This document shows positions 1 through 64,000 of a DNA stretch of 64,000 bases, one piece after another. The stretch comes from Microlunatus endophyticus (GTDB taxonomy: Bacteria > Actinomycetota > Actinomycetes > Propionibacteriales > Propionibacteriaceae), in the NCBI RefSeq assembly GCF_014646195.1, contig NZ_BMMZ01000004.1, forward strand, positions 62,001-126,000, given 5' to 3'. The position numbers and the translations under genes were made by a program. Under the pieces are notes generated by a model, which did not search any database, was not told where the DNA came from, and was given only the letters and a program-made list of their open reading frames with translations. Each line of letters starts with the position of its first letter. The first letter of the stretch is position 1.

Positions 1-510
1 CATCGGCCTCTGGACCGGCTTCGGCAGCGCCGGGGAATCCGTCAGCGTGTAGTGCTCTCCCGAGTAGGAGAATGTCTCGCCGACGGGAGTCGCCCAGAGC
101 CCGGAGATGATCGCGAGCTGTTCCTCGTAGATGCCGAACCGCTTGGCCGGGAACGGGATGCCGTAGGCCTCATGCTCCCGCGTGTTCCAGCCGGCGCCGA
201 GACCGAGTTCGGCCCGACCGCCGGACATCGCGTCGACCTGGGCGACCTGCACCGCCAGCACACCGGGATGGCGGAAGGTCACGGACGAGACCATGGTGCC
301 GAGCTTGATGCGGCTGGTCTCCCGGGCCAGACCCGCGAGCGTCGTCCACGCGTCCGTCGGTCCGGGCAGCCCGTCGCCGGCGTCGAAGTTGATGTAATGG
401 TCACTGCGGAACAGTGCGTCGAATCCGAGCTCCTCAGTGGCCTTCGCCACCGCCAACTGGTCCTCGTAGCTCGCGCCCTGCTGCGGTTCGATGAAGATCC
501 TCAAGTCCAC
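1..510 (-). CDS. LLM-class F420-dependent oxidoreductase (partial, C-terminus outside window)
   Basis: About 170 codons are visible, read leftward and cut by the window edge. The N-terminus has the luciferase-like (beta/alpha)8 barrel pattern: DLRIFIEPQ, then ATEELGFDALFRSDHY, then LGTMVSSVTFRHPGVLA and GLGAGWNTREHEAYGIPFP. The GAGW-x-x-x-E-H-x-A-YG block is typical of actinobacterial LLM-family enzymes, which use F420 or FMN for hydride transfer; the substrate cannot be told. I place the start at the GTG at 510, since the protein begins within a few residues of the first conserved strand. It diverges from the zincin gene with only about 40 bp between the two starts. Confidence 0.85.
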   Translation of the reverse strand, partial: MDLRIFIEPQQGASYEDQLAVAKATEELGFDALFRSDHYINFDAGDGLPGPTDAWTTLAGLARETSRIKLGTMVSSVTFRHPGVLAVQVAQVDAMSGGRAELGLGAGWNTREHEAYGIPFPAKRFGIYEEQLAIISGLWATPVGETFSYSGEHYTLTDSPALPKPVQRPM

Positions 511-550
511 GGCTGAATCCTCTCATCCCGGCTCGGGGGACAATCGGTAC

Positions 551-892
551 GTGGTCGAAGTCGAGCCCTCGCGATTCGAGGAGATGGTGGCTGAGGCGCT
601 CGACGGACTGCCTCACGAACTCGCCGAGCTGATGAGCAACGTCGCCGTCACCGTCGAGCACGACCGCGGTCCGAGGGGTCTGCTCGGGCTCTACCAAGGC
701 ATTCCGCTGACCGAGCGGACCACGAGCTACTCGGCGGTCCTGCCCGACCACATCACGATCTATCGGCGCGCGATCTGCGCGATCTGTCACACCGAGGAGG
801 AGGTCGTGGATCAGGTGCGGCGGACGGTGGTGCACGAAGTCGGTCATCACTTCGGCATCGACGACGCGCGGCTGCACGAGCTCGGCTGGTGA
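551..892 (+). CDS. Zincin-like metallopeptidase (Zincin_1 type)
   Basis: A protein of about 113 residues carrying the zinc motif VVHEVGHHFGIDD (HExxH-x-x-G-x-x-D) close to its C-terminus and ending HELGW, as in the small zincin-like family common next to actinobacterial housekeeping genes. The middle LLGLYQGIPLTER and LPDHITIYRRAI are also family-like. I chose the GTG at 551 because a GGGGGA stretch lies about 10 bases upstream and homologous proteins start near this point; an in-frame ATG at 491 would overlap the divergent gene. The peptidase substrate is unknown, and many members are only predicted proteases. The tRNA-His gene follows on the opposite strand. Confidence 0.8.
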   Translation: MVEVEPSRFEEMVAEALDGLPHELAELMSNVAVTVEHDRGPRGLLGLYQGIPLTERTTSYSAVLPDHITIYRRAICAICHTEEEVVDQVRRTVVHEVGHHFGIDDARLHELGW

Positions 893-915
893 TCACCGAG
901 CCCGAGGGAAAGAGA

Positions 916-992
916 TGGGGTGGATGACGAGACTCGAACTCGCGACCACCTGGACCACAACCAGGAGCTCTACCAACTGAGCTACATCCACC
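916..992 (-). tRNA. tRNA-His (anticodon GTG)
   Basis: Read leftward, the sequence folds as a full cloverleaf. The acceptor stem GTGGATG/CATCCAC carries an extra 5' G facing the discriminator C, the hallmark of tRNA-His. The D-arm is AGCTC..GAGC, the anticodon stem CCTGG/CCAGG encloses TTGTGGT (anticodon GTG), and the T-arm contains GTTCGAGTC. CCA is encoded at the 3' end. Confidence 0.96.
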
Positions 993-1088
993 ATCGCCCG
1001 ACCAGAGGCGTACGCCATCGGTCGGCAGCCAGTGAATCTTAGCGTCACCGGTCGTCCGGACCGAAATCGGTTCCGGCGCTCCGACCGG

Positions 1089-1763
1089 TCAGGCCGGCGT
1101 CGGTTCGGAGGGCTTCGCGTCCGTCGCAGGAGAGGGTTCGGGGGCGGCCGGTCGCTCGCCGGTCAGCACGCCCTGATGGTGCAGTGCGATCGCCTTCGCG
1201 GTGGCGCTGTCCGGTCCGGGCTGGGGTACGAAGAGTGCCTCGCGGTAGTAGCGCAGCTCCTCGATGGACTCCTGGATGTCGGCCAGCGCGCGGTGGTTGC
1301 CGCTCTTGGCCGGCGACTGGTAGTAGACCCGCGGATACCAGCGGCGGGCGAGTTCTTTGATCGAGGAGACGTCCACGTTGCGGTAGTGCACGTGCGATTC
1401 CAGCGCCGGCATGTCGCGGGCCAGGAACGAACGGTCCGTACCGATCGTGTTGCCGGCCAGCGGCGCCTTGCGCGGCTCGGGCACGAACTGGGTGATGTAG
1501 GCCATCACCTTCTCCTCGGCCTCGCGCATCTCCAGACCCGCGTCCAGCTCGGTGAGCAGCCCCGAGTGCTCGTGCATGTTACGGACGAAGTCGCCCATCT
1601 GGTCCAGCGCCTCTTGGCTCGGCTTGATGATGACGTCCACACCGTCGCCGAGCACTTCGAGCTCGGAATCCGTCACCAGCGCTGCTACCTCGATCAAGGC
1701 GTCGTTGGCAAGGTCGAGCCCGGTCATCTCGCAGTCGATCCAGACCAGTAGCTGCTCAGTCAC
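1089..1763 (-). CDS. orn: Oligoribonuclease
   Basis: 224-residue DEDDh 3'-5' exoribonuclease that degrades 2-5-nt RNAs (and pGpG) to mononucleotides in the cytoplasm. ExoI is WIDCEMTGLD near residue 8, the middle has LAGNTIGTDRSFLARDMP, and ExoIII is SGNHRALADIQESIEELRYYR with the catalytic His and Asp. After about residue 185 there is an Ala/Pro-rich tail not needed for the fold. The GTG start at 1763 overlaps the stop of the upstream rhamnosidase gene (GTGA), implying translational coupling of a housekeeping gene to a sugar-inducible one; a separate promoter inside the rhamnosidase gene is likely but not visible. Confidence 0.95.
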   Translation of the reverse strand: MTEQLLVWIDCEMTGLDLANDALIEVAALVTDSELEVLGDGVDVIIKPSQEALDQMGDFVRNMHEHSGLLTELDAGLEMREAEEKVMAYITQFVPEPRKAPLAGNTIGTDRSFLARDMPALESHVHYRNVDVSSIKELARRWYPRVYYQSPAKSGNHRALADIQESIEELRYYREALFVPQPGPDSATAKAIALHHQGVLTGERPAAPEPSPATDAKPSEPTPA

Positions 1764-4720
1764 GCCCGCGAGTCTAGACCTCGGCGTGTTCGACGCAGCA
1801 GTCGTACGGGTCCGAGCAGGCCGTAGTCCCGCGGATGGGTCTGCTGGAATCCCTCACGTCCGACGAACATCAGCACGATGTCCGGGATCTGCTCGTAGTA
1901 GCCGCGAGCCAGCAGCCGGTTGTTCAGTGACGACGACACTCTGACGCGGATCGTGTTCTCGCCGGGGCGGAGATCATCGGTGATGTCGACCACCGGCCGC
2001 GAGGTGTCGAACCCACGCACCGCCCCGTCGTTGACCGTCACTGAGCCGAGACCGCCGGCGGTCGAACCAAGATCAAGAAGCAATCTTCCGCTGCCAAGAT
2101 CATCGAGCCGCACGGTGGCCTGGTAGTCGCCGACTCCGGACACCTCCGCCCCGACCACGTCGATCTGCTGCCAGGGCCGCAGCGGACCGACACCAGCGTT
2201 GATCTTCGTGATCGCGGTGGTCGGGCGTACCTCGCGGCTGACATAGCCCAGCCCGCGATCCTCGGTGATCAGCTGCGGCTCTCCGGCATCCCAGCTCTCC
2301 ACAGTCAGGTCCCAGTCCGCGATCTCGGCGACTTGTTCGTACGCCTCGGGCTCGGTCTCCGGGCCGGCGCCGGTCGAGCGATCGACCGTGATCAATGCGG
2401 TCTCGCCGGGGGAGAGTCGGAGCCGGACGATCGTGTGATCGTCCTCGTACCGCACTCCATCGCGATCATGAACGGTCCCGGTCCAGGCATCGATCGCGGA
2501 CGCGGTGCCGAGACCCGGCAGCCGGATCTCGACCTCGGTCGGATCGCCCGTCTGGTAAAGGAAGTGGTACGCGTACAGGTGCAGTAGGTCGTCGTCCGCC
2601 CGCAGATGGGTGAGGATGCTCGGATTGTCCCGTACGAATTCGGCCCGACCCTGCACGCCGAGACTGCGGAGCGCGGACACCGTGCCGACGGGATCGTCGA
2701 TCTCGACCACGGTCGGCAACTGCAGCAGCTCGGCGATGATCGTGGTCAACTCGTTGTCACGATGATCGAGTCCCGGTGTGCGGACGGCCGCCCGTTCGTG
2801 GCTGATGTAGTGGCCCATCATCGCCAGTCGTGCCTCCCGAGTTCCGTGCACCAGAAGGAGCCTGAGTCCCTCCCGGGCCCAACCGAGCAGGTGCGCGGCG
2901 ACATCGGCGTCGAGTTCGCTCTGGTAGATGATTAGGGCCTGATATCCGGGGCCGTCCGGTTGGACGAGACCGTCGGCGTACGAGACGTCGCCGCGCAGCA
3001 GCAGCGATCCGTCGAAGAATTCGTACGTCCATCCGGCGTCCTGCATGCCGAGGTCGGACCACCAGCGGTTGTCCCGGTTGCGCATGCCGCGGGTCGCGTA
3101 CGACTCCTCGTCGGGGACCCGCCGTCCGTCGAGATCCACCTCACCGACCCCGGAGACGTTGTCGGTGAAGTGATCCGTACGCAGGATGCCGACATCGATT
3201 CGTGGCAGGCCCTGCCGGAGCAGGTATTGGCAGCGCCCGAGCGCGGCGGTCCACAGCGGATAGAACTCCGCCGCCGGCTGCCGGGTGTCGAAGCGCTCGG
3301 AGAACATCGGCAGCATGCCCTCATGACCTGGCCACTCGGTTGTGTCCTCCGCGCCGGCCGGTGAGGACCAGCCGTGCAACACGGTCTTGGTGATCCCGGC
3401 CGCCAACTGGGTGGCGATGATCTGGTCGTAGAAGCGGTGTTCGAGCATGTGGTTGCGGGTGGTGGCACCGGTCTCGGACGAATACTGCTTGCCGAAGAGA
3501 TGTGCGGGGCCGCCGAGCAGCCGGTAGGCGTCGATCTGGGAACCGAACTCCAGAGACTCGGTCTCGATCCCGTCGACCTCCGGGCCGGGTCGGGTCAGCT
3601 CGAACGGCAATCCGTAGCTGATCTCCGAGCGCAAGCTGATTCCCTGCGTGTGCAGGAATTCCGCGAACGGCCGCAGCATGTTCTCGATGTAGAGGTCGGT
3701 CAGGGTCCTGACATAGTCGTACCGGACCTTGTCGACGGTGATCTTGTGATCGTCGGCCGGTTCGTTGTGATAGGTCGTCGCTGCGGCCATCCAGGCGGAC
3801 CGGGTCAGGAAGGGCAGCCAGGGCGTGATCTCGTAGCCGCGGCGGGACCGAAACTCAGAGGCCACTGATGGCCCCCAGAACATGCCGCCGGCTCCGTAGG
3901 TCGACAGCTCGAGAGAGTCCATGTACATCTGGGTCCGTGGATTCTTCGCGATCTCGGCGCGAAGCTCAGGAGTCAGGACAACGGAGTCCCAGTAGTCGAT
4001 CACGGCGTCAACACCCGCCCGGTCGAGATAGTTGACCGTGTAGTTGATCGACGCCGACGGCGATGCGGTCTGCCCGGTGCCGTGCATCCAGAAGTTGAAC
4101 AGTCGCCACCGGCCTTCAGCGGGTGCTGCCCATTCCAGCTCGTCGCCCTCGACCCGGTCCGACAGGTCAAGGACCGACTCGACGTCAAGGGTCGCGGCCG
4201 GGTCGGTCTCAGCGATCACCCGTGCAGCGACCACGGCAATCAGGACCTGATCGCGGATCACCCCGCGGTGGCCGGGGATGATCGACTCCGGCAGGGGAGC
4301 GTCGAGGTCGATCCGGGGCAGCGGCCCGGACCGGGATGTCCCGGCGGCCACGTCCTCGATCGTGACGTCGAGTTCCTTGGCCGCTGCGGCATGGTCTGGG
4401 TCGATGGTCGGCAGGTTGGCATTGGACCAGTTGGTGCCGGAGGTGAAGCTGACCGACATCCCGCGCCGGGTTGTCTCCTCGACCACGATCTGCGAGTCGT
4501 GCACCCACTCCTCGGCGCCCCAGCCGTATCTGCTGTGGTCGACCGCGGCCTCGTCCATGGCGAGGAATTCCATCCCGCCGAAACCGAGCCGGTGCGCCTC
4601 GCCGATCTCGTGCCGCAGGGTCTCGTCGGTGTGCAGGCCCTCGGCCAGCCACCAGCGCAACTCCGGCCGGAATTCGATGCCGGGCTCGGCGATCCGCCGG
4701 ACCAACTCCTCGATGGACAT
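1760..4720 (-). CDS. Glycoside hydrolase, GH106-type alpha-L-rhamnosidase
   Basis: 986-residue protein without a signal peptide, so probably cytoplasmic, expected to release L-rhamnose from rhamnosides. It starts ELVRRIAEPGIEFRPELRWW, followed by GFGGMEFLAMDE, FTSGTNWSNANLPT, GAGGMFWGPSVASEFRSRRGY and FGKQYSSETGAT, the order seen in the large GH106/'glycosyl hydrolase' group; the C-terminal 200 residues look like a beta-sandwich. The start at 4720 is preferred over an upstream ATG at 4756 because AAGGGAGAA sits just before it and because the longer version would run through the operator at 4744-4755. That operator links it to the rhamnose locus at 33-38 kb, supporting the rhamnosidase assignment. 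Exact substrate is inferred. Confidence 0.82.
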   Translation of the reverse strand: MSIEELVRRIAEPGIEFRPELRWWLAEGLHTDETLRHEIGEAHRLGFGGMEFLAMDEAAVDHSRYGWGAEEWVHDSQIVVEETTRRGMSVSFTSGTNWSNANLPTIDPDHAAAAKELDVTIEDVAAGTSRSGPLPRIDLDAPLPESIIPGHRGVIRDQVLIAVVAARVIAETDPAATLDVESVLDLSDRVEGDELEWAAPAEGRWRLFNFWMHGTGQTASPSASINYTVNYLDRAGVDAVIDYWDSVVLTPELRAEIAKNPRTQMYMDSLELSTYGAGGMFWGPSVASEFRSRRGYEITPWLPFLTRSAWMAAATTYHNEPADDHKITVDKVRYDYVRTLTDLYIENMLRPFAEFLHTQGISLRSEISYGLPFELTRPGPEVDGIETESLEFGSQIDAYRLLGGPAHLFGKQYSSETGATTRNHMLEHRFYDQIIATQLAAGITKTVLHGWSSPAGAEDTTEWPGHEGMLPMFSERFDTRQPAAEFYPLWTAALGRCQYLLRQGLPRIDVGILRTDHFTDNVSGVGEVDLDGRRVPDEESYATRGMRNRDNRWWSDLGMQDAGWTYEFFDGSLLLRGDVSYADGLVQPDGPGYQALIIYQSELDADVAAHLLGWAREGLRLLLVHGTREARLAMMGHYISHERAAVRTPGLDHRDNELTTIIAELLQLPTVVEIDDPVGTVSALRSLGVQGRAEFVRDNPSILTHLRADDDLLHLYAYHFLYQTGDPTEVEIRLPGLGTASAIDAWTGTVHDRDGVRYEDDHTIVRLRLSPGETALITVDRSTGAGPETEPEAYEQVAEIADWDLTVESWDAGEPQLITEDRGLGYVSREVRPTTAITKINAGVGPLRPWQQIDVVGAEVSGVGDYQATVRLDDLGSGRLLLDLGSTAGGLGSVTVNDGAVRGFDTSRPVVDITDDLRPGENTIRVRVSSSLNNRLLARGYYEQIPDIVLMFVGREGFQQTHPRDYGLLGPVRLLRRTRRGLDSRA

Positions 4721-4743
4721 GACCGTTCTCCCTTGAATGGCAA

Positions 4744-4755
4744 TGAAACGATCCA
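4744..4755. promoter_or_regulatory. Predicted LacI-family operator upstream of the rhamnosidase
   Basis: TGAAACGATCCA, lying 24-35 bases upstream of the rhamnosidase ATG. It differs at one position from TGAAACGATTCA downstream of the rhaI promoter (33701-33712). Regulation by the same LacI protein is inferred from this match and the shared substrate. Confidence 0.65.
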
Positions 4756-4804
4756 ACCAGGGTTGGCGTGCCCTGTCGAGAGATGCAACGGGTCAATCCG
4801 TCTG

Positions 4805-7123
4805 CTACCTCACAGGCAGCAGCTGGAGTCGGTCGAGGGTGTCGACCATAGCCCGGGCGAGGCGCTTGGACCCGTCGATGCTGGGGTGGGTGTGGTCCGG
4901 TGCCGCGTAGCGGGGCTCGAGGCGCGACGGGTCGGCGTCGGACCGGATCGCGGCGTCGAAGTCGACGTACTCGTGGCCGGACGTACGGATCCAGGTGTTC
5001 AGGTCCTGGCGGAGTTCTTCGCGGTGTGCGTCGACGCGGAGCTCGGGTGCGAGCGGGGTGATCGTCGCGAGAACCACTGTGATTCCAGCCGCCTCGGCAC
5101 GATCGATGAGTTCCTGATAGCCGGCGACGAGTTGCGCGAGAGTGGGCATCTCCTCGATGGCGGTGACGCGGCCGGGCAGTCCCCAGTCGTTGCTGTTGTA
5201 GGCGATGACGAGGTGGGTGGCGCCGGCGGTTCCGAGCACGTCGTCGTCGAAGCGGGTCAGTCCTGCCTGTCCCCAGGAGGGGGTCTGTGGTGGCGCGTCG
5301 AGCCGGACACGGTTTCCGGAGATGCCGCGGTTGACGACGGCGATCGCGGCATCCTCGGGAAGCAGGTCGGCGGTGTACTGCGGCCATCCCATGGCGGTGC
5401 TGGAACCGCCGAACGCCACGACGACCGCCTTCGGCTCGGTCCCTGCGACCTCAACCGTGCGCAGGAACGGGCCACCGGCGGGCAGCGACCAGCCGGTCCC
5501 ATCGGGCTCGGCATCCGCATCCGGGGCCGTGCCCGTGTTGGGCGCCGGGAACTCGCGGGACTCGTCGACGGCCGCCGGTGCCGAACCCTCGAGCGGGAAC
5601 GGGAGGGATTCGACGAAGTCCCCGGGGAGCGAGCGGTCGAAGCGGAAGCCCGCTGCGGTCGCGTACGGGGTGGGACCGGGCAGGTAGACGTCGACGAGGA
5701 TGTCGTCGCCCTTGGCCACATTCAGCTCGATCGGATCGGTCCACCGCGAGGCACCGACCGGGATCTCCACGGACGGTTGTCCGTTGAAGGTGGCTCCGAC
5801 GAACCGGCTCCCGACGCCGATCGCGGCATGCCCGATGCGGACAGGGCCGTCGGCGAAGCGGTTGCTGAGCTCCACTCGGATCTGGCTGCCGCCGACTCCG
5901 GCCGGCACGCTCATCCGTACGGTGATGTCGTCGAAGTCCGGTTCGTCGTCCTCGCCGCGGTAGTCGGACACCGCCTGTCCCCAGGCCGGAACCCAGTCCA
6001 GGCCGTGGCCGCCGATGAACCCGATGAACGCGTACGGCGCCCGCTCGCCCAGGCACAACTCCTGGATCACCTGAGCCTCGGTGGCTTCGTCGCGGCTGCG
6101 GGCGAACATCGTCTCCTCGAAACCGGCTAGGGCCGCCTCCTGGTCATCCGGGTGGGCGGCCAACGCCAGCGCGAGCTCGGCGCCGTCGAGCATGGCCAGG
6201 TTCGCACCCTCGCCCGAGGGCGGCATCAGATGCGCGGCATCCCCGATCAGCGTGACGCCGGGAACGCGGCTCCAGCGGTGATCATCCGGCAGCGCGTGGA
6301 TCATCCGGGCGACCGGCGGCCGCTCGCCGTCGGTGATCAGGGCCAGCAGCTCAGGCGCCCAGCCCTCGAATTCCGCGGCGATCCGCGCGGTCGCGGCAGC
6401 GGCATCACCGAAGTCGATGCCGGCGAACCACTCCTCCGACCGGGCGAGTTCGACGTAGGTATGGATCACTCCGCTCGCTTCGCGGTGTGCGGTGATCCCT
6501 CTGCCGGGCCTCAGCGCGTACATCACCCCGGCGCCCACAGCGGCGGCGGTTGCCGGATGGCGTTCGTCGACGTCGTAGAGGTAGGTCTCGACGAAAGTCA
6601 TGTCCGAATAGACCGGGTTCGCGGACGAGAGGACCGGGCGGACCTTCGACCAGGCGCCATCGGCGCCGACCAGCATCTCTGCGGTCACGGTCGAGCCGTC
6701 CGCGAAGCTCAGCCCGTGGCGGCCGTCGCCCAGCGCAGCCACGCCGGTGAGCTTGCGCCCCCACTGGACCGTCCCCTCGGGGAGCGATTCCAGGAGAAGC
6801 CGGCGAAGATCGCCGCGGAGCGCCTCCGGCCGGCCACCGGTGCCGTCGTCGGGTTCGTCGAAGAGCAGCACGCCCCGCGGGTCAAGGACCCGGGTCGCTT
6901 CGGCGCCCGCGTGGATGATCGCCCGGAACTCCGCGGTCAGCCCGGCGGCCTCGAGCGCCCGCTGACCGGTGTGCTCGTGGATGTCGAGCTGTCCACCTTG
7001 GGTACGCGCCCCCGCCGAGGCATCCGCCTCGTAGACGGTCGCCGGGATCCCGTGCAGGTGGAGCACGCGCGCGAGTGTCAGGCCGCCGAGGCCGGCTCCG
7101 ATGATCGTCATTGGTCTGGCCAT
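4805..7123 (-). CDS. Fusion protein: FAD-dependent monooxygenase + SGNH/GDSL hydrolase
   Basis: One uninterrupted 772-residue frame holding two enzymes. Residues 1-370 are a TetX/PHBH-like flavoprotein monooxygenase: Rossmann IIGAGLGGLTLA at 7-18, GADGAW at 153-158, and GDAAHLMPPSGEGANLAM at about 294-311. Residues from about 375 form an SGNH esterase with its own N-terminal beta domain (WVPAWGQAVSDYRG onward) and catalytic blocks GGSSTAMG (nucleophile Ser about 574), NRGISGNRV (598-606), NSND (643-646) and DHTH (743-746). Each half is near full length for its family. The junction codon at about 6001 is CTG (Leu375), where free-standing SGNH relatives would be expected to have their initiator Met. 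Upstream are a consensus -35 and two TetR-type operators. No signal peptide. Substrates are unknown; an assembly artefact cannot be excluded. Confidence 0.85.
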   Translation of the reverse strand: MARPMTIIGAGLGGLTLARVLHLHGIPATVYEADASAGARTQGGQLDIHEHTGQRALEAAGLTAEFRAIIHAGAEATRVLDPRGVLLFDEPDDGTGGRPEALRGDLRRLLLESLPEGTVQWGRKLTGVAALGDGRHGLSFADGSTVTAEMLVGADGAWSKVRPVLSSANPVYSDMTFVETYLYDVDERHPATAAAVGAGVMYALRPGRGITAHREASGVIHTYVELARSEEWFAGIDFGDAAAATARIAAEFEGWAPELLALITDGERPPVARMIHALPDDHRWSRVPGVTLIGDAAHLMPPSGEGANLAMLDGAELALALAAHPDDQEAALAGFEETMFARSRDEATEAQVIQELCLGERAPYAFIGFIGGHGLDWVPAWGQAVSDYRGEDDEPDFDDITVRMSVPAGVGGSQIRVELSNRFADGPVRIGHAAIGVGSRFVGATFNGQPSVEIPVGASRWTDPIELNVAKGDDILVDVYLPGPTPYATAAGFRFDRSLPGDFVESLPFPLEGSAPAAVDESREFPAPNTGTAPDADAEPDGTGWSLPAGGPFLRTVEVAGTEPKAVVVAFGGSSTAMGWPQYTADLLPEDAAIAVVNRGISGNRVRLDAPPQTPSWGQAGLTRFDDDVLGTAGATHLVIAYNSNDWGLPGRVTAIEEMPTLAQLVAGYQELIDRAEAAGITVVLATITPLAPELRVDAHREELRQDLNTWIRTSGHEYVDFDAAIRSDADPSRLEPRYAAPDHTHPSIDGSKRLARAMVDTLDRLQLLPVR

Positions 7124-7151
7124 CGCTGTTGCTGCTCCCAGATCGAAGGTT

Positions 7152-7197
7152 GGGTACGGTGTACCCGCAACTGTGGTACGGCGTACCCACCTGTCAA
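7152..7197 (-). promoter_or_regulatory. Promoter with twin palindromic operators for the fusion gene / TetR pair
   Basis: On the minus strand a perfect TTGACA -35 lies at 7197-7192. Immediately downstream, in the -35/-10 spacer, is GGTACGCCGTACC (7175-7187), and a second palindrome GGGTACACCGTACCC occupies 7152-7166. The two centres are 22 bp apart, i.e. two helical turns, so two repressor dimers could bind the same DNA face. The adjacent TetR protein is the obvious ligand. Confidence 0.75.
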
Positions 7198-7206
7198 GAT
7201 GGGGGC

Positions 7207-7878
7207 ATGGTCACAACGAGCCGTGCCGCCGACATCCGATCAGCCGGACTCACCAGCGAACGCATCGTCCGGGCGGCGATCGACGTACTCGATGCCGAAG
7301 GCCTGAACGGGCTCACGTTTCGGACGCTCGCGGTCAAGTTGAAGACCGGGCACGGCGCGATCCAGCGGCACATCATCAACAAGGACAAACTCCTGGTCAC
7401 AGCCACCACGACCGCGCTCACGCCGGTGCTCGAGGCGCCCGGGCGTGGGCTGCCGCCGCGTCCGGCCATCCATGCCGTCGCGTTGGCCGTCTTCGATGCC
7501 ATCGACGCCCATCCCTGGTTGAGCTCGCAACTGTTCGCGGTGCCGTGGCAGCCGGCGATGGCAGAACTGTGGGAGCAGATCGGCCGGCCGGTCGCCGAGC
7601 TCGGTGTCCGCGAAGATCGGCTGTTCACCGCCGTGTCGACGCTGGTCAGCTACGTCGTCGGCGTGGGCAGCCAGAACGCCCTGAACACCCACTCCCTGGC
7701 AGCGGGCACGGATCGCGCATCGTTCCTGGACGCCGTCGCCACCACCTGGGAGAGTCTCGACGCGGTCGAGCACCCGTTCGTCGGCCGCGTGGCCGGGCAG
7801 CTGCGGGCGCATGACGACCGCAAGGAGTTCCTCGCGGGCATCGACATCATCCTCGCCGGGGTCGGGTCGCTGCGGTAA
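7207..7878 (+). CDS. TetR-family transcriptional regulator
   Basis: 223 residues. The N-terminal helix-turn-helix is seen as TSERIVRAAIDVLDAEGLNG followed by LTFRTLAVKLKTGHGAIQRH, then an all-helical C-terminal ligand domain (TetR C-terminal type with HPWLSSQLFAVPWQ). It is divergent from the monooxygenase-esterase fusion with an 83-bp promoter region holding two operators, the classic arrangement for a self-regulated repressor of a detoxifying enzyme. I chose ATG 7207; an earlier in-frame ATG at 7111 would lie inside the divergent gene. The 3' end overlaps the convergent clcA end by 32 bp. Inducer unknown. Confidence 0.9.
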   Translation: MVTTSRAADIRSAGLTSERIVRAAIDVLDAEGLNGLTFRTLAVKLKTGHGAIQRHIINKDKLLVTATTTALTPVLEAPGRGLPPRPAIHAVALAVFDAIDAHPWLSSQLFAVPWQPAMAELWEQIGRPVAELGVREDRLFTAVSTLVSYVVGVGSQNALNTHSLAAGTDRASFLDAVATTWESLDAVEHPFVGRVAGQLRAHDDRKEFLAGIDIILAGVGSLR

Positions 7879-9733
7879 TCGAGGGCGTCGCGCGGGCTGC
7901 TCGACGTCCTCGGACCAGCGGTTCCGGCATGGCCCCGGTCTCGCGTTCGGCTGCCAGCACGCGCTGGTGGGTCAGCCAGCCGACCAGGTGTGACCCGTCC
8001 TCGTCCAGCACTGGGACCGAGGCGTACGCAGTCTCCAAGGCGGCCAGGGCGGCCTGCAGCGGATCGGTGATCTTGATCGTGTCGGGGGACTCGATGATCG
8101 ACTCGATCCGGTGATCATCGTGCCGGCCGTCGGCGAGTGCGTCGGCCAGGGCTCGGGCCGTGACGACTCCCAGATAACCGTTCTCGTCGATCACCCCGAG
8201 CTGCCCGTGCGGCGATGCCGTCACCGGGGCGATGGCCTTGATCAACAGTGTCCGGTTGTCCAGCAACGCCCCGACGGGTTCCATCACCTGACCGACCTCG
8301 ATCCTCGCCATCGCAGAGATCGCGGGTTCGTCGATGTCGACCCCGCGGCGCAGCAGCTTGCGGGTGTAGATCGTGTCGTGGGACAGCAGATGGCTCAGCC
8401 CGGTGCCCAGGATGATCGCCGCCATCAGCGGCAGGATGATCGAATACTCCCCGGTCAGCTCGAACATGATCACCACGGCGGTGATCGGTGCCCGGGCGGC
8501 GCCGGCGAAGACAGCGCCCATGCCGATCAGCCCGTACGCTCCGGCCGGGCCGGCCAGTCCGGGCAGCAGATGGTGGGCGACCTCGCCGTATGCCGAGCCG
8601 AGCATCGCGCCGACGAATAGGCTTGGCGCGAAGACGCCGCCCGAGCCGCCGATACCGATGGTCAGACTGGTGGCGACCATCTTCCCGATCATCAAGATCA
8701 ACAACATGATGATCCCGTACTCACCGGCGATCCCGGCGCCGAGCACGGGGTAGCCGACGCCGTACATCTGCGGCAGGATGAGCAGCAGACCGCCGAGGGC
8801 GAGGCCACCGACAGCCGGCCGGGCCCACTCGGGACCGCGCAGTTTGCGCCAGACCAGGTCGCAGCCGTCCTCGATCGCGTACAGAACCCGGCTGAAGCCG
8901 ACACCGGCGGCGCCGACGAGCAGGCCGAGCCCGGCGAAGAGCGGATATTGGACCAGATGTCCGACGCTGAAGGCCGGCAAGGTCAGGAACGGGGTGTTGC
9001 CGAGAGCCGCCCTGCCGATCACGCTGGCGGTGACCGAGGATGCGACCACCATGCCGAAGGCGGCCGCGGTGAAGTCGCGCAGGATCAGTTCCATCGCGAA
9101 GAAGACGCCGGCCAACGGTGCGTTGAATGTCGCGGCGATGCCGCCGGCCGCACCGCAGGCGACCAAGACGCGCATCCGCGTCTCCGTGACCCGGAGCGTA
9201 CGGCCGAGGGTCGAGCCGAGCGCAGAGCCGATCTGGACGATCGGCCCTTCCCGTCCAACCGAACCTCCGCCGCCGATACACAGCGCCGAGGCCAACGCCT
9301 TGACCAGGGCGACCTGGGGCGCGATCCGGCCGCCCCGCCGGGCGACTGCGAACATCACCTCCGGTACGCCGTGACCGCGGGCCTCCCGGGCGAAGCGCTG
9401 CACCAGCGGGCCGTAGATCAGGCCGGCGGCGATCGGTGCTACCAGCAGAAACCAGCGGCCGAGGTGGGGGAGCAGCGGGTGCGGCGCGCCCGGTGTGGCC
9501 GAGTAGTCGGCATGTCCGGAGAAGATCAACGTGAACGTCTTGATCAACCAGCGGAAACCTATCGCGCCGCATCCCGCACCGGCTCCGACAACCAGGGCCA
9601 TCAGGAGCAGGCCCGGATTGGATGAGCGGACCCAGTTCAGCGCTCCGGCCCGGCCGTGTGGAATCGGCACGTCGGTGGCCGATCCGGTGCTCAGCTCCGG
9701 AACCTGCGGATTGCCGATCTCAGGTCGTGACAC
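7847..9733 (-). CDS. ClC-family chloride channel/antiporter with CBS domains
   Basis: About 628 residues. Residues 1 to about 480 form the ClC membrane domain: RGHGVPEVMFAVARRGG (GxGxP region), GSVGREGPIVQIGSALG with the gating Glu of GREGP, GSGGVFAPSLFVGA and AGAARAPITAVVIMFELTGEY. Two CBS motifs follow (ARIEVGQVMEP and GVIDENGYLGVVTARALADAL onward to GWLTHQRVL). It moves Cl- (possibly in exchange for H+) across the inner membrane. The start is placed at GTG 9733, 6 bases after a CATAAT -10-like element, so the transcript may be leaderless; extension further upstream would run through the MarR operator region and has low-complexity Arg/Ser content. Divergent from a MarR gene. Confidence 0.88.
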   Translation of the reverse strand: MSRPEIGNPQVPELSTGSATDVPIPHGRAGALNWVRSSNPGLLLMALVVGAGAGCGAIGFRWLIKTFTLIFSGHADYSATPGAPHPLLPHLGRWFLLVAPIAAGLIYGPLVQRFAREARGHGVPEVMFAVARRGGRIAPQVALVKALASALCIGGGGSVGREGPIVQIGSALGSTLGRTLRVTETRMRVLVACGAAGGIAATFNAPLAGVFFAMELILRDFTAAAFGMVVASSVTASVIGRAALGNTPFLTLPAFSVGHLVQYPLFAGLGLLVGAAGVGFSRVLYAIEDGCDLVWRKLRGPEWARPAVGGLALGGLLLILPQMYGVGYPVLGAGIAGEYGIIMLLILMIGKMVATSLTIGIGGSGGVFAPSLFVGAMLGSAYGEVAHHLLPGLAGPAGAYGLIGMGAVFAGAARAPITAVVIMFELTGEYSIILPLMAAIILGTGLSHLLSHDTIYTRKLLRRGVDIDEPAISAMARIEVGQVMEPVGALLDNRTLLIKAIAPVTASPHGQLGVIDENGYLGVVTARALADALADGRHDDHRIESIIESPDTIKITDPLQAALAALETAYASVPVLDEDGSHLVGWLTHQRVLAAERETGAMPEPLVRGRRAARATPSITAATRPRRG

Positions 9734-9735
9734 TA

Positions 9736-9756
9736 TTGTATTATGCAATGATTGCA
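9736..9756. promoter_or_regulatory. Two overlapping palindromes (MarR-type operator) at the clcA promoter
   Basis: TTGTATTATGCAA (9736-9748, half-site TTGYAT) overlaps the perfect palindrome TGCAATGATTGCA (9744-9756). They cover the CATAAT -10-like element (minus strand) of the ClC gene. The first matches the usual AT-rich MarR operator pattern, so the divergent MarR protein is the likely ligand. Confidence 0.65.
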
Positions 9757-9805
9757 CTGTGCCACGAAATTGGGCCCGGGGCGAGCGGCTGCCTGGCGAC
9801 AGTGG

Positions 9806-9841
9806 TGACGCCCGTGATGACGCCCGTGATGACGCCCGTGG
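9806..9841. repeat. Three tandem 12-bp repeats
   Basis: TGACGCCCGTGA occurs at 9806-9817 and 9818-9829, and with one change (final G) at 9830-9841, followed by a degenerate TGACGACGG. They lie between the clcA/marR operators and the marR start. They could be a regulator array or replication-slippage product. Confidence 0.75.
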
Positions 9842-9900
9842 TGACGACGGCGATGTCGCCGTAGTGGCCAGCGACGAGGTCGCGGGCACAATGGGGGCTC

Positions 9901-10392
9901 GTGGAAGCAAGCAACGACGGCGGCCCGGCCGCTGCCGAGGACACCGACGAATTCGTGACGGCACTGCTGACTGCTTCGCGGGTGCTCGTCGCGGTCGCGG
10001 CCCGGTCCTTGGCGGAGCACAACGAATCAGTGACCATCACCCAGTTCCGCACGCTGGTGGTGCTCGGCAACCAGCCCAATCTGAGCTTGAACCAGCTTGC
10101 CGACCAGCTCGGTGTCAACGCCTCCACGGCGATGCGCATGATCAACCGGCTGTTGAAGGCCGAGTTGGTCACCCGTCACGACAATCCCGATGATCGGCGG
10201 GAGATCGTGCCGGCACTCACCGCGGCCGGCCGGGAGATCGTCGACACCGTGACCCGCCGGCGGCGGGATGAGATCAACCGGATCGTCACCGCGATGCCCG
10301 CGCGGCATCGCAGCGCGTTGATCGCAGCACTTCAGGCATTCGCGCAGGCTGCCGACGAACCGGACGCCCGACCGAGCGCCCTGGACTGGTAA
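9901..10392 (+). CDS. MarR-family transcriptional regulator
   Basis: 163 residues with a winged-helix core: ITQFRTLVVLGNQPNLSLNQ, then LADQLGVNASTAMRMINRLL (recognition helix) and the wing VTRHDNPDDRREIVPALT. The start GTG at 9901 is used because the protein begins with the usual short acidic leader. It faces the ClC gene across a 167-bp gap with overlapping palindromes and three 12-bp repeats, so it probably represses itself and the channel. Effector unknown. Confidence 0.9.
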   Translation: MEASNDGGPAAAEDTDEFVTALLTASRVLVAVAARSLAEHNESVTITQFRTLVVLGNQPNLSLNQLADQLGVNASTAMRMINRLLKAELVTRHDNPDDRREIVPALTAAGREIVDTVTRRRRDEINRIVTAMPARHRSALIAALQAFAQAADEPDARPSALDW

Positions 10393-10488
10393 CCCGACCA
10401 GAGCACGAGACCCACGGGCAGCACGAAATCCGCGAGCGCCAAGGGAAAGGAGGTCTTGTTCCGCAGTATCCGAGGAGCAGGTGAGACG

Positions 10489-10677
10489 ATGCCGCCCGTT
10501 CGCAGCTACGTGATCAGAGTGAGCGTCGCGCCGGACGGAGTGGCATGGGACGTACGGGTCCCAGGGCTCAGATCCGGCAAGGCCCCGACCGTCCAGGTTG
10601 CGATGAAGCCGGCGCTTGCGAAACACGTCGAGCGCACCGGGCACGCCGATGCCAGACAGGCCACAGTGTTCGTGTAA
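10489..10677 (+). CDS. Small hypothetical protein
   Basis: 62 residues beginning MPPVRSYVIRVSVAPDG and ending ARQATVFV; no family recognised. Secondary structure looks like a short beta-rich protein. The ATG at 10489 has GGAG upstream, but an in-frame TTG at 10456 follows an even better AAAGGAGG at 10448-10453, which would add 11 residues (FRSIRGAGET). A good ribosome site and a clean frame favour a real gene. It sits downstream of marR in the same direction, about 90 bp before the P-loop gene, and could be co-transcribed with either. Confidence 0.45.
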   Translation: MPPVRSYVIRVSVAPDGVAWDVRVPGLRSGKAPTVQVAMKPALAKHVERTGHADARQATVFV

Positions 10678-10766
10678 AGCGTGTCCCGGACTGTTGTCGG
10701 TGCATCGTGGTTCTCGCGGGTGAAAGTCGCTCGCAGTGAGGCGATCTTGCTCGATACGCTCCGGCG

Positions 10767-11333
10767 ATGGGTGTCAGGAACTTTCTGGTCGAAGGCCGCT
10801 CAGGGAGTGGCAAGACCACGGTGTGCGACGAGCTGCTTCGGCGCGGTTACCAGGCCATTCACGGTGATCGGGTGTTGGCCTATCAGGGTGATCCGGAGAC
10901 CGGTGAACCCGACCCGGTGACGAGCGAGATTCCGAACGGTAGCAGGCACCCACGCAACTGCGACTGCACAGAATGCCTTGCATGGCTGGACAAGCGGTGG
11001 ATCTGGAACCTCGATCAGGTGAGATCCTTGATCGCCGATCACGATCAGCCGATGACCTTCTTCTGTGGCGGTTCGAGAAACGTCTCGAAGATCATCGATC
11101 TCTTCGACGGCGTGTTCATTCTCGAGGTTGATCTTGAAACGTTGCTCCATCGTCTGGAAAGGAGACCTGAGGACGAATTCGGCGGGAAGCAGTCCGAGCG
11201 GGACTTCGTCACCCAGCTGTACGGGACGTCGGACAGCATCCCCTCGGCCGGCATCATGATCAACACGGGCCGACCGGTGGAGCAGGTCGTGGACGAGATC
11301 ATCAAGTACGCCGCTATGTTCGGACCGTGGTGA
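10767..11333 (+). CDS. P-loop NTPase, nucleotide/nucleoside-kinase-like
   Basis: 188 residues. Walker A is VEGRSGSGKTTVCDELLRRG at the N-terminus, followed by YQAIHGDRVLAYQGDPETGE (a substrate-site-like Asp/Arg) and later TFFCGGSRNVSKIIDLFDGV and LEVDLETLLHRLERRPEDEF (LID-like Arg-rich loop), as in adenylate/shikimate-kinase-like proteins. An unusual Cys cluster, RNCDCTECLAW near residue 70, may bind a metal. The stop overlaps the start of the methyltransferase gene (TGATG), so the two are translationally coupled. A specific substrate cannot be assigned. Confidence 0.75.
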   Translation: MGVRNFLVEGRSGSGKTTVCDELLRRGYQAIHGDRVLAYQGDPETGEPDPVTSEIPNGSRHPRNCDCTECLAWLDKRWIWNLDQVRSLIADHDQPMTFFCGGSRNVSKIIDLFDGVFILEVDLETLLHRLERRPEDEFGGKQSERDFVTQLYGTSDSIPSAGIMINTGRPVEQVVDEIIKYAAMFGPW

Positions 11334-12145
11334 TGCCAGACAACTCCCGGCAGACGGTCGGTTCTCACGGCTCCGGTGGCGGAGATTCCAGCCAGGGCTG
11401 GGCAGAACTCGCTCCAGGCTATGAGCAGTCCCGCGCCAGAGAGGACTCACTCGACCGTCTGGTCGAGTGGCCTGCGCAGCGGGAGCTCTTTGGCGATGTC
11501 GCGGGCCGTTCGGTGCTCGATGTCGGGTGCGGCAATGGTGGCAAGCTCGCCGAACTGGTTCGCGAAGGTGCGACCGGAGCCGTCGGCATCGACATCAGCG
11601 GCAACTTCCTCGCCGATCGGCCGCCCGGCCTGGAACTCATCCAGGCTGACCTCTCCGACCTCGATTCCGTGCCCGGACTTGCGGGACGACAATTCGATCG
11701 GATCCTGTTTCTGCAGTCTTTCGGATACGCCCGCGAGCCGGTCCGCACTCTGAAGGCCGCGCGGGAGCTGCTGACTGACGACGGCTTCATCCTGCTCACC
11801 AGGACCCAGCCGATCCGGTACGCCCTCGAGCGCACCGAGCAGAACGGCACCATGCTGGGGGAGGAATACTTCTCCACTGCCGGATACACCTACCGCAGCG
11901 GCTGGAATGACGAGGTGGCATTGACGAAGCGCCCGTACACGATCTCCGATCTGCTCAACGTCTTCAGCGCAGCTGGGCTGTGGATCGAGACCGCAGCGGA
12001 GCCGCAACTGTCGGAGGATGACCGCCGCCGTTACCCGCACAAGCAGGCGTGGATGGACAAGTATCTCGGCATCTTGATCTTCAAACTCCGGCCACTGCCG
12101 ACCGGTCCGCAGACACCTCTCCCCGGAGCGCGTCACTCCTCCTGA
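11333..12145 (+). CDS. Class I SAM-dependent methyltransferase
   Basis: 270 residues. Motif I is SVLDVGCGNGGKLAELV (about residue 60), then AVGIDISGNFL, ELIQADLSDLDSVPG and the post-motif FDRILFLQSFGYAREPVRTL with LTDDGFILLTRTQP. It has the UbiE/SmtA-like Rossmann fold; small-molecule rather than DNA methylation is likely but the acceptor is unknown. The ATG at 11333 overlaps the P-loop gene's stop by one base, and the 3' end overlaps the convergent HxlR gene by 13 bp. Coupling to a kinase-like protein suggests sequential modification of one substrate. Confidence 0.85.
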   Translation: MPDNSRQTVGSHGSGGGDSSQGWAELAPGYEQSRAREDSLDRLVEWPAQRELFGDVAGRSVLDVGCGNGGKLAELVREGATGAVGIDISGNFLADRPPGLELIQADLSDLDSVPGLAGRQFDRILFLQSFGYAREPVRTLKAARELLTDDGFILLTRTQPIRYALERTEQNGTMLGEEYFSTAGYTYRSGWNDEVALTKRPYTISDLLNVFSAAGLWIETAAEPQLSEDDRRRYPHKQAWMDKYLGILIFKLRPLPTGPQTPLPGARHSS

Positions 12146-12813
12146 ATCTCGTCGGGCCGCGGGGCAACGACCCTGCTGAGCAGGTCACAAGTACCGGCCT
12201 CGTTGCCGATGATGGTGATCTTGGCGGCGCCTTGGGACAATTGCTCCCTGGGTTTGCCCAGAGCATGCAGCAGATCGTCGGCGGTCGCGGTGATGACCGT
12301 GTCGGGGCGTTCGGGCGGGGCGTGCTCGACCCGGACCGTCCCGTCGGCGTCGAGCCAGATGCCGAATTCCTGGTTCCGATCCTCGATCCGGACGCCGATG
12401 GTCAGCGGCTCGACCGAGATGTTCGTCGATGGCCGGTAGTAGGTCCGGATGGTCAACATCAATGAGTCAAGGCTGACGAATGTCTGCTCCGCGGTGGGAG
12501 GCGTGTAGAGGGCCCACGTGCCGAGCGCCAGGACGATGGGCTCGAGTTCGCGGCCCCAATCGGTCAGTTCATAGACCCAGGAGGCCGACGGCGGTGGCAG
12601 CCGGCGGCGACGCAGGATGCCGGCCGCCGTCAGTTCGGTCAACCGCTCGGTGAGGGCGTTGGGGCTGGCACCGGGGAGGCCGTCGCGCAGATCGGTGAAT
12701 CGCTTGGGCCCGAGCAGAAGCTCCCTGACCACAAGCAGCGACCACCGTTCGCCGACGAGATCGAGAGCGCGGGCGACGCCGCAGATCTGCCGATAGGCAC
12801 GTTTGACCGGCAT
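12133..12813 (-). CDS. HxlR-family transcriptional regulator with SCP2-like C-terminal domain
   Basis: 226 residues. The N-terminal HxlR winged helix is clear: ICGVARALDLVGERWSLLVV then RELLLGPKRFTDLRDGLPG and the wing LRRRRLPPPSASWVYELTDW. Residues from about 125 match an SCP2/sterol-carrier-like fold, common in actinobacterial HxlR proteins and probably ligand binding. ATG 12813 has AGGAGG upstream though with short spacing; an ATG at 12825 is an alternative without a ribosome site. It diverges from the MFS exporter over an AT-rich promoter with two direct repeats. Confidence 0.88.
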   Translation of the reverse strand: MPVKRAYRQICGVARALDLVGERWSLLVVRELLLGPKRFTDLRDGLPGASPNALTERLTELTAAGILRRRRLPPPSASWVYELTDWGRELEPIVLALGTWALYTPPTAEQTFVSLDSLMLTIRTYYRPSTNISVEPLTIGVRIEDRNQEFGIWLDADGTVRVEHAPPERPDTVITATADDLLHALGKPREQLSQGAAKITIIGNEAGTCDLLSRVVAPRPDEIQEE

Positions 12814-12835
12814 TGCCCTCCTCATGATTGCTAAT

Positions 12836-12864
12836 TCATACTAAAAAGTCTTAATATCATACTA
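12836..12864. promoter_or_regulatory. AT-rich shared promoter with two 8-bp direct repeats
   Basis: TCATACTA occurs at 12836-12843 and 12857-12864, 21 bp apart (two helical turns). The stretch is strikingly AT-rich against its surroundings. TAATAT at 12852-12857 sits 6 bases before the exporter ATG, which has no ribosome site, so that mRNA is probably leaderless; on the other strand TAGTAT (12843-12838) can serve the HxlR gene. HxlR binding to the repeats is inferred. Confidence 0.6.
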
Positions 12865-14270
12865 TGTCCGTCACTCACCCGGACACGGCCGACGCGAACC
12901 GTCAGCGTGTCAGCACTCTCGCCCTGGTCGCCGTGGCCGAATTCATGGTCTCCCTCGATGTGTTGGTGGTGACGACCGCATTCGGTGCCATCCGGCATGA
13001 TCTCGCGGCCCGTCCGGTCGACCTGCAATGGACGCTGACCGTCTATACCGTCTGCTTGGCCGGTTGCCTGATGGCCGGAGCGTCGCTCGGGGACCGGTTC
13101 GGGCGTCGACGGATGTTGATCATCGGCATCGCGTTGTTCACGATCGGATCAGCAGGCTGCGGTTTGTCGCCCGGACTCGGTCTGCTGATCAGCTCGCGTG
13201 CGCTCCAGGGGGTCGGGGCGGCGCTGGTGCTGCCGTTGTCGCTGCCGTTGATCAGCGTCGCCTTCCCACCGGAGCGGCAGGGACGGGCGTTGGGCATCGT
13301 TGCCGGGATCAGCGGGTTGGCGACCTTCGCCGGGCCACTGATCGGCGGCGGACTTGCCGCCGAGTTGGGCTGGCGCTGGATCTTCTGGGTCAACGTCCCG
13401 GTCGGGATCGTGCTCATGATCTTGATCCGCCGCGCGGTCCCGGAGAGTCGTGGACCGACCAGCAAGATCGACGGCGCCGGCATGGCTCTGGTCACGGCCG
13501 GCCTGATCTGTTTGGCCTGGGGATTGAGCCGCATACCGGACCGCGGCCTGTCCAGTCCCGACGTCCTGATCGGTATCAGTATCGGTCTGGTGCTGATGAT
13601 CTCCTTCGTGGTCTGGGAAGCGTCGACCACGCATCCGATGATCGAGATCGGACTGTTCGGATCCATCCGATTCGCCAGCACCAACCTGGTCACCCTCTGT
13701 CACTCGGTGCTGGTGCTCGGCGCGGTCGCGCTGATGGCCCAGTACTTGCAAGCGACGTTACGCATCGACAGCTTCATTGCAGGTCTGGAACTGCTGCCGT
13801 GGACCGGATCGATGATGTTCATCGCTCCGCTGGCCGGGCGACTGGCTGACCACATCGGGACGCGTACCGTGATCATCGGCGGGTTGGTCCTCGCGGGAGC
13901 CGGAGCGGGCTGGTTGGCCTGGGCATCTCATCCGGGAACCTCCTACCGTGATCTTGTTCCCGCGTTGGTGATCATGGGCATCGGAAACTCGGCAGTCTTC
14001 CCCGCAGTGTCAGCGGCTGTGGTCGCAGGTGTCGATCTGGAAAAGATCGGCCCCGCCTCCGGCGCCAACAACACCGTGCGCCAGACCGGCGGCGTCCTCG
14101 GCATCGCGATCATGACAGCGATCTTCTCCGCGACGGGCGACTTCACAACGTCGACGGCCGCAGCACAAGGGTTCCGCGCCGCTCTGATCGCGTGCGTCGT
14201 TGCGGCACTGGTCGGGGCGCTCGCCGGGGTCGCCGGACCGTCTAGCAATCTTTGGAACAGCGGTGAGTGA
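12864..14270 (+). CDS. MFS transporter, DHA2 (drug/H+ antiporter) type
   Basis: 468-residue inner-membrane protein with about 14 hydrophobic segments. Motif A is GASLGDRFGRRRMLIIG between helices 2 and 3, and the helix-5 motif C region reads GLATFAGPLIGGGLAAELGW, followed by RWIFWVNVPVGIVLM, both DHA2/EmrB-QacA features. It should export a drug or metabolite by proton exchange. ATG 12864 is right after a -10-like TAATAT, indicating leaderless translation. The divergent HxlR protein is the likely regulator. Substrate not predictable. Confidence 0.9.
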   Translation: MSVTHPDTADANRQRVSTLALVAVAEFMVSLDVLVVTTAFGAIRHDLAARPVDLQWTLTVYTVCLAGCLMAGASLGDRFGRRRMLIIGIALFTIGSAGCGLSPGLGLLISSRALQGVGAALVLPLSLPLISVAFPPERQGRALGIVAGISGLATFAGPLIGGGLAAELGWRWIFWVNVPVGIVLMILIRRAVPESRGPTSKIDGAGMALVTAGLICLAWGLSRIPDRGLSSPDVLIGISIGLVLMISFVVWEASTTHPMIEIGLFGSIRFASTNLVTLCHSVLVLGAVALMAQYLQATLRIDSFIAGLELLPWTGSMMFIAPLAGRLADHIGTRTVIIGGLVLAGAGAGWLAWASHPGTSYRDLVPALVIMGIGNSAVFPAVSAAVVAGVDLEKIGPASGANNTVRQTGGVLGIAIMTAIFSATGDFTTSTAAAQGFRAALIACVVAALVGALAGVAGPSSNLWNSGE

Positions 14271-14401
14271 CCGACCCGATGCGTCCACCCAGCGGACCTT
14301 TGCGTTTGATCACCGGGCGCCTGGCCGTCTGGGGATCGCCCTGAAGTGCCCCTGAGGCAGCGCGCCGGCCCCTTGCCGTCGTTACCGGACGAAGTAACAA
14401 T

Positions 14402-14417
14402 TTACCTGTGCAGGTAA
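14402..14417. promoter_or_regulatory. Palindromic operator overlapping a TetR start codon
   Basis: TTACCTGTGCAGGTAA is a palindrome with 7-bp perfect arms around a TG centre. It contains the GTG start codon of the following TetR gene (14408), so bound repressor would block both RNA polymerase and initiation. A weaker GTTAC-8 bp-GTAAC repeat lies just upstream (14381-14398). Confidence 0.65.
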
Positions 14418-15040
14418 CCAAGCAGAACAGGCAGACGCCGAGCCGGGCAAGTCGTCGCCAGCAGATCATTGATGCGGCGATCGAGGTGGTGGCGCGCGAA
14501 GGCGTGGCAGGGGCGTCGTTCGAGAAGATCCGGCAGCACGCCGGCATCTCGAGTACCCGGTTGATCTCGTACCACTTCGATTCCAAGGACGAACTGCTGT
14601 ACGCGGTCGTCGAACAGATCGTCAGCCAGGCCGTCGGTTTCATGCAGCCCCGGATCGCTGCGGCCAGCGGGGCGCTCGCCCAGCTGGACGCCTACATCCG
14701 CTCGAACCTCGGCTTCCTGGCCAGCCGGCCGACCTACCTGATCGCGGCCGTCAAAGTGTTGTCGGTGGCGACGCCGGAGGACAGCCGGGTCACTCACGAA
14801 CAGGCAGAGGCCCCCGTCCGTGCCCTGCTGCGCGCCGGACGCGACAGCGGAGAGCTCCGCGCCGTCGACGAGGCCGTGGCGGCGATGGCGATCCGCAGTG
14901 CCATCGACGGGGCGGCCATCCGCTACAGCCTCGATCCGCAACTCGACCTGACCGCACTCGCCGACCAGCTTGCACAACTCTTCACCACGGCCCTCGTGGC
15001 CCGGAGCAACGAACAGAACCAAGGGAGAACCCCACCATGA
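14408..15040 (+). CDS. TetR-family transcriptional regulator
   Basis: 210 residues. The HTH region reads RRQQIIDAAIEVVAREGVAG then ASFEKIRQHAGISSTRLISY, followed by HFDSKDELLYAVVEQIV, a canonical TetR N-terminus; the C-terminal helical domain is unassigned. The start GTG at 14408 lies within a perfect-armed palindrome and has no ribosome site, suggesting a leaderless, autoregulated message. Its stop overlaps the ATG of the following membrane-protein gene (ATGA), so the two form an operon and the membrane protein is its probable target. Confidence 0.9.
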   Translation: MQVTKQNRQTPSRASRRQQIIDAAIEVVAREGVAGASFEKIRQHAGISSTRLISYHFDSKDELLYAVVEQIVSQAVGFMQPRIAAASGALAQLDAYIRSNLGFLASRPTYLIAAVKVLSVATPEDSRVTHEQAEAPVRALLRAGRDSGELRAVDEAVAAMAIRSAIDGAAIRYSLDPQLDLTALADQLAQLFTTALVARSNEQNQGRTPP

Positions 15041-15507
15041 GCAACACCGCCATCAACACCATGACCAACACCAGTGGGCAGCGCTCGGAGCTGCGCGGTG
15101 TCTTCCGGGTCGCTGCCGGCCTACTGGTCGGCTACATCGCCATCAGCGCCGCAGCACTGGTCTTCGCGGTCGTCGAGCGTCACAACAGCGGGCTGGTCAA
15201 CGGGGTCGTCTGGATTCGCGGCGGAGCCGTCCTGGCCTCATCGATCCTGCTCTACGTCTTGTGCAGGTTCGCCGAGAAGGGCCGGACCACCGCGTATCGG
15301 CGGCTTCGGCTGCTGTCCTTCATCATCCCGTGCGGAGTGTTGATCATCATCATCGCACCCGGGGAATATCCGACCTGGATGAAGATCGAGCAGGTAGTCT
15401 GCGGCGCGCTCGTACTCACCATCGCGATCTTGATGAGCCAACCGCAGGTGCGTGCTGCGTTCCCCAAGCCGGTCAAGAAGCCGTCGCGATCACGGGCGTT
15501 CCGCTGA
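15037..15507 (+). CDS. Four-helix integral membrane protein, function unknown
   Basis: 156 residues with four hydrophobic segments: FRVAAGLLVGYIAISAAALV, GAVLASSILLYVLCRFA, LSFIIPCGVLIIIIAP and VVCGALVLTIAILM. The loops and C-terminus (KPVKKPSRSRAFR) are basic, predicting a cytoplasmic tail. No family recognised. It overlaps the upstream TetR stop by four bases, implying co-regulation, for example as a small stress or efflux-associated membrane protein; that role is only inferred. Confidence 0.75.
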   Translation: MSNTAINTMTNTSGQRSELRGVFRVAAGLLVGYIAISAAALVFAVVERHNSGLVNGVVWIRGGAVLASSILLYVLCRFAEKGRTTAYRRLRLLSFIIPCGVLIIIIAPGEYPTWMKIEQVVCGALVLTIAILMSQPQVRAAFPKPVKKPSRSRAFR

Positions 15508-15575
15508 TGATCGGCACTGCGGTGGCGATCGATGACTGGCTGCTGCCGCTTACTCGCCTTGGTGGTTGAAGAACA

Positions 15576-16562
15576 ATGCCGCTACGCCTACGTCTTAAGG
15601 ACGAGGACCTCGCGTCTGTGATGTTCGCGGTGTCGCCGATCCAGCAAACGGTTCCCTTGGTGACTCTGGCACCGAGCCGGGCTGAGCCTCGATTCCTGAT
15701 CATGGAGCATCGTGCCCGGGTACGGCGGTTCCGCGCCGACCACTCCGCGCTGATCGCGGTGCAGTCCGTGCCGGGCGTGCTTCCTGATTGGGTGACCCCT
15801 ACGCCGGCAACCTCTGATGCCGACTTCGGCGATGAGCTCGAACGAGTCGCCGCAACCAGGAGCGAGTCGCTCGAGGCAAGCTTTGACCGACTCAAGCGGG
15901 CACCCCATCCAGCGGCGTCCGCCGGCTCGCTTCGGACCCAGATAGTGGACGGCTTGTGGCGCGCTCACAGGGACACATTCGCTGACACCTGGAGTGCCAG
16001 CCGCAACGGGATGGCTGCCGAGGTCGCCCGCCGCGGACAACAACTCGCTGATCAGGGTGTCCGACGAGTCCTGCAGACCCTCCACCCGCGAATCAGGTTC
16101 GACGGGCGGACTCTGACACTGTTCAGCCCGAGATTTCTCGAGTCGGTCGACCTGGAACTCCCAGGCCGCGGAATCGTTCTGGTCCCATCCCCGGTGTGGA
16201 CGAACACCTTCAGTTCCAAGTTCAACGGCATTGATCCACTGGTCATCGTCTATCCCATCGGGCAGGCGGTCAGGACGATGGCCGGCCCACCCGGGGACCC
16301 GACCGACAATCAGCGGGCGCTGGAGAAACTGCTCGGGGTGACACGGGCGCACGTGTTCTTGAGCCTCAGCCGTGGATGTGGGCTCTCGACCACCCAGTTG
16401 GCGGCGGCCGCGCATTGCTCGATCCCGTCAGCAAGTGAGCACGCAGCTGTGCTCCGGGCGGCAGGTCTGCTGGTCACGCGTCGTCACGGCCAACACGTCA
16501 CCCACTCCATCACCGAGACCGGCCGTCGATTGGCCGATGGCTGGAGAACACCCCGCATCTAG
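15576..16562 (+). CDS. Winged-helix (ArsR-like) regulator with DUF5937-type N-terminal domain
   Basis: 328 residues. The C-terminal 90 residues form the DNA-binding domain: LLGVTRAHVFLSLSRGCGLS, TTQLAAAAHCSIPSASEHAA and VLRAAGLLVTRRHGQHVTHS. The N-terminal two thirds (RLRLKDEDLASVMFAVSP onward) match the long sensor-like part of actinobacterial 'DUF5937/ArsR' regulators. These usually control a nearby exporter or antibiotic-related gene; here the flanking genes are a membrane protein and a frameshifted P450. ATG 15576 is the first sensible start; ribosome site weak. Confidence 0.8.
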   Translation: MPLRLRLKDEDLASVMFAVSPIQQTVPLVTLAPSRAEPRFLIMEHRARVRRFRADHSALIAVQSVPGVLPDWVTPTPATSDADFGDELERVAATRSESLEASFDRLKRAPHPAASAGSLRTQIVDGLWRAHRDTFADTWSASRNGMAAEVARRGQQLADQGVRRVLQTLHPRIRFDGRTLTLFSPRFLESVDLELPGRGIVLVPSPVWTNTFSSKFNGIDPLVIVYPIGQAVRTMAGPPGDPTDNQRALEKLLGVTRAHVFLSLSRGCGLSTTQLAAAAHCSIPSASEHAAVLRAAGLLVTRRHGQHVTHSITETGRRLADGWRTPRI

Positions 16563-16678
16563 GCGGTTGGAGTCGACTGCACGCCGCATCACGTGCACGT
16601 CAAGCGAACGTCAGGCGCACTCTGCGTCAAGACGGCCAGCCGCTCTTCATGACGTGATCTGCTCGGCTGGCCCGCATG

Positions 16679-17858
16679 TCACCAGCTGACCAGCAGGGAT
16701 CGTAGCCCGTAGACGGCGTTGAAGACATTGAAGTCCGGCTCACTGGTCGGGTCGGCCAGTGCCAGGCCGGGGAAGCGTTCGAGGAGGGCGGGGAAAGCGA
16801 TGCGCATCTCCATCCGGGCCAGCGGGGCGCCGATGCAGTGGTGGATCCCGTGGCCGAAGGCGATGTGCGGGCTCGCGGTCCGGGTGATGTCGAGAGTTCC
16901 CGGGTGGTCGATCAGGGCGGGGTCGTGGTCGGCTGCGGGCAGCGACAGCAGCACGGTCGAGCCCGCCGGAATCGTGACGTCGGCGATCTGCGTGTCAACG
17001 GTGGCGATCCGCGGTTGTACCGATGGGACGATTGACAACCAGCGCAGCAGTTCCTCGATGGCCGGCTCGATCATCTCCTGTTTGATCGTCCCCGCGTCGT
17101 CGGTGAGCAGGGCGAGCTGGTCCGGGTGCTCGAGCAGGGCGTACGTGCCGAGTCCGAGCATGTTGGAGGTGGTCTCGTGGCCGGCCAGCAGGAGCAGTTC
17201 GGCGATGCCGATCAGTTCGTCGTCGGCGAGGTCGTCGCCGTGGTCACGGACCAGCATTCCGATCAGGTCCTCGCCGGGGGCCGAGCGGGCGCGGGATACC
17301 AGTCCGGCCATGTACTGCTGGCCCTCGGCCTGTGCCGCCACTCGATCCTCGGGTGGCGCGGAGGCGTCCAGGAGTCGGACGGATCGGTGGTGGAAGCCGG
17401 TGCGATCGGCGTAGGGGACGCCGAGCAGTTCGCAGATCGCCAGGGATGGGACCGGCAGCGCGAACAGCGCCACCAGGTCGGCCGGGCTGCCGGCGTTCTC
17501 GAGATCGTCCAGAGCAGCGTCGACGATCTCTGTGATGCGTGGTTGGAGGGGCGCGCATCCGGCGCATCGTGAATTCTGGGGTGAGTATCCGACGGATCCG
17601 GGTGTGGTCGGGCGGATCGAAGCCGATGAACTGGCCCGGTCCGGGTGGTCCTGCTGGGCCGATCCCGCCGCTGCTGAATCCGGCCGGGTCGCCGAAGATC
17701 TGCCGGACGTCTTCGTACCGGCACACCAGGAAGCCGTGCTCGATGCCGGGAAGTCCGATCCGGACCACGCCCTGTTCGTCGCGGGCCGTTGCGAGTTCGG
17801 GGGCAGGACCGATTCCGTCCCGTCGCAGATACAGCGGCACTTCCTGCGTTGCTGACAT
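16679..17858 (-). pseudogene. Cytochrome P450, interrupted by a one-base frameshift
   Basis: The first part (from ATG 17858, with AAAGGA upstream) reads [15 protein letters not shown] to [11 protein letters not shown]; the rest continues one frame over as [20 protein letters not shown] and then [27 protein letters not shown] (I helix), EELLR (ExxR) and [15 protein letters not shown] (heme Cys). The shift lies in a GGGG run at 17548-17551 (+ strand), where one extra base is present. Removing it gives exactly 393 codons, a normal bacterial class-I P450 length. All catalytic motifs are intact, so this is either a very recent mutation, phase variation at the homopolymer, or a sequencing error. 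No ferredoxin gene lies beside it. Confidence 0.85.
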
Positions 17859-18196
17859 GGCTTGTCCTTTCCGGGACGCGATCGGCTTGCGGGCCCAACA
17901 CGCCCGAGTCAGGTTCGGTCTGTCTCGCGCGTTCTCGGCTGTGGTCTGGGAAGTGTCTGCAGGCCAGCACCGCTTGGCAGAGCTCTGACGGTAACGTCGG
18001 TGCTCCGCTACACGTGGAGGTTTCGGTCCTCATCGAAACTCACCAGCTCGGTATTGAAATGAGGGGCCATCGACGCGAAGGTCGGCGTAGGCCGTCGTCT
18101 ACCAGGCGAGGCGTCGACCAGTTGACCGAGCCCGAACCTGCCGGACCGCGACTCCCGGCCGCCCGTCGTATTCGACCTTCCGCAGCTACACAGGTG
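17859..18196. other. Gene-poor stretch between P450 and tRNA-Arg
   Basis: No convincing gene. On the minus strand a frame ending at 18008 gives MAPHFNTELVSFDEDRNLHV before its stop, which looks like the last residues of a protein and may be a remnant left downstream of tRNA-Arg, a common integration point. The P450 ribosome site is at the left end. Nothing else was recognised. Confidence 0.35.
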
Positions 18197-18269
18197 CGCC
18201 CCGGGAGGGAGTCGAACCCCCAATCGGCGAGGTAGAAGCTCGCTGCCTTATCCGTTTGGCCACCGGGGC
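18197..18269 (-). tRNA. tRNA-Arg (anticodon TCT)
   Basis: Read leftward: acceptor GCCCCGG/CCGGGGC, D-arm GGCCAAACGGATAAGGCA, anticodon stem GCGAG/CTCGC around CTTCTAC (anticodon TCT), T-arm GGGGGTTCGACTCCCTC. CCA is not encoded (the genome continues GCA). It decodes AGA, a rare codon in this GC-rich genome. Confidence 0.95.
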
Positions 18270-18371
18270 AAGGGGATGCGTACGTCTCCCCGCGCAAGGC
18301 AACACTGTAGTAGCTCACCGGCCGAGGAGTTCACAGGTTGACCGGACCGATGACTCGGTACGCTGGGCGCC

Positions 18372-19919
18372 GTGTCGGTAGCCCAGAACAGCGGACAGCC
18401 CACCGGAGCTCCAACGCCCGACGGTCCGAAGAAGCCGTCGGACCGGCTGCGGACCTTCGGCACCCTGCTCGGGCGCGGTAAGGATGACAGCCCGCAGGCC
18501 CGCGATCGGCGCCGGCTGGCCCGTACCGGCATCCCGGCCGCGGCCGACCAGTCGGTGCCGTTGCCGCGGCGGATCCTGACGAATCGGATGTTCTGGCTCG
18601 GCATCGTGATGCTGATCGCGTACGCCGTCTTCCTGACGATGCTCTACAACCAGGTCGTGCCCGACAAGAAGGTGCCGGGCGGGGAGTTGATCGGCCTGGG
18701 CCACGAGGCGGTTCCGATCTCCGCCAAATTCGCCGCCTTCACCGCCGTTCCGCTGGCGCTGGTCTTCCTTTGGGTCGACCGGTTCCGGCCGCAGCGGCTG
18801 CCGATCTGGTTCATGGCATTCGGCTGGGGCGCCTGTATCGCCACCTTCGTCGCAGCCCAGGTCAACACCTGGGCTGCCAGCCATCTGTCGATCGTCGGCG
18901 ACGGCGATCCCGCGACCGGTACTCGGGCCGCGATCTACGTCGCTCCCTTCGTCGAGGAGGCCTGCAAGGCGACGGTGCTGTTCTGGATGGCGATCCTGAT
19001 GCGCTACCGCTGGGTCAGCCGACTGACCGGTATCGCGCTGGCCGGCCTCTCCGCCGCCGGCTTCGCCTTCGTGGAGAACATCCTCTACTACGGCCGCGCC
19101 TACCGGTACGCCGCCAACACCTTCGGCGCCGGCAACCCGGTCGATGCGCTGCACCAGTTGTTCTTCCTGCGCGGGGTGCTGACCTTCTTCGGCCACCCGC
19201 TCTTCACCTCGATGACCGGCATCGGGCTGGCGATCGCATTGCGCTCCAAGAGCAAGGTGGTCCGGGTCGTCGCACCGTTGGCCGGTTACTGCTGTGCGGC
19301 CTTCCTGCACATGACCTTCAACACGGTCTCCAGCTTCGTCACCGGCAGTCAGCTGCTGATGATGTACGTCTTCCTGGCGATCCCCGCTGTGGTGGCGATG
19401 ATCACCTTCATCATCCGGCAGTTGTTCCGTGAGGGCCGGTTGATCCGCGAACGGATCACCGACTACGAGCGGGTCGGCTGGCTGCCCGAAGGTGACGCCC
19501 GGCCGGTGTCTCGGCTGCGCACCCGGCTGCGGGCGATCTGGCAGTCGATCTTCCTCGGTCCGGACGCGATCGTGGCGACCTTCCGCTTCCAGCGGGCCGA
19601 GACTGAGTTGGCCTATCTGCGCGACGCCATGGCCCGCGGTGTGGTCGACGACGCCGGCCAGTTGCGGGAGAAGGCGCTGCTGGCGACCATCCGCTCCGTA
19701 CGCGGCGCGGCCGTGATCCAGCCGGCCCGGCGGGCGGCGTACTCCAACGTGACCGACGCCTTCAAGCGCCGCCGGACGGCTCCGGCGTACGCGCCGCCGC
19801 AGTATCCCGGTCCCGCCGGTCTGGGCGGCAGCCTGCCTGCTCCGGGTCTGGCGCCGATCGGGCCGGCCTCGACCCAGCTGTCCGAGGTCAACCCGAATTG
19901 GAAGCCGCCGGGCGAATAG
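18372..19919 (+). CDS. PrsW-family intramembrane metalloprotease
   Basis: 515 residues with about eight membrane segments after a hydrophilic N-terminus of about 70 residues. PrsW signature motifs are present: VAPFVEEACKATVLFW (EExxK), AGFAFVENILYYG (FxxxEN), FFGHPLFTSMTG (conserved His) and AAFLHMTFNT (second conserved His). PrsW proteins cleave anti-sigma factors in the membrane in Bacillus; targets in actinobacteria are mostly unknown. The C-terminal 150 residues are cytoplasmic and Pro-rich at the end. GTG 18372 is the start used; it stands alone between tRNA-Arg and ssb. Confidence 0.88.
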   Translation: MSVAQNSGQPTGAPTPDGPKKPSDRLRTFGTLLGRGKDDSPQARDRRRLARTGIPAAADQSVPLPRRILTNRMFWLGIVMLIAYAVFLTMLYNQVVPDKKVPGGELIGLGHEAVPISAKFAAFTAVPLALVFLWVDRFRPQRLPIWFMAFGWGACIATFVAAQVNTWAASHLSIVGDGDPATGTRAAIYVAPFVEEACKATVLFWMAILMRYRWVSRLTGIALAGLSAAGFAFVENILYYGRAYRYAANTFGAGNPVDALHQLFFLRGVLTFFGHPLFTSMTGIGLAIALRSKSKVVRVVAPLAGYCCAAFLHMTFNTVSSFVTGSQLLMMYVFLAIPAVVAMITFIIRQLFREGRLIRERITDYERVGWLPEGDARPVSRLRTRLRAIWQSIFLGPDAIVATFRFQRAETELAYLRDAMARGVVDDAGQLREKALLATIRSVRGAAVIQPARRAAYSNVTDAFKRRRTAPAYAPPQYPGPAGLGGSLPAPGLAPIGPASTQLSEVNPNWKPPGE

Positions 19920-20074
19920 CCCCGGACGCCGGCTGTCACAAGTTGTCCACAGCCGTCAAGGACCTCGAAGCGCTGTCCACAGATTTCGACCGAACTGAAA
20001 CACCGGGGCCAGCCAGACCCAATGTTCCAGTGAGGGGCCGCACACCGCGGCCGGACATCGCGAGGAGCAGGACC

Positions 20075-20554
20075 ATGGCAATGGATGCCCAGGTGACCAT
20101 CAGCGGACTTGTCGGAAGCACTGTCGAGTTCCGCCCCAGTCAATTCAACACGACACAGGCGACCTTCCGGCTCGCGTGCACGCCGCGGGTCAACCGTCCC
20201 GGCGGCTGGGCGGACGGCAAGACGATCTGGATCACGGTGAGCTGCAAGTGGGGTCTGGCCGAGAATGTCGCGGCCAGCATCAAGAAGGGCGAGGCCGTGC
20301 TGGTGCAAGGCAAGCTGCGCAACTGGACCTTTCCGGACAAGAACGGGGAGATCCAGGAACGCCTGGTGGTCGAGGCCACCTCGGTCGGACACGACCTGTT
20401 CCGGGGCACATCGACCTTCCAGCGGGTGCAGCGGATCGAGCAGAACGACGACATCGAGCGGGAGGCCGGCGAGATGATCATGAAGGTCGAGGAAGAGGAT
20501 CTCGGCGAACTGGCCGAAGCGACGGGCGATCGGTCGCTGGCCGCGACCCGGTGA
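20075..20554 (+). CDS. Single-stranded DNA-binding protein (second, SsbB-like type)
   Basis: 159 residues with an N-terminal OB fold: QVTISGLVGSTVEFRPSQ, ATFRLACTPRV, IWITVSCKWGLAENVAASIK, KKGEAVLVQGKLRNWTF and ERLVVEATSVGHDL. The acidic tip DDDIPF that recruits partners in main SSB proteins is absent; the protein ends SLAATR. This suits the accessory SsbB paralogue of actinobacteria (linked to competence or chromosome segregation in Streptomyces) rather than the essential Ssb. ATG 20075 has GAGGAG 10 bases upstream. A strong hairpin follows the gene. Confidence 0.88.
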   Translation: MAMDAQVTISGLVGSTVEFRPSQFNTTQATFRLACTPRVNRPGGWADGKTIWITVSCKWGLAENVAASIKKGEAVLVQGKLRNWTFPDKNGEIQERLVVEATSVGHDLFRGTSTFQRVQRIEQNDDIEREAGEMIMKVEEEDLGELAEATGDRSLAATR

Positions 20555-20596
20555 CACTGCAACCGCTGACCGCCGTCAGCTTCGGGCCCTACTGAC

Positions 20597-20625
20597 GATC
20601 CCGGCCGGCTCGTCCGGCCGGGATC
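20597..20625. terminator. Bidirectional hairpin between ssb and icd
   Basis: Perfect 12-bp arms GATCCCGGCCGG (20597-20608) and CCGGCCGGGATC (20614-20625) around CTCGT, lying between the convergent stops. No long U-tract, as is common in high-GC genomes. Confidence 0.75.
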
Positions 20626-20643
20626 CCGCCTCGGGAGTGTGGC

Positions 20644-22863
<2,220 letters not shown>

Positions 22864-23029
22864 GGGCTTCGCCTGACTCCTGCTCCAGAGATGTTCGGGG
22901 TCGCAATGTTCCTTGACGTCAAGATACCTGACCGGCGTCGGTATTTGTCTGGGCGGTAGGTAGCACTAGGTTGGGTGGTCGGCCAGATCGATCACTTCCA
23001 GTCCAACGTTTGAAGGGGACAGCACCAGC

Positions 23030-24712
<1,683 letters not shown>

Positions 24713-24715
24713 CTG

Positions 24716-24756
24716 CGGGCTGGGCTGAAGCCCGGACTGCCGTTCCCGATCGGCAG
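24716..24756 (+). terminator. Two consecutive hairpins after ettA
   Basis: CGGGCT/AGCCCG (24716-24721 with 24729-24734) then CTGCCG/CGGCAG (24737-24742 with 24751-24756), starting 3 bases after the stop. Short stems without a U-tract, so termination is only probable. Confidence 0.4.
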
Positions 24757-24907
24757 ACCGGGACCGCCCGACGACACCCGGCACGGGCGGGCGCTACGCC
24801 ACGAATTCGCGTCACGCATTCGCGCGAGAGAAGCCAGGCGTTTCATTTACACGCTGCCGGGTACTGATTGTGCCCTTTTGTCGCCGGCGATTACCAGCCC
24901 GGTTTTG

Positions 24908-24960
24908 AAAAGGCCATTTCGTTATATCCGTGCTCAAAACGAGATATAAATGGCCGTTTT
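24908..24960 (+). promoter_or_regulatory. AT-rich structured leader before the secreted-protein gene
   Basis: The 24713-25051 gap holds an unusually AT-rich block. Its core is a long inverted repeat: AAAAGGCCAT and TTATATC (24908-24928) pair with GATATAAATGGCC (24943-24955), leaving a 4-base bulge and a 14-base loop; the 3' arm runs directly into GTTTTCTAAATT, terminator-like. The secreted-protein start is 92 bases further on. An attenuator, RNA thermometer or riboswitch is possible; it matched no riboswitch consensus I know, including the c-di-AMP ydaO type. Confidence 0.5.
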
Positions 24961-25051
24961 CTAAATTGCGCCGTGGGCGTTGGTGGAGTTTTATCGTTAT
25001 TACGCAAAGGGGAACGGCACATTCCCATCACTACTCTCCCTGGGGGTTCTT

Positions 25052-26293
25052 GTGCGTAAAACTCGTGTATCTCCCGTTCTGGCAGCCGCAATCCTCGGGT
25101 TGGCCGGTTCGGCCTTCGCTATTCCCGCGGCGAATGCGGCGACAACGCATTACGGCTACGGCGCTTACGCCTACGGCTCGAGCGTCTCGGCCGGCAGCCT
25201 CGTCAACTCGGGACCGACCTCGAAGCTGACGATGTGCACCACCACGCCGACGTCGAAGACCATGCATGTGGCGGCGACCAATCTCGGCGCACTGGGCACC
25301 ATTGGTGCGGTGCGGACAACAGTGAAGAGCGCCGGTTCCGGCTCCTCCGTCTCGACCACCACCACCAGTACGACCGGCGCCATCAAGCTGCTCGGCGGGC
25401 TCGTTACAGCCGACGGTGTCGTCAGCACCGCGGTGTCCCGACACACGTCTGCCGGGTACAGCGAGTCCGGCTCGACGAAGGTTGTGAATCTCGAGGTCGC
25501 CGGAGCGCCGGTGTCGGCCAATCCGGGCAAGGACACCACCGTGAGCCTGCCCAGCGGACTCGGCACATTGACGCTGAACGCCCAGGCCACCAGCTCCACG
25601 TACGGCTACCACAAGATTGTCGTGAAGGCGATCAAGATCGCGCTCAACAAGTCCAAGGCACTCTCGCTGCCCTCGGCCGACGTCGCGGTCGGGTATGCCG
25701 CCGCCGCGCTCCACGAGCCGGTCCACGCCAGGCCGTACGGGTCGGCCTATGCGACTCGGATTTCGGCCGCTGACGGTACGGTGACGTCGTCGGGAACAGC
25801 CAGCATGACCTTGCCCTGCGCCGGCAGTGACGGGCGGACCGTCAAGAACAGCACCGCTGCCGTCAAGGCGGGGAAGGCTGCATCAGTTGGCGCGGTCGCC
25901 ACAACGGGCACTTCGACCGATACCGCAGCGCTGACGTCGGCCACCACCAGCGCCAAGCTCGGCGCCGCCAGCCTGCTCAACGGGCTCATCAAGGTGGACG
26001 CGATCACCGTCAAGGCGACGTCATCGCAGAAACCGGGCGCCAAGGTGAGCACATCGTCCTCTGGGACCAAGATCGCCGGCCTGACGATCAACGGCAAGTC
26101 GGTCAAGGTCAGCGGACGTGCGAACCAGAAGATCAACATCGCCGGGATCGGCACACTGTGGGTGCACAAGACCGTCACCACCAGTAGGCAGATCCAGGTG
26201 TATGGGCTGCAGCTCGATCTGCTGAAGGCCAGCTCGGGGCTCAAGGCGGGCAGCACCGTCACGGTCGGTTATGCCGGCGCCGGTGTCCACTGA
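25052..26293 (+). CDS. Secreted choice-of-anchor P-like protein with two tandem domains
   Basis: 413 residues from GTG 25052. A clear signal peptide: RKTR, then hydrophobic VLAAAILGLAGSAFA and AANA before the mature ATTHYGYGAYAYGSS. The mature part is Ser/Thr/Ala-rich and two similar halves follow one another: the blocks GAIKLLGGLVTADGV..TVSLPSGLGTLTLNA..VAVGYAAAALH and GAASLLNGLIKVDAI..KINIAGIGTLWVHK..VTVGYAGAGVH align in order. This resembles 'choice-of-anchor P' surface proteins of actinobacteria. No LPXTG or C-terminal helix, so it is probably secreted or loosely bound. An upstream in-frame ATG at 24980 is rejected because it would bury the signal peptide. Confidence 0.8.
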   Translation: MRKTRVSPVLAAAILGLAGSAFAIPAANAATTHYGYGAYAYGSSVSAGSLVNSGPTSKLTMCTTTPTSKTMHVAATNLGALGTIGAVRTTVKSAGSGSSVSTTTTSTTGAIKLLGGLVTADGVVSTAVSRHTSAGYSESGSTKVVNLEVAGAPVSANPGKDTTVSLPSGLGTLTLNAQATSSTYGYHKIVVKAIKIALNKSKALSLPSADVAVGYAAAALHEPVHARPYGSAYATRISAADGTVTSSGTASMTLPCAGSDGRTVKNSTAAVKAGKAASVGAVATTGTSTDTAALTSATTSAKLGAASLLNGLIKVDAITVKATSSQKPGAKVSTSSSGTKIAGLTINGKSVKVSGRANQKINIAGIGTLWVHKTVTTSRQIQVYGLQLDLLKASSGLKAGSTVTVGYAGAGVH

Positions 26294-26310
26294 ATCCACT
26301 TCCAAAGAAC

Positions 26311-26349
26311 ATTCTCCGAGCCCGGCCGCATCAGCCGGGCTCGGAGAAT
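26311..26349. terminator. Strong bidirectional terminator hairpin
   Basis: Perfect 16-bp arms ATTCTCCGAGCCCGGC (26311-26326) and its complement (26334-26349) around a 7-base loop CGCATCA, located between the convergent ends of the secreted-protein and dehydrogenase genes. Confidence 0.85.
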
Positions 26350-26352
26350 TGT

Positions 26353-29223
26353 TCAGTGTCGGGCAGTCGCCAAAAGGTCGGCCAGGCTGATCGCTGTCCG
26401 GCCGGCCAGCTCGGCCAGCTGCGTACGGCAGGAGAAGCCGTCCGCCAACACGATCGCCTCCGGCCCGGCTGCCCGGACGGCCGGGAGCAGGTCGTGCTCG
26501 GCAACGGCGACACTCACCTCGTAGTGCCCCCGTTCCATGCCGAAGTTGCCGGCCAGCCCGCAACAGCCGCCGACCGAGGTGATCGTGGCGCCGGTCCGCT
26601 CCAACAGCGCGGCATCGCTCTGCCAGCCGGTCACCGAGGCATGGTGACAATGCGGCTGGACCACCAGCTCCGTGCCGCGCAGATCGGGCGGCTGCCAGCC
26701 CTCGGTCCGGGTCAGCAGCTCGGCCAGACTGCTGATCCCGGCCGCGACCGTCGCCACCCGCGGATCGTCCAGCAACTCGGGCGCGTCGCTGCGCCAGACC
26801 GCCAGGCACGACGGCTCCAGCCCGACGATCGGAATGCCGGCCTCGGCGTACGGCTCCAGTACCGCCACCGCGGCCCGCAGCTGCCGACGGGCGCCGTCCA
26901 GCTGGCCGGTGCTGATCCAGGTCAGCCCGCAGCAGGCGTTGCGGGACAGCAGGTACGGCTCGTACCCGGCCCGACGCAGCACGGTGATCGCCGCCGGGAT
27001 CGGACCGCCGGCGAACTGGCTGGACAGCGAGTCGGTCCAGATGATCACGGAGTTCGCGGGCAGTGACCGCGGATCGTCGGCGATCGGCAGCCCGTCGGTG
27101 ATCGCCCGCGATTCGAAGGCAGGAAGTTGGCGTCGCCGGTCGATTCCGGCGATGGATTTGATCATCGATGACAGCAGCGGCAGCCGGGTGCCGAGGTTGG
27201 CCAGCCGGGCCAGGACGGGGATCCTGGTGATCATCCGTCCCCAGCGGGGCAGTTGACCGAGCGCATAGTGCGCGCGCGGCCGCAGCCGGCCCTTGTAGGT
27301 CCGGTCCAGCACCTCCGCCTTGTAGGCCGCCATGTCGATCCCAGTCGGGCAATCACGCCGACATCCCTTACAGGACAGGCAAAGATCGAGCGCGTCGTGC
27401 ACCTCGGGGGAGGACCAGCCGCCGGTGACCAGCCGGCCGTTGAGCATCTCCTCCAGCACCCGGGACCGGCCCCGGGTCGAGTCCTTCTCGTTGCCGGTGG
27501 CTTGGAAGGACGGGCACATCACCCCACCGCCACCGGTGTTGTCCGCCACGCACTTGCCGACACCGGTGCAGCGATGCACCTCGCGGGTGAAGTCCGGCTG
27601 GGCCAGTGCCAGCGGTCGGAGGCGTACTTGCGGGATCCGCAGATCGCCATCCACCGGGCGGGGGTCGACGAGCACACCGGGGTTGAGCAGATTCCCCGGG
27701 TCGAAGATCTCCTTGACCGCACCGAAGAGCTTGATCGCCTCGGGCGAGTACATCCGGCCCAGCAGTGCCGAGCGGGCTCGGCCGTCACCGTGCTCACCGG
27801 ACATCGACCCGCCGTAACCGGCGACCAGGTCGGCGGCGTCCTCGACGAAGCGGCGGTACTGGGTGCCGCCGCCCTCCTCCCACAGCGGAAAGTCGATCCG
27901 GACGTGCACACAGCCGTCGCCGAAGTGCCCATAGGGCACACCGTCGACGCCGTAACTGTGCATCAGCTTCTCGAAATCCCGCAGGTACGCGCCCAGGTGC
28001 TCCGGAGGCACCGCGGTGTCCTCCCAGCCGCCGTGCGCGGGCCGGCTCAGGCTGATCGCCGCCAGACCGGCACCGTCCTCGCGGATCTTCCACAGCCGGG
28101 CGGCCTGTGCCGGATCCTGGACGACGAAACCGTCCAGGCAGCCGGAGTCGGCCAGCAGCCGCTCGGCCCGGTCGCGTACGTCATGATCATCATCGCCGGA
28201 CAACTCGACCAGCATCCAGCCGGACCCGCGGGGCAGCGCCGGCACCGCGTCGGCGCCCTGCCGGCGTCGTACGACGTCGACCATCCGGGCATCAAGGCCC
28301 TCGGCCGCAGTCGGCCGGTAGGGCAGGATCGCGGGCACGGCGTCGGCCGCCTCGGCCATGTCGGGGTAGCCGAGCGCGATCATGATCTTGTACGGATCGT
28401 CGGCGACCAGCCGGACCGTGGCGCGGGTGATCATGGCTAGGGTGCCCTCGGTGCCGGCCACGAACTTCAGAACGTCGAAGCCGCGCTCGGGCAGCAGATG
28501 CTCCATCGAGTAGCCGGAGACCTGGCGGCCGAAGCGGCCGAACTCGGTCCTGATCACGCCGAGATGGTCGCGGACCAGGCCGTCCAGCCGGCCCAGCAGC
28601 GGCGAATCGGTCGGCGAGGTGTGGGCATCGATCGTCATCCTGGTCCCGTCGGCGGTGGCGATCTCCAGCTCGACCAGGTTGTCGGCGGTCCGGCCGTAGG
28701 CCAGTGCTCGGGATCCGCAGGCGTTGTTGCCGATCATCCCGCCGATCGTGCACCGGGTGTGGGAGCTCGGATCCGGGCCGAAGCGCAGGCCCTGACGGGT
28801 CGCCTCGCGTTGCAGCGACGCATGCACGACGCCCGGCTCAACGGTCGCCGTACGAGCCTGCGGATCGATCGAGATGATCTTGTTCAGGTATTTGGAGGTG
28901 TTGAGCACCAGGCCGGTGCCGATCGCGTTGCCGGCGATCGAGGTACCGGCGCCGCGGCTGGTGACCGGGACCCCGTGGTCGGTCGCGAGCCGGCCGATCT
29001 CGATCAGTTCGTCGGCGCTCCGCGGCCAGGCGACCAACTGCGGCACCACCCGGTAGATCGATGCGTCGGTCGAGTACAGCGCCCTGGTCAGGGTGCCGGC
29101 GTCGACGGCAGAGCCAAGGCCTCTGGCGCGCAGGTCGGCGAGCAGGGCCTGTGCCGCGGGGTCAAGAGCCTGGTCCGCGGACCGGGGCGGATCGACCGGG
29201 GCGGCCGTCGAGACGTCAGTCAT
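26353..29223 (-). CDS. FAD-binding and (Fe-S)-binding 2-hydroxyacid dehydrogenase (GlcD-GlcF-like fusion)
   Basis: 956 residues. N-terminal PCMH-type FAD domain: VPVTSRGAGTSIAGNAIGTG (about residue 85) and GPDPSSHTRCTIGGMIGNNA; FAD-oxidase C domain with YGHFGDGCVHVRIDFPL and GSMSGEHGDGRARSALLG. Then two Fe-S Cys groups, CTGVGKCVADNT..CPSF and CLSCKGCRRDCPTG, and a C-terminal CCG domain (CCGLTWIST, GGCCGLAGNFGMERGHYEVS). Such fusions oxidise D-lactate or glycolate and pass electrons to the membrane quinone pool. Which substrate is used cannot be told. A MarR gene sits 40 bp upstream in the same direction. Confidence 0.9.
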   Translation of the reverse strand: MTDVSTAAPVDPPRSADQALDPAAQALLADLRARGLGSAVDAGTLTRALYSTDASIYRVVPQLVAWPRSADELIEIGRLATDHGVPVTSRGAGTSIAGNAIGTGLVLNTSKYLNKIISIDPQARTATVEPGVVHASLQREATRQGLRFGPDPSSHTRCTIGGMIGNNACGSRALAYGRTADNLVELEIATADGTRMTIDAHTSPTDSPLLGRLDGLVRDHLGVIRTEFGRFGRQVSGYSMEHLLPERGFDVLKFVAGTEGTLAMITRATVRLVADDPYKIMIALGYPDMAEAADAVPAILPYRPTAAEGLDARMVDVVRRRQGADAVPALPRGSGWMLVELSGDDDHDVRDRAERLLADSGCLDGFVVQDPAQAARLWKIREDGAGLAAISLSRPAHGGWEDTAVPPEHLGAYLRDFEKLMHSYGVDGVPYGHFGDGCVHVRIDFPLWEEGGGTQYRRFVEDAADLVAGYGGSMSGEHGDGRARSALLGRMYSPEAIKLFGAVKEIFDPGNLLNPGVLVDPRPVDGDLRIPQVRLRPLALAQPDFTREVHRCTGVGKCVADNTGGGGVMCPSFQATGNEKDSTRGRSRVLEEMLNGRLVTGGWSSPEVHDALDLCLSCKGCRRDCPTGIDMAAYKAEVLDRTYKGRLRPRAHYALGQLPRWGRMITRIPVLARLANLGTRLPLLSSMIKSIAGIDRRRQLPAFESRAITDGLPIADDPRSLPANSVIIWTDSLSSQFAGGPIPAAITVLRRAGYEPYLLSRNACCGLTWISTGQLDGARRQLRAAVAVLEPYAEAGIPIVGLEPSCLAVWRSDAPELLDDPRVATVAAGISSLAELLTRTEGWQPPDLRGTELVVQPHCHHASVTGWQSDAALLERTGATITSVGGCCGLAGNFGMERGHYEVSVAVAEHDLLPAVRAAGPEAIVLADGFSCRTQLAELAGRTAISLADLLATARH

Positions 29224-29263
29224 AGCGGCGACCAGCCTAAGGCTCCGCGCCGCCGGAGACTTC

Positions 29264-29854
29264 TCAATCCCCGCCTACGGACAATCTGCCGGTCTCGGGC
29301 GCGGGCTGGGGGTCGGGCTGGGGACAGTCGTCGCAGTCGTCGTCCGGTTCGGCGGTCGGCGTCGGGGCGACCAGGGTGAATCGGCGCGGAGCCATCGTGC
29401 CGTCTTCGCGAGGTGTGTCCAGCAGCGACTCGAAGACCCGGCCGAGTGCCTCCCAGTCCTTTGCACCCGCCGGGTCGATGAAATGCCGGCGGACCGATTC
29501 GACGTGGGCGGGCGCCGACTTCTCCAGCAATGCCATGCCGGTTGGTGTCAGCTCCGCCCAGACGCCGCGACGGTCTGACCGCGATGCGGTCCGCTGGACG
29601 AGTCTGGCGGTCTCCATCCGGGCGATGGTGTGGGTCAGCCGGGACCGTGACTGGTGCACCGCGTCGGCGAGCTCGGACATCCGCAGCCGCTGGTCCGGAC
29701 CCTCCGACAGGCACACCAGGATGCTGTACTCGTTGAGGGAGAGCTGATACGGCCTCAGTGCCTGGTCCAGGCGCTCGAGGAGCTCGGCGGCCCCCAGCAG
29801 GTAGGTCCGCCAGATCCGCTGTTCGGAGTCGTCCAGCCACCGCGTCTCGCTCAT
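29264..29854 (-). CDS. MarR-family transcriptional regulator
   Basis: 196 residues. Winged-helix core: LSLNEYSILVCLSEGPDQRL, RMSELADAVHQSRSRLTHTI, ARMETARLVQRTASRSDRRG with the wing. The last 35 residues are a Pro/Asp-rich tail containing CDDC (DDDCDDCPQP), which might sense redox state or metal. ATG 29854 has AGGTGG 5 bases upstream; GTG 29860 is an alternative. It is divergent from the acyl-CoA synthetase gene and upstream of the FAD/Fe-S dehydrogenase, either of which could be its target. Confidence 0.88.
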   Translation of the reverse strand: MSETRWLDDSEQRIWRTYLLGAAELLERLDQALRPYQLSLNEYSILVCLSEGPDQRLRMSELADAVHQSRSRLTHTIARMETARLVQRTASRSDRRGVWAELTPTGMALLEKSAPAHVESVRRHFIDPAGAKDWEALGRVFESLLDTPREDGTMAPRRFTLVAPTPTAEPDDDCDDCPQPDPQPAPETGRLSVGGD

Positions 29855-30020
29855 CGCCACCTATCTCGGTCCGGGCTGTCCCGCCATCGCCGTCGTTTGG
29901 CTCAGCTGCGGGGGAATCTCACTGGGCCGCGTGATCTGCGACAACTTACGCCGCAATCCTCAAGAATCGCGGTCGACGGCGTTACGGCGGCTTTCCGATC
30001 GGGACACTAAAGTTGAGGCC

Positions 30021-31880
30021 ATGACGGCCACCGATGTGTCCCAGGGTCCCTACCGACCCGATGCGATGGAGCGCGTGAACACGCGACCGGGAACCGTCGG
30101 CGAGATGTTCCTGCACCAGGTCGCCGCGTCCGGCAGCCGGGAGGCCTACCGCTATCTCGACGGCGACCGCTGGGTGAGCCTGACCTGGGACCAGACCAAG
30201 GAGAAGGCTTTCGATCTGGCCGCCGGCCTGATCGCCCTCGGCCTGGAACCCGAGGACCGGGTCGGGATCGCCTGCTCGACTCGGATCGAATGGGTGCTGG
30301 CCGACCTCGGGGTGGTATGCGCGGCCGGCGCCACGACGACCGTCTACCCCAACACCCGTTCCGGCGAGGTTGCCTTCGTCCTCGGCAATTCCGGCTCCCG
30401 GATGATCTTCACCGAGAACGACGACCAGACCTCCAAAGTCATCGACCAGCTCGACAAGCTGCCCGACGTGGTCAAGATCATCCAGATCGACGCCCCAGCC
30501 GATCGGGCCCGGATCGAGCACGATCTGGTGATCAGCTGGCAGCAGCTGCAGGAGATCGGCCGTGCCTATCGTGCCGACCATCCGGATGCGATCGAGACCG
30601 CGATGAGCAAGGTCGGCCCGGACAGCCTGGCGACGTTGATCTATACCTCGGGCACCACCGGCAAGCCCAAGGGCGTACGGCTGGTGCACGACAGCTGGAC
30701 CTACGAGGCCGTCGCGATGGACGAGCTTGGCCTGGCCGGTCCCGACGACGTGCAGTACCTGTGGCTGCCACTGGCGCACTCCTTCGGCAAGTTGCTCAGT
30801 GTCGTCCAGTTCCAGATCGGCTTCGTGACCGCGGTCGACGGCCGGATCGACAAGATCGTGGAGAATCTCGGCCAGGTCAGGCCGACCTTCATGGCCGGCG
30901 CTCCGCGGATCTTCGAGAAGGTCCGGGCCACCGTGATGCTGCAGGCCAGCACCGGGATCCGGGCCAGGATCTTCAACTGGGCGTTCGGGGTCGGGCAGCG
31001 TACGAAGCCGTTGCGGCTGGCCGGCCAGCAACCGACCGGGCTGCTCAAGCTGCAGGCCGCGATCGCCGAGCGGCTGGTCTTCTCCAAGATCAAGGAGCGG
31101 ATGGGCGGCCGGATCCGGTTCTTCGTCTCGGGCTCGGCCGGCCTCAACAGCGAGGTCCAGTCCTGGTTCTACGACGCGGGCCTCACGGTGGTCGAGGGCT
31201 ACGGCATGACCGAGACCAGCGCAGCCACCTTCGTCGACGATCCCCGTCATCCTGAGTTGGGGACGGTCGGGCCGCCGGCAGTCGGCACCGAGGTCAAGAT
31301 CGCCGACGACGGTGAGATCCTGATCAAGGGGCCTGGTGTGATGGCCGGCTATCACGACAACCCGGAGGCGACGGCCGAGACGTTGGTCGACGGTTGGCTG
31401 CTGACCGGCGACATCGGTCATCTGACCGAGAGCGGCCGATTGGTGATCACCGACCGCAAGAAGGATCTGATCAAGACCTCGGGCGGCAAGTTCGTGGCGC
31501 CGCAGAAGGTGGAGGGTGCGCTCAAGGCGGAATGTCCCTACATCAGCCAGGTCCTGGTGCACGGTGAACACCGCAAGTACATCAGCGCACTGATCACTCT
31601 GGATCCGGACGCCATGAAGGGCTGGGCGGCCGACCATGATCACGCGTCGAGCAGCGAGGAGGAGCTGGCGGCACTGCCGGAGGTGCGTGAGCTGATCGAC
31701 GGCTACGTCCAGCAGGCCAACGAGCAGCTGGAGCACTGGGAGACGATCAAGCGCTTCGAGATCCTGCCCGCCGAGCTGAGTGTCGAAAAGGGGCTGGTCA
31801 CTCCCAGCCAGAAGATCCGCCGCGGTGCGGTGGAATCGCAGTATTCCGGCGTCCTGGACTCGATGTATCCGACCGAATAG
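30021..31880 (+). CDS. Long-chain acyl-CoA synthetase (FadD15-like)
   Basis: 619 residues of the AMP-forming ANL superfamily. P-loop A3 motif LIYTSGTTGKPKGVRL (about residue 210), A5 VVEGYGMTETSA, A8 GWLLTGDIGHL..ITDRKKDLIKTSGGKFVAPQKVE and the catalytic Lys region VTPSQKIRRGAVESQY near the C-terminus. It activates fatty acids to acyl-CoA for beta-oxidation or lipid synthesis. ATG 30021 has GTTGAGG upstream. It stands alone, divergent from marR across 166 bp. Confidence 0.93.
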   Translation: MTATDVSQGPYRPDAMERVNTRPGTVGEMFLHQVAASGSREAYRYLDGDRWVSLTWDQTKEKAFDLAAGLIALGLEPEDRVGIACSTRIEWVLADLGVVCAAGATTTVYPNTRSGEVAFVLGNSGSRMIFTENDDQTSKVIDQLDKLPDVVKIIQIDAPADRARIEHDLVISWQQLQEIGRAYRADHPDAIETAMSKVGPDSLATLIYTSGTTGKPKGVRLVHDSWTYEAVAMDELGLAGPDDVQYLWLPLAHSFGKLLSVVQFQIGFVTAVDGRIDKIVENLGQVRPTFMAGAPRIFEKVRATVMLQASTGIRARIFNWAFGVGQRTKPLRLAGQQPTGLLKLQAAIAERLVFSKIKERMGGRIRFFVSGSAGLNSEVQSWFYDAGLTVVEGYGMTETSAATFVDDPRHPELGTVGPPAVGTEVKIADDGEILIKGPGVMAGYHDNPEATAETLVDGWLLTGDIGHLTESGRLVITDRKKDLIKTSGGKFVAPQKVEGALKAECPYISQVLVHGEHRKYISALITLDPDAMKGWAADHDHASSSEEELAALPEVRELIDGYVQQANEQLEHWETIKRFEILPAELSVEKGLVTPSQKIRRGAVESQYSGVLDSMYPTE

Positions 31881-31943
31881 GTCCGAACAACTCCGAACAA
31901 CCGAGAACAAGGTCCAGAACAAGCCCGGCAGCCGGCGGGCCCG

Positions 31944-32591
31944 TCAGAGCCAGTGTGATTGGGTCTTGTCCTCGTCGTGCTCGGGATCGGGGCGGCGGAA
32001 TTCGGCCCGCCAGCGGATCCGGCCGTCGCCGACCGGCACCGTTTCCACGACCGCGCGTTCGACGCCGTCGACGGCGAAATAGCCGAGCTCGTCCCCGGTG
32101 AGCGGCCACGGCGGTCCGTCCGGGATCTCGTCACCGACCCGGGCACCGGAGATCACCACCAGCAGGCCACCGATACTGACCAGCGAGGCGACTCCGGCGG
32201 CCGCCTGCTCGTGCAGGTCCGGCGGCAGCGCCTGGACCGTGATGCTCTCGATCACCAGGTCGTACGCCTGGTGCCAGTCCGGCGGCAAGTCCAGCAGGTC
32301 GACCTGCCGGTAGTGGACCGGGGAGTCGGGATAGCGGTGTCTGGCCAGCTCGAGAGCCGTCGGCGCGATGTCGAAGGCGGTCGTGTCGAATCCCCGCGCC
32401 GCGATCAGCTCCGCGTCGTTGCCGAGTCCGCAGCCCACCACAACGGCGCGTTTGCCGGCCGCCTCCAGCGGATGGTTGGCCAGCCACTCGACCAACAGCG
32501 GGTTGGGGTAGTCCCGATCCCACGGGACGTCGCGGTCGCCGGCCGCGGCCTCGGCGTACAGGGCCTCGAACCAAGCAGTCGCGTCACTCAT
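31944..32591 (-). CDS. Class I SAM-dependent methyltransferase
   Basis: 215 residues. Starts with ATAWFEALYAEAAAGDRDVP and WDRDYPNPLLVEWL, then motif I KRAVVVGCGLGNDAELIAAR, DTTAFDIAPTALELAR and VDLLDLPPDWHQAYDLVIES. This layout resembles thiopurine/thiol methyltransferase-like (TPMT/Tam-like) enzymes. The ATG overlaps the stop of the rhamnose LacI gene (ATGA), so it is co-transcribed with that regulator, yet no role in rhamnose use is known to me. It could be a passenger gene or modify a rhamnose-linked product. Confidence 0.85.
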   Translation of the reverse strand: MSDATAWFEALYAEAAAGDRDVPWDRDYPNPLLVEWLANHPLEAAGKRAVVVGCGLGNDAELIAARGFDTTAFDIAPTALELARHRYPDSPVHYRQVDLLDLPPDWHQAYDLVIESITVQALPPDLHEQAAAGVASLVSIGGLLVVISGARVGDEIPDGPPWPLTGDELGYFAVDGVERAVVETVPVGDGRIRWRAEFRRPDPEHDEDKTQSHWL

Positions 32592-33628
32592 ACCTGCCCT
32601 GCCGTCGATGCTCGGATCACCAGTTCGGGCTGGAAGACCACCTGCTCGTGTTCGACCTCCTGGCCGGACCCGATCGCTTCCAATTCCCGCAGCAGCAGCT
32701 CCACGGCGGTCCTGCCGATCAGCTCGGCGGGCTGGCGGATCGAGGACAGCGGGATCACTGTCGCGGCGGCGAAATCGATGTCGTCGTAGCCGATCAGCGC
32801 GATGTCACCCGGCACCAGGCGATGATCCAGCATCGCCAGCGACTGCATCAACCCGATCGCCACCAGATCGTTGGCGGCGAAGACGGCGTCCGGTCGCTCG
32901 CCGGCGGCGCGTGCGGCCAGTGCTGCTCCGACCGCGTGTCCGTCGCCGACCACCAGCCCGTCGGTCTCGATGATCTCCAGGCTCGCGCCGCTGCCGGCCA
33001 CTGCCTGCTCGGCGCCGGTCCGCCGGTCGGCGACCTGTCGCAGTCCTGCCGGTCCGCCGACGAAGGCGATCCGCCGCCGACCGGTCTGCACCAGGTGCTC
33101 GACGGCCAGCCGTCCGCCGGCGACATCGTCGACCGAGACCGACGAGTACGGATGATCTTCGACCAGCCGGTCGACCAGCACCGTCGGCGTACCGCGGCGT
33201 CCCAGTCGCCGGAGCCGTTCGTAGACGTCGCCGACCGGGGAGATCAGCAGGCCGCGGACCCGCTGCTGCTCGAAGAGATCGAGGTGGGCGGCCTCGCGGC
33301 TCTCGGTCTCGTCCGAATTGCCCAGCAGGACGGACAAGCCGTCCTGGGCGGCCCGGTCCTCGACCCCGCGGGACACGGCGGTGAAGAACGGATTCCCGAC
33401 GTCCAGCACGACCAGACCGAGGGTGCGGCTGAGGCCGGCGCGCAACTGGCGGGCGGCGTCGTTGCGGACGAAGCCCAATTCGTCGATCGCATCCTGCACC
33501 CGTTTGCGGGTCGCTTCGGCGACCTTGTCGGGCCGGTTCAAGACATTCGACACCGTGCCCAGCGCCACACCGGCGCGCTCTGCGACGTCTCTGATGCTCA
33601 CCGCAGGTGAACGTTTCACCACAGCCAC
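32588..33628 (-). CDS. LacI-family transcriptional regulator of rhamnose genes
   Basis: 346 residues. HTH VSIRDVAERAGVALGTVSNV then LNRPDKVAEATRKRVQDAID (hinge), followed by the periplasmic-binding-like sensor TLGLVVLDVGNPFFTAVSRG, GTPTVLVDRL, PDAVFAANDLVAIGLMQSL and ALIGYDDIDFAAATVIPLSS. It faces rhaI and is very likely its repressor; the effector would be L-rhamnose or a catabolite. The start is the GTG at 33628; closer GTG codons (33622, 33619) are possible. A perfect-armed palindrome inside its first codons (33606-33620) may give autoregulation. Confidence 0.92.
   Translation of the reverse strand: MAVVKRSPAVSIRDVAERAGVALGTVSNVLNRPDKVAEATRKRVQDAIDELGFVRNDAARQLRAGLSRTLGLVVLDVGNPFFTAVSRGVEDRAAQDGLSVLLGNSDETESREAAHLDLFEQQRVRGLLISPVGDVYERLRRLGRRGTPTVLVDRLVEDHPYSSVSVDDVAGGRLAVEHLVQTGRRRIAFVGGPAGLRQVADRRTGAEQAVAGSGASLEIIETDGLVVGDGHAVGAALAARAAGERPDAVFAANDLVAIGLMQSLAMLDHRLVPGDIALIGYDDIDFAAATVIPLSSIRQPAELIGRTAVELLLRELEAIGSGQEVEHEQVVFQPELVIRASTAGQV
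33606..33620. promoter_or_regulatory. Palindrome inside the first codons of the LacI gene
   Basis: GGTGAACGTTTCACC has 6-bp perfect arms (GGTGAA/TTCACC) around CGT. Its core TGAA-CGT-TTCA resembles the rhaI operator TGAA-ACGA-TTCA with one base fewer in the centre, so it may be an auxiliary or autoregulatory site. Confidence 0.45.
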
Positions 33629-33661
33629 CTATCTTGCCTTACCTCGCGAGCGGGGCCCAGG

Positions 33662-33712
33662 TTGACGTGCCGCGCGGCCGCCAGTAATCTCACTGCCGTC
33701 TGAAACGATTCA
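33662..33712 (+). promoter_or_regulatory. rhaI promoter and LacI-type operator
   Basis: TTGACG at 33662-33667 and TAATCT at 33685-33690 are separated by exactly 17 bases, a good sigma-70-type promoter. The operator TGAAACGATTCA (33701-33712) begins about 4 bases after the expected transcription start, the classic roadblock position for a LacI repressor. Confidence 0.75.
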
Positions 33713-33766
33713 AGATCTGATTCGGCCCCTCGAACAAGAGCCGCTCGAAGGAGAGAAGGCGCAACC

Positions 33767-34933
33767 ATGCCGAGCTTCGACCAGATTGTCCCGCTGTTGG
33801 AGCAGCAGGCGATCGAACTGCCCTCCTGGGCTTTCGGCAATTCCGGCACCCGCTTCAAAGTCTTCACCCAGCCCGGCGTCCCGCGCGATCCGGAGGAGAA
33901 GATCGCCGACGCGGCCAAGGTCAACGAGTTCACCGGGCTGGCACCGACCGTCGCCCTGCACATCCCGTGGGACAAGGTCGACGACTACGACAAGCTCGCC
34001 GGCTACGCCGCTGATCATGGTGTCGCGCTCGGGACGATCAACGCCAACACCTTCCAGGACGACGATTACAAGTTCGGCAGCCTGGCCCACCACGACAGTG
34101 CGGTCCGGTCCAAGGCACTTGATCACATGTACGAGTGCATCGAGATCATGAACGCCACCGGCTCCCGCGATCTCAAGATCTGGCTGGCCGACGGCACCAA
34201 CTACCCGGGTCAGGGTGATCTTCGGCGCCGCCAGGACTGGCTGGCCGACTCGCTGCAGAAGGTCTATGACCGGATCGGCGATGATCAACGGCTGATCCTG
34301 GAGTACAAGTTCTTCGAGCCGTCCTTCTACCACACCGACGTGCCGGACTGGGGGACTGCCTACGCCCAGACTCTGGCGCTGGGGGACAGGGCGAAGGTGT
34401 GCCTGGACACCGGTCACCACGCACCCGGCACCAACATCGAATTCATCGTGGCGCAGTTGTTGCGGCTTGGAAAGCTCGGCTCCTTCGACTTCAACTCCCG
34501 CTTCTACGCCGACGACGACCTGATCGTGGGAGCCGCGGATCCCTTCCAGCTCTTCAGGATCCTGCACGAGGTGATCAGCAACGGCGGCTACGGCACCGAT
34601 TCCGACGTCGCCTTCATGCTGGACCAGTGTCACAACCTCGAGCCCAAGATCCCCGGCCAGATCCGGTCGGTGCTCACCGTTTCGGAAATGACCGCACGGG
34701 CCCTGCTCGTCGATCGCGAGGCACTGGCCGAGGCCCAGACCGCGGGCGATGTGCTCGGCGCCAACCAGGTGCTGATGGACGCCTTCTACACCGACGTCCG
34801 TGCTGATCTTGCCGACTGGCGGGTCAGCCGCGGTCTGCCCGCGGATCCGATGGCGGCCTACACCAAGAGCGGGTACGCCGAGCAGATCGTCGCCGAGCGG
34901 ATCGGTGGCTCCCAGGCCGGCTGGGGCGCCTAG
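33767..34933 (+). CDS. rhaI: L-rhamnose isomerase
   Basis: 388 residues of the RhaI (Pseudomonas stutzeri/actinobacterial) type, converting L-rhamnose to L-rhamnulose. Metal and substrate residues appear in the expected barrel strands: LKIWLADGTNYPGQGD, LILEYKFFEPSFYHTD, KVCLDTGHHAPGTNIE and GSFDFNSRFYADDDLIVGAA. ATG 33767 follows AAGGAGAGAAGG. First gene of the rhaI-rhaD-rhaB catabolic set; the promoter and operator lie directly upstream. Confidence 0.95.
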   Translation: MPSFDQIVPLLEQQAIELPSWAFGNSGTRFKVFTQPGVPRDPEEKIADAAKVNEFTGLAPTVALHIPWDKVDDYDKLAGYAADHGVALGTINANTFQDDDYKFGSLAHHDSAVRSKALDHMYECIEIMNATGSRDLKIWLADGTNYPGQGDLRRRQDWLADSLQKVYDRIGDDQRLILEYKFFEPSFYHTDVPDWGTAYAQTLALGDRAKVCLDTGHHAPGTNIEFIVAQLLRLGKLGSFDFNSRFYADDDLIVGAADPFQLFRILHEVISNGGYGTDSDVAFMLDQCHNLEPKIPGQIRSVLTVSEMTARALLVDREALAEAQTAGDVLGANQVLMDAFYTDVRADLADWRVSRGLPADPMAAYTKSGYAEQIVAERIGGSQAGWGA

Positions 34934-34959
34934 CCATGGATCGATCTCTCCCGCACCAG

Positions 34960-35003
34960 CTCCTGCACTCCGCACCGGGTGCACACGGTGCGGGATGCAG
35001 GAG
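34960..35003. repeat. Intergenic imperfect palindrome between rhaI and rhaD
   Basis: CTCCTGCACTCCGCACC (34960-34976) pairs with GGTGCGGGATGCAGGAG (34987-35003); only the central two bases of the 17-bp arms mismatch; loop of 10 bases. It resembles the palindrome at 46440-46482 in arm length and in its CCGCACC/GGTGCGG block, so it may be a dispersed REP-like element and could act as an intercistronic processing or attenuation site. Confidence 0.65.
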
Positions 35004-35038
35004 TTAGTGCGTCGACGGAGTGCGGAAGGATTGACGAC

Positions 35039-37072
35039 ATGAACGAGACTGTCCAGGAGTTGCTGACGCGATCCAACCGGCTGGGCGCCGACAAGGAGAA
35101 CACCAACTACGCCGGCGGTAACACCTCGGCCAAGGGCACGACGACCGACCCGGTCACCGGCGAACCGGTGGAACTCCTGTGGGTGAAGGGATCCGGCGGC
35201 GATCTGGGCACGCTCACCGAACCCGGTCTCGCGGTGCTGCGGCTGGACCGGATGCGAGCCCTGCCGAAGGTCTACCCGGGCGTCGAGCGCGAGGACGAGA
35301 TGGTTGCCGCCTTCGACTACTGCCTGCACGGCAAGGGCGGCGCGGCACCGTCGATCGACACGGCGATGCACGGCCTGGTCGACGCACCCCATGTTGATCA
35401 CCTGCATCCCGACTCCGGGATCGCGATCGCCACGGCCGCCGACGGCGAGGAACTGACGCGTACGATCTTCGGCGACCGGGTGGTCTGGGTGCCGTGGCGC
35501 CGTCCGGGATTCCAGCTGGGGTTGGACATCGCGGCGATCAAGAACGAGAACCCGCAGTCGATCGGCTGCATCCTCGGTGGTCACGGGATCACCGCCTGGG
35601 GCGCGACCAGTGCCGAGTGCGAGGCGAATTCGCTGGAGATCATCCGGATCGCCAAGGACTACCTCGCCGAACACGGCGAGGCCGAACCCTTCGGCCCGGT
35701 GCAGCCCGGCTACGAGGCACTGCCAGAGGCCGAACGCCGGAGCAGGGCAGCCGCGCTGGCGCCGCACATCCGGGCGCTGGCCTCGGCCGACAAGCCGATG
35801 GTCGGCCACTTCAGCGACGACGACGCGGTGCTCGACTTCCTGGCCCGCGCCGAGCACCCCCGACTGGCCGCACTCGGCACGTCCTGCCCGGACCACTTCC
35901 TGCGGACCAAGATCAAACCGTTGGTCCTCGACCTGCCCGCGGATGCTCCGGTTGAGGATGCGATCGCGCGGCTGCAGGAGCTGCACGAGCAGTACCGAGC
36001 CGACTACCAGGCCTACTACGCCCGGTACGCCGACCAGGACACCCCGGCGATCCGCGGCGCCGATCCGGCGATCGTGTTGGTCCCGGGCGTCGGGATGTTC
36101 TCCTACGGTGCCAACAAGCAGACTGCCCGGGTCGCGGGGGAGTTCTACCTCAACGCGATCAACGTGATGCGCGGTGCCGAGTCGGTGTCCTCCTACGCCC
36201 CGATCGACGAGAGCGAGAAGTTCCGGATCGAATACTGGGCACTGGAGGAGGCCAAACTGCAACGGCTTCCCAAGCCCCGCAGCCATGCCGGCCGGATCGC
36301 GCTGGTCACCGGAGCGGCCAGCGGGATCGGTAAGGCGATCGCCACTCGGCTGGCCGCCGAAGGTGCCTGCGTGGTGATCGCTGATCTTGACCAAGCGAAG
36401 GCTGCCGAGACTGCTGCCGGTCTGGGCACTAGCGATGCGGCGATCGGGGTCGGCGTCGATGTCACCGATCCGGCCCAGATCACGGCGGCCTTCGAGGCGG
36501 CGGCGCTCGCCTTCGGCGGCGTTGATCTGGTCGTCAACAATGCCGGCCTGTCGATCTCCAAGCCGCTGCTGGACACGACCGAGAAGGACTGGGACCTGCA
36601 GCACGACGTGATGGCCAAGGGTTCCTTCCTGGTCTCGCAGGCCGCGGCCAGGATCATGATCGCCCAGCAGCTGGGCGGCGACATCGTCTACGTGTCCAGC
36701 AAGAATTCGATCTTCGCGGGGCCCAACAACGTCGCCTACAGCGCAGTCAAGGCCGATCAGGCCCATCAGGTACGGCTGCTGGCCGCCGAGCTGGGCGAGC
36801 ACGGGATCCGGGTCAACGGCATCAACCCCGACGCGGTGGTTCGCGGTTCCGGCATCTTCGCCGGCGGTTGGGGTGCCCAGCGCGCCAAGGTGTACGGGGT
36901 GGCCGAAGAAGATCTCGGTGCCTTCTATGCGCAACGGACGCTGCTCAAGCGCGAGGTGCTGCCCGAACACTGTGCCAATGCCGTTGCGGTGCTGACCTCG
37001 GCCGAACTTGATCACACCACCGGGTTGCACATCCCGGTGGACGCCGGGGTCGCCGCCGCGTTCCTGCGATGA
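35039..37072 (+). CDS. rhaD: Bifunctional rhamnulose-1-phosphate aldolase / L-lactaldehyde dehydrogenase
   Basis: 677 residues. Residues 1 to about 410 form a class II aldolase/adducin domain: TNYAGGNTSAKGTT, LWVKGSGGDLGTL and the zinc His pair APHVDHLHPDSGIAI, with ILGGHGITAWG. Residues from about 415 form a short-chain dehydrogenase: RIALVTGAASGIGKAIATRL, VDLVVNNAGLSISKPL, and the catalytic SSKNSIFAGPNNVAYSAVKA (Ser..Tyr..Lys). It splits L-rhamnulose-1-P into DHAP and L-lactaldehyde and oxidises the aldehyde. ATG 35039 has GGAAGG upstream. Its stop overlaps rhaB by four bases. Confidence 0.95.
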   Translation: MNETVQELLTRSNRLGADKENTNYAGGNTSAKGTTTDPVTGEPVELLWVKGSGGDLGTLTEPGLAVLRLDRMRALPKVYPGVEREDEMVAAFDYCLHGKGGAAPSIDTAMHGLVDAPHVDHLHPDSGIAIATAADGEELTRTIFGDRVVWVPWRRPGFQLGLDIAAIKNENPQSIGCILGGHGITAWGATSAECEANSLEIIRIAKDYLAEHGEAEPFGPVQPGYEALPEAERRSRAAALAPHIRALASADKPMVGHFSDDDAVLDFLARAEHPRLAALGTSCPDHFLRTKIKPLVLDLPADAPVEDAIARLQELHEQYRADYQAYYARYADQDTPAIRGADPAIVLVPGVGMFSYGANKQTARVAGEFYLNAINVMRGAESVSSYAPIDESEKFRIEYWALEEAKLQRLPKPRSHAGRIALVTGAASGIGKAIATRLAAEGACVVIADLDQAKAAETAAGLGTSDAAIGVGVDVTDPAQITAAFEAAALAFGGVDLVVNNAGLSISKPLLDTTEKDWDLQHDVMAKGSFLVSQAAARIMIAQQLGGDIVYVSSKNSIFAGPNNVAYSAVKADQAHQVRLLAAELGEHGIRVNGINPDAVVRGSGIFAGGWGAQRAKVYGVAEEDLGAFYAQRTLLKREVLPEHCANAVAVLTSAELDHTTGLHIPVDAGVAAAFLR

Positions 37073-38529
37073 CTGGATCCCCGAGCCCGTCGAAGAGACC
37101 GGTGTTCGCCGCCGTCGACATCGGCGCCTCCGGTGGACGGGTGATCGCCGGGCAGATTCTCGACGGCATGGTCACCACCGAGGTGGTGCACCGCTTCGAC
37201 AACGGGCCGGTCGAGAGCCCCGCCGGCCTGCGCTGGGATCTGACCCGTCTCTACGACCAGGTGATCATCGGGCTGGCTGAGCTGACCAGGCGGTATCCGG
37301 ATGTGATCAGGATCGGCATCGACACCTGGGCCGTCGACTACGGGCTGCTCGATTCCGACGGTCATCTGGTCGAGGAGCCGCACAGTTATCGCGACTCCCG
37401 GACGACCGATGCGGTCGCGGCAGTCCATGATCGGATCGACCCGGCTGAGCTCTATACGATCACCGGGCTGCAGTTCCTGCCGTTCAACACGATCTACCAA
37501 GTGGTAGCCGAGCAGACCTGTCCGGTGTGGGAGCGGGTCGCGAAGATCGTCCTGCTGCCGGATCTGCTGGCCTACTGGCTGACCGGTGATCTTGCCACCG
37601 ACGTGACGAACGCGTCCACCACCGCCCTGATGGACGCCACCACCAGGGACTGGTCCGATCGGCTGCTGGAGATCGCCGGGTTGGGTCGCGACCTGTTGCC
37701 GCCGATCGAGCCGGCCGGGAGCGTACGGGGGAGGATCACCGAGGCTGTCGCCGAACGGACCGGACTGGGCACCGATGTCGTGGTGACCACGGTCGGGTCC
37801 CACGACACCGCATCGGCGGTCGCGGCCGTGCCGGCGACCGAGAAGGGCTTCGGCTACGTGTCCTCGGGTACGTGGTCGCTGGTCGGAATCGAGACCGCGG
37901 ACCCGATCCTGACCGAGGCGAGCCGGGCCGCCAACTTCACCAATGAGGGCGGCGTCGACGGCCGGATCCGCTATCTGCGCAACGAAGGCGGCCTGTGGCT
38001 GCTGCAGGAATCCCTGCGGCACTGGGCGAAGACCGGTCATGATCATGATCTTGGCGAGTTGCTCGAACAGGCCGCCGCACTGCCTGCCGGCGGACCGACG
38101 ATCGACGTCGGGGCTGAGGAGTTCATCGCGCCCGGTGACATGCCGAGCAGGATCGGCGACGCCTGCCGGCGGTCCGGGCAGGCCGCGCCGGAATCCCCGG
38201 CCGCGATCACCCGCTGCGTGCTGGACTCGTTGGCGGCGGCGTACGCCAGGACGCTGCACGAGGCGACGGAGCTGTCAGGTCAGGAGGTTGACAGGCTGCA
38301 CATCGTCGGCGGCGGGTCCCAGAACGAGCTGCTCTGCCAGCTGACCGCGGACGCGACAGGTCTGCCGGTGATCGCGGGGCCGATCGAGGCGACCGCGCTG
38401 GGCAACCTGCTGGTCCAGGCGCGTAGCCACGGCATGGTCAGCGGCAGCCTGGAGGATCTCCGCCGGATCGTCGCCGCGTCCAGCAGCCTGACCCGCTACG
38501 AACCCGTCGACAGGCCGAGGGATCTATAG
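37069..38529 (+). CDS. rhaB: Rhamnulokinase
   Basis: 486 residues, FGGY kinase family. Phosphate-1 loop FAAVDIGASGGRVIAGQI, rhamnulose-site region IGIDTWAVDYGLLDSDGHLV, TGLQFLPFNTIYQV, phosphate-2 TVGSHDTASAVAAVPA, SSGTWSLVGIE and the adenosine motif LHIVGGGSQNELLCQLTADA. It makes L-rhamnulose-1-phosphate for the RhaD domain. The ATGA overlap with rhaD indicates translational coupling. No transporter or mutarotase gene is adjacent, so these must be elsewhere. Confidence 0.96.
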   Translation: MTGSPSPSKRPVFAAVDIGASGGRVIAGQILDGMVTTEVVHRFDNGPVESPAGLRWDLTRLYDQVIIGLAELTRRYPDVIRIGIDTWAVDYGLLDSDGHLVEEPHSYRDSRTTDAVAAVHDRIDPAELYTITGLQFLPFNTIYQVVAEQTCPVWERVAKIVLLPDLLAYWLTGDLATDVTNASTTALMDATTRDWSDRLLEIAGLGRDLLPPIEPAGSVRGRITEAVAERTGLGTDVVVTTVGSHDTASAVAAVPATEKGFGYVSSGTWSLVGIETADPILTEASRAANFTNEGGVDGRIRYLRNEGGLWLLQESLRHWAKTGHDHDLGELLEQAAALPAGGPTIDVGAEEFIAPGDMPSRIGDACRRSGQAAPESPAAITRCVLDSLAAAYARTLHEATELSGQEVDRLHIVGGGSQNELLCQLTADATGLPVIAGPIEATALGNLLVQARSHGMVSGSLEDLRRIVAASSSLTRYEPVDRPRDL

Positions 38530-38536
38530 TCGGCAG

Positions 38537-39142
38537 GTGATCACCCAGCAGCAGCTCGACGAGTTGTGGGAGTTCGGCGACGCCACGGCCAGCGAAGCGC
38601 GGCTCCGTGCCGCTGCGGACGCGGTGACCGGCGCGGAGCGCGACGAATACCTCACCCAGGTCGCCCGCTCGCTCGGTCTGCAGGATCGTTTCGACGACGC
38701 CCGCACAGTGCTCACTGCGATCAGCTCCGACGATGGGGCTGTCGCGACCCGGGTCGCACTCGAACGCGGCCGGGTCGAGAATTCGGCGGGCCATCGGGAG
38801 CAGGCGGTGCCGTACTTCCGTACCGCTGCCGAGCTCGCCGAGCAGCACGGCCTGGAGTTCCTGCGGATCGACGCCCTGCACATGCTCGCGATCGCCGATC
38901 CTGACCACGATGCCGAATGGACCATGGACGCTGTCGCCCTGGCTGACGCGTCGACCGACGACCGGACCCGGCGCTGGCTGATCTCGCTGCACAACAACCA
39001 CGCCTGGACCCTCTTCGACGCCGGTGATCGTGATGGTGCGATCGCCGAATTCGAGCTCACGCGGCAACTGGCCGAAGCGATCGGCACTCCGACCCAGCAG
39101 CAGTACGCTCGCGAAGCGTTGGAGGAAGCACAACGGTCCTGA
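38537..39142 (+). CDS. TPR-like helical repeat protein, function unknown
   Basis: 201 residues, all-helical by eye, with tetratricopeptide-like helix pairs: YLTQVARSLGLQDRFDDART, VENSAGHREQAVPYFRTAAE and HNNHAWTLFDAGDRDGAIAE followed by FELTRQLAEAIG. The last pair shows the W-x(2)-L-F..G/A..A pattern of TPRs. GTG 38537 is 7 bases after rhaB, so co-transcription is likely although no role in rhamnose use is evident. Similar orphan TPR proteins are common in actinobacteria. Confidence 0.75.
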   Translation: MITQQQLDELWEFGDATASEARLRAAADAVTGAERDEYLTQVARSLGLQDRFDDARTVLTAISSDDGAVATRVALERGRVENSAGHREQAVPYFRTAAELAEQHGLEFLRIDALHMLAIADPDHDAEWTMDAVALADASTDDRTRRWLISLHNNHAWTLFDAGDRDGAIAEFELTRQLAEAIGTPTQQQYAREALEEAQRS

Positions 39143-39248
39143 CCGGTGTGGCGTCAGGCACCAGACGTGGACGGCCCGTAAGCACCCGTGCCGCGATCGA
39201 CGACACCGCACTGCGCCATGGCTCGGGGCGATCGCTGACCCGGGCAAC

Positions 39249-39517
39249 GTCTACCTGCTGGACACCAACGTCGTGAGCGAGCTGCGCAGGCGTCCGACCC
39301 GTATCGAGGCAAACGTGGCGGCGTCGGCCGCACCGTTGGGACATCGAGCAGCAGTTCCTCAGCGCGACCACGGGTCTTCGAGGTGGAGTTGGGCATCCGG
39401 CAACTCCATCGCCGCTCTGGTTCGCTGGTTCTGTCACCGACGACCGATCCAGCCCGGCGTGTCGCCCTCGGCCAGACCATCCTCGGTCACAAATCCGGAT
39501 CGGACGGTTACACCTGA
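39249..39517 (+). pseudogene. Decayed PIN-domain (VapC-type) toxin gene
   Basis: The first frame reads VYLLDTNVVSELRRRPTRIE and then ANVAA, the classic VapC N-terminus with its catalytic Asp. The match then jumps frame to IEQQFLSATT, and again to VFEVELGIRQLHRR with the central acidic residue, ending LSPTTDPARRVALGQTILG and a stop at 39515. At least two frameshifts separate these blocks, so it is not expressed as a whole protein. No antitoxin gene is recognisable upstream. The last 63 bases recur at 60222-60284. The rest of the 39143-39645 gap shows nothing else. Confidence 0.7.
39431..39493 (+). repeat. 63-bp dispersed repeat, copy 1 (tail of decayed PIN gene)
   Basis: Aligns without gaps to 60222-60284 with 9 differences in 63. 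Both copies can be read as (L/I)LSPT..P.RRVA.GQTILGHK. Confidence 0.75.
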
Positions 39518-39645
39518 CCGGATACGCAGGGTCTCCACTCGACGTTGATCCGTCCATGAGCCGAATGAGCTCACCACGCCTGCAGCAGCCAGGTGATACC
39601 CGGCCCATCTCGTAAGCTGTCGAGGTGCGCGAACTGGAAGCCGGA

Positions 39646-41010
39646 ATGACGACGCTGACCGGGTGGGCCCGGACGGCGCCGAGCGCGTCCCGGGTTGTGC
39701 CGGCGACCGATCCGGCGGCGATCCGGAAGGCGCTCGACCGGGCCCGCGCCGACCGCAGGGGTGTGATCGCTCGCGGCCTCGGCCGCAGCTACGGCGATCC
39801 GGCCCAGAATGCCGGCGGGATCGTGCTCGACATGACCGCGCTGAACCGGATCCACAGCATCGACCGGGCCGCAGGCGACGATTACGGGCTGGCGGTCGTC
39901 GACGCCGGGGTATCCCTGGACCAGCTGCTGCGGACCGTCGTACGCCTCGGGCTCTGGCTGCCGGTGATGCCCGGCACCCGGCAGGTCACCGTGGGTGGCG
40001 CGATCGGTTTCGACGTGCACGGCAAGAACCACCACACCGCGGGCAGTTTCGGCAACCACGTCCTGTCGCTCGAGCTGCTGACCGCCGACGGCGAGATTCG
40101 TACGCTCACTCCGGATGGGCCGGACCACGATCTCTTCTGGGCGACCGTCGGCGGCATGGGGCTGACCGGCATCGTGCTACGGGCCACGCTGATGCTGCGC
40201 AAGGTCGAGACGGCCTACTTCATCGTCGACAGTGACCGTACTGGTGATCTTGACGAGACGATCGCCTTCTACAGCGACGGCCGGGACCAGTCCTACGACT
40301 ACTCGATGGCCTGGTTCGACTCGATGTCCGACGACTACAGAACCGGACGCGCAGCCTTCTCCCGCGGATCCATCGCGACCGTTGATCAACTTCCTGCCAA
40401 GCTGGCCAGGGATCCGCTGCGCTTCGAGGCGCCGCAGTTGATCAAGCTGCCGGACCTGTTTCCGAACGGTCTGGCCAACAAGATCACCTTCGGCATGATC
40501 AGCAACCTCTGGTACTACAAGACACCGAAGAAGAAGCGCGGCCAGCTCCAGAACCTGACCTCCTTCTACCACCCGCTCGACATGATCGGGGAGTGGAACC
40601 GGGCGTACGGATCCCGTGGCTTCCTGCAATACCAGTGCTTGCTGCCGTTCGAGCGTGATGATCAACTCAAAATGATCATCAGGCGGATCGCCGGATCCGG
40701 GCAGGTGTCCTTCCTCAACGTGCTCAAGCGGATGGGCGCCGCCAATCCGGCGCCGCTGTCCTTTCCGCGCCCCGGGTGGACGATCACGATGGACTTCCCG
40801 ATCGGTCCGGGCCTGGAGCGGTTGCTGGCTGATCTTGATGCGATGGTGCTGGAGGCCGGCGGCCGGCTCTATCTGGCCAAGGATTCCCGGATGACCCCGG
40901 AAATGCTGCAGCGGATGTATCCGCGGCTGGACGAGTGGCGCCGGATCCGGGAGGCGGTCGATCCGGATCGGTTGTTCGTCTCCGACCAGGCCCGTCGGCT
41001 GGGAATCTAG
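39646..41010 (+). CDS. DprE1-like FAD-dependent oxidoreductase
   Basis: 454 residues from ATG 39646 (GTG 39625 possible). VAO-type FAD domain: [53 protein letters not shown]-terminal cap with [38 protein letters not shown] and a DQARRLGI end. The ladder of motifs follows DprE1, which oxidises decaprenylphosphoryl-ribose at C2 in arabinan precursor synthesis. In the stretch equivalent to NICVDFP of M. tuberculosis DprE1, the inhibitor-reactive Cys387 is a Thr (about Thr381). No dprE2-like reductase is adjacent; the next gene, 25 bp on, encodes a thioesterase. Role here is inferred by similarity. Confidence 0.82.
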
Positions 41011-41034
41011 CCCCGGTCTTGTGAAGATGGGGCG

Positions 41035-41853
41035 GTGCCGTTCTGCTACCGGGTCCCCAAGCGCTACACCGATCTCAACCTCGGCGGCCATGTCGATCAT
41101 GGTGTGGTGATCGACTACCTGCAGGAGGCGCGGACCGAGTTCCTGCTGTCCTCCGACGGCCCGATGCCGGCGATGCTGGACAGCGGCGTCCTGGTGACCG
41201 GACACCAGGTCGAGTATCTGGCGCCGATCGGCTCCGACTCGCCGGGGGTCGACGCCGAGGTGTGGGTGGATCAGGTCGGGGCGGCCCGGTTCTCGATCAG
41301 CTACCGGCTCAGCGATGCGGGCACACCGGTGGTCCGGGCACGGACGTTCCTGACGCCGTACGATCTGGCCTCGGCCGGCTTGCGACGGCTGACCGGGCCG
41401 GAGCGGGACCAGCTCACCGCCGCCGTCGAGCCGCCGGTCGGCATCGAACCGTTGGGACGGGTCACCGCCGCCGAGCTCGGTCATGCGCGGGGGAGTGACT
41501 GCCGGGTGCGCTGGGCGGATCTGGATTCCTACCGACACGTCAACAACGTGAAGTTCTTCGACTACTTCTCCCAAGCGCGGTTGGAGCTTCTTCCGTCTGC
41601 GGAGTCGTGGGTGGTGGTGCGGCAGGACCTCGACTACAAGCGCCCGATCGACTTCCGCCGGCCGCCGTACCAGGTGCGTACGGCCGTAGTGCGGATCGGG
41701 AGCGCCTCGATCGAATTCGCCGCGGACATCATCGATCCACAGTCTGCCGAAACCAGACCGTACGCGACCGCCCGGACCGTGATGGTGCGGACCGGTCCCG
41801 ACGGACGGTCGGAGCCGATCACCGACGACGTCCGGGCGGCGCTCGGCGCGTAG
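41035..41853 (+). CDS. Tandem hotdog-fold acyl-CoA thioesterase
   Basis: 272 residues with two hotdog domains, each opening in the same way: VPKRYTDLNLGGHVDHGVVI then DYLQEARTEFL, and VRWADLDSYRHVNNVKFFDY then FSQARLELL. The D-x-x-x-H-V-(D/N)-(N/H) helices are the 4HBT active-site pattern. It should hydrolyse acyl-CoA or acyl-ACP thioesters in the cytoplasm. The GTG start at 41035 is 24 bp after the DprE1-like gene, so both are probably in one operon with the dehydrogenase that follows. Confidence 0.85.
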   Translation: MPFCYRVPKRYTDLNLGGHVDHGVVIDYLQEARTEFLLSSDGPMPAMLDSGVLVTGHQVEYLAPIGSDSPGVDAEVWVDQVGAARFSISYRLSDAGTPVVRARTFLTPYDLASAGLRRLTGPERDQLTAAVEPPVGIEPLGRVTAAELGHARGSDCRVRWADLDSYRHVNNVKFFDYFSQARLELLPSAESWVVVRQDLDYKRPIDFRRPPYQVRTAVVRIGSASIEFAADIIDPQSAETRPYATARTVMVRTGPDGRSEPITDDVRAALGA

Positions 41854-41862
41854 GTTGTGATC

Positions 41863-42900
41863 ATGACCCAGGTGCAGCTTCCGGCCGAGCAGCGGCGTTC
41901 ACTGTTGATCAAGCCCGAGGAGATCGGGACGGAGAACGCTCCGGTGCCGCAACCGGGGCCCGAGCAGGTGCTGGTCGAGGTCGCGGCGGTCGGGATCTGC
42001 GGGTCCGACGTGCACTATTACGAGCACGGCCGGATCGGGGATTTCATCGTCGAGCAACCGCTGGTGCTCGGCCACGAGGCGTCCGGCGTCATCCGGGCTG
42101 TCGGCTCGGCAGTGACCGGCCGGGCAGTGGGGCAGCGGGTCGCGCTGGAACCGCAGGAGACCTGCGGTCACTGCATCCAGTGCCTGTCCGGCCGCTACAA
42201 CCTGTGCCCGGACGTCCAGTTCTACGCCACCCCGCCGGTTGACGGCGCTTTCGCCCAGTACGTGGTGCTGAATGCCGGGCGCGCGCATCCGATCCCGGAC
42301 TCACTGAGCGACGAGGCAGGTGCACTGATCGAGCCGCTGTCGGTCGGCGTCTGGGCCAACCGGAAGGCCGCCGTCGAGCCGGGGGACCGGGTGCTGGTCA
42401 CCGGGGCCGGACCGGTCGGGCTACTGGCCGCCGACGTCGCCCGGGCCCGCGGCGGATGGGTCGCCGTCAGCGACACCAACAGCTACCGGTTGCAGGTGGC
42501 CCACGAGCGCGGTGCGCAGGCCGTCATCGACGTCACCCAGGGCTCACCGCGGGACCAACAGGGTGAATTCGACGTCATCCTCGAGTGCAGCGGTGCGGCT
42601 CCGGCGGTGCTCGGCGCCTTCGACGCCGCCGCTCCGGCCGCACGGATCGTCCTGATCGGCATGGGTGCAGCCAGGCTGGAGCTCCCGGTCGGTCTGATCC
42701 AGGCCCGCGAGCTGCGCGTCACCGGCGTCTTCCGGTACGCCAACTGCTACCCGGCAGCGATTTCGCTTGCGGCCAGTGGTGCCATCGACCTCGACGCGCT
42801 GGTGACCGGACGTTTTGGCCTGGACGAGGTCGAGGATGCTCTCACCGCCGCGAAACGTGACCCGAAGACGCTCAAACCGGTCGTCTATCCCAACCGCTGA
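41863..42900 (+). CDS. Zinc-dependent polyol (sorbitol/xylitol-type) dehydrogenase
   Basis: 345 residues, medium-chain dehydrogenase. GroES-like domain with catalytic-zinc site AVGICGSDVHYYEHGRIGDF and GHEASG, and four structural-zinc Cys in CGHCIQCLSGRYNLC. Rossmann domain: VLVTGAGPVGLLAADVARA, then AVSDTNSYRLQVA (Asp favouring NAD+). The DVHYYxHGxIGxF signature is that of sorbitol/L-iditol and xylitol dehydrogenases. ATG 41863 follows the thioesterase stop by 9 bases. Convergent with glbO. Confidence 0.9.
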   Translation: MTQVQLPAEQRRSLLIKPEEIGTENAPVPQPGPEQVLVEVAAVGICGSDVHYYEHGRIGDFIVEQPLVLGHEASGVIRAVGSAVTGRAVGQRVALEPQETCGHCIQCLSGRYNLCPDVQFYATPPVDGAFAQYVVLNAGRAHPIPDSLSDEAGALIEPLSVGVWANRKAAVEPGDRVLVTGAGPVGLLAADVARARGGWVAVSDTNSYRLQVAHERGAQAVIDVTQGSPRDQQGEFDVILECSGAAPAVLGAFDAAAPAARIVLIGMGAARLELPVGLIQARELRVTGVFRYANCYPAAISLAASGAIDLDALVTGRFGLDEVEDALTAAKRDPKTLKPVVYPNR

Positions 42901-42931
42901 AGCCGCGCAGACTGCCAGCCGGGACCGCCAG

Positions 42932-43393
42932 TCAGGATTGGGGAGGCGCGATGGTCAGACCGGGCGCGGGGCGGTCCGGTCCGGACTCGTCGAAGCTGTT
43001 GACCATCGCGTACGCGGCCCGGGACAGGTAGTCCCACAGCATCCGGTCCTGCTCCAACGGCAACTGCAGTTCGTCGACCGCATCGCGCATATGACGCAAC
43101 CAGCGGTCCCGCATGTCCGGAGTCACCGCGAACGGCATGTGGCGCATCCGCAGCCGCGGGTGACCGCGTTGCTCGCCATAGGTGGTCGGACCGCCCCAGT
43201 ACTGCTCCAGGAACATCCGCAGCCGGTTCTCGGCCGGGCCGAGGTCCTCCTCGGGATACAGCGCCCGCAGCGGCGGGTCGCCGGCCACCCCCTCGTAGAA
43301 CCGCTTCACCAGTCGGTCGAAGGTGTCGGCGCCGCCGAACAGCTCGTAGAAGGTCTGTGGCGTCTGATCGCCGTCGGGCGGGTTGCTGGACAT
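42932..43393 (-). CDS. glbO: Group II truncated haemoglobin
   Basis: 153 residues. [20 protein letters not shown] gives the B-helix Tyr, [20 protein letters not shown] and [13 protein letters not shown] supplies the proximal His (F8), [10 protein letters not shown] the Trp at G8; the last two define group II (GlbO/trHbO). A Pro-rich 12-residue N-terminus precedes. It binds O2 and probably handles NO or peroxide; in actinobacteria it is often a stand-alone gene. ATG 43393 chosen; convergent with the dehydrogenase gene. Confidence 0.93.
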
Positions 43394-43590
43394 CGCCTCG
43401 ATTGTAGGTGCAGATCGTGGGTGGGGACTCCAGGCGGGTCAGGCGCGGTAGGCCGCGACGAAGACCCGGGCGGCAGCCTGGGCTTCACGGCAGGCGTGGT
43501 GATCAGCTTCGCCTGGCTGACCGGGTTGGCGATCGAGTTCTACCGCCGGACCCGGCGCCAGGCTGGTCAGCCGGGCAGTGAGTAGGGCTC

Positions 43591-43665
43591 TCAGCACTCC
43601 GTGGGGTCGTACTTCTTGTTCAGGGTCGCCACCCGACCGAGGTTGTCGCCGCAATGGCTGCTGAT
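43591..43665 (-). pseudogene. Remnant of a FAD-oxidase (BBE-like) C-terminus
   Basis: Read leftward, the end of a frame gives HCGDNLGRVATLNKKYDPTE then Cys and a stop. This matches the C-terminal berberine-bridge-enzyme pattern (GDN-x-x-R-x-x-x-L-K-x-x-YDP), but no upstream FAD domain is present. The surrounding gap (43394-43785) also holds a short frame ending EADHHACREAQAAARVFVAA on the minus strand, reminiscent of the last motif of a DnaQ-like exonuclease. Both look like leftovers of deleted genes. Confidence 0.4.
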
Positions 43666-43785
43666 CGCCCGGTCACGCGTGGGGCACGTCCGGGTGACAA
43701 GGCCCACCCGATCACAAGAGGTCGTGATCAGGCATGATCGTCCTGTAGGCAGGAATTCGCAGACTCCACTTGAGAGGTGAACGTC

Positions 43786-44214
43786 ATGGCAACCGTACGT
43801 ACCGCCCATGCCCACTGGGAAGGCTCCCTGTTCGAGGGCTCCGGGCAGGTCGAACTCGCCTCGTCCGGGATCGGCACCTACCCGGTCACCTGGGCCGCCC
43901 GATCCCAGGAGGCGAACGGCAAGACCAGCCCCGAGGAGCTGATCGCAGCCGCCCACTCGACCTGCTACTCGATGGCGTTGTCCAACGGCCTCGCCGGGGC
44001 AGGTAACCCGCCGACCAGCCTGAACACCACCGCCGAGGTCACCTTCCAGCCGGGCCAGGGCATCACGGGTATCAAGCTCACGGTCGTCGGTGTGGTCCCC
44101 GGTCTGTCGGCCGAGGACTTCGCCGCCGCGGCCGAGGACGCCAAGAAGAACTGCCCGGTCAGCCAGGCGCTGGCCGGCACCACCATCACCCTTGAGGCAT
44201 CCCTGGGCGAGTAG
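43786..44214 (+). CDS. OsmC/Ohr-family peroxiredoxin
   Basis: 142 residues. Two redox Cys sit in the expected places: LIAAAHSTCYSMALSNGLA (first Cys) and AKKNCPVSQALAGT (second Cys). N-terminus TAHAHWEGSLFEGSGQVELA is OsmC-like rather than Ohr. It reduces organic hydroperoxides as a dimer in the cytoplasm. ATG 43786 with GAGAGG upstream. A GATCAC-8 bp-GTGATC inverted repeat at 43710-43729 may be a regulator site. A 10-bp hairpin after the stop lies in the convergent mscS gene. Confidence 0.93.
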   Translation: MATVRTAHAHWEGSLFEGSGQVELASSGIGTYPVTWAARSQEANGKTSPEELIAAAHSTCYSMALSNGLAGAGNPPTSLNTTAEVTFQPGQGITGIKLTVVGVVPGLSAEDFAAAAEDAKKNCPVSQALAGTTITLEASLGE

Positions 44215-44229
44215 TCGCGTCCTGGACGC

Positions 44230-44919
44230 TCACGACTTGTCGGAGGCCGGTGGGGAAGTCACCCTGCCGGCCTCCGCTGTGTCGGGTTCGGGGGCGTCGG
44301 GTTCGTCCAGGCCCGGCGGTCTGCCGCTGCCGGAACCCTGGCTGTAGTTGCCGATCTTGGCCAGATCGCCGTTGCGCAGGTACCAGATGGTGCCTTCCGC
44401 GTCGCGGAGCCGGGTCAGCCGGAGCCCTACTTCCTCCACCACGCCGTCGACATCGCCGATCCGGACGTAGTCGCCCATGCCGAACTGGTCGTCGAAGAGC
44501 AGGAAGATGCCGGAGATGATGTCGCGCAGAATGGTCTGCACACCGAACGCGACCGCGATGCCGATGATCGAGGTGCCAGCCAGCAGAGCGGCGATATTGA
44601 AGCCCAGCTCGGTCAAGATCATCAGGCCGACGATGACCACCAGGATGATCAGCACGGCACTGCGGCCCAGCGAGCCGAGTGCGCCGATCCGTTGCTCCCG
44701 ACGTTCCTCGCTGAAGACCGCGGCCTTGGCTGCGATCTTGGAGGTCTTCCGGCCGCGGCCACGTTGGGCCACCATCGTCCGTACGGTCCGGTTGATCACC
44801 CGGTCGGCGATTGCACGGAGGATTCCGGCCACCGCCAGGATGATCACGATCCGGATCCCGTGACTGATCAGGGCTCCGATGAAGTTCCCGTTCCACAACT
44901 CGTCCAGCTTGTGCAGCAT
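44230..44919 (-). CDS. MscS-family mechanosensitive ion channel (small type)
   Basis: 229 residues with transmembrane segments ALISHGIRIVIILAVAGILRA, SAVLIILVVIVGLMILTEL and the pore helix NIAALLAGTSIIGIAVAFGV, followed by QTILRDIISGIFLLFDDQFG and the beta-domain MGDYVRIGDVDGVVEEVGLR. The QxxLxDxxSG pattern is a hallmark of MscS pores. It relieves turgor under hypo-osmotic shock. The C-terminal 35 residues are Pro/Gly-rich and acidic. It is convergent with osmC, 15 bp apart. Confidence 0.9.
   Translation of the reverse strand: MLHKLDELWNGNFIGALISHGIRIVIILAVAGILRAIADRVINRTVRTMVAQRGRGRKTSKIAAKAAVFSEERREQRIGALGSLGRSAVLIILVVIVGLMILTELGFNIAALLAGTSIIGIAVAFGVQTILRDIISGIFLLFDDQFGMGDYVRIGDVDGVVEEVGLRLTRLRDAEGTIWYLRNGDLAKIGNYSQGSGSGRPPGLDEPDAPEPDTAEAGRVTSPPASDKS
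44241..44276. terminator. Hairpin serving convergent osmC and mscS
   Basis: CGGAGGCCGG (44241-44250) and CCGGCCTCCG (44267-44276) are perfectly complementary around a 16-base loop. It lies 27 bases past the osmC stop, within the last codons of mscS. Confidence 0.45.
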
Positions 44920-45085
44920 GGGTCCAATCTAGGGCTGCCGGAGACGGCGATCGAAACCGCCGGTGCGCTGCTCGGCGGGAGGTTTGGCGAGGTTTCAGCC
45001 GATCCTTCGCAGTGGTTGAGGCCCCGACCGCGTTCGGCCGGAGGTTCGTACGCCTCCTGCCGCAGCTCGTGCGGGTTCGCAGGCC

Positions 45086-46387
45086 TCACAGCCGGCTGTA
45101 GGTGACCTCACCGCCGGCGACCGTGGCCATCACAGGATCCGGCAGCTCCAGCCCGTGCCAGGGATTGTTGCGGGACAGCGATGCCGAGGAATCCCGGTCG
45201 ACGACGGTCCGGCGCTGCGGGTCGATCACCGTCAGATTGGCCGCCGCGCCGAGCACCGGCGGCAGACCCAGGCCGTCCTGCAGTCGCGCGATCCGTCCCG
45301 GACCGAAGGACGTCCGGTCCACCAGCCCGTCCCAGTCCAGCGCCCCGGTGTTGATCATGGTCTCGATCACCACGCCCAGGGCCGTCTCCAGCCCGACCAT
45401 CCCGGGCGCCGCGTCACCGAAGGCGTGTTCCTTGTCGTGTCGGGCATGCGGGGCGTGATCGGTGGCGACGACATCGATGGTCCCGTCGGCAAGCGCCTCG
45501 CGCACGGCGGCGACGTCCTCGTCCGGGCGCAGCGGTGGATTGACCTTGAAGGTCGGGTCGTAGCCCTCGAGCAGTGCGGTGGTCAGCAGCAGGTGATGGG
45601 GCGTGACCTCGGCGGTGATGTCGATGGCCCTCTTCTTCGCCCATCGCAGCACGTCGACCGACTCGGCGGTCGAGACGTGGCAGACGTGCAGCCGGGACCG
45701 GGTCAGCTTGGTCAGCTCCGCGTCGCGGGCGATCACCGTCGCCTCCGCGGCCGACGGCCAGCCCGGCAGACCGAGCCGGCCGGAGACCTCACCCTCGTGA
45801 CAGCAGGCGTCGCTGCCGGCAAGCCGCGGGTCCTGGGCATGCTGGGCGATCACGCCGCCGAACGCGCGGACGTATTCCAGCGCCCGGCGCATCAGCCGGG
45901 AGTCGCTGACGCAGTGGCCGTCGTCGCTGAACATCGTCACGCCCGAGCGCGCCATCAGTCCCAGCTCGGCCAGTTCCTGGCCCGCCAGGCCCTTGCTGAC
46001 GGCACCGATCGGATACACCTGCGCGGAGCCGTGCTTCCGGCCCAAAGCGCGGATGTGCTCGGCTGCCTCGGCCGTGTCGGTGACGGGATCGGTGTTGGCC
46101 ATCGCCATCACCGCGGCGAAACCGCCACGTGCGGCGGCCAAGGTGCCGGACTCGACGGTCTCGGCGTCCTCGCGGCCGGGCTCCCGTAGGTGGGTGTGCA
46201 GATCGATCAGGCCGGGCAGCGCCAGCAGCCCGTCGGCGTCGATCCGAGTGGCGTCGGCAGATGCTTGTGACGGATCGGCGTACCGGCCGTCGGCGATCAG
46301 GATGTCCTGGGTCCCGGACGCCAGGGCGCCCGCGGCGTCGCCGGGTCCCGGGACCAGTCGTACGCCGGTGATCAGAAGCTCAGTCAT
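45086..46387 (-). CDS. pyrC: Dihydroorotase
   Basis: 433 residues, class I amidohydrolase. Metal motif LIDLHTHLREPGREDAETVE (about residue 60), GGFAAVMAMANTDPVTDTAE, the carbamylated-Lys/His strands, LHVCHVSTAESVDVLRWAKK, TAEVTPHHLLLT and the last metal Asp in VATDHAPHARHDKEHAFGDA. It cyclises carbamoyl-aspartate to dihydroorotate. Last gene of pyrR-pyrB-pyrC, separated from pyrB by a 124-bp gap that holds a strong palindrome. Confidence 0.95.
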   Translation of the reverse strand: MTELLITGVRLVPGPGDAAGALASGTQDILIADGRYADPSQASADATRIDADGLLALPGLIDLHTHLREPGREDAETVESGTLAAARGGFAAVMAMANTDPVTDTAEAAEHIRALGRKHGSAQVYPIGAVSKGLAGQELAELGLMARSGVTMFSDDGHCVSDSRLMRRALEYVRAFGGVIAQHAQDPRLAGSDACCHEGEVSGRLGLPGWPSAAEATVIARDAELTKLTRSRLHVCHVSTAESVDVLRWAKKRAIDITAEVTPHHLLLTTALLEGYDPTFKVNPPLRPDEDVAAVREALADGTIDVVATDHAPHARHDKEHAFGDAAPGMVGLETALGVVIETMINTGALDWDGLVDRTSFGPGRIARLQDGLGLPPVLGAAANLTVIDPQRRTVVDRDSSASLSRNNPWHGLELPDPVMATVAGGEVTYSRL

Positions 46388-46439
46388 GGTCAGTCCCCAT
46401 CCTCAACGCCGCCTGCACAGCCGCACCGCCTACCGAGAC

Positions 46440-46482
46440 CCGCACCAGCTGCAGAGGGTGCGGATCTCTGTAGCTGGTGCGG
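46440..46482. repeat. Intergenic palindrome between pyrB and pyrC
   Basis: CCGCACCAGCTGCAGAG (46440-46456) pairs with CTCTGTAGCTGGTGCGG (46466-46482) over 17 bp with one non-Watson-Crick pair; 9-base loop GGTGCGGAT. Similar in size and content to the palindrome at 34960-35003. Confidence 0.7.
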
Positions 46483-46511
46483 CTGTGGACGGCGCGGGCA
46501 CCGAACCCGGG

Positions 46512-47444
46512 TCACGACTCGTCCTCGCCGCCGAGCAGCTGGTAGAGCACGCTCATCCGGACGGCGACACCGGCGGTGACCTGGTCGAGGACGAGTGAGT
46601 TGGCCGCGTCGGCCGCGTCCGCGGAGATCTCCAATCCGCGGTTCATCGGACCTGGATGGCAGATCGCGGTACCTGGCTTGAGTGCGGTCAGCCGGTCCCG
46701 GGTCAGGCCATAGCCGATCGTGTACTCCCGCGGGGTGGGGAAGTAGCCGCCGGACATCCGCTCACGCTGGACCCGCAGCATCATCACCGCATCGACACCG
46801 CCGAGCACTGCATCGAGGTCGGCGCTGACCTCGCAGTCCCAGCTGTCCACACCGGACGGCATCAAGGTGGGTGGCGCGACCAGCACCGGCAGCGCACCGA
46901 GCTTCTTGAGCAGCAGCACATTGCTGCGCGCAACCCGCGAATGGGTGATGTCGCCGACGATCGCGATCCGCCGGTTGGCGAAGGAGCCGGTATCGCCGCC
47001 GAAGTGCCGGCGCAGCGTGAAGGCGTCCAACAACGCCTGGGTCGGGTGCTCATGGGTCCCGTCGCCGGCGTTGACCACATGTGCGTCGATCCAGCCTGTC
47101 ACCTGCTGCGGCGCACCCGAGGTCATGTGCCGGATCACCAAGGCGTCGACGCCCATCGCGGCCACCGTCAGCACGGTGTCTCGCAACGATTCGCCCTTGG
47201 ACACCGAGGATCCCTTGGCGGAGATGTTGATCACGTCGGCCGACAGCCACTTCCCGGCGATCTCGAATGACGAACGGGTCCGGGTCGAGTCCTCGAAGAA
47301 CAGGTTGACGACCGTACGCCCCCGCAGGGCCGGCAGCTTCTTGATCGAACGGTGCTGGACGTCAGCCATCTCCTCGGCCAGGTCCAGGATCGCAGTGACG
47401 TCGTCCGGCTCGAGATCGGCGGAGGACAGCAGATGCCGCATCAC
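46512..47444 (-). CDS. pyrB: Aspartate carbamoyltransferase, catalytic subunit
   Basis: 310 residues. Carbamoyl-phosphate loop [20 protein letters not shown], the [20 protein letters not shown] lid, [20 protein letters not shown], and the aspartate loop [20 protein letters not shown]. It condenses carbamoyl-phosphate with aspartate in pyrimidine synthesis. The ATG at 47444 overlaps the pyrR stop (ATGA). No pyrI regulatory subunit is seen, as expected for actinobacteria. Confidence 0.97.
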
Positions 47445-48058
47445 AGGCTCGCCTCCTGAGGGGATGATCCAGACTCCGGTGCTGGCTTGGTGATCACGAC
47501 CTCCGTGCTGCCGTCGGTTTCTTCCAGCCGGACGAGCACCCGCTCGTCGGCCGAGGTGGGCAGGTTCTTGCCGACGTGATCCGCGCGGATCGGCAGTTGC
47601 CGGTGGCCGCGGTCCACCAGGACGGCCAGCCGGACGGCTCGCGGGCGGCCCAGGTCACCGAGCGCATCCAGCGCAGCCCGGACCGAACGACCCGACATCA
47701 GCACATCGTCGACCAGCACCACCACGGCGTCGTCGACACCGGCCGGCATGCGGGTATGTCCGACCGGCCGGGTCGGGTGGCTGCGCAGGTCGTCGCGATA
47801 CATCGTGATGTCCAGGGCACCCACCGGGATCCGTACGCCCTCGGCGGCCTCGATCGCGGTGGCCAGCCGCTCGGCCAGCGGTACGCCGCGGCGCGGGATG
47901 CCGGCCAGCACCAGCCCCTGGGCGCCGCGATTGGTCTCCAGGATCTGGTGGGCCATCCGGGTCAGCGCCCGGGAGATGTCCTCCGCATCCAGGACCACCC
48001 GCTGCGGCCCCGGATCGCTGGTATCGGCTGTGCCAGGTGGGGATGTGCTGTCGGCCAC
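47441..48058 (-). CDS. pyrR: Bifunctional pyr operon regulator / uracil phosphoribosyltransferase
   Basis: 205 residues. [60 protein letters not shown], and the PRPP loop [20 protein letters not shown] are all PyrR motifs. It binds pyr mRNA when UMP is high and also makes UMP from uracil. Start GTG 48058 is chosen for the perfect GGAGGAG 6 bases upstream; an ATG at 48088 is less likely. In actinobacteria PyrR is thought to act by hiding the ribosome site. A tandem-repeat leader lies just upstream. Confidence 0.95.
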
Positions 48059-48082
48059 CTGATCTCCTCCGCTTGCCCAGTT

Positions 48083-48123
48083 GCCCAATTACTCTGCCAA
48101 CTACTTCGCCAACTACTTCGCCT
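48083..48123 (-). repeat. Tandem 12-bp repeats in the pyrR leader
   Basis: On the + strand GCCAACTACTTC is repeated head-to-tail at 48096-48107 and 48108-48119, with a third beginning at 48120 and degenerate copies on the left (GCCCAATTACTCT at about 48083). They lie 25-65 bases upstream of the pyrR GTG, where PyrR would be expected to bind RNA. Confidence 0.65.
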
Positions 48124-48207
48124 GGTTGCTGCCCTGTCGGCAGACCAAGTTGAGAGTTAGTCCCTGCCCGGTGCGACCCGCGAGGCGTTTGCGGATACGG
48201 TAGCCCC

Positions 48208-48543
48208 GTGACTGAACTCGTGAGCATGTTAGTGCCCCTGCAGGGGACGCTGCCGGGTTGGCCCACCGTGGCGCAGCCGAGTGCCGTGCAGGTTCTTGGC
48301 CTGTTGTTCGGCGTCCCGCTGATCGTGATCATCGTCATCAGTCTCATCGGGAAGGGCCCCGAGCTGATCCGCGCCGGCCGCGGCGAGGACCAGAGTGCTG
48401 CCGGCGAGCCGTTGTGGCTCGGCACCGCACCTGCTGATCGCGGCGCGGTCACCGCAGGACCGGACGCACCGGCCGCCCCGCCGGTTCCGGCCCGGGCTCC
48501 CGAGTCCGCGACCACGGTTGGAGGCGCAAGTGTCCGCTGGTGA
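48208..48543 (+). CDS. Small single-pass membrane protein
   Basis: 111 residues. One clear membrane helix, VQVLGLLFGVPLIVIIVISL, follows a 25-residue N-terminus, then a cytoplasmic Ala/Pro-rich tail (APAAPPVPARAPE). No domain recognised. GTG 48208 diverges from pyrR. Its stop overlaps the start of the next gene by 14 bases in another frame, so the two are coupled; the pair next to pyrR is a recurring actinobacterial arrangement as far as I recall. Confidence 0.75.
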   Translation: MTELVSMLVPLQGTLPGWPTVAQPSAVQVLGLLFGVPLIVIIVISLIGKGPELIRAGRGEDQSAAGEPLWLGTAPADRGAVTAGPDAPAAPPVPARAPESATTVGGASVRW

Positions 48544-48991
48544 ACTGGTTCCGGCGTCGACCGCCAAGCCGGATCTGACCGACCCGTTCCGTCCGGTGCA
48601 CGGTACCGGGCCGCTGACTCCCTACGAGATCGACCGGATCGAGCGGGTGATCCGTTACGCCCGGCAGAACAGCGGGCTGGACTATTCGGTCCTCATCGGC
48701 CAGACCGAGCCGGACAGCCGCGCCTACGCCCGTCGGCTGCATGCCGCGTTGCCGGACCCGGACCACACGGTTCTGGTGTTCGTCGACCTCGGATCGCGCG
48801 TGCTGGAGATCGTCACCGGTGTCGCCGCGACACGGGTGCTCGGCGACAACGAGTGCCGGTTGGCCGCCGCGACGATGCAGAGCAATTTCGTCGCGCATGA
48901 TCTTGCCGGCGGCCTGACCGCCGGTATCCAGCAGTTGGCGACGGCCGCCACCCCGGCGCCGACCCTGCACCTGTCCGACAAGCCGTACTGA
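48530..48991 (+). CDS. DUF5130-like conserved actinobacterial protein
   Basis: 153 residues. TPYEIDRIERVIRYARQNSG, SVLIGQTEPDSRAYARRLHA, HTVLVFVDLGSRVLEIVTGV and DNECRLAAATMQSNFVAHDL are strongly conserved blocks of the DUF5130 family (TPM-like alpha/beta fold). Function unknown. GTG 48530 is chosen because GGAGG lies 8 bases upstream and the reading overlaps the preceding membrane-protein gene. The two products may interact at the membrane. Confidence 0.8.
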   Translation: MSAGELVPASTAKPDLTDPFRPVHGTGPLTPYEIDRIERVIRYARQNSGLDYSVLIGQTEPDSRAYARRLHAALPDPDHTVLVFVDLGSRVLEIVTGVAATRVLGDNECRLAAATMQSNFVAHDLAGGLTAGIQQLATAATPAPTLHLSDKPY

Positions 48992-49009
48992 TCCTGAGCT
49001 TTCGAAGGG

Positions 49010-49540
49010 CTAGCGCGAGGATTCGTGTGCGCGCAGGATCCGCTTGACCGCCAGGCCGTAGCGGAAGCCGCCCAGTCCGCCGTCGCGCCGGATGATCCGA
49101 TGACACGGCACGAAGAGCGCCGTGGCATTGCGCGCACAGGCGTATGCCGCAGCCCGGACCGCGTCGGGCCGTCCGGAGTCTGCGGCCAGCCGGGTGTAGG
49201 TGGCGGGCTCGCCGGGCGCGGTCTTGCGCAGTGCGTCCCAGGCAGCTTCGACGAAGGGTCCGGAGCGCTGCCGTACGGTGATGGCATCGATCGCGGTCAG
49301 CTCGCCGCCGCTGTAGGCCTGCACGGCGTCGTCGATGATCGGATTGCCGGCCCGGCCGATCGTGGTCGGACGTAGCCGCGGATGCACCAACGCGGCGAGG
49401 TAGTCGGGATCGGTCGTCCAGCCCGAAGCGATCACCACCGGGACACCGCCCTCGTCGCCCCAGAGGTAGTCGAACCTGCCGGCGACACTGTCCGTGCTGC
49501 CGAAGTTGATCACGCTGTCGATCATGGTGTTGTTGATCAT
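49010..49540 (-). CDS. ogt: Methylated-DNA-protein-cysteine methyltransferase
   Basis: 176 residues. Active-site motif FVPCHRIIRRDG near residue 145, preceded by the DNA-binding helix TYTRLAADSGRPDAVRAAAY and followed by GGFRYGLAVKRILRAHE, all typical of Ogt/MGMT. The family usually has A-R-A-x-G before PCHR; here RNATALFVPCHR. It transfers O6-methyl/alkyl groups from guanine to its Cys. ATG 49540 overlaps the stop of the adaA-alkA gene by four bases, giving a two-gene alkylation-repair operon. Confidence 0.93.
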   Translation of the reverse strand: MINNTMIDSVINFGSTDSVAGRFDYLWGDEGGVPVVIASGWTTDPDYLAALVHPRLRPTTIGRAGNPIIDDAVQAYSGGELTAIDAITVRQRSGPFVEAAWDALRKTAPGEPATYTRLAADSGRPDAVRAAAYACARNATALFVPCHRIIRRDGGLGGFRYGLAVKRILRAHESSR

Positions 49541-51021
49541 GCTGCCAGCTCCATTCTGCTTGCCTGCCAGAGTCTCATGGTCGCGTACGACCTCCAGGGT
49601 GCCCAGCGAGTGCCGTCCGGGCCGAGGCCGCGGCGCTGCAATTCGCGGCGGATGACCAGGTCCTCGGCCAGCAGCACATCCGGGTCGGCCAGCCCGCGCA
49701 TCGCGATGTAGCCGGCGGTCCAGGGCCCGATCCCGGGGAGTCCGAGCAATCGGCTTCTGGCTTCGGCGCGGTCCGCGCCGGGGGACAGGTCGACCGCACC
49801 GCCGGCCAGGGCGGTCGCCATCCCGACCAGGGCACGGCCGCGGGATCGCGGCATCGGCAGGGTGTCCGGATCTGCCTCGGCGAGCTCCTCCGCGGTGGGG
49901 AACAGATACTCCGGTTGATCATCCCGACGGACTTGATCATCCCCATCGGGCGCCAGCCGGCGGCCGTACTGGCGGACGATCCTGGCCGCTGTGGTCGCCG
50001 CTCCCGCCACCGAGACCTGTTGGCCGATCAGCGCACGAAAGGCCAGCTCGTTGGCATCCACGACACCAGGCACCCGGACCCCTGGTCGATCGGCGACCAT
50101 TCCGGCCAGCGCAGGATCTGCCGCCAGCACCGAATCGACGGCGACCGGATCGGCATCAAGATCAAGGAGCCGGCGGATCCTGGTCACCGCCGCGGACAGA
50201 TCGCGAAGATCGTCAAGTCTCATTTCGACCGTCAACGGGCCGTCCGCTTCGGCCATGATCAACTCGAAGACGCCAGGCCCGTGCGGGAATGAGCAGCTGC
50301 GGCTGAAGATCATCCGGTCACCGGATCGGCGTCCGGACTCGACGCCTGCGATGGCACGATCGGCAAGGAAGTCGAAGAGCGGTTCAGCTGCGAAGGGCCG
50401 GCGGACCGGCAGTTTCAGGGTGATCATGCTCGGACCGGTTGCCAAACGATCTCCGGCAGGTCGGGTGCGCAGTTCCGAGGGCGGTCGCCCATACACCTCG
50501 CGCAGGGTGTCGTTGAACTGCCGGACGCTGGAAAACCCTGCCGCGAAAGCGATATCGGCCAGTCGCAGATCGGTGTTCTCGATCAACATCCTGGCGGTCT
50601 GGGCGCGCTGGGCGCGGGCGATCGCCAGCGGGCCGGCGCCGACCTCGGCCACCAGCAATCGGTTCAGTTGTCGGTCGCTGTAGCCGACCGCGGACGCCAG
50701 CCCCGAGACACCCTCGCGGTCCACCAGTCCGTCCGCGATCAGCCGCATCGCCCGCGCGGCGACGTCGGCCCGCGGATTCCACTGGGGTGAGCCGGGCACA
50801 GTGTCCGGCCGGCAGCGACGGCAGGCCCGGAAGCCGGCGGCCTGGGCGGCTCCCGGGGCAGCGAAGAATCGGCAGTTCTCCGCCTTCGGCGTCCTGGCCG
50901 GGCAACTCGGCCGGCAGTAGATGCCGGTCGAAGTGACCCCGACGTAGATCCAGCCGTCGTAGCGGGGATCCTTGCCGCTCACCGCCCGGTAGCAGGCGTC
51001 GGACTGCGGAAGTGCGTGCAT
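49537..51021 (-). CDS. alkA: AdaA-AlkA fusion: adaptive-response regulator and 3-methyladenine DNA glycosylase
   Basis: 494 residues, three parts. Residues 1-80: Ada zinc/methyl-acceptor domain with IYCRPSCPARTPKAENCRFF and FRACRRCRPDT (four Cys). Residues 85-190: AraC-type HTH, VSGLASAVGYSDRQLNRLLV and LADIAFAAGFSSVRQFNDTL. Residues 195-494: AlkA glycosylase with ELAFRALIGQQVSVAGAATT, helix-hairpin-helix GLPGIGPWTAGYIAMR and the catalytic Asp in LADPDVLLAED. Methylation of the acceptor Cys should activate transcription of itself and ogt. Start ATG 51021 is preferred (AGGATGG upstream); ATG 51030 is possible. Confidence 0.93.
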   Translation of the reverse strand: MHALPQSDACYRAVSGKDPRYDGWIYVGVTSTGIYCRPSCPARTPKAENCRFFAAPGAAQAAGFRACRRCRPDTVPGSPQWNPRADVAARAMRLIADGLVDREGVSGLASAVGYSDRQLNRLLVAEVGAGPLAIARAQRAQTARMLIENTDLRLADIAFAAGFSSVRQFNDTLREVYGRPPSELRTRPAGDRLATGPSMITLKLPVRRPFAAEPLFDFLADRAIAGVESGRRSGDRMIFSRSCSFPHGPGVFELIMAEADGPLTVEMRLDDLRDLSAAVTRIRRLLDLDADPVAVDSVLAADPALAGMVADRPGVRVPGVVDANELAFRALIGQQVSVAGAATTAARIVRQYGRRLAPDGDDQVRRDDQPEYLFPTAEELAEADPDTLPMPRSRGRALVGMATALAGGAVDLSPGADRAEARSRLLGLPGIGPWTAGYIAMRGLADPDVLLAEDLVIRRELQRRGLGPDGTRWAPWRSYATMRLWQASRMELAA

Positions 51022-51163
51022 GATGTCCATCCTGACAGCCGATCGGAGCCACAACTAGCGGAAATCGGACAGTGCCACGGCAGGGCGTCAGGTCGTCCCC
51101 GGTCGCCGTGATCATCGACGTTCCCCGGTGGGCTCTCGCGGAGTACGCTGAGCAACCTGTCCG

Positions 51164-52870
51164 GTGATCGTTGAAGGCGGCGGTTTGGGACGAAGGACTG
51201 CCATCGGTGCCTGGCGCCGGTCGTTGCGACCGGAGCGCCGGAATCTGCGCGCCGACGTCGTCGCCGGGATCCCGAATGCGATCACCAACATTCCCGATGG
51301 CATGGCCTCGGCCGTCCTGGCCGGCATCAACCCGGTGCACGGCCTGTACGCCAGCCTGGCCGGTCCGCTGATCGGCGGCCTTGGTGTCAGTACCCGGCTG
51401 ATGGTGATCAGCACGACCGGCGCCGGCTCGGTCTCGACCGGATCGGCGGTCGCCGGGGTGTCGGTCCAGGACCGGGCGGCGACGGTCGCGGTCCTCACCC
51501 TGCTGGCCGGCGCATTCATGATCATCGCCGGGATCTTCCGGCTCGGTCGCTACACGCGGTTCGTGTCGCAGTCGGTGATGCTGGGCTTCCTGACCGGTAT
51601 CGCGGTCAATATCGTGCTCGGGCAGCTGTCCGATCTGACCGGCGCACCGGTCGCCGGCGGCACCACTGTGACTCGCGCGATCGGAGTGCTGGCTCATCCC
51701 GGCCGGTGGGATGCTGCGAGTGTCGGCGCCGGACTGGTCGCGCTGCTGCTGCTGGTCCTGGTCAATCGCACCCGGGCGTCCCTGGCCGGCTCCCTGGTGG
51801 CGATCGCGGTCCCGACAGTGGTCGTCGTGCTGGTCGGGTGGCACACCGTGGCCCGGGTCGGCGACGCAGGCGAGGTGGCGCACGGTCTGCCGGTGCCGCG
51901 ACTGCCGGAGCTGGCACGATTCTCCCCGGAGTTGCTCGCCGACGCCGCTGCGCTGGCGGCGATCATCCTGGTCCAGGGTGCGATCGTCTCCCAGGCGGCT
52001 CCCAACCAGGAGACCCGCGCCGATCCCAGCCAGGACTTCACCGCCCAGGGCGCTGCCAATGTGGTCTCGGGCCTGGTGGCCGGCATGCCGGTCGGAGCCT
52101 CGGTCGGCCAGACCGCCCTCAACGTCGCCAGCGGCGCCCGCAGTCGCTGGGCCGTCATCTGGGGATCGGTGTGGATGACGGCGATCATGGTCGGCTGCTG
52201 GTGGCTGATGCGCTACGTCGTCGTGCCGACGCTGGCGGCGATCCTGATCTACGCTGCGGTCACGTCGCTGCGTCAGCGGGAGCTGACGACGATTCTGCGG
52301 ACCGGCTGGAATTCCCGGATCGCACTGGTCGCGACGTTCCTGGCCACCCTTTTCCTTCCGGTCGCCGTTGCGGTCGGCATCGGCGTGATCCTGTCGCTGG
52401 TGCTGCAGCTCAACCAGGAGGCGATCGATCTCCGGGGCGTCCGGCTGGTGCCCGAGGAGTCCGGTCGCTTCATCGAGACCCGATCGCCGGCCCGACTTCC
52501 CGACCGGACGGTCACCATCCTGGACATCTACGGCAGCCTCTTCTATGCCGGGTCCAGGACGCTGGAGGCACGATTGCCCGATCCCCGAGGATCGGTCCGT
52601 CCGGTCGTGGTGTTGCGGTTGCGGGGGCGTACGACGCTCGGCTCGACCTTCTTCGCCGTGATCTCCGACTACGCGGACCGTATCGAGGCGGCCGGTGGCA
52701 GGCTGTATCTGACCGGGATCGCGCCGGAACTGGCTGCCCAGATCCGCCAGCCCGGGCATCGCGAGCTGACCGGCAACGCCTTGCTGTACGCGTCCTCACC
52801 GGTGGTCGGGGCGTCCACGCTCGAGGCGTACAACGACGCGACCACCTGGCTGGTCGACCCGCGGCACTAG
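51164..52870 (+). CDS. SulP (SLC26)-family anion transporter with C-terminal STAS domain
   Basis: 568 residues. RNLRADVVAGIPNAITNIPD, GMASAVLAGINPVHGLYASL and AGPLIGGLGVSTRLMVIST carry the SulP signature; about 11-12 membrane segments follow, with VSGLVAGMPVGASVGQTALN. Residues from about 450 form a STAS-like domain (TVTILDIYGSLFYAG..VVVLRLRGRTTLGST). Probable substrate is sulfate or another anion (bicarbonate, dicarboxylate). GTG 51164 start. It overlaps the convergent NIF3 gene by 4 bp and is divergent from the adaA-alkA gene. Confidence 0.9.
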   Translation: MIVEGGGLGRRTAIGAWRRSLRPERRNLRADVVAGIPNAITNIPDGMASAVLAGINPVHGLYASLAGPLIGGLGVSTRLMVISTTGAGSVSTGSAVAGVSVQDRAATVAVLTLLAGAFMIIAGIFRLGRYTRFVSQSVMLGFLTGIAVNIVLGQLSDLTGAPVAGGTTVTRAIGVLAHPGRWDAASVGAGLVALLLLVLVNRTRASLAGSLVAIAVPTVVVVLVGWHTVARVGDAGEVAHGLPVPRLPELARFSPELLADAAALAAIILVQGAIVSQAAPNQETRADPSQDFTAQGAANVVSGLVAGMPVGASVGQTALNVASGARSRWAVIWGSVWMTAIMVGCWWLMRYVVVPTLAAILIYAAVTSLRQRELTTILRTGWNSRIALVATFLATLFLPVAVAVGIGVILSLVLQLNQEAIDLRGVRLVPEESGRFIETRSPARLPDRTVTILDIYGSLFYAGSRTLEARLPDPRGSVRPVVVLRLRGRTTLGSTFFAVISDYADRIEAAGGRLYLTGIAPELAAQIRQPGHRELTGNALLYASSPVVGASTLEAYNDATTWLVDPRH

Positions 52871-53991
52871 ATCCGGAAGGTCCACGGATCGGTGACGATC
52901 CGAGAGACCGTGACCGGCAACCCCGGAAGTTGATCTTCGAGTTCGGCCTGGAGCGCGGGCAACCAGAGCCACTCGGCAGCCCAGTGCGGGACGTCGATCA
53001 GGGCCGGGGCGGCCTCCCAGGCGACCGCCTCGGACGCCGGGTGGTGCCGCAGGTCCGATGTCAGGTAGACGTCGGCGCCGGCCAGCCGGGCGGTGTCAAG
53101 AAGATCATCTCCGGCACCGCCCTGCAGCGCGACCGTGGTGATCACGCGATCGCGATCACCGGCGATCCGGATGCCTGCGGCAGTGTCCGGCAGCACGGAC
53201 GCCACCCGGTCGGCGAAGCCGGCGAGAGTGATCGGCTCGATCCGGCCGATGCGTCCCAGCCCGGCCGCCGGACCGCCGTCGACGGGGAAGGCCACCTCGA
53301 CGATCCGATAAGCCGGGACCTCGTACGGGTGGGCCGCCAGCAGGGCAGCGACGACCTGATCGCGCACCCGTCGATCCATGATCATCTCCACCAGATCCTC
53401 GGTCACCTGCTCGCGCCGGCCAGGTTCCCCGATCGCCGGATGCGCACCGGGTCTCGGGGTGAAGGTTCCGGTGCCGGTCACGGTGAACGCGGCTCGTTCG
53501 TAGGATCCCAGGGCGCCGGCTCCGGCAGCCGACAGTGTGTCGATCACCGTCTTGGTGTGCTCCCGGGGAACGTAGGTGATCAACTGGTCGAGCGGCTGCA
53601 CCGGCACCGTACGGAGCGGCCGGGTGCCGGTGAGACCGAGTGCCGCGGCCACGGAATCGGCGACCCCGCCGACGGGGATGTCGGCATTGGTGTGGGCGGT
53701 GATCAACCCGGTCCCGGATCTGATCAACCGGGTGATCATCCGGCCCTTGGGCTGCTTCGGGTCGATCGCATTGACGCCCCGCAGCAGCAGCGGGTGATGG
53801 GCGATGATCAGATTCGCGTCCAGGCCGGCCGCCTGCTCGATGATCGCATCGGTGACGTCGACTGTCAGCAGCACGCCCCGGACCGGCTCCGCACTGTTGC
53901 CGGTGACCAATCCGACCCGGTCCCAGCTCTCCGCGGAACCGGCGGGGTAGTGGGTGCTGAGCAGGGACTGCAGATCGCCGATGGTGATCAT
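52867..53991 (-). CDS. NIF3-family (Nif3-like dinuclear metal centre) protein
   Basis: 374 residues. MITIGDLQSLLSTHYPAGSA, ESWDRVGLVTGNSAEPVRGV, LLTVDVTDAIIEQAAGLDAN, LIIAHHPLLLRGVNAIDP and the C-terminal VYLTSDLRHHPASEAVAWEA with the second metal ligands. Middle 100 residues form the PII-like insert seen in bacterial YqfO proteins. Proposed GTP cyclohydrolase-like or metal-chaperone activity is unproven. ATG 53991 is used because conserved sequence starts there; upstream extension to 54126 runs through the pepN 3' end on the same strand. Confidence 0.9.
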   Translation of the reverse strand: MITIGDLQSLLSTHYPAGSAESWDRVGLVTGNSAEPVRGVLLTVDVTDAIIEQAAGLDANLIIAHHPLLLRGVNAIDPKQPKGRMITRLIRSGTGLITAHTNADIPVGGVADSVAAALGLTGTRPLRTVPVQPLDQLITYVPREHTKTVIDTLSAAGAGALGSYERAAFTVTGTGTFTPRPGAHPAIGEPGRREQVTEDLVEMIMDRRVRDQVVAALLAAHPYEVPAYRIVEVAFPVDGGPAAGLGRIGRIEPITLAGFADRVASVLPDTAAGIRIAGDRDRVITTVALQGGAGDDLLDTARLAGADVYLTSDLRHHPASEAVAWEAAPALIDVPHWAAEWLWLPALQAELEDQLPGLPVTVSRIVTDPWTFRI

Positions 53992-54016
53992 CTGGGCTCC
54001 GGGTCGAGCGTCCGAT

Positions 54017-56653
54017 TCAGAGTGTCGCGGACTGGGCCAGATCGGCCCGCTGGCAGCGGTTGGCCCGATCTGCACCGTCCAGTCGCTCGGCGGCGATGTG
54101 CTTGACCATGTCGCCCAGCGGGGCACCCGCCTCGGTCACGCCCGCGGTCAACCAGCCGTGCAAGCGGCCGATCTTGGCGACGTCGTCGGCGATGCTGGGG
54201 AACAGGAAGGTCAGCACATTCTGCCGGAAGATCGACGACTTCTTGGCCCAGATGCCGGTTGAGGTGGAGATCGCCTCGGCGGTCTTCAGGTATTTGTCCA
54301 GATAACCGTCCAGCAGCTCCTCCTGTCCGGGTTGCCAGAATGCCGCACAGATCTGCCGCTGGGTCTCATTGGGGATGTCGTTGCCATCGACCGCCAGCGC
54401 CCATGCCTCGGCCTTCGCCTCGGCCGTCGGCCGGGCAGCGCGGGCGGCGGCGGCCCGCTCGGCACCGGTGGCGGTGTTGTCGCGTTCCAGCTCGGCCGCG
54501 ATCGCTGCCTCGTCGACCGCTCCGCAGCGGGCCAGTTCGCCGATCACCAGCCAGCGCAGCTCGGCGTCGACCTCCAGTCCCTCGGGGACACCGCGACCTT
54601 CCAGCCAGCCGGAGAGCGTTGCGATCCCCTCGTCCGAGATCACCGAGCGGGCGTACGCCTGGGCCAGCGCCAGCTGATGATCACTACCGGCCGTGGCCGC
54701 GTCGACCAGCTCCGACAGGCCGGCCTCCCAGCGGGCGACGACTGCGGGCCGCGAGCCCGGAGCGGTGTAGGACTGTACGGCCAATGCCGCGTTCATCAGC
54801 ACCGCCCGGACCGTCGTCAGATCGGTCTCATCGGCGACGTTGCGCAGCACCAGCTCGGCGTAGTCTTTCGCCGGCAGCTCGGCGTCCCGGCACATGTCCC
54901 AGGCTGCACCCCAGCACACCGCCCGGCTGAGCGGCGAGCTGATCCGGGACAGGTTCTCGATCAAGGTCGTCATCGACCGGTCGTCGAATCTGATCTTGGC
55001 GTAGCTCAGGTCGTCGTCATTGAGCAGCACCAGATCGGGCTGCTGGGCACCGACCAGATCGTCGATATCGGTCGAGGCGTCGGCGATGTCGGTCTCCACC
55101 CGGTGGATCCGGACCAGCTTGTCGCCCTGCAAGGCGTACAGGCCGATGGCGATCCGGTGATGACGCAGGGTCGGATACTGCTCGACCGCGGTCTGGGTCA
55201 CCGCGAAGCGGGTGAAAGCGCCGGAATCGTCGACCTCGAAGTCAGGACGCAAGGTGTTGACACCAGCGGTTTCCAGCCATTCGGCCGACCAGCCGGAAAG
55301 ATCACGTCCGGACGGGCCTTCGAGCGCCTTGAGCAGATCGGTCAACCGGGTGTTGCCGAAGGCGTGCTCGGCGAAGTAGCCGCGAGCGCCCTCCAGGAAG
55401 GCGTCCTGGCCGACGAAGGCAACCAGTTGCCGCAGCACCGATGCGCCCTTGGCGTAGGTGATGCCGTCGAAGTTGGACTCGACCGCCTCGAGATCCACCA
55501 TGTCGGCGGCGATCGGGTGGGTGGTCGGCAGCTGGTCCTGGCGATAGGCCCAGTTCTTGCGGGAGCCGGTGAAGCTCGCCCACGCGGTCTCGGCGTCGCC
55601 GGTGCGCTCGGCGATCGCGAAGGTGGCAGAGAATTCGGCGAAGGACTCCTTCAGCCACATGTCGTCCCACCAGACCATCGTCACGAGATCGCCGAACCAC
55701 ATATGAGCCAGCTCGTGCAGGATCGTCTCGTCCCGGGACCGGTAGTTGGCCTCGGTGACCCGGCTGCGGAAGACAAGATCATCGCGCAGCGTCACGCAGC
55801 CGATGTTCTCCATCGCGCCCATGTTGTACTCAGGCACGAATGCCTGGTCGTACTTGCCGAACGGGTAGGCGTACCCGAAGTGCTTCTCGAAGATATCGAA
55901 GCCGGCCTTGGTGGTCGCGAAGATCCGGTCGGCGTCCAGGTGCTCCAGCAGCGACTGGCGGACCAAGATCGACATCGGCAGCTCACCGGACTTGGTCTGG
56001 TGGCTGTCGCTGACGACTGCGTAGTCGCCGGCCACCAGGCTGGTCAGATAGGTCGACACCCGCGGTGTGGGCGGGAAGTGCCGGCGGGTGACGCCGTCGA
56101 GTCCGTCCACCGACCCTTCGACCGGTCGGGGCTCGTCGCCGGTGGAGTTGGCGATCACCGTCCAGCTCTCGGGTGCCAGCACCGTCAACTCAAAGGTGGC
56201 CTTCAGGTCGGGTTGCTCGAAACAGGCGTACACCCGGCGGGCCTCGGAGGCCTCGAACTGGGTGTAGAGATAGGTCTTCTGGTCGGCCGGATCAATGAAC
56301 CGATGCAGTCCCTCGCCGCTGCGGCTGTAGCGGCAGAGCGCCAGCACGATCAGCTCGCTGTCGCCCTCGGCGACCGAGATCGGCAGCCGCGATCCGTCGT
56401 AGCTGGCCGGATCAAGATCATCACCATTGAGTGTGGCCGAGATCACCCGTTCGGCGATCAGGTCGATGTGGATGTCTGCAGCCTCGGTCGCGGTGAATCG
56501 CACGACGGTCCGGGACACGAAAGTGGTCTCCAGTGCCTCCACCACGCCGCCGGACAGGTCGTGCCCGGACAGGTCGAGGGAGACGGCGTACGAATCAACG
56601 GTCAGCAGCGCCGATCGGCGGCGTGCTTCATCTCGTGTCAGGTTATGCAGCAT
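54017..56653 (-). CDS. pepN: Aminopeptidase N (M1)
   Basis: 878 residues. GAMEN exopeptidase motif YNMGAMENIGCVTLRDDLVF, zinc motif TILHELAHMWFGDLVTMVWW followed 18 residues on by KESFAEF (third ligand Glu), and the conserved Tyr region LRDDL. It starts LTRDEARRRSALLTVDSYAV and RKTYLYTQFEASEARRVYAC-like strands follow. It removes N-terminal residues from peptides in the cytoplasm. It diverges from rpiB, with 47 bp between starts, and is followed 25 bp on by the NIF3 gene in the same direction. Confidence 0.95.
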   Translation of the reverse strand: MLHNLTRDEARRRSALLTVDSYAVSLDLSGHDLSGGVVEALETTFVSRTVVRFTATEAADIHIDLIAERVISATLNGDDLDPASYDGSRLPISVAEGDSELIVLALCRYSRSGEGLHRFIDPADQKTYLYTQFEASEARRVYACFEQPDLKATFELTVLAPESWTVIANSTGDEPRPVEGSVDGLDGVTRRHFPPTPRVSTYLTSLVAGDYAVVSDSHQTKSGELPMSILVRQSLLEHLDADRIFATTKAGFDIFEKHFGYAYPFGKYDQAFVPEYNMGAMENIGCVTLRDDLVFRSRVTEANYRSRDETILHELAHMWFGDLVTMVWWDDMWLKESFAEFSATFAIAERTGDAETAWASFTGSRKNWAYRQDQLPTTHPIAADMVDLEAVESNFDGITYAKGASVLRQLVAFVGQDAFLEGARGYFAEHAFGNTRLTDLLKALEGPSGRDLSGWSAEWLETAGVNTLRPDFEVDDSGAFTRFAVTQTAVEQYPTLRHHRIAIGLYALQGDKLVRIHRVETDIADASTDIDDLVGAQQPDLVLLNDDDLSYAKIRFDDRSMTTLIENLSRISSPLSRAVCWGAAWDMCRDAELPAKDYAELVLRNVADETDLTTVRAVLMNAALAVQSYTAPGSRPAVVARWEAGLSELVDAATAGSDHQLALAQAYARSVISDEGIATLSGWLEGRGVPEGLEVDAELRWLVIGELARCGAVDEAAIAAELERDNTATGAERAAAARAARPTAEAKAEAWALAVDGNDIPNETQRQICAAFWQPGQEELLDGYLDKYLKTAEAISTSTGIWAKKSSIFRQNVLTFLFPSIADDVAKIGRLHGWLTAGVTEAGAPLGDMVKHIAAERLDGADRANRCQRADLAQSATL

Positions 56654-56700
56654 GGGTCGATCCTAGGAGGGCGCGCACAGGCTGACCCTAAGATGCGGTT

Positions 56701-57168
56701 ATGCGCGTACACATCGGGAGCGATCACGCGGGGTTCGAGCTGAAGAATCATCTGGTCGAGGAGCTGACCGCCGACGGTCACGAGGTTGTCGATCATGGTC
56801 CGCAGGCGCTCGATCCGGAGGACGACTACCCGGTCTACTGCATTCCGGCCGCCCAGGGCACCGTCGACGACGACGGATCGCTGGGCATCGTGATCGGCGG
56901 CTCCGGCAACGGGGAGCAGATTGCGGCCAACAAAGTCACCGGGGTGCGCGCGATCCTGGCATACGACGAGGGCACTGCAACCCTCGGACGGCTGCACAAC
57001 AACGCCAACGTCATCGCGGTGGGAGCGCGGATGCACACCATCGACGAGGCGACCGCGCTGGTCCGGTTGTTCCTGGCCACCGATTTCTCCGGCGAGCCGC
57101 GGCATCAGCGCCGGATCGACGAGCTGGCGGCGTACGAGAAGGGCGACGACCTTCCGGCGCCCGCCTGA
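56701..57168 (+). CDS. rpiB: Ribose-5-phosphate isomerase B
   Basis: 155 residues. VHIGSDHAGFELKNHLVEEL, GIVIGGSGNGEQIAANKVTG and RLHNNANVIAVGARMH are RpiB motifs; the GGSGNGEQ loop with Gly where E. coli RpiB has Cys is the actinobacterial/mycobacterial form. It interconverts ribose-5-P and ribulose-5-P. ATG 56701 is the first codon of the conserved strand. Divergent from pepN. Confidence 0.95.
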   Translation: MRVHIGSDHAGFELKNHLVEELTADGHEVVDHGPQALDPEDDYPVYCIPAAQGTVDDDGSLGIVIGGSGNGEQIAANKVTGVRAILAYDEGTATLGRLHNNANVIAVGARMHTIDEATALVRLFLATDFSGEPRHQRRIDELAAYEKGDDLPAPA

Positions 57169-57289
57169 GCGCTCCCGCTTCTCTTCCCACGGTCTTCGCT
57201 TCCCGTTCATCCGCTCGCTTCCGTTGCCCGTGAGGCGAGCGCATGTTCGTGAAGCGAGGGCCGATGGGACGGACTGGTGGCGTGGCGCG

Positions 57290-57517
57290 TCAGGAAGCCC
57301 GGGCGGGTCGCCGGCCCTCGGCGCGGGCGATCAGACTGTCCACGATGGACAGCGCGAATTCCTCCTCGGCCGCTCCCGGGCGCGACACGTCGCGCGCCCG
57401 CATGGCACGGTCGATACTGACAAGTCCGGAAACACCGTCCCGGCCGAAATCCCGACCCGGCAGTTCCCCCACGTCCTCGGCGACCCCTCGCCGATCGCGT
57501 TCTGCGATCACCCGCAT
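57290..57517 (-). CDS. Conserved small protein of unknown function
   Basis: 75 residues: RVIAERDRRGVAEDVGELPG, RDFGRDGVSGLVSIDRAMRA and RDVSRPGAAEEEFALSIVDS. The RDVSRPxxxE/D block followed by an amphipathic helix looks like a genuine short family found near nei/fpg genes in actinobacteria, as far as I recall. ATG 57517 start; no strong ribosome site. It is convergent with rpiB and divergent from the glycosylase gene. Confidence 0.6.
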   Translation of the reverse strand: MRVIAERDRRGVAEDVGELPGRDFGRDGVSGLVSIDRAMRARDVSRPGAAEEEFALSIVDSLIARAEGRRPARAS

Positions 57518-57593
57518 ATCCTAGGTCGCCTGCGAGCGCACGGTGGTGCGTTCAGGCCACGATTAGGTCACAGCTGCTGCAAAGGAGGTCCCG

Positions 57594-58397
57594 ATGCCCG
57601 AGGGTCATACCCTGCATCGACTGGCACTCGACCTCAGCGCCGCGTTCGCCGGGACCAGGCCCCAGGTGAGCAGCCCGCAGGGCAGATTCGCGGAGTCCGC
57701 GGCGATCATCTCGGGCCGGCCGTGCTCGGGCGCCCAGGCCCAGGGCAAGCACCTGTGGATCGAATTCGAAGATCATCTGCTGCACATCCACCTCGGCCTG
57801 ATCGGCAAGTTCCGGATCGCGCCGCCGGCGCCGCCGCGGGGTGAGATCCGGGTCCGGATCGCGACACCGGAGGTGGCCGCCGACCTGAGTGGTCCGCAGC
57901 TGTGCGTGCTGCGGACACCGGAGGAGATGGCCGCCCAACTCGCCAAGCTCGGTCCGGACCCGCTGCGCAAGGACGCCGACCCGGAGCTGGCCTGGGCCAG
58001 GATCCACCGGTCCGCCCGTCCGGTCGCGGCGTTGCTGATGGACCAGACTGTGCTTTCCGGGGTCGGCAATGTCTATCGGGCCGAGGTTCTGTTCCGCAAC
58101 CGGATCGGACCGCACGTCGAGGGCAGGAAGCTCAGCCGCCGTTCCTGGGACGCGATCTGGAACGATCTGATCACCCTGATGCCGCAGGGAGTGGTGGACA
58201 ACCGGATCGACACCGTACGACCCGAGCACACGCCCGAGGCGATGGGCCGGCCGCCGCGCGTCGATGATCATGGCGGTGAGGTGTACGTCTATCGCAGGGC
58301 GGGAATGGACTGCCTGGTCTGCGGATCGCGGGTCAGGACCGAGGTCCTGGATGGCCGCAATCTCTTCTGGTGCGGACGATGCCAGCGCAGGAGCTGA
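57594..58397 (+). CDS. Fpg/Nei-family DNA glycosylase
   Basis: 267 residues. The N-terminal MPEGHTLHRLA carries the catalytic Pro2 and Glu3; QAQGKHLWIEFEDHLLHIHL has the conserved Lys; LMDQTVLSGVGNVYRAEVLF is the H2TH region; a zinc finger CLVCGSRV..CGRC closes the protein. The N-terminus is Nei-like (PEGHT) rather than Fpg-like (PELPE), suggesting oxidised pyrimidine repair with AP-lyase activity. Perfect AAAGGAGG upstream. Its end overlaps the next gene by 19 bases. Confidence 0.93.
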   Translation: MPEGHTLHRLALDLSAAFAGTRPQVSSPQGRFAESAAIISGRPCSGAQAQGKHLWIEFEDHLLHIHLGLIGKFRIAPPAPPRGEIRVRIATPEVAADLSGPQLCVLRTPEEMAAQLAKLGPDPLRKDADPELAWARIHRSARPVAALLMDQTVLSGVGNVYRAEVLFRNRIGPHVEGRKLSRRSWDAIWNDLITLMPQGVVDNRIDTVRPEHTPEAMGRPPRVDDHGGEVYVYRRAGMDCLVCGSRVRTEVLDGRNLFWCGRCQRRS

Positions 58398-60031
58398 TCT
58401 TCGTCAGCGGCGACCTCGAGGTCACTGTCGGCGCTGCCGGCTTCCCGGTACGCGTCCGGTGCGCCGGGCGGCCCGGCCAGGACTACTTCGCCGCGCAGTA
58501 TGAACCGGGCCCGTTGATCATGGACGGCCGACCGCAGCGCTGGGAGCCCGTCGGGCTGGTGACCGATGTCGACGAGACCGAGGCCCGGTACGCCCTCGTT
58601 GATCATCCGGAGCTGGAGTACACCGTCCGCAACTCCTTCGCCGGCCACTGGCAGCAGCGCCACATGCTGGTCAACACGTCGTCGGCCACCATCGTCGTCG
58701 ACCGCTGGCAACTGGCTCTGGCGCCGGCCCCGGGCTGCCTCGGCTGGGGATCGGCGATCGGCGGCGATGCCACCTGGGCGGTGCAGCCGACCGACGGGCA
58801 GGGGCCGCTGGTCTTCGGCGAGCTGGTCCAGGGGTCGGTCACCGAGTTGGTGGCCGGCGACGAGCCCGGTGTCGCGACCGGGACGATCGTGCTGTCCGCC
58901 AATCGCCGGATCGTGCTGCAGTGGCGGATCGACACCGCGGCCGACACCGCGAGCATCGCCCGGACCCGTCAGCCGGTGCTGTCCGGTCGCACCGATCTGG
59001 GCCTCAATCAGGCCTTCGAGGTCGCCGATCCGGACAGTGCCGTGGTGAGTGAGGATCCGGTGATGGTCAGCACCGAGGGCGACCTGCAGGTGCTGACCAG
59101 CGATCGGGCCGGCCGCTATCCGGTCGAGTTGCGGTCCGGCCGGGGAACGACCGTCCTCGACCTGGCCTGGGTGCCCGGCGCCGACGAGCTCGTCGCGACC
59201 CTCAGCCGGACCTGGTTGGACCATCGCAGCGGTGCCGGGATCGGGGTGATTCCCGGTCCTGGTGCGGCGCTCGGGCTGCAGCAGGCCGTGATCGGCCGAT
59301 TGACCGATGAGGTCGACGATGCCGAGGATGCTCTGGCCCTGCACACCGGCCGATTGCTGGACCGGCCGGAGATCTCGATCATGGACCAGGCCTATCTGGC
59401 CCAGGAGAGCGTACGGACCGGTGACCCCGAGCCGCTCCGGCGGGCCCGGTCCGCCTTCCTGGAGATCGACCGTCCGGAGCCGGGCGTCGGTCTGGCCGCC
59501 ACCCGGATCTGCCTGGCGGAGTTGGCGCTGGGTGGCAGCCCCGCCGAGGTGATCGGCCGGCTGCAGGAGATCGCCCGTGCTGCGGCCCCCGACGACGGTG
59601 ATCATGGCGACCGTGGTCATGGGGACCGTGGTCATGGGGGCCGTGATCATGGGGCGGAGGACGACCTGGTCCGTGCCGCAGCATGGCTGGAGTTGATCAC
59701 CGTCACCGGGCCGTCGGCCGGTCAGACCTCCGATTCGGCGATCCGGCATGCTCTGGCGGTCGGCGCCGGCCTGGGATCCGGGCTGCCCGGCGCGAGGATC
59801 GGTACGACGCCGCCCGGCGTGACCTGCTACGCGGCGGCGGTGCTCGACCTGCTGCCCGACCGGTTCGGGTCCGAGCTCGAGCAGCGGTGGGGGATGACGG
59901 CGCACACCCTGGCCGACCAGGCGCGGACGTCGGCATTGGCCGCGGCGTTGTTTCCCAAGGGCCCGGATCCGACGCCCAATGATCTTGACCAGACCATCGG
60001 CTGGGTGGTGCTGGGCAAGCCGATCGAGTGA
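58379..60031 (+). CDS. Conserved protein of unknown function with an HG-rich repeat
   Basis: 550 residues. First 200 residues look beta-rich: ELIFVSGDLEVTVGAAGFPV, GRPGQDYFAAQYEPGPLIMD, GWGSAIGGDATWAVQP. The C-terminal half is helical (ALALHTGRLLDRPEISIMDQ, AYLAQESVRTGDPEPLRRAR). A low-complexity insert, DHGDRGHGDRGHGGRDHG at about residue 410, is encoded by three imperfect 15-bp repeats (59608-59652). No family recognised; the architecture (beta-sandwich then alpha-helices) recalls sugar-acting alpha/alpha-barrel enzymes but no catalytic residues stand out. ATG 58379 lies inside the glycosylase gene, implying coupling. Confidence 0.7.
   Translation: MPAQELIFVSGDLEVTVGAAGFPVRVRCAGRPGQDYFAAQYEPGPLIMDGRPQRWEPVGLVTDVDETEARYALVDHPELEYTVRNSFAGHWQQRHMLVNTSSATIVVDRWQLALAPAPGCLGWGSAIGGDATWAVQPTDGQGPLVFGELVQGSVTELVAGDEPGVATGTIVLSANRRIVLQWRIDTAADTASIARTRQPVLSGRTDLGLNQAFEVADPDSAVVSEDPVMVSTEGDLQVLTSDRAGRYPVELRSGRGTTVLDLAWVPGADELVATLSRTWLDHRSGAGIGVIPGPGAALGLQQAVIGRLTDEVDDAEDALALHTGRLLDRPEISIMDQAYLAQESVRTGDPEPLRRARSAFLEIDRPEPGVGLAATRICLAELALGGSPAEVIGRLQEIARAAAPDDGDHGDRGHGDRGHGGRDHGAEDDLVRAAAWLELITVTGPSAGQTSDSAIRHALAVGAGLGSGLPGARIGTTPPGVTCYAAAVLDLLPDRFGSELEQRWGMTAHTLADQARTSALAAALFPKGPDPTPNDLDQTIGWVVLGKPIE
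59608..59652 (+). repeat. Three imperfect 15-bp tandem repeats inside a gene
   Basis: Units of GACCGTGGTCATGG type at 59608-59622, 59623-59637 and 59638-59652, preceded by a related partial unit. They encode the Gly/His/Asp-rich insert of the 550-residue protein. Confidence 0.75.
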
Positions 60032-60511
60032 CCTGTCGACAGGGTCAGTGTGGTGGTCGCAGTCATCATTGTCGGCCCGATCCAAAGGCACCGACGCCAT
60101 CATCGTGAGCGCTTCAACTCGCACTTTTGGTGCTCCACCGGGCACTCAGCTGAGCGTCGAGTCGGCACCGTCACTGGGGATCCTGGTCCGGGCAACATCG
60201 CTGTTTCCATTTCCGCTGATTCTGTCGCCGACGATCGAGCCGCCACGGCGTGTCGCCCCGGGGCAGACCATCCTCGGTCACAAAACCAGCGGCTCCGCAA
60301 GCCGTTCCACCACCGGAACACGCGCGCACAGGATCATCCCACCGCGTAGCACGGTGTCCCGTTTCCCCCGTCCGGCTCCCATGCCCTCAAGCGGCGCGAC
60401 CTACGCCGCAGATTCGACGTCTCGGAAACGGCCGTTGCCGGTCCACCATCCGTGGCCGCCATCGCGGGGTCGGGTCCTTCGACAGGCTCAGGGGGTCGGG
60501 AGCAAGGCTTG
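60032..60511. other. Gene-poor stretch with a second decayed fragment
   Basis: No intact gene is visible on either strand. It contains the second copy of the 63-bp repeat (60222-60284) and, at 60475-60492, TCCTTCGACAGGCTCAGG, a motif type that often occurs as scattered intergenic copies in high-GC actinobacteria. Downstream the DUF503 gene ends at 60512. The stretch looks like an old deletion or insertion scar. Confidence 0.6.
60222..60284 (+). repeat. 63-bp dispersed repeat, copy 2
   Basis: Matches 39431-39493 at 54 of 63 positions without gaps, reading ILSPTIEPPRRVAPGQTILG in the + frame. It is isolated from any PIN-domain N-terminus here. Confidence 0.75.
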
Positions 60512-60805
60512 TCAGTCGTCGGAGCGGGAGAAGCCGCGATGGGCGGAGAGCAGCTCGAATTCGCCGCGACCGGCGACCAGCACTTCGGCGCTGTCCAGCA
60601 CCTCGGTCAGATGCCCGTGATCTGGTCCCACGCAACCGATCCCGATCAACGCTCGCCGGTGCAGGTCGAGGTGGCCGACCTCGGCCGCGCTGAACTGGAA
60701 CCTCCGGCGCAGCTCGGCGACCAGCGGCCGTACGACGGCTCGTTTCTCCTTGAGGGAATGCACATCTCCCAGCAGGAGGTCGAATTCGATCCAGCCGATC
60801 CACAT
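60512..60805 (-). CDS. DUF503 family protein
   Basis: 97 residues. WIGWIEFDLLLGDVHSLKEK then RAVVRPLVAELRRRFQFSAA and VGHLDLHRRALIGIGCVGPD match the ferredoxin-like DUF503 (YlxP/YlxQ-type) family, usually found near translation genes (nusA-infB-rbfA) and thought to help ribosome assembly. Here it is 10 bp downstream of dinB, an atypical setting. ATG 60805 start. Confidence 0.88.
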   Translation of the reverse strand: MWIGWIEFDLLLGDVHSLKEKRAVVRPLVAELRRRFQFSAAEVGHLDLHRRALIGIGCVGPDHGHLTEVLDSAEVLVAGRGEFELLSAHRGFSRSDD

Positions 60806-60815
60806 CGGTCCATGA

Positions 60816-62225
60816 TCACATGCGATGGAGGAGTGGGTCGTCGTCGGCGAAGGTACGCACCGGCCCGGGCGGGCTCGCCGACGTCTCGAAACGCACCGTC
60901 ACCCGACCCAGGCCCGCGCCCCAGACCCAGCCGCGTCCGTGCTCGTCGTGCTCGACGTCGGCGCCCGGCGGCCAGTCCAGCCGCCGTCGCACCCGGTGCA
61001 GCCCGGCAGCCTCGGCGTCGACGCCGCCGCTCGGCTGCCGCTCCAGGGCGGCCGGATCGTCTCTGATCGACTGTGCACCCTCGTCTGCCGCCGGTTCCGC
61101 CGAGGCGACCTCAGCGTCGACGTCGTCCTCGGCCTGGTCCGCGGCCTCCGCAGAGGAGAACAGATCCTCCTGCAGGACGTCGGTCAATCCCGCGACCCCG
61201 ACGCCCAGCAGCCGTACGCCCGAGGAGGTGTCGACCTCGTCCAGCAGCGACCGGGCGATCTGGCTGATCAGCTCCACCCGGTCGGTCGCGCCGGTCAGCG
61301 TCCGGCTCCGGGTGTGGGTGACGAATCCGTGCAGCCGCACCTTGATTGTCACCGTCCGGGCGAAGAGCCGCGCTGCGGTCAACCGGACCGCCACCTGCCG
61401 GGCGTCGGTCTCGATGATTCGCAGCAGCTCGGCCCGGTCGACCAGGTCGGTCTCGAAAGTGTCCTCGACCGAGATCGACTTCGCCTCCCGTTCGGGCTCG
61501 ACGCCACGATCGTCCCGGGCCAGTGCGAGCTCCTTGAGCACCGATCCGTGCGCCCGGCCGACCTCACGGACCAGCTCGTCGAGGTCGATCGCCTGCAGGT
61601 CGGCGATCGTGGTGATGCCGATCCGGCGCAGTTTGTCGAAGGTCGCCGGACCGACCCCCGGGATGGCGCGGATGCTCATCGGGCTGATCAGCTCCACCTC
61701 CGCGCCCGGCTCGACGAGCGTGAAGCCGTCGGGTTTGCCCAGCTCGGTGGCCAGTTTCGCGATGAATTTCGAGGTGCCGATCCCGATCGATGCTGTCAGG
61801 CCGTCGGTCGCCTCGGCGACGTCGGTCTTGATCCGGGTCGCCAACGCGGTCAGCGATTCGCGATCGAAACCGATCGGCTCGGTGGCTGCACCGAGATCGA
61901 CGAAGGCCTCGTCGAGGCTGAGCGGCTCGACCAGCGGCGACAGCTCGCGCAGCACGCCCATCACCGCTCGGCTGGCCACCCGATAGGCGTCGAACCGGCC
62001 GGACAGAAAGGCGGCGTACGGGCAGCGTCGGCGGGCTTCGGCGGTCGGCATCGCCGAGTGCACGCCGAAGACCCGCGCTTCGTACGACGCGGTCGAGACG
62101 ACCCCGCGCGGTCCGATCCCGCCCACGACCACCGGTTTGCCGCGCAACGACGGCTTGTCCCGCTGTTCGACCGAGGCGAAGAACGCATCCAGGTCCAGAT
62201 GCAAGATCGACGCCCGGCTCCTCAC
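60816..62225 (-). CDS. dinB: DNA polymerase IV (Y-family)
   Basis: 469 residues. Catalytic motifs ILHLDLDAFFASVEQRDKPS, SLDEAFVDLGAATEP (metal Asp/Glu) and TASIGIGTSKFIAKLATELG, then the helix-hairpin-helix IPGVGPATFDKLRRIGI and little-finger domain. After about residue 360 comes a long acidic linker (AAEADEAEDD-like) and a conserved C-terminal tail WPPGADVEHDEHGRGWVWGA ending in a VTVRFETS strand, typical of actinobacterial DinB with an extra domain. GTG 62225 is chosen; upstream in-frame codons are rejected as low-complexity. It follows the MFS gene by 52 bp and precedes DUF503. Confidence 0.93.
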   Translation of the reverse strand: MRSRASILHLDLDAFFASVEQRDKPSLRGKPVVVGGIGPRGVVSTASYEARVFGVHSAMPTAEARRRCPYAAFLSGRFDAYRVASRAVMGVLRELSPLVEPLSLDEAFVDLGAATEPIGFDRESLTALATRIKTDVAEATDGLTASIGIGTSKFIAKLATELGKPDGFTLVEPGAEVELISPMSIRAIPGVGPATFDKLRRIGITTIADLQAIDLDELVREVGRAHGSVLKELALARDDRGVEPEREAKSISVEDTFETDLVDRAELLRIIETDARQVAVRLTAARLFARTVTIKVRLHGFVTHTRSRTLTGATDRVELISQIARSLLDEVDTSSGVRLLGVGVAGLTDVLQEDLFSSAEAADQAEDDVDAEVASAEPAADEGAQSIRDDPAALERQPSGGVDAEAAGLHRVRRRLDWPPGADVEHDEHGRGWVWGAGLGRVTVRFETSASPPGPVRTFADDDPLLHRM

Positions 62226-62277
62226 CCCGGCATTGTCTCCCAGCAGCCCAAACCGCCCACATCGCGGCGGGCCGCGC

Positions 62278-63696
62278 TCAGTCGAGCTGGTCGGCGAGCC
62301 GGTCCGCGCTCGCCCGGGCCCAGCGGCCACTGGTCACCAGCCCGAGGACCAGCACCAGCACGCCGCAGCCGATGATCATGAACCAGCCACCCCGGCCCGG
62401 GACCGGACCGTGCAGCGCGGTCTGCAGCACCGTGGCCCCCGACAGCGCGACCCCGAGCGACGAGCCGATCTGCCGACTGGTCGAGGCGGTCGCCGCGGCC
62501 ACACCGGCCATCGCGCGGGGCATCCCGGACACGGCGGTGTTGGTGATCGGTGCATTGACGACACCGAAGCCGATGCCGAAAACGAAGTAGGTCAGCACGA
62601 GCTGCCAGGTCGGCGTGTTGACGTCCAACAGGGTGAGAAGGCAGCCCGCGACGGTGATCCCGATACCCGCCACCAGCAAAGACGGTCGCGGTCCGCGGGC
62701 GCCGACCAGGCGACCCGACAACGGCGCCAGGATGACCGTCATGACCGCCATCGGCAGCGTGTGCAGGCCGGCATCGAAGGCCGACATGCCGCGCAGATTC
62801 TGCAGGTACAAGACATTCAGGAAGACGAAGCTGCTCATCCCGGCGAATGCGCTGATCGCGATCAGGGTCGCACCGGCGAACGGCACACTGCGGAAGAAGC
62901 CCAGCTCGATCAGCGGGTCGGTGCGCCGCGGCTCGTAGATCAGCAACCCGATCAGGGCCGCGACGAAGATCGCGAAGAAGCCGAGGATCTCCGGGCTCAG
63001 CCAGCCGTGTGCTGGACCTTCGATGATCGCGTACGTCACCGAGCCGAGGATGATGATCACCAGCACCTGGCCGACCGGGTCGACCCGTCTGGTCCGGGCG
63101 GCGCGGGATTCCGGCACCAGCAGCCCGGTCAGGATGACCGCGATCAGGGTGACGGGGACGTTGAGCCAGAAGATCGCGCGCCAGCCGATCGAGTCGACGA
63201 TGCCGCCGCCGATCAACGGGCCGAGCGCCTGGCTGAAGCCGACGACGCCGCCCCAGATGCCGATCGCCCGGGCCCGTTCGGCACGCCCGGTGAAGGTGTT
63301 GGTGATGATCGACATCGCGACCGGGTTGAGCATCGAGCCGCCGACCGCCTGCAGCATCCGGAAGACCACCAGCCAGCCCAGGGACGGTGCCAGGCTGCAG
63401 AGCAGCGATGCCGTGCCGAAGATCACCAGCCCGACCTGGAAGATCCGCTTGCGGCCCAACCGGTCGCCGGTCGATCCGCCGAGCATCAGCAGACTCGCCA
63501 GCACCAGCGTGTAGGCGTCGATCGTCCACTGCATGCCGCTGACGCCGGCGTCGAGGTCACGGCGCATGGTCGGCAGGGCGACGTTGACGACCGTCGAGTC
63601 CAGCGACACGATGAACAGGCTCATGCAGCAGGTCGCCAGGACCGCCATCCGACGCCGGTGGGAGAGCTCGACGGCGGGCGGGGCGGTCACGGACAC
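62278..63696 (-). CDS. MFS transporter, DHA2 (multidrug exporter) type
   Basis: 472 residues, about 14 membrane helices. CCMSLFIVSLDSTVVNVALP (helix 1, D-x-T), GGSTGDRLGRKRIFQVGLVI (motif A), GVVGFSQALGPLIGGGIVDS (motif C) and WRAIFWLNVPVTLIAVILTG. It should export drugs by proton antiport. GTG 63696 with AAGGA six bases upstream is chosen; extending to 63885 adds residues without similarity. Probably the first gene of an MFS-dinB-DUF503 transcription unit. Confidence 0.92.
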   Translation of the reverse strand: MSVTAPPAVELSHRRRMAVLATCCMSLFIVSLDSTVVNVALPTMRRDLDAGVSGMQWTIDAYTLVLASLLMLGGSTGDRLGRKRIFQVGLVIFGTASLLCSLAPSLGWLVVFRMLQAVGGSMLNPVAMSIITNTFTGRAERARAIGIWGGVVGFSQALGPLIGGGIVDSIGWRAIFWLNVPVTLIAVILTGLLVPESRAARTRRVDPVGQVLVIIILGSVTYAIIEGPAHGWLSPEILGFFAIFVAALIGLLIYEPRRTDPLIELGFFRSVPFAGATLIAISAFAGMSSFVFLNVLYLQNLRGMSAFDAGLHTLPMAVMTVILAPLSGRLVGARGPRPSLLVAGIGITVAGCLLTLLDVNTPTWQLVLTYFVFGIGFGVVNAPITNTAVSGMPRAMAGVAAATASTSRQIGSSLGVALSGATVLQTALHGPVPGRGGWFMIIGCGVLVLVLGLVTSGRWARASADRLADQLD

Positions 63697-63869
63697 AGCG
63701 ATCCTTCGGGGAGAGTTTGTAGCCGCTCCACGATAATCCGTGCCAGGGTGTGGCTCGTTCACAACCCTGTGTTCACCCATCCGCGGTTGGATGCGGTGTT
63801 GGATGCCTGACCCGTCCAGAATTCCGTGCCCGAAGCGTCGACCGCTCCGGCAATGACGAGGGGGGAAGC

Positions 63870-64000
63870 GTGCAGAAGTCGCCACGATCTCGTACGGCCG
63901 GTCTCGCGACCGCAGCGCTGCTGGCTCTGGGGGCCGGTACGACGGTCGCTCTCACCGGAGCGCTGCCCGCCGGCGCGGCGCCGTCGGACGGCTTGGTGAT
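63870..64000 (+). CDS. Secreted protein, N-terminal signal peptide only (partial)
   Basis: Only 43 codons are inside the window. From GTG 63870 (GAGGGGGGAA upstream) the protein starts QKSPRSRTAGLATAALLALG, with a hydrophobic core up to VALTGALPAGAAPSDG, a standard signal peptide with likely cleavage after AGA. The following APSDGLVI is reminiscent of the start of lamin-tail domains in secreted nucleases, but too little is visible for a call. Confidence 0.7.
   Translation, partial: MQKSPRSRTAGLATAALLALGAGTTVALTGALPAGAAPSDGLV

Follow-up and report, generated by a model that had tools for sequence, protein, structure and literature searches.

Does one LacI-family repressor control both the L-rhamnose catabolic genes and a GH106 rhamnosidase gene that lies 29 kb away and unlinked to them in a member of the Propionibacteriaceae? 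The window is the whole 64,000-nt stretch of DNA that was analysed (contig C4:62001-126000 of genome G000). An earlier note predicted one LacI regulon for rhamnoside hydrolysis, isomerisation, phosphorylation, and cleavage, and this prediction is supported by cross-species operators, by a Kocuria set gathered in one locus, and by the single RhaR-clade protein among the G000 LacI proteins compared. It is highly likely that one RhaR repressor governs the rha operon and the distant rhamnosidase gene, GH106a; the analysis shows the sites with their positions and conservation, the identities of the genes, and the single RhaR, while its binding, its repression, and its inducer are inferred from sequence.

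The rha locus, GH106a, and their sites

The RhaR protein is encoded at 32588-33628 on the minus strand (the start may be 33601) and matches PF00356 and PF13377 of LacI-family repressors. The rhaR gene is divergent from rhaI-rhaEW-rhaB, and a LacI-type regulator thus stands beside L-rhamnose catabolic genes. The three plus-strand genes are rhaI (33767-34933; L-rhamnose isomerase, TIGR02635, 627 bits, above cut-off), rhaEW (35039-37072; rhamnulose-phosphate aldolase/lactaldehyde dehydrogenase, TIGR02632, 1028 bits, above cut-off), and rhaB (37069-38529; rhamnulokinase, TIGR02627, E 2e-133, below the equivalog cut-off). Sequence search places a predicted RhaR operator, TGAAACGATTCA, between rhaR and rhaI at 33701-33712 (plus strand). 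It starts 10 nt past a possible rhaI promoter, TTGACG-17-TAATCT (33662-33690, plus strand), which was read by eye; a consensus scan flagged a sigma-70-like promoter at neither rhaI nor GH106a. The 3′ end of rhaR shares 4 nt with a methyltransferase-like gene (31944-32591, minus strand), and this neighbour is kept in the genomes G006 and G007 and not in G012.

GH106a (1760-4720, minus strand) encodes a 986-residue α-L-rhamnosidase-like protein with the N-terminus MSIEELVRRIAEPG. The match to PF17132 (E 2e-32; 112.9 bits, cut-off 29) assigns it to family GH106, while its top NCBIfam equivalog match falls well short of the cut-off, and its α-L-rhamnosidase activity is predicted. The profile matches agree with the names that the earlier note had given to the GH106, LacI, RhaI, rhamnulokinase, and aldolase-dehydrogenase genes. 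The candidate RhaR operator of GH106a, TGAAACGATCCA (TGGATCGTTTCA on the gene strand), was found by sequence search at 4744-4755 on the plus strand, 24 nt upstream of the ATG. It differs from TGAAACGATTCA by one base, and both sites lie where the earlier note had put them. One half is off consensus, with TGGA instead of TGAA. Further upstream, a single frame (4805-7111, minus strand) comprises an N-terminal FAD-binding monooxygenase, with a Tet(X)-like best match, and a C-terminal GDSL lipase/esterase, which is an unusual pairing.

A third operator, TGAA-CGT-TTCA, had been proposed inside the LacI gene itself, and it is not supported. This sequence, TGAACGTTTCA (33608-33618, at the N-terminal end), is rejected as an autoregulatory operator: it has only 11 bp, which shifts its half-sites by one base relative to those of the 12-bp sites. 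It is present in G007 and destroyed in G006 and G012, both of which keep the real 12-mer. It is probably a coding coincidence.

The LacI protein that probably reads the sites

In a tree of 29 LacI proteins, those flanking rhaI, GH78, or GH106 fall into one clade (100/100), together with a G016 protein whose neighbour is an SDR gene. G000 contributes only the RhaR of the window to this clade; 15 other LacI proteins of G000 that were compared fall outside. The G000 genome has at least 20 LacI-family matches, and this abundance speaks for an alternative in which a different LacI paralogue reads the GH106a site as a genuine operator, with the rhamnosidase controlled apart from the rha operon. Two other genomes lend it further weight. 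In G002 (C5:235808-235819), an exact copy of TGAAACGATTCA is flanked by an SBP_bac_1 gene and by a LacI gene that does not belong to the RhaR clade, which indicates that the motif is not strictly RhaR-specific and that the same operator can occur with unrelated LacI regulators. In G016, two LacI genes belong to the RhaR clade; the neighbours are GH106a and an ABC transporter for one (L060; C105, 3483-7755) and the SDR gene for the other (L014; C43). The pair possibly reflects a regulon that was split after duplication.

The alternative is nevertheless improbable, given that G000 has a single RhaR-clade member among the LacI proteins compared and that this RhaR is 54% identical to the GH106-side regulator of G016, versus 34% for the next best LacI protein of G000. 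The recognition helix GTVSNVLN is common to RhaR and the Kocuria protein, and the RhaR helix LGTVSNVLN is matched by none of those read in the 15 other G000 LacI proteins, of which a few helices were not resolved. The Kocuria metagenome-assembled genome (NZ_JAUNTS010000006.1) argues in the same direction. Here a GH106a orthologue clusters with rhaR (53% identical), rhaI, and rhaEW. The exact TGAAACGATTCA stands 21 nt before GH106a and again in the rhaR-rhaI gap, and a divergent MFS porter is preceded by an 11-of-12 site. In Kocuria, GH106a and rhaI therefore have a common exact operator and one nearby rhaR.

RhaR-like LacI genes also occur in other families of the order (loci L020, L021, L023-L025, L028, L029, L031, and L036), where they adjoin TGAAAGGTTTCA (TGAAACCTTTCA). 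The centre of this variant is GG/CC rather than CG.

For control of both loci by one repressor, the following mechanism is proposed. The LacI protein at 32588-33628 would be an Actinomycetales-type RhaR repressor with two binding sites: a 12-bp palindrome centred on CG (core TGAAACGWTTCA) that lies shortly after the rhaI promoter, and its one-base variant 29 kb off, just upstream of GH106a. By classical repression, bound RhaR would block transcription until rhamnose taken up by the cell, or one of its products such as rhamnulose, released it. Hydrolysis of rhamnosides inside the cell and the isomerisation, phosphorylation, and cleavage of the sugar would then be switched on together, probably along with uptake.

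Frequency and conservation of the sites

With at most one mismatch from the rhaI site, only 4744 and 33701 are found in the window. The mean in 100 dinucleotide shuffles of the window is 0.08; one of the two matches is the query itself, and the chance of the second is thus about 0.08, with its promoter position not yet counted. At two mismatches or fewer, the seven matches in the window are not above chance (4.7 expected). When 51 upstream regions of the window are ranked with a matrix trained solely on rhaR-adjacent sites, the GH106a promoter comes third, after rhaI and rhaR, which have one common site.

The 5.09-Mb draft genome contains TGAAACGATTCA twice and TGAAACGATCCA once. A genome scan, which the earlier note had proposed as a check, finds TGAAACGATYCA enriched at one mismatch or fewer, with 18 matches versus 2 for the reversed pattern. 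The genome-wide statistics are pattern searches with this reversed-pattern control. Among intergenic matches, the motif has 24 and the reversed motif none. Several one-mismatch matches in the genome are not taken as regulon members, as they are intragenic or precede unrelated genes (Fur, UroD).

Including G000, eight genomes have the exact TGAAACGATTCA beside a rhaR orthologue (the others are G004, G006, G007, G009, G010, G012, and G024). The gene divergent from rhaR is rhaI in G006, G007, G012, and G024, and the same palindrome is thus conserved before rhaI in these four and in G000. In G009 and G010 the divergent gene is a GH78 α-L-rhamnosidase, and in G004 the frame adjoining rhaR carries a GH78 catalytic domain. 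Sister species therefore have the same repressor and operator directly before a rhamnosidase.

Among the other genomes of the genus that were searched, only G012 and G016 contain an orthologue of GH106a (about 70% identity). Their sites, TGGAACGTTTCA and TGATACGTTTCA, respectively, are at the matching place, and all three GH106a genes of the genus have a 10- or 11-of-12 site. The genes upstream of GH106a vary (an FAD/GDSL gene, a ferritin-like gene, and TetR), and the site is still at the same place. An alignment of ten GH106a promoters, which were picked for having sites and include near-duplicate records, shows this position and not its frequency. Within 250 nt upstream, 17 of 61 GH106a loci have a match of at least 10 of 12 bases, and the reversed motif is found at none. 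Most GH106a orthologues outside the genus are without such a site, and the link between operator and GH106a is thus not universal. Rhamnosidase genes with an operator-type site include GH106a (G000, G012, G016, and Kocuria), a second GH106 gene (GH106b), and the GH78 gene beside rhaR.

That the 12-mer at 4744 matches by chance, with GH106a free of LacI control, is very unlikely: although 0.08 expected in the window is alone not overwhelming and the patterns were sought after the fact, the site lies 24 nt from the start codon, is conserved in two orthologues of the genus and in Kocuria, and has no reversed counterpart among the 61 upstream regions.

A wider candidate regulon and its meaning

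Similar sites elsewhere in the genome suggest further candidate members. GH106b (contig C2) has TGAAACCATTCA in G000, G006, G007, and G012; in G010 the exact operator takes its place. A GH78-type gene (C12) has TGAAACGTTGCA 32 nt upstream, and a second GH78 gene (C3) has TAGAACGTTTCA, which is also present before the GH78 genes of G006, G007, and G012. An Opp/Dpp-type ABC importer operon (C1) has the exact 12-mer in G000 and G007, and the site of an MFS porter (C8) matches at 11 of 12 bases in both G000 and G012. With GH106b, the two GH78-type genes, the ABC importer, and the MFS porter as candidates, the predicted regulon is wider than that of the earlier note. An SBP_bac_1 operon of G000 (C5) was set aside, as it has its own LacI gene, to which its TGCAACGATTCA may belong.

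By eye, neither the GH106a nor the GH106b protein has an obvious signal peptide, which would fit intracellular hydrolysis of imported rhamnosides. It is conceivable, though somewhat doubtful, that the RhaR regulon of the genus couples intracellular GH106 and GH78 enzymes to Opp/Dpp-type ABC import of intact rhamnosides, and that RhaR was duplicated in some relatives such as G016 to give rhamnoside hydrolysis its own copy.

LacI-type RhaR regulons that include rhamnosidases have already been predicted for Actinomycetales (Rodionova et al. 2013, PMC3870299). The regulon here resembles them in that its LacI repressor is encoded beside rha genes, its operator is a palindrome, and the rhaEW pathway, rhamnosidases (there ramA and rhmA), and transporters belong to it, a likeness of gene content and of operator type. 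It differs in the unlinked rhamnosidase 29 kb away, and in the Opp/Dpp-type ABC operon with an exact operator. In Chloroflexus aurantiacus, the LacI regulator RhmR and the rhamnosidase gene rhmA belong to a rhamnose-induced operon (PMC3870299), and a LacI regulator of a rhamnosidase gene is likewise predicted here. However, C. aurantiacus has separate regulators for rha (a DeoR-type RhaR) and rhm (RhmR), whereas one is predicted for both in G000. The DeoR-type RhaR of Chloroflexus responds to rhamnulose and not to rhamnose (PMC3870299), and the inducer here is therefore not to be assumed.

The regulon is very probably real but ordinary, as its arrangement has already been predicted for relatives, and the understanding of such regulons is unchanged by this result. 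For the use of plant rhamnosides in Propionibacteriaceae, it provides a regulon that is concrete and testable, and likely physiological roles for a number of GH106 and GH78 enzymes and transporters whose genes are unlinked.
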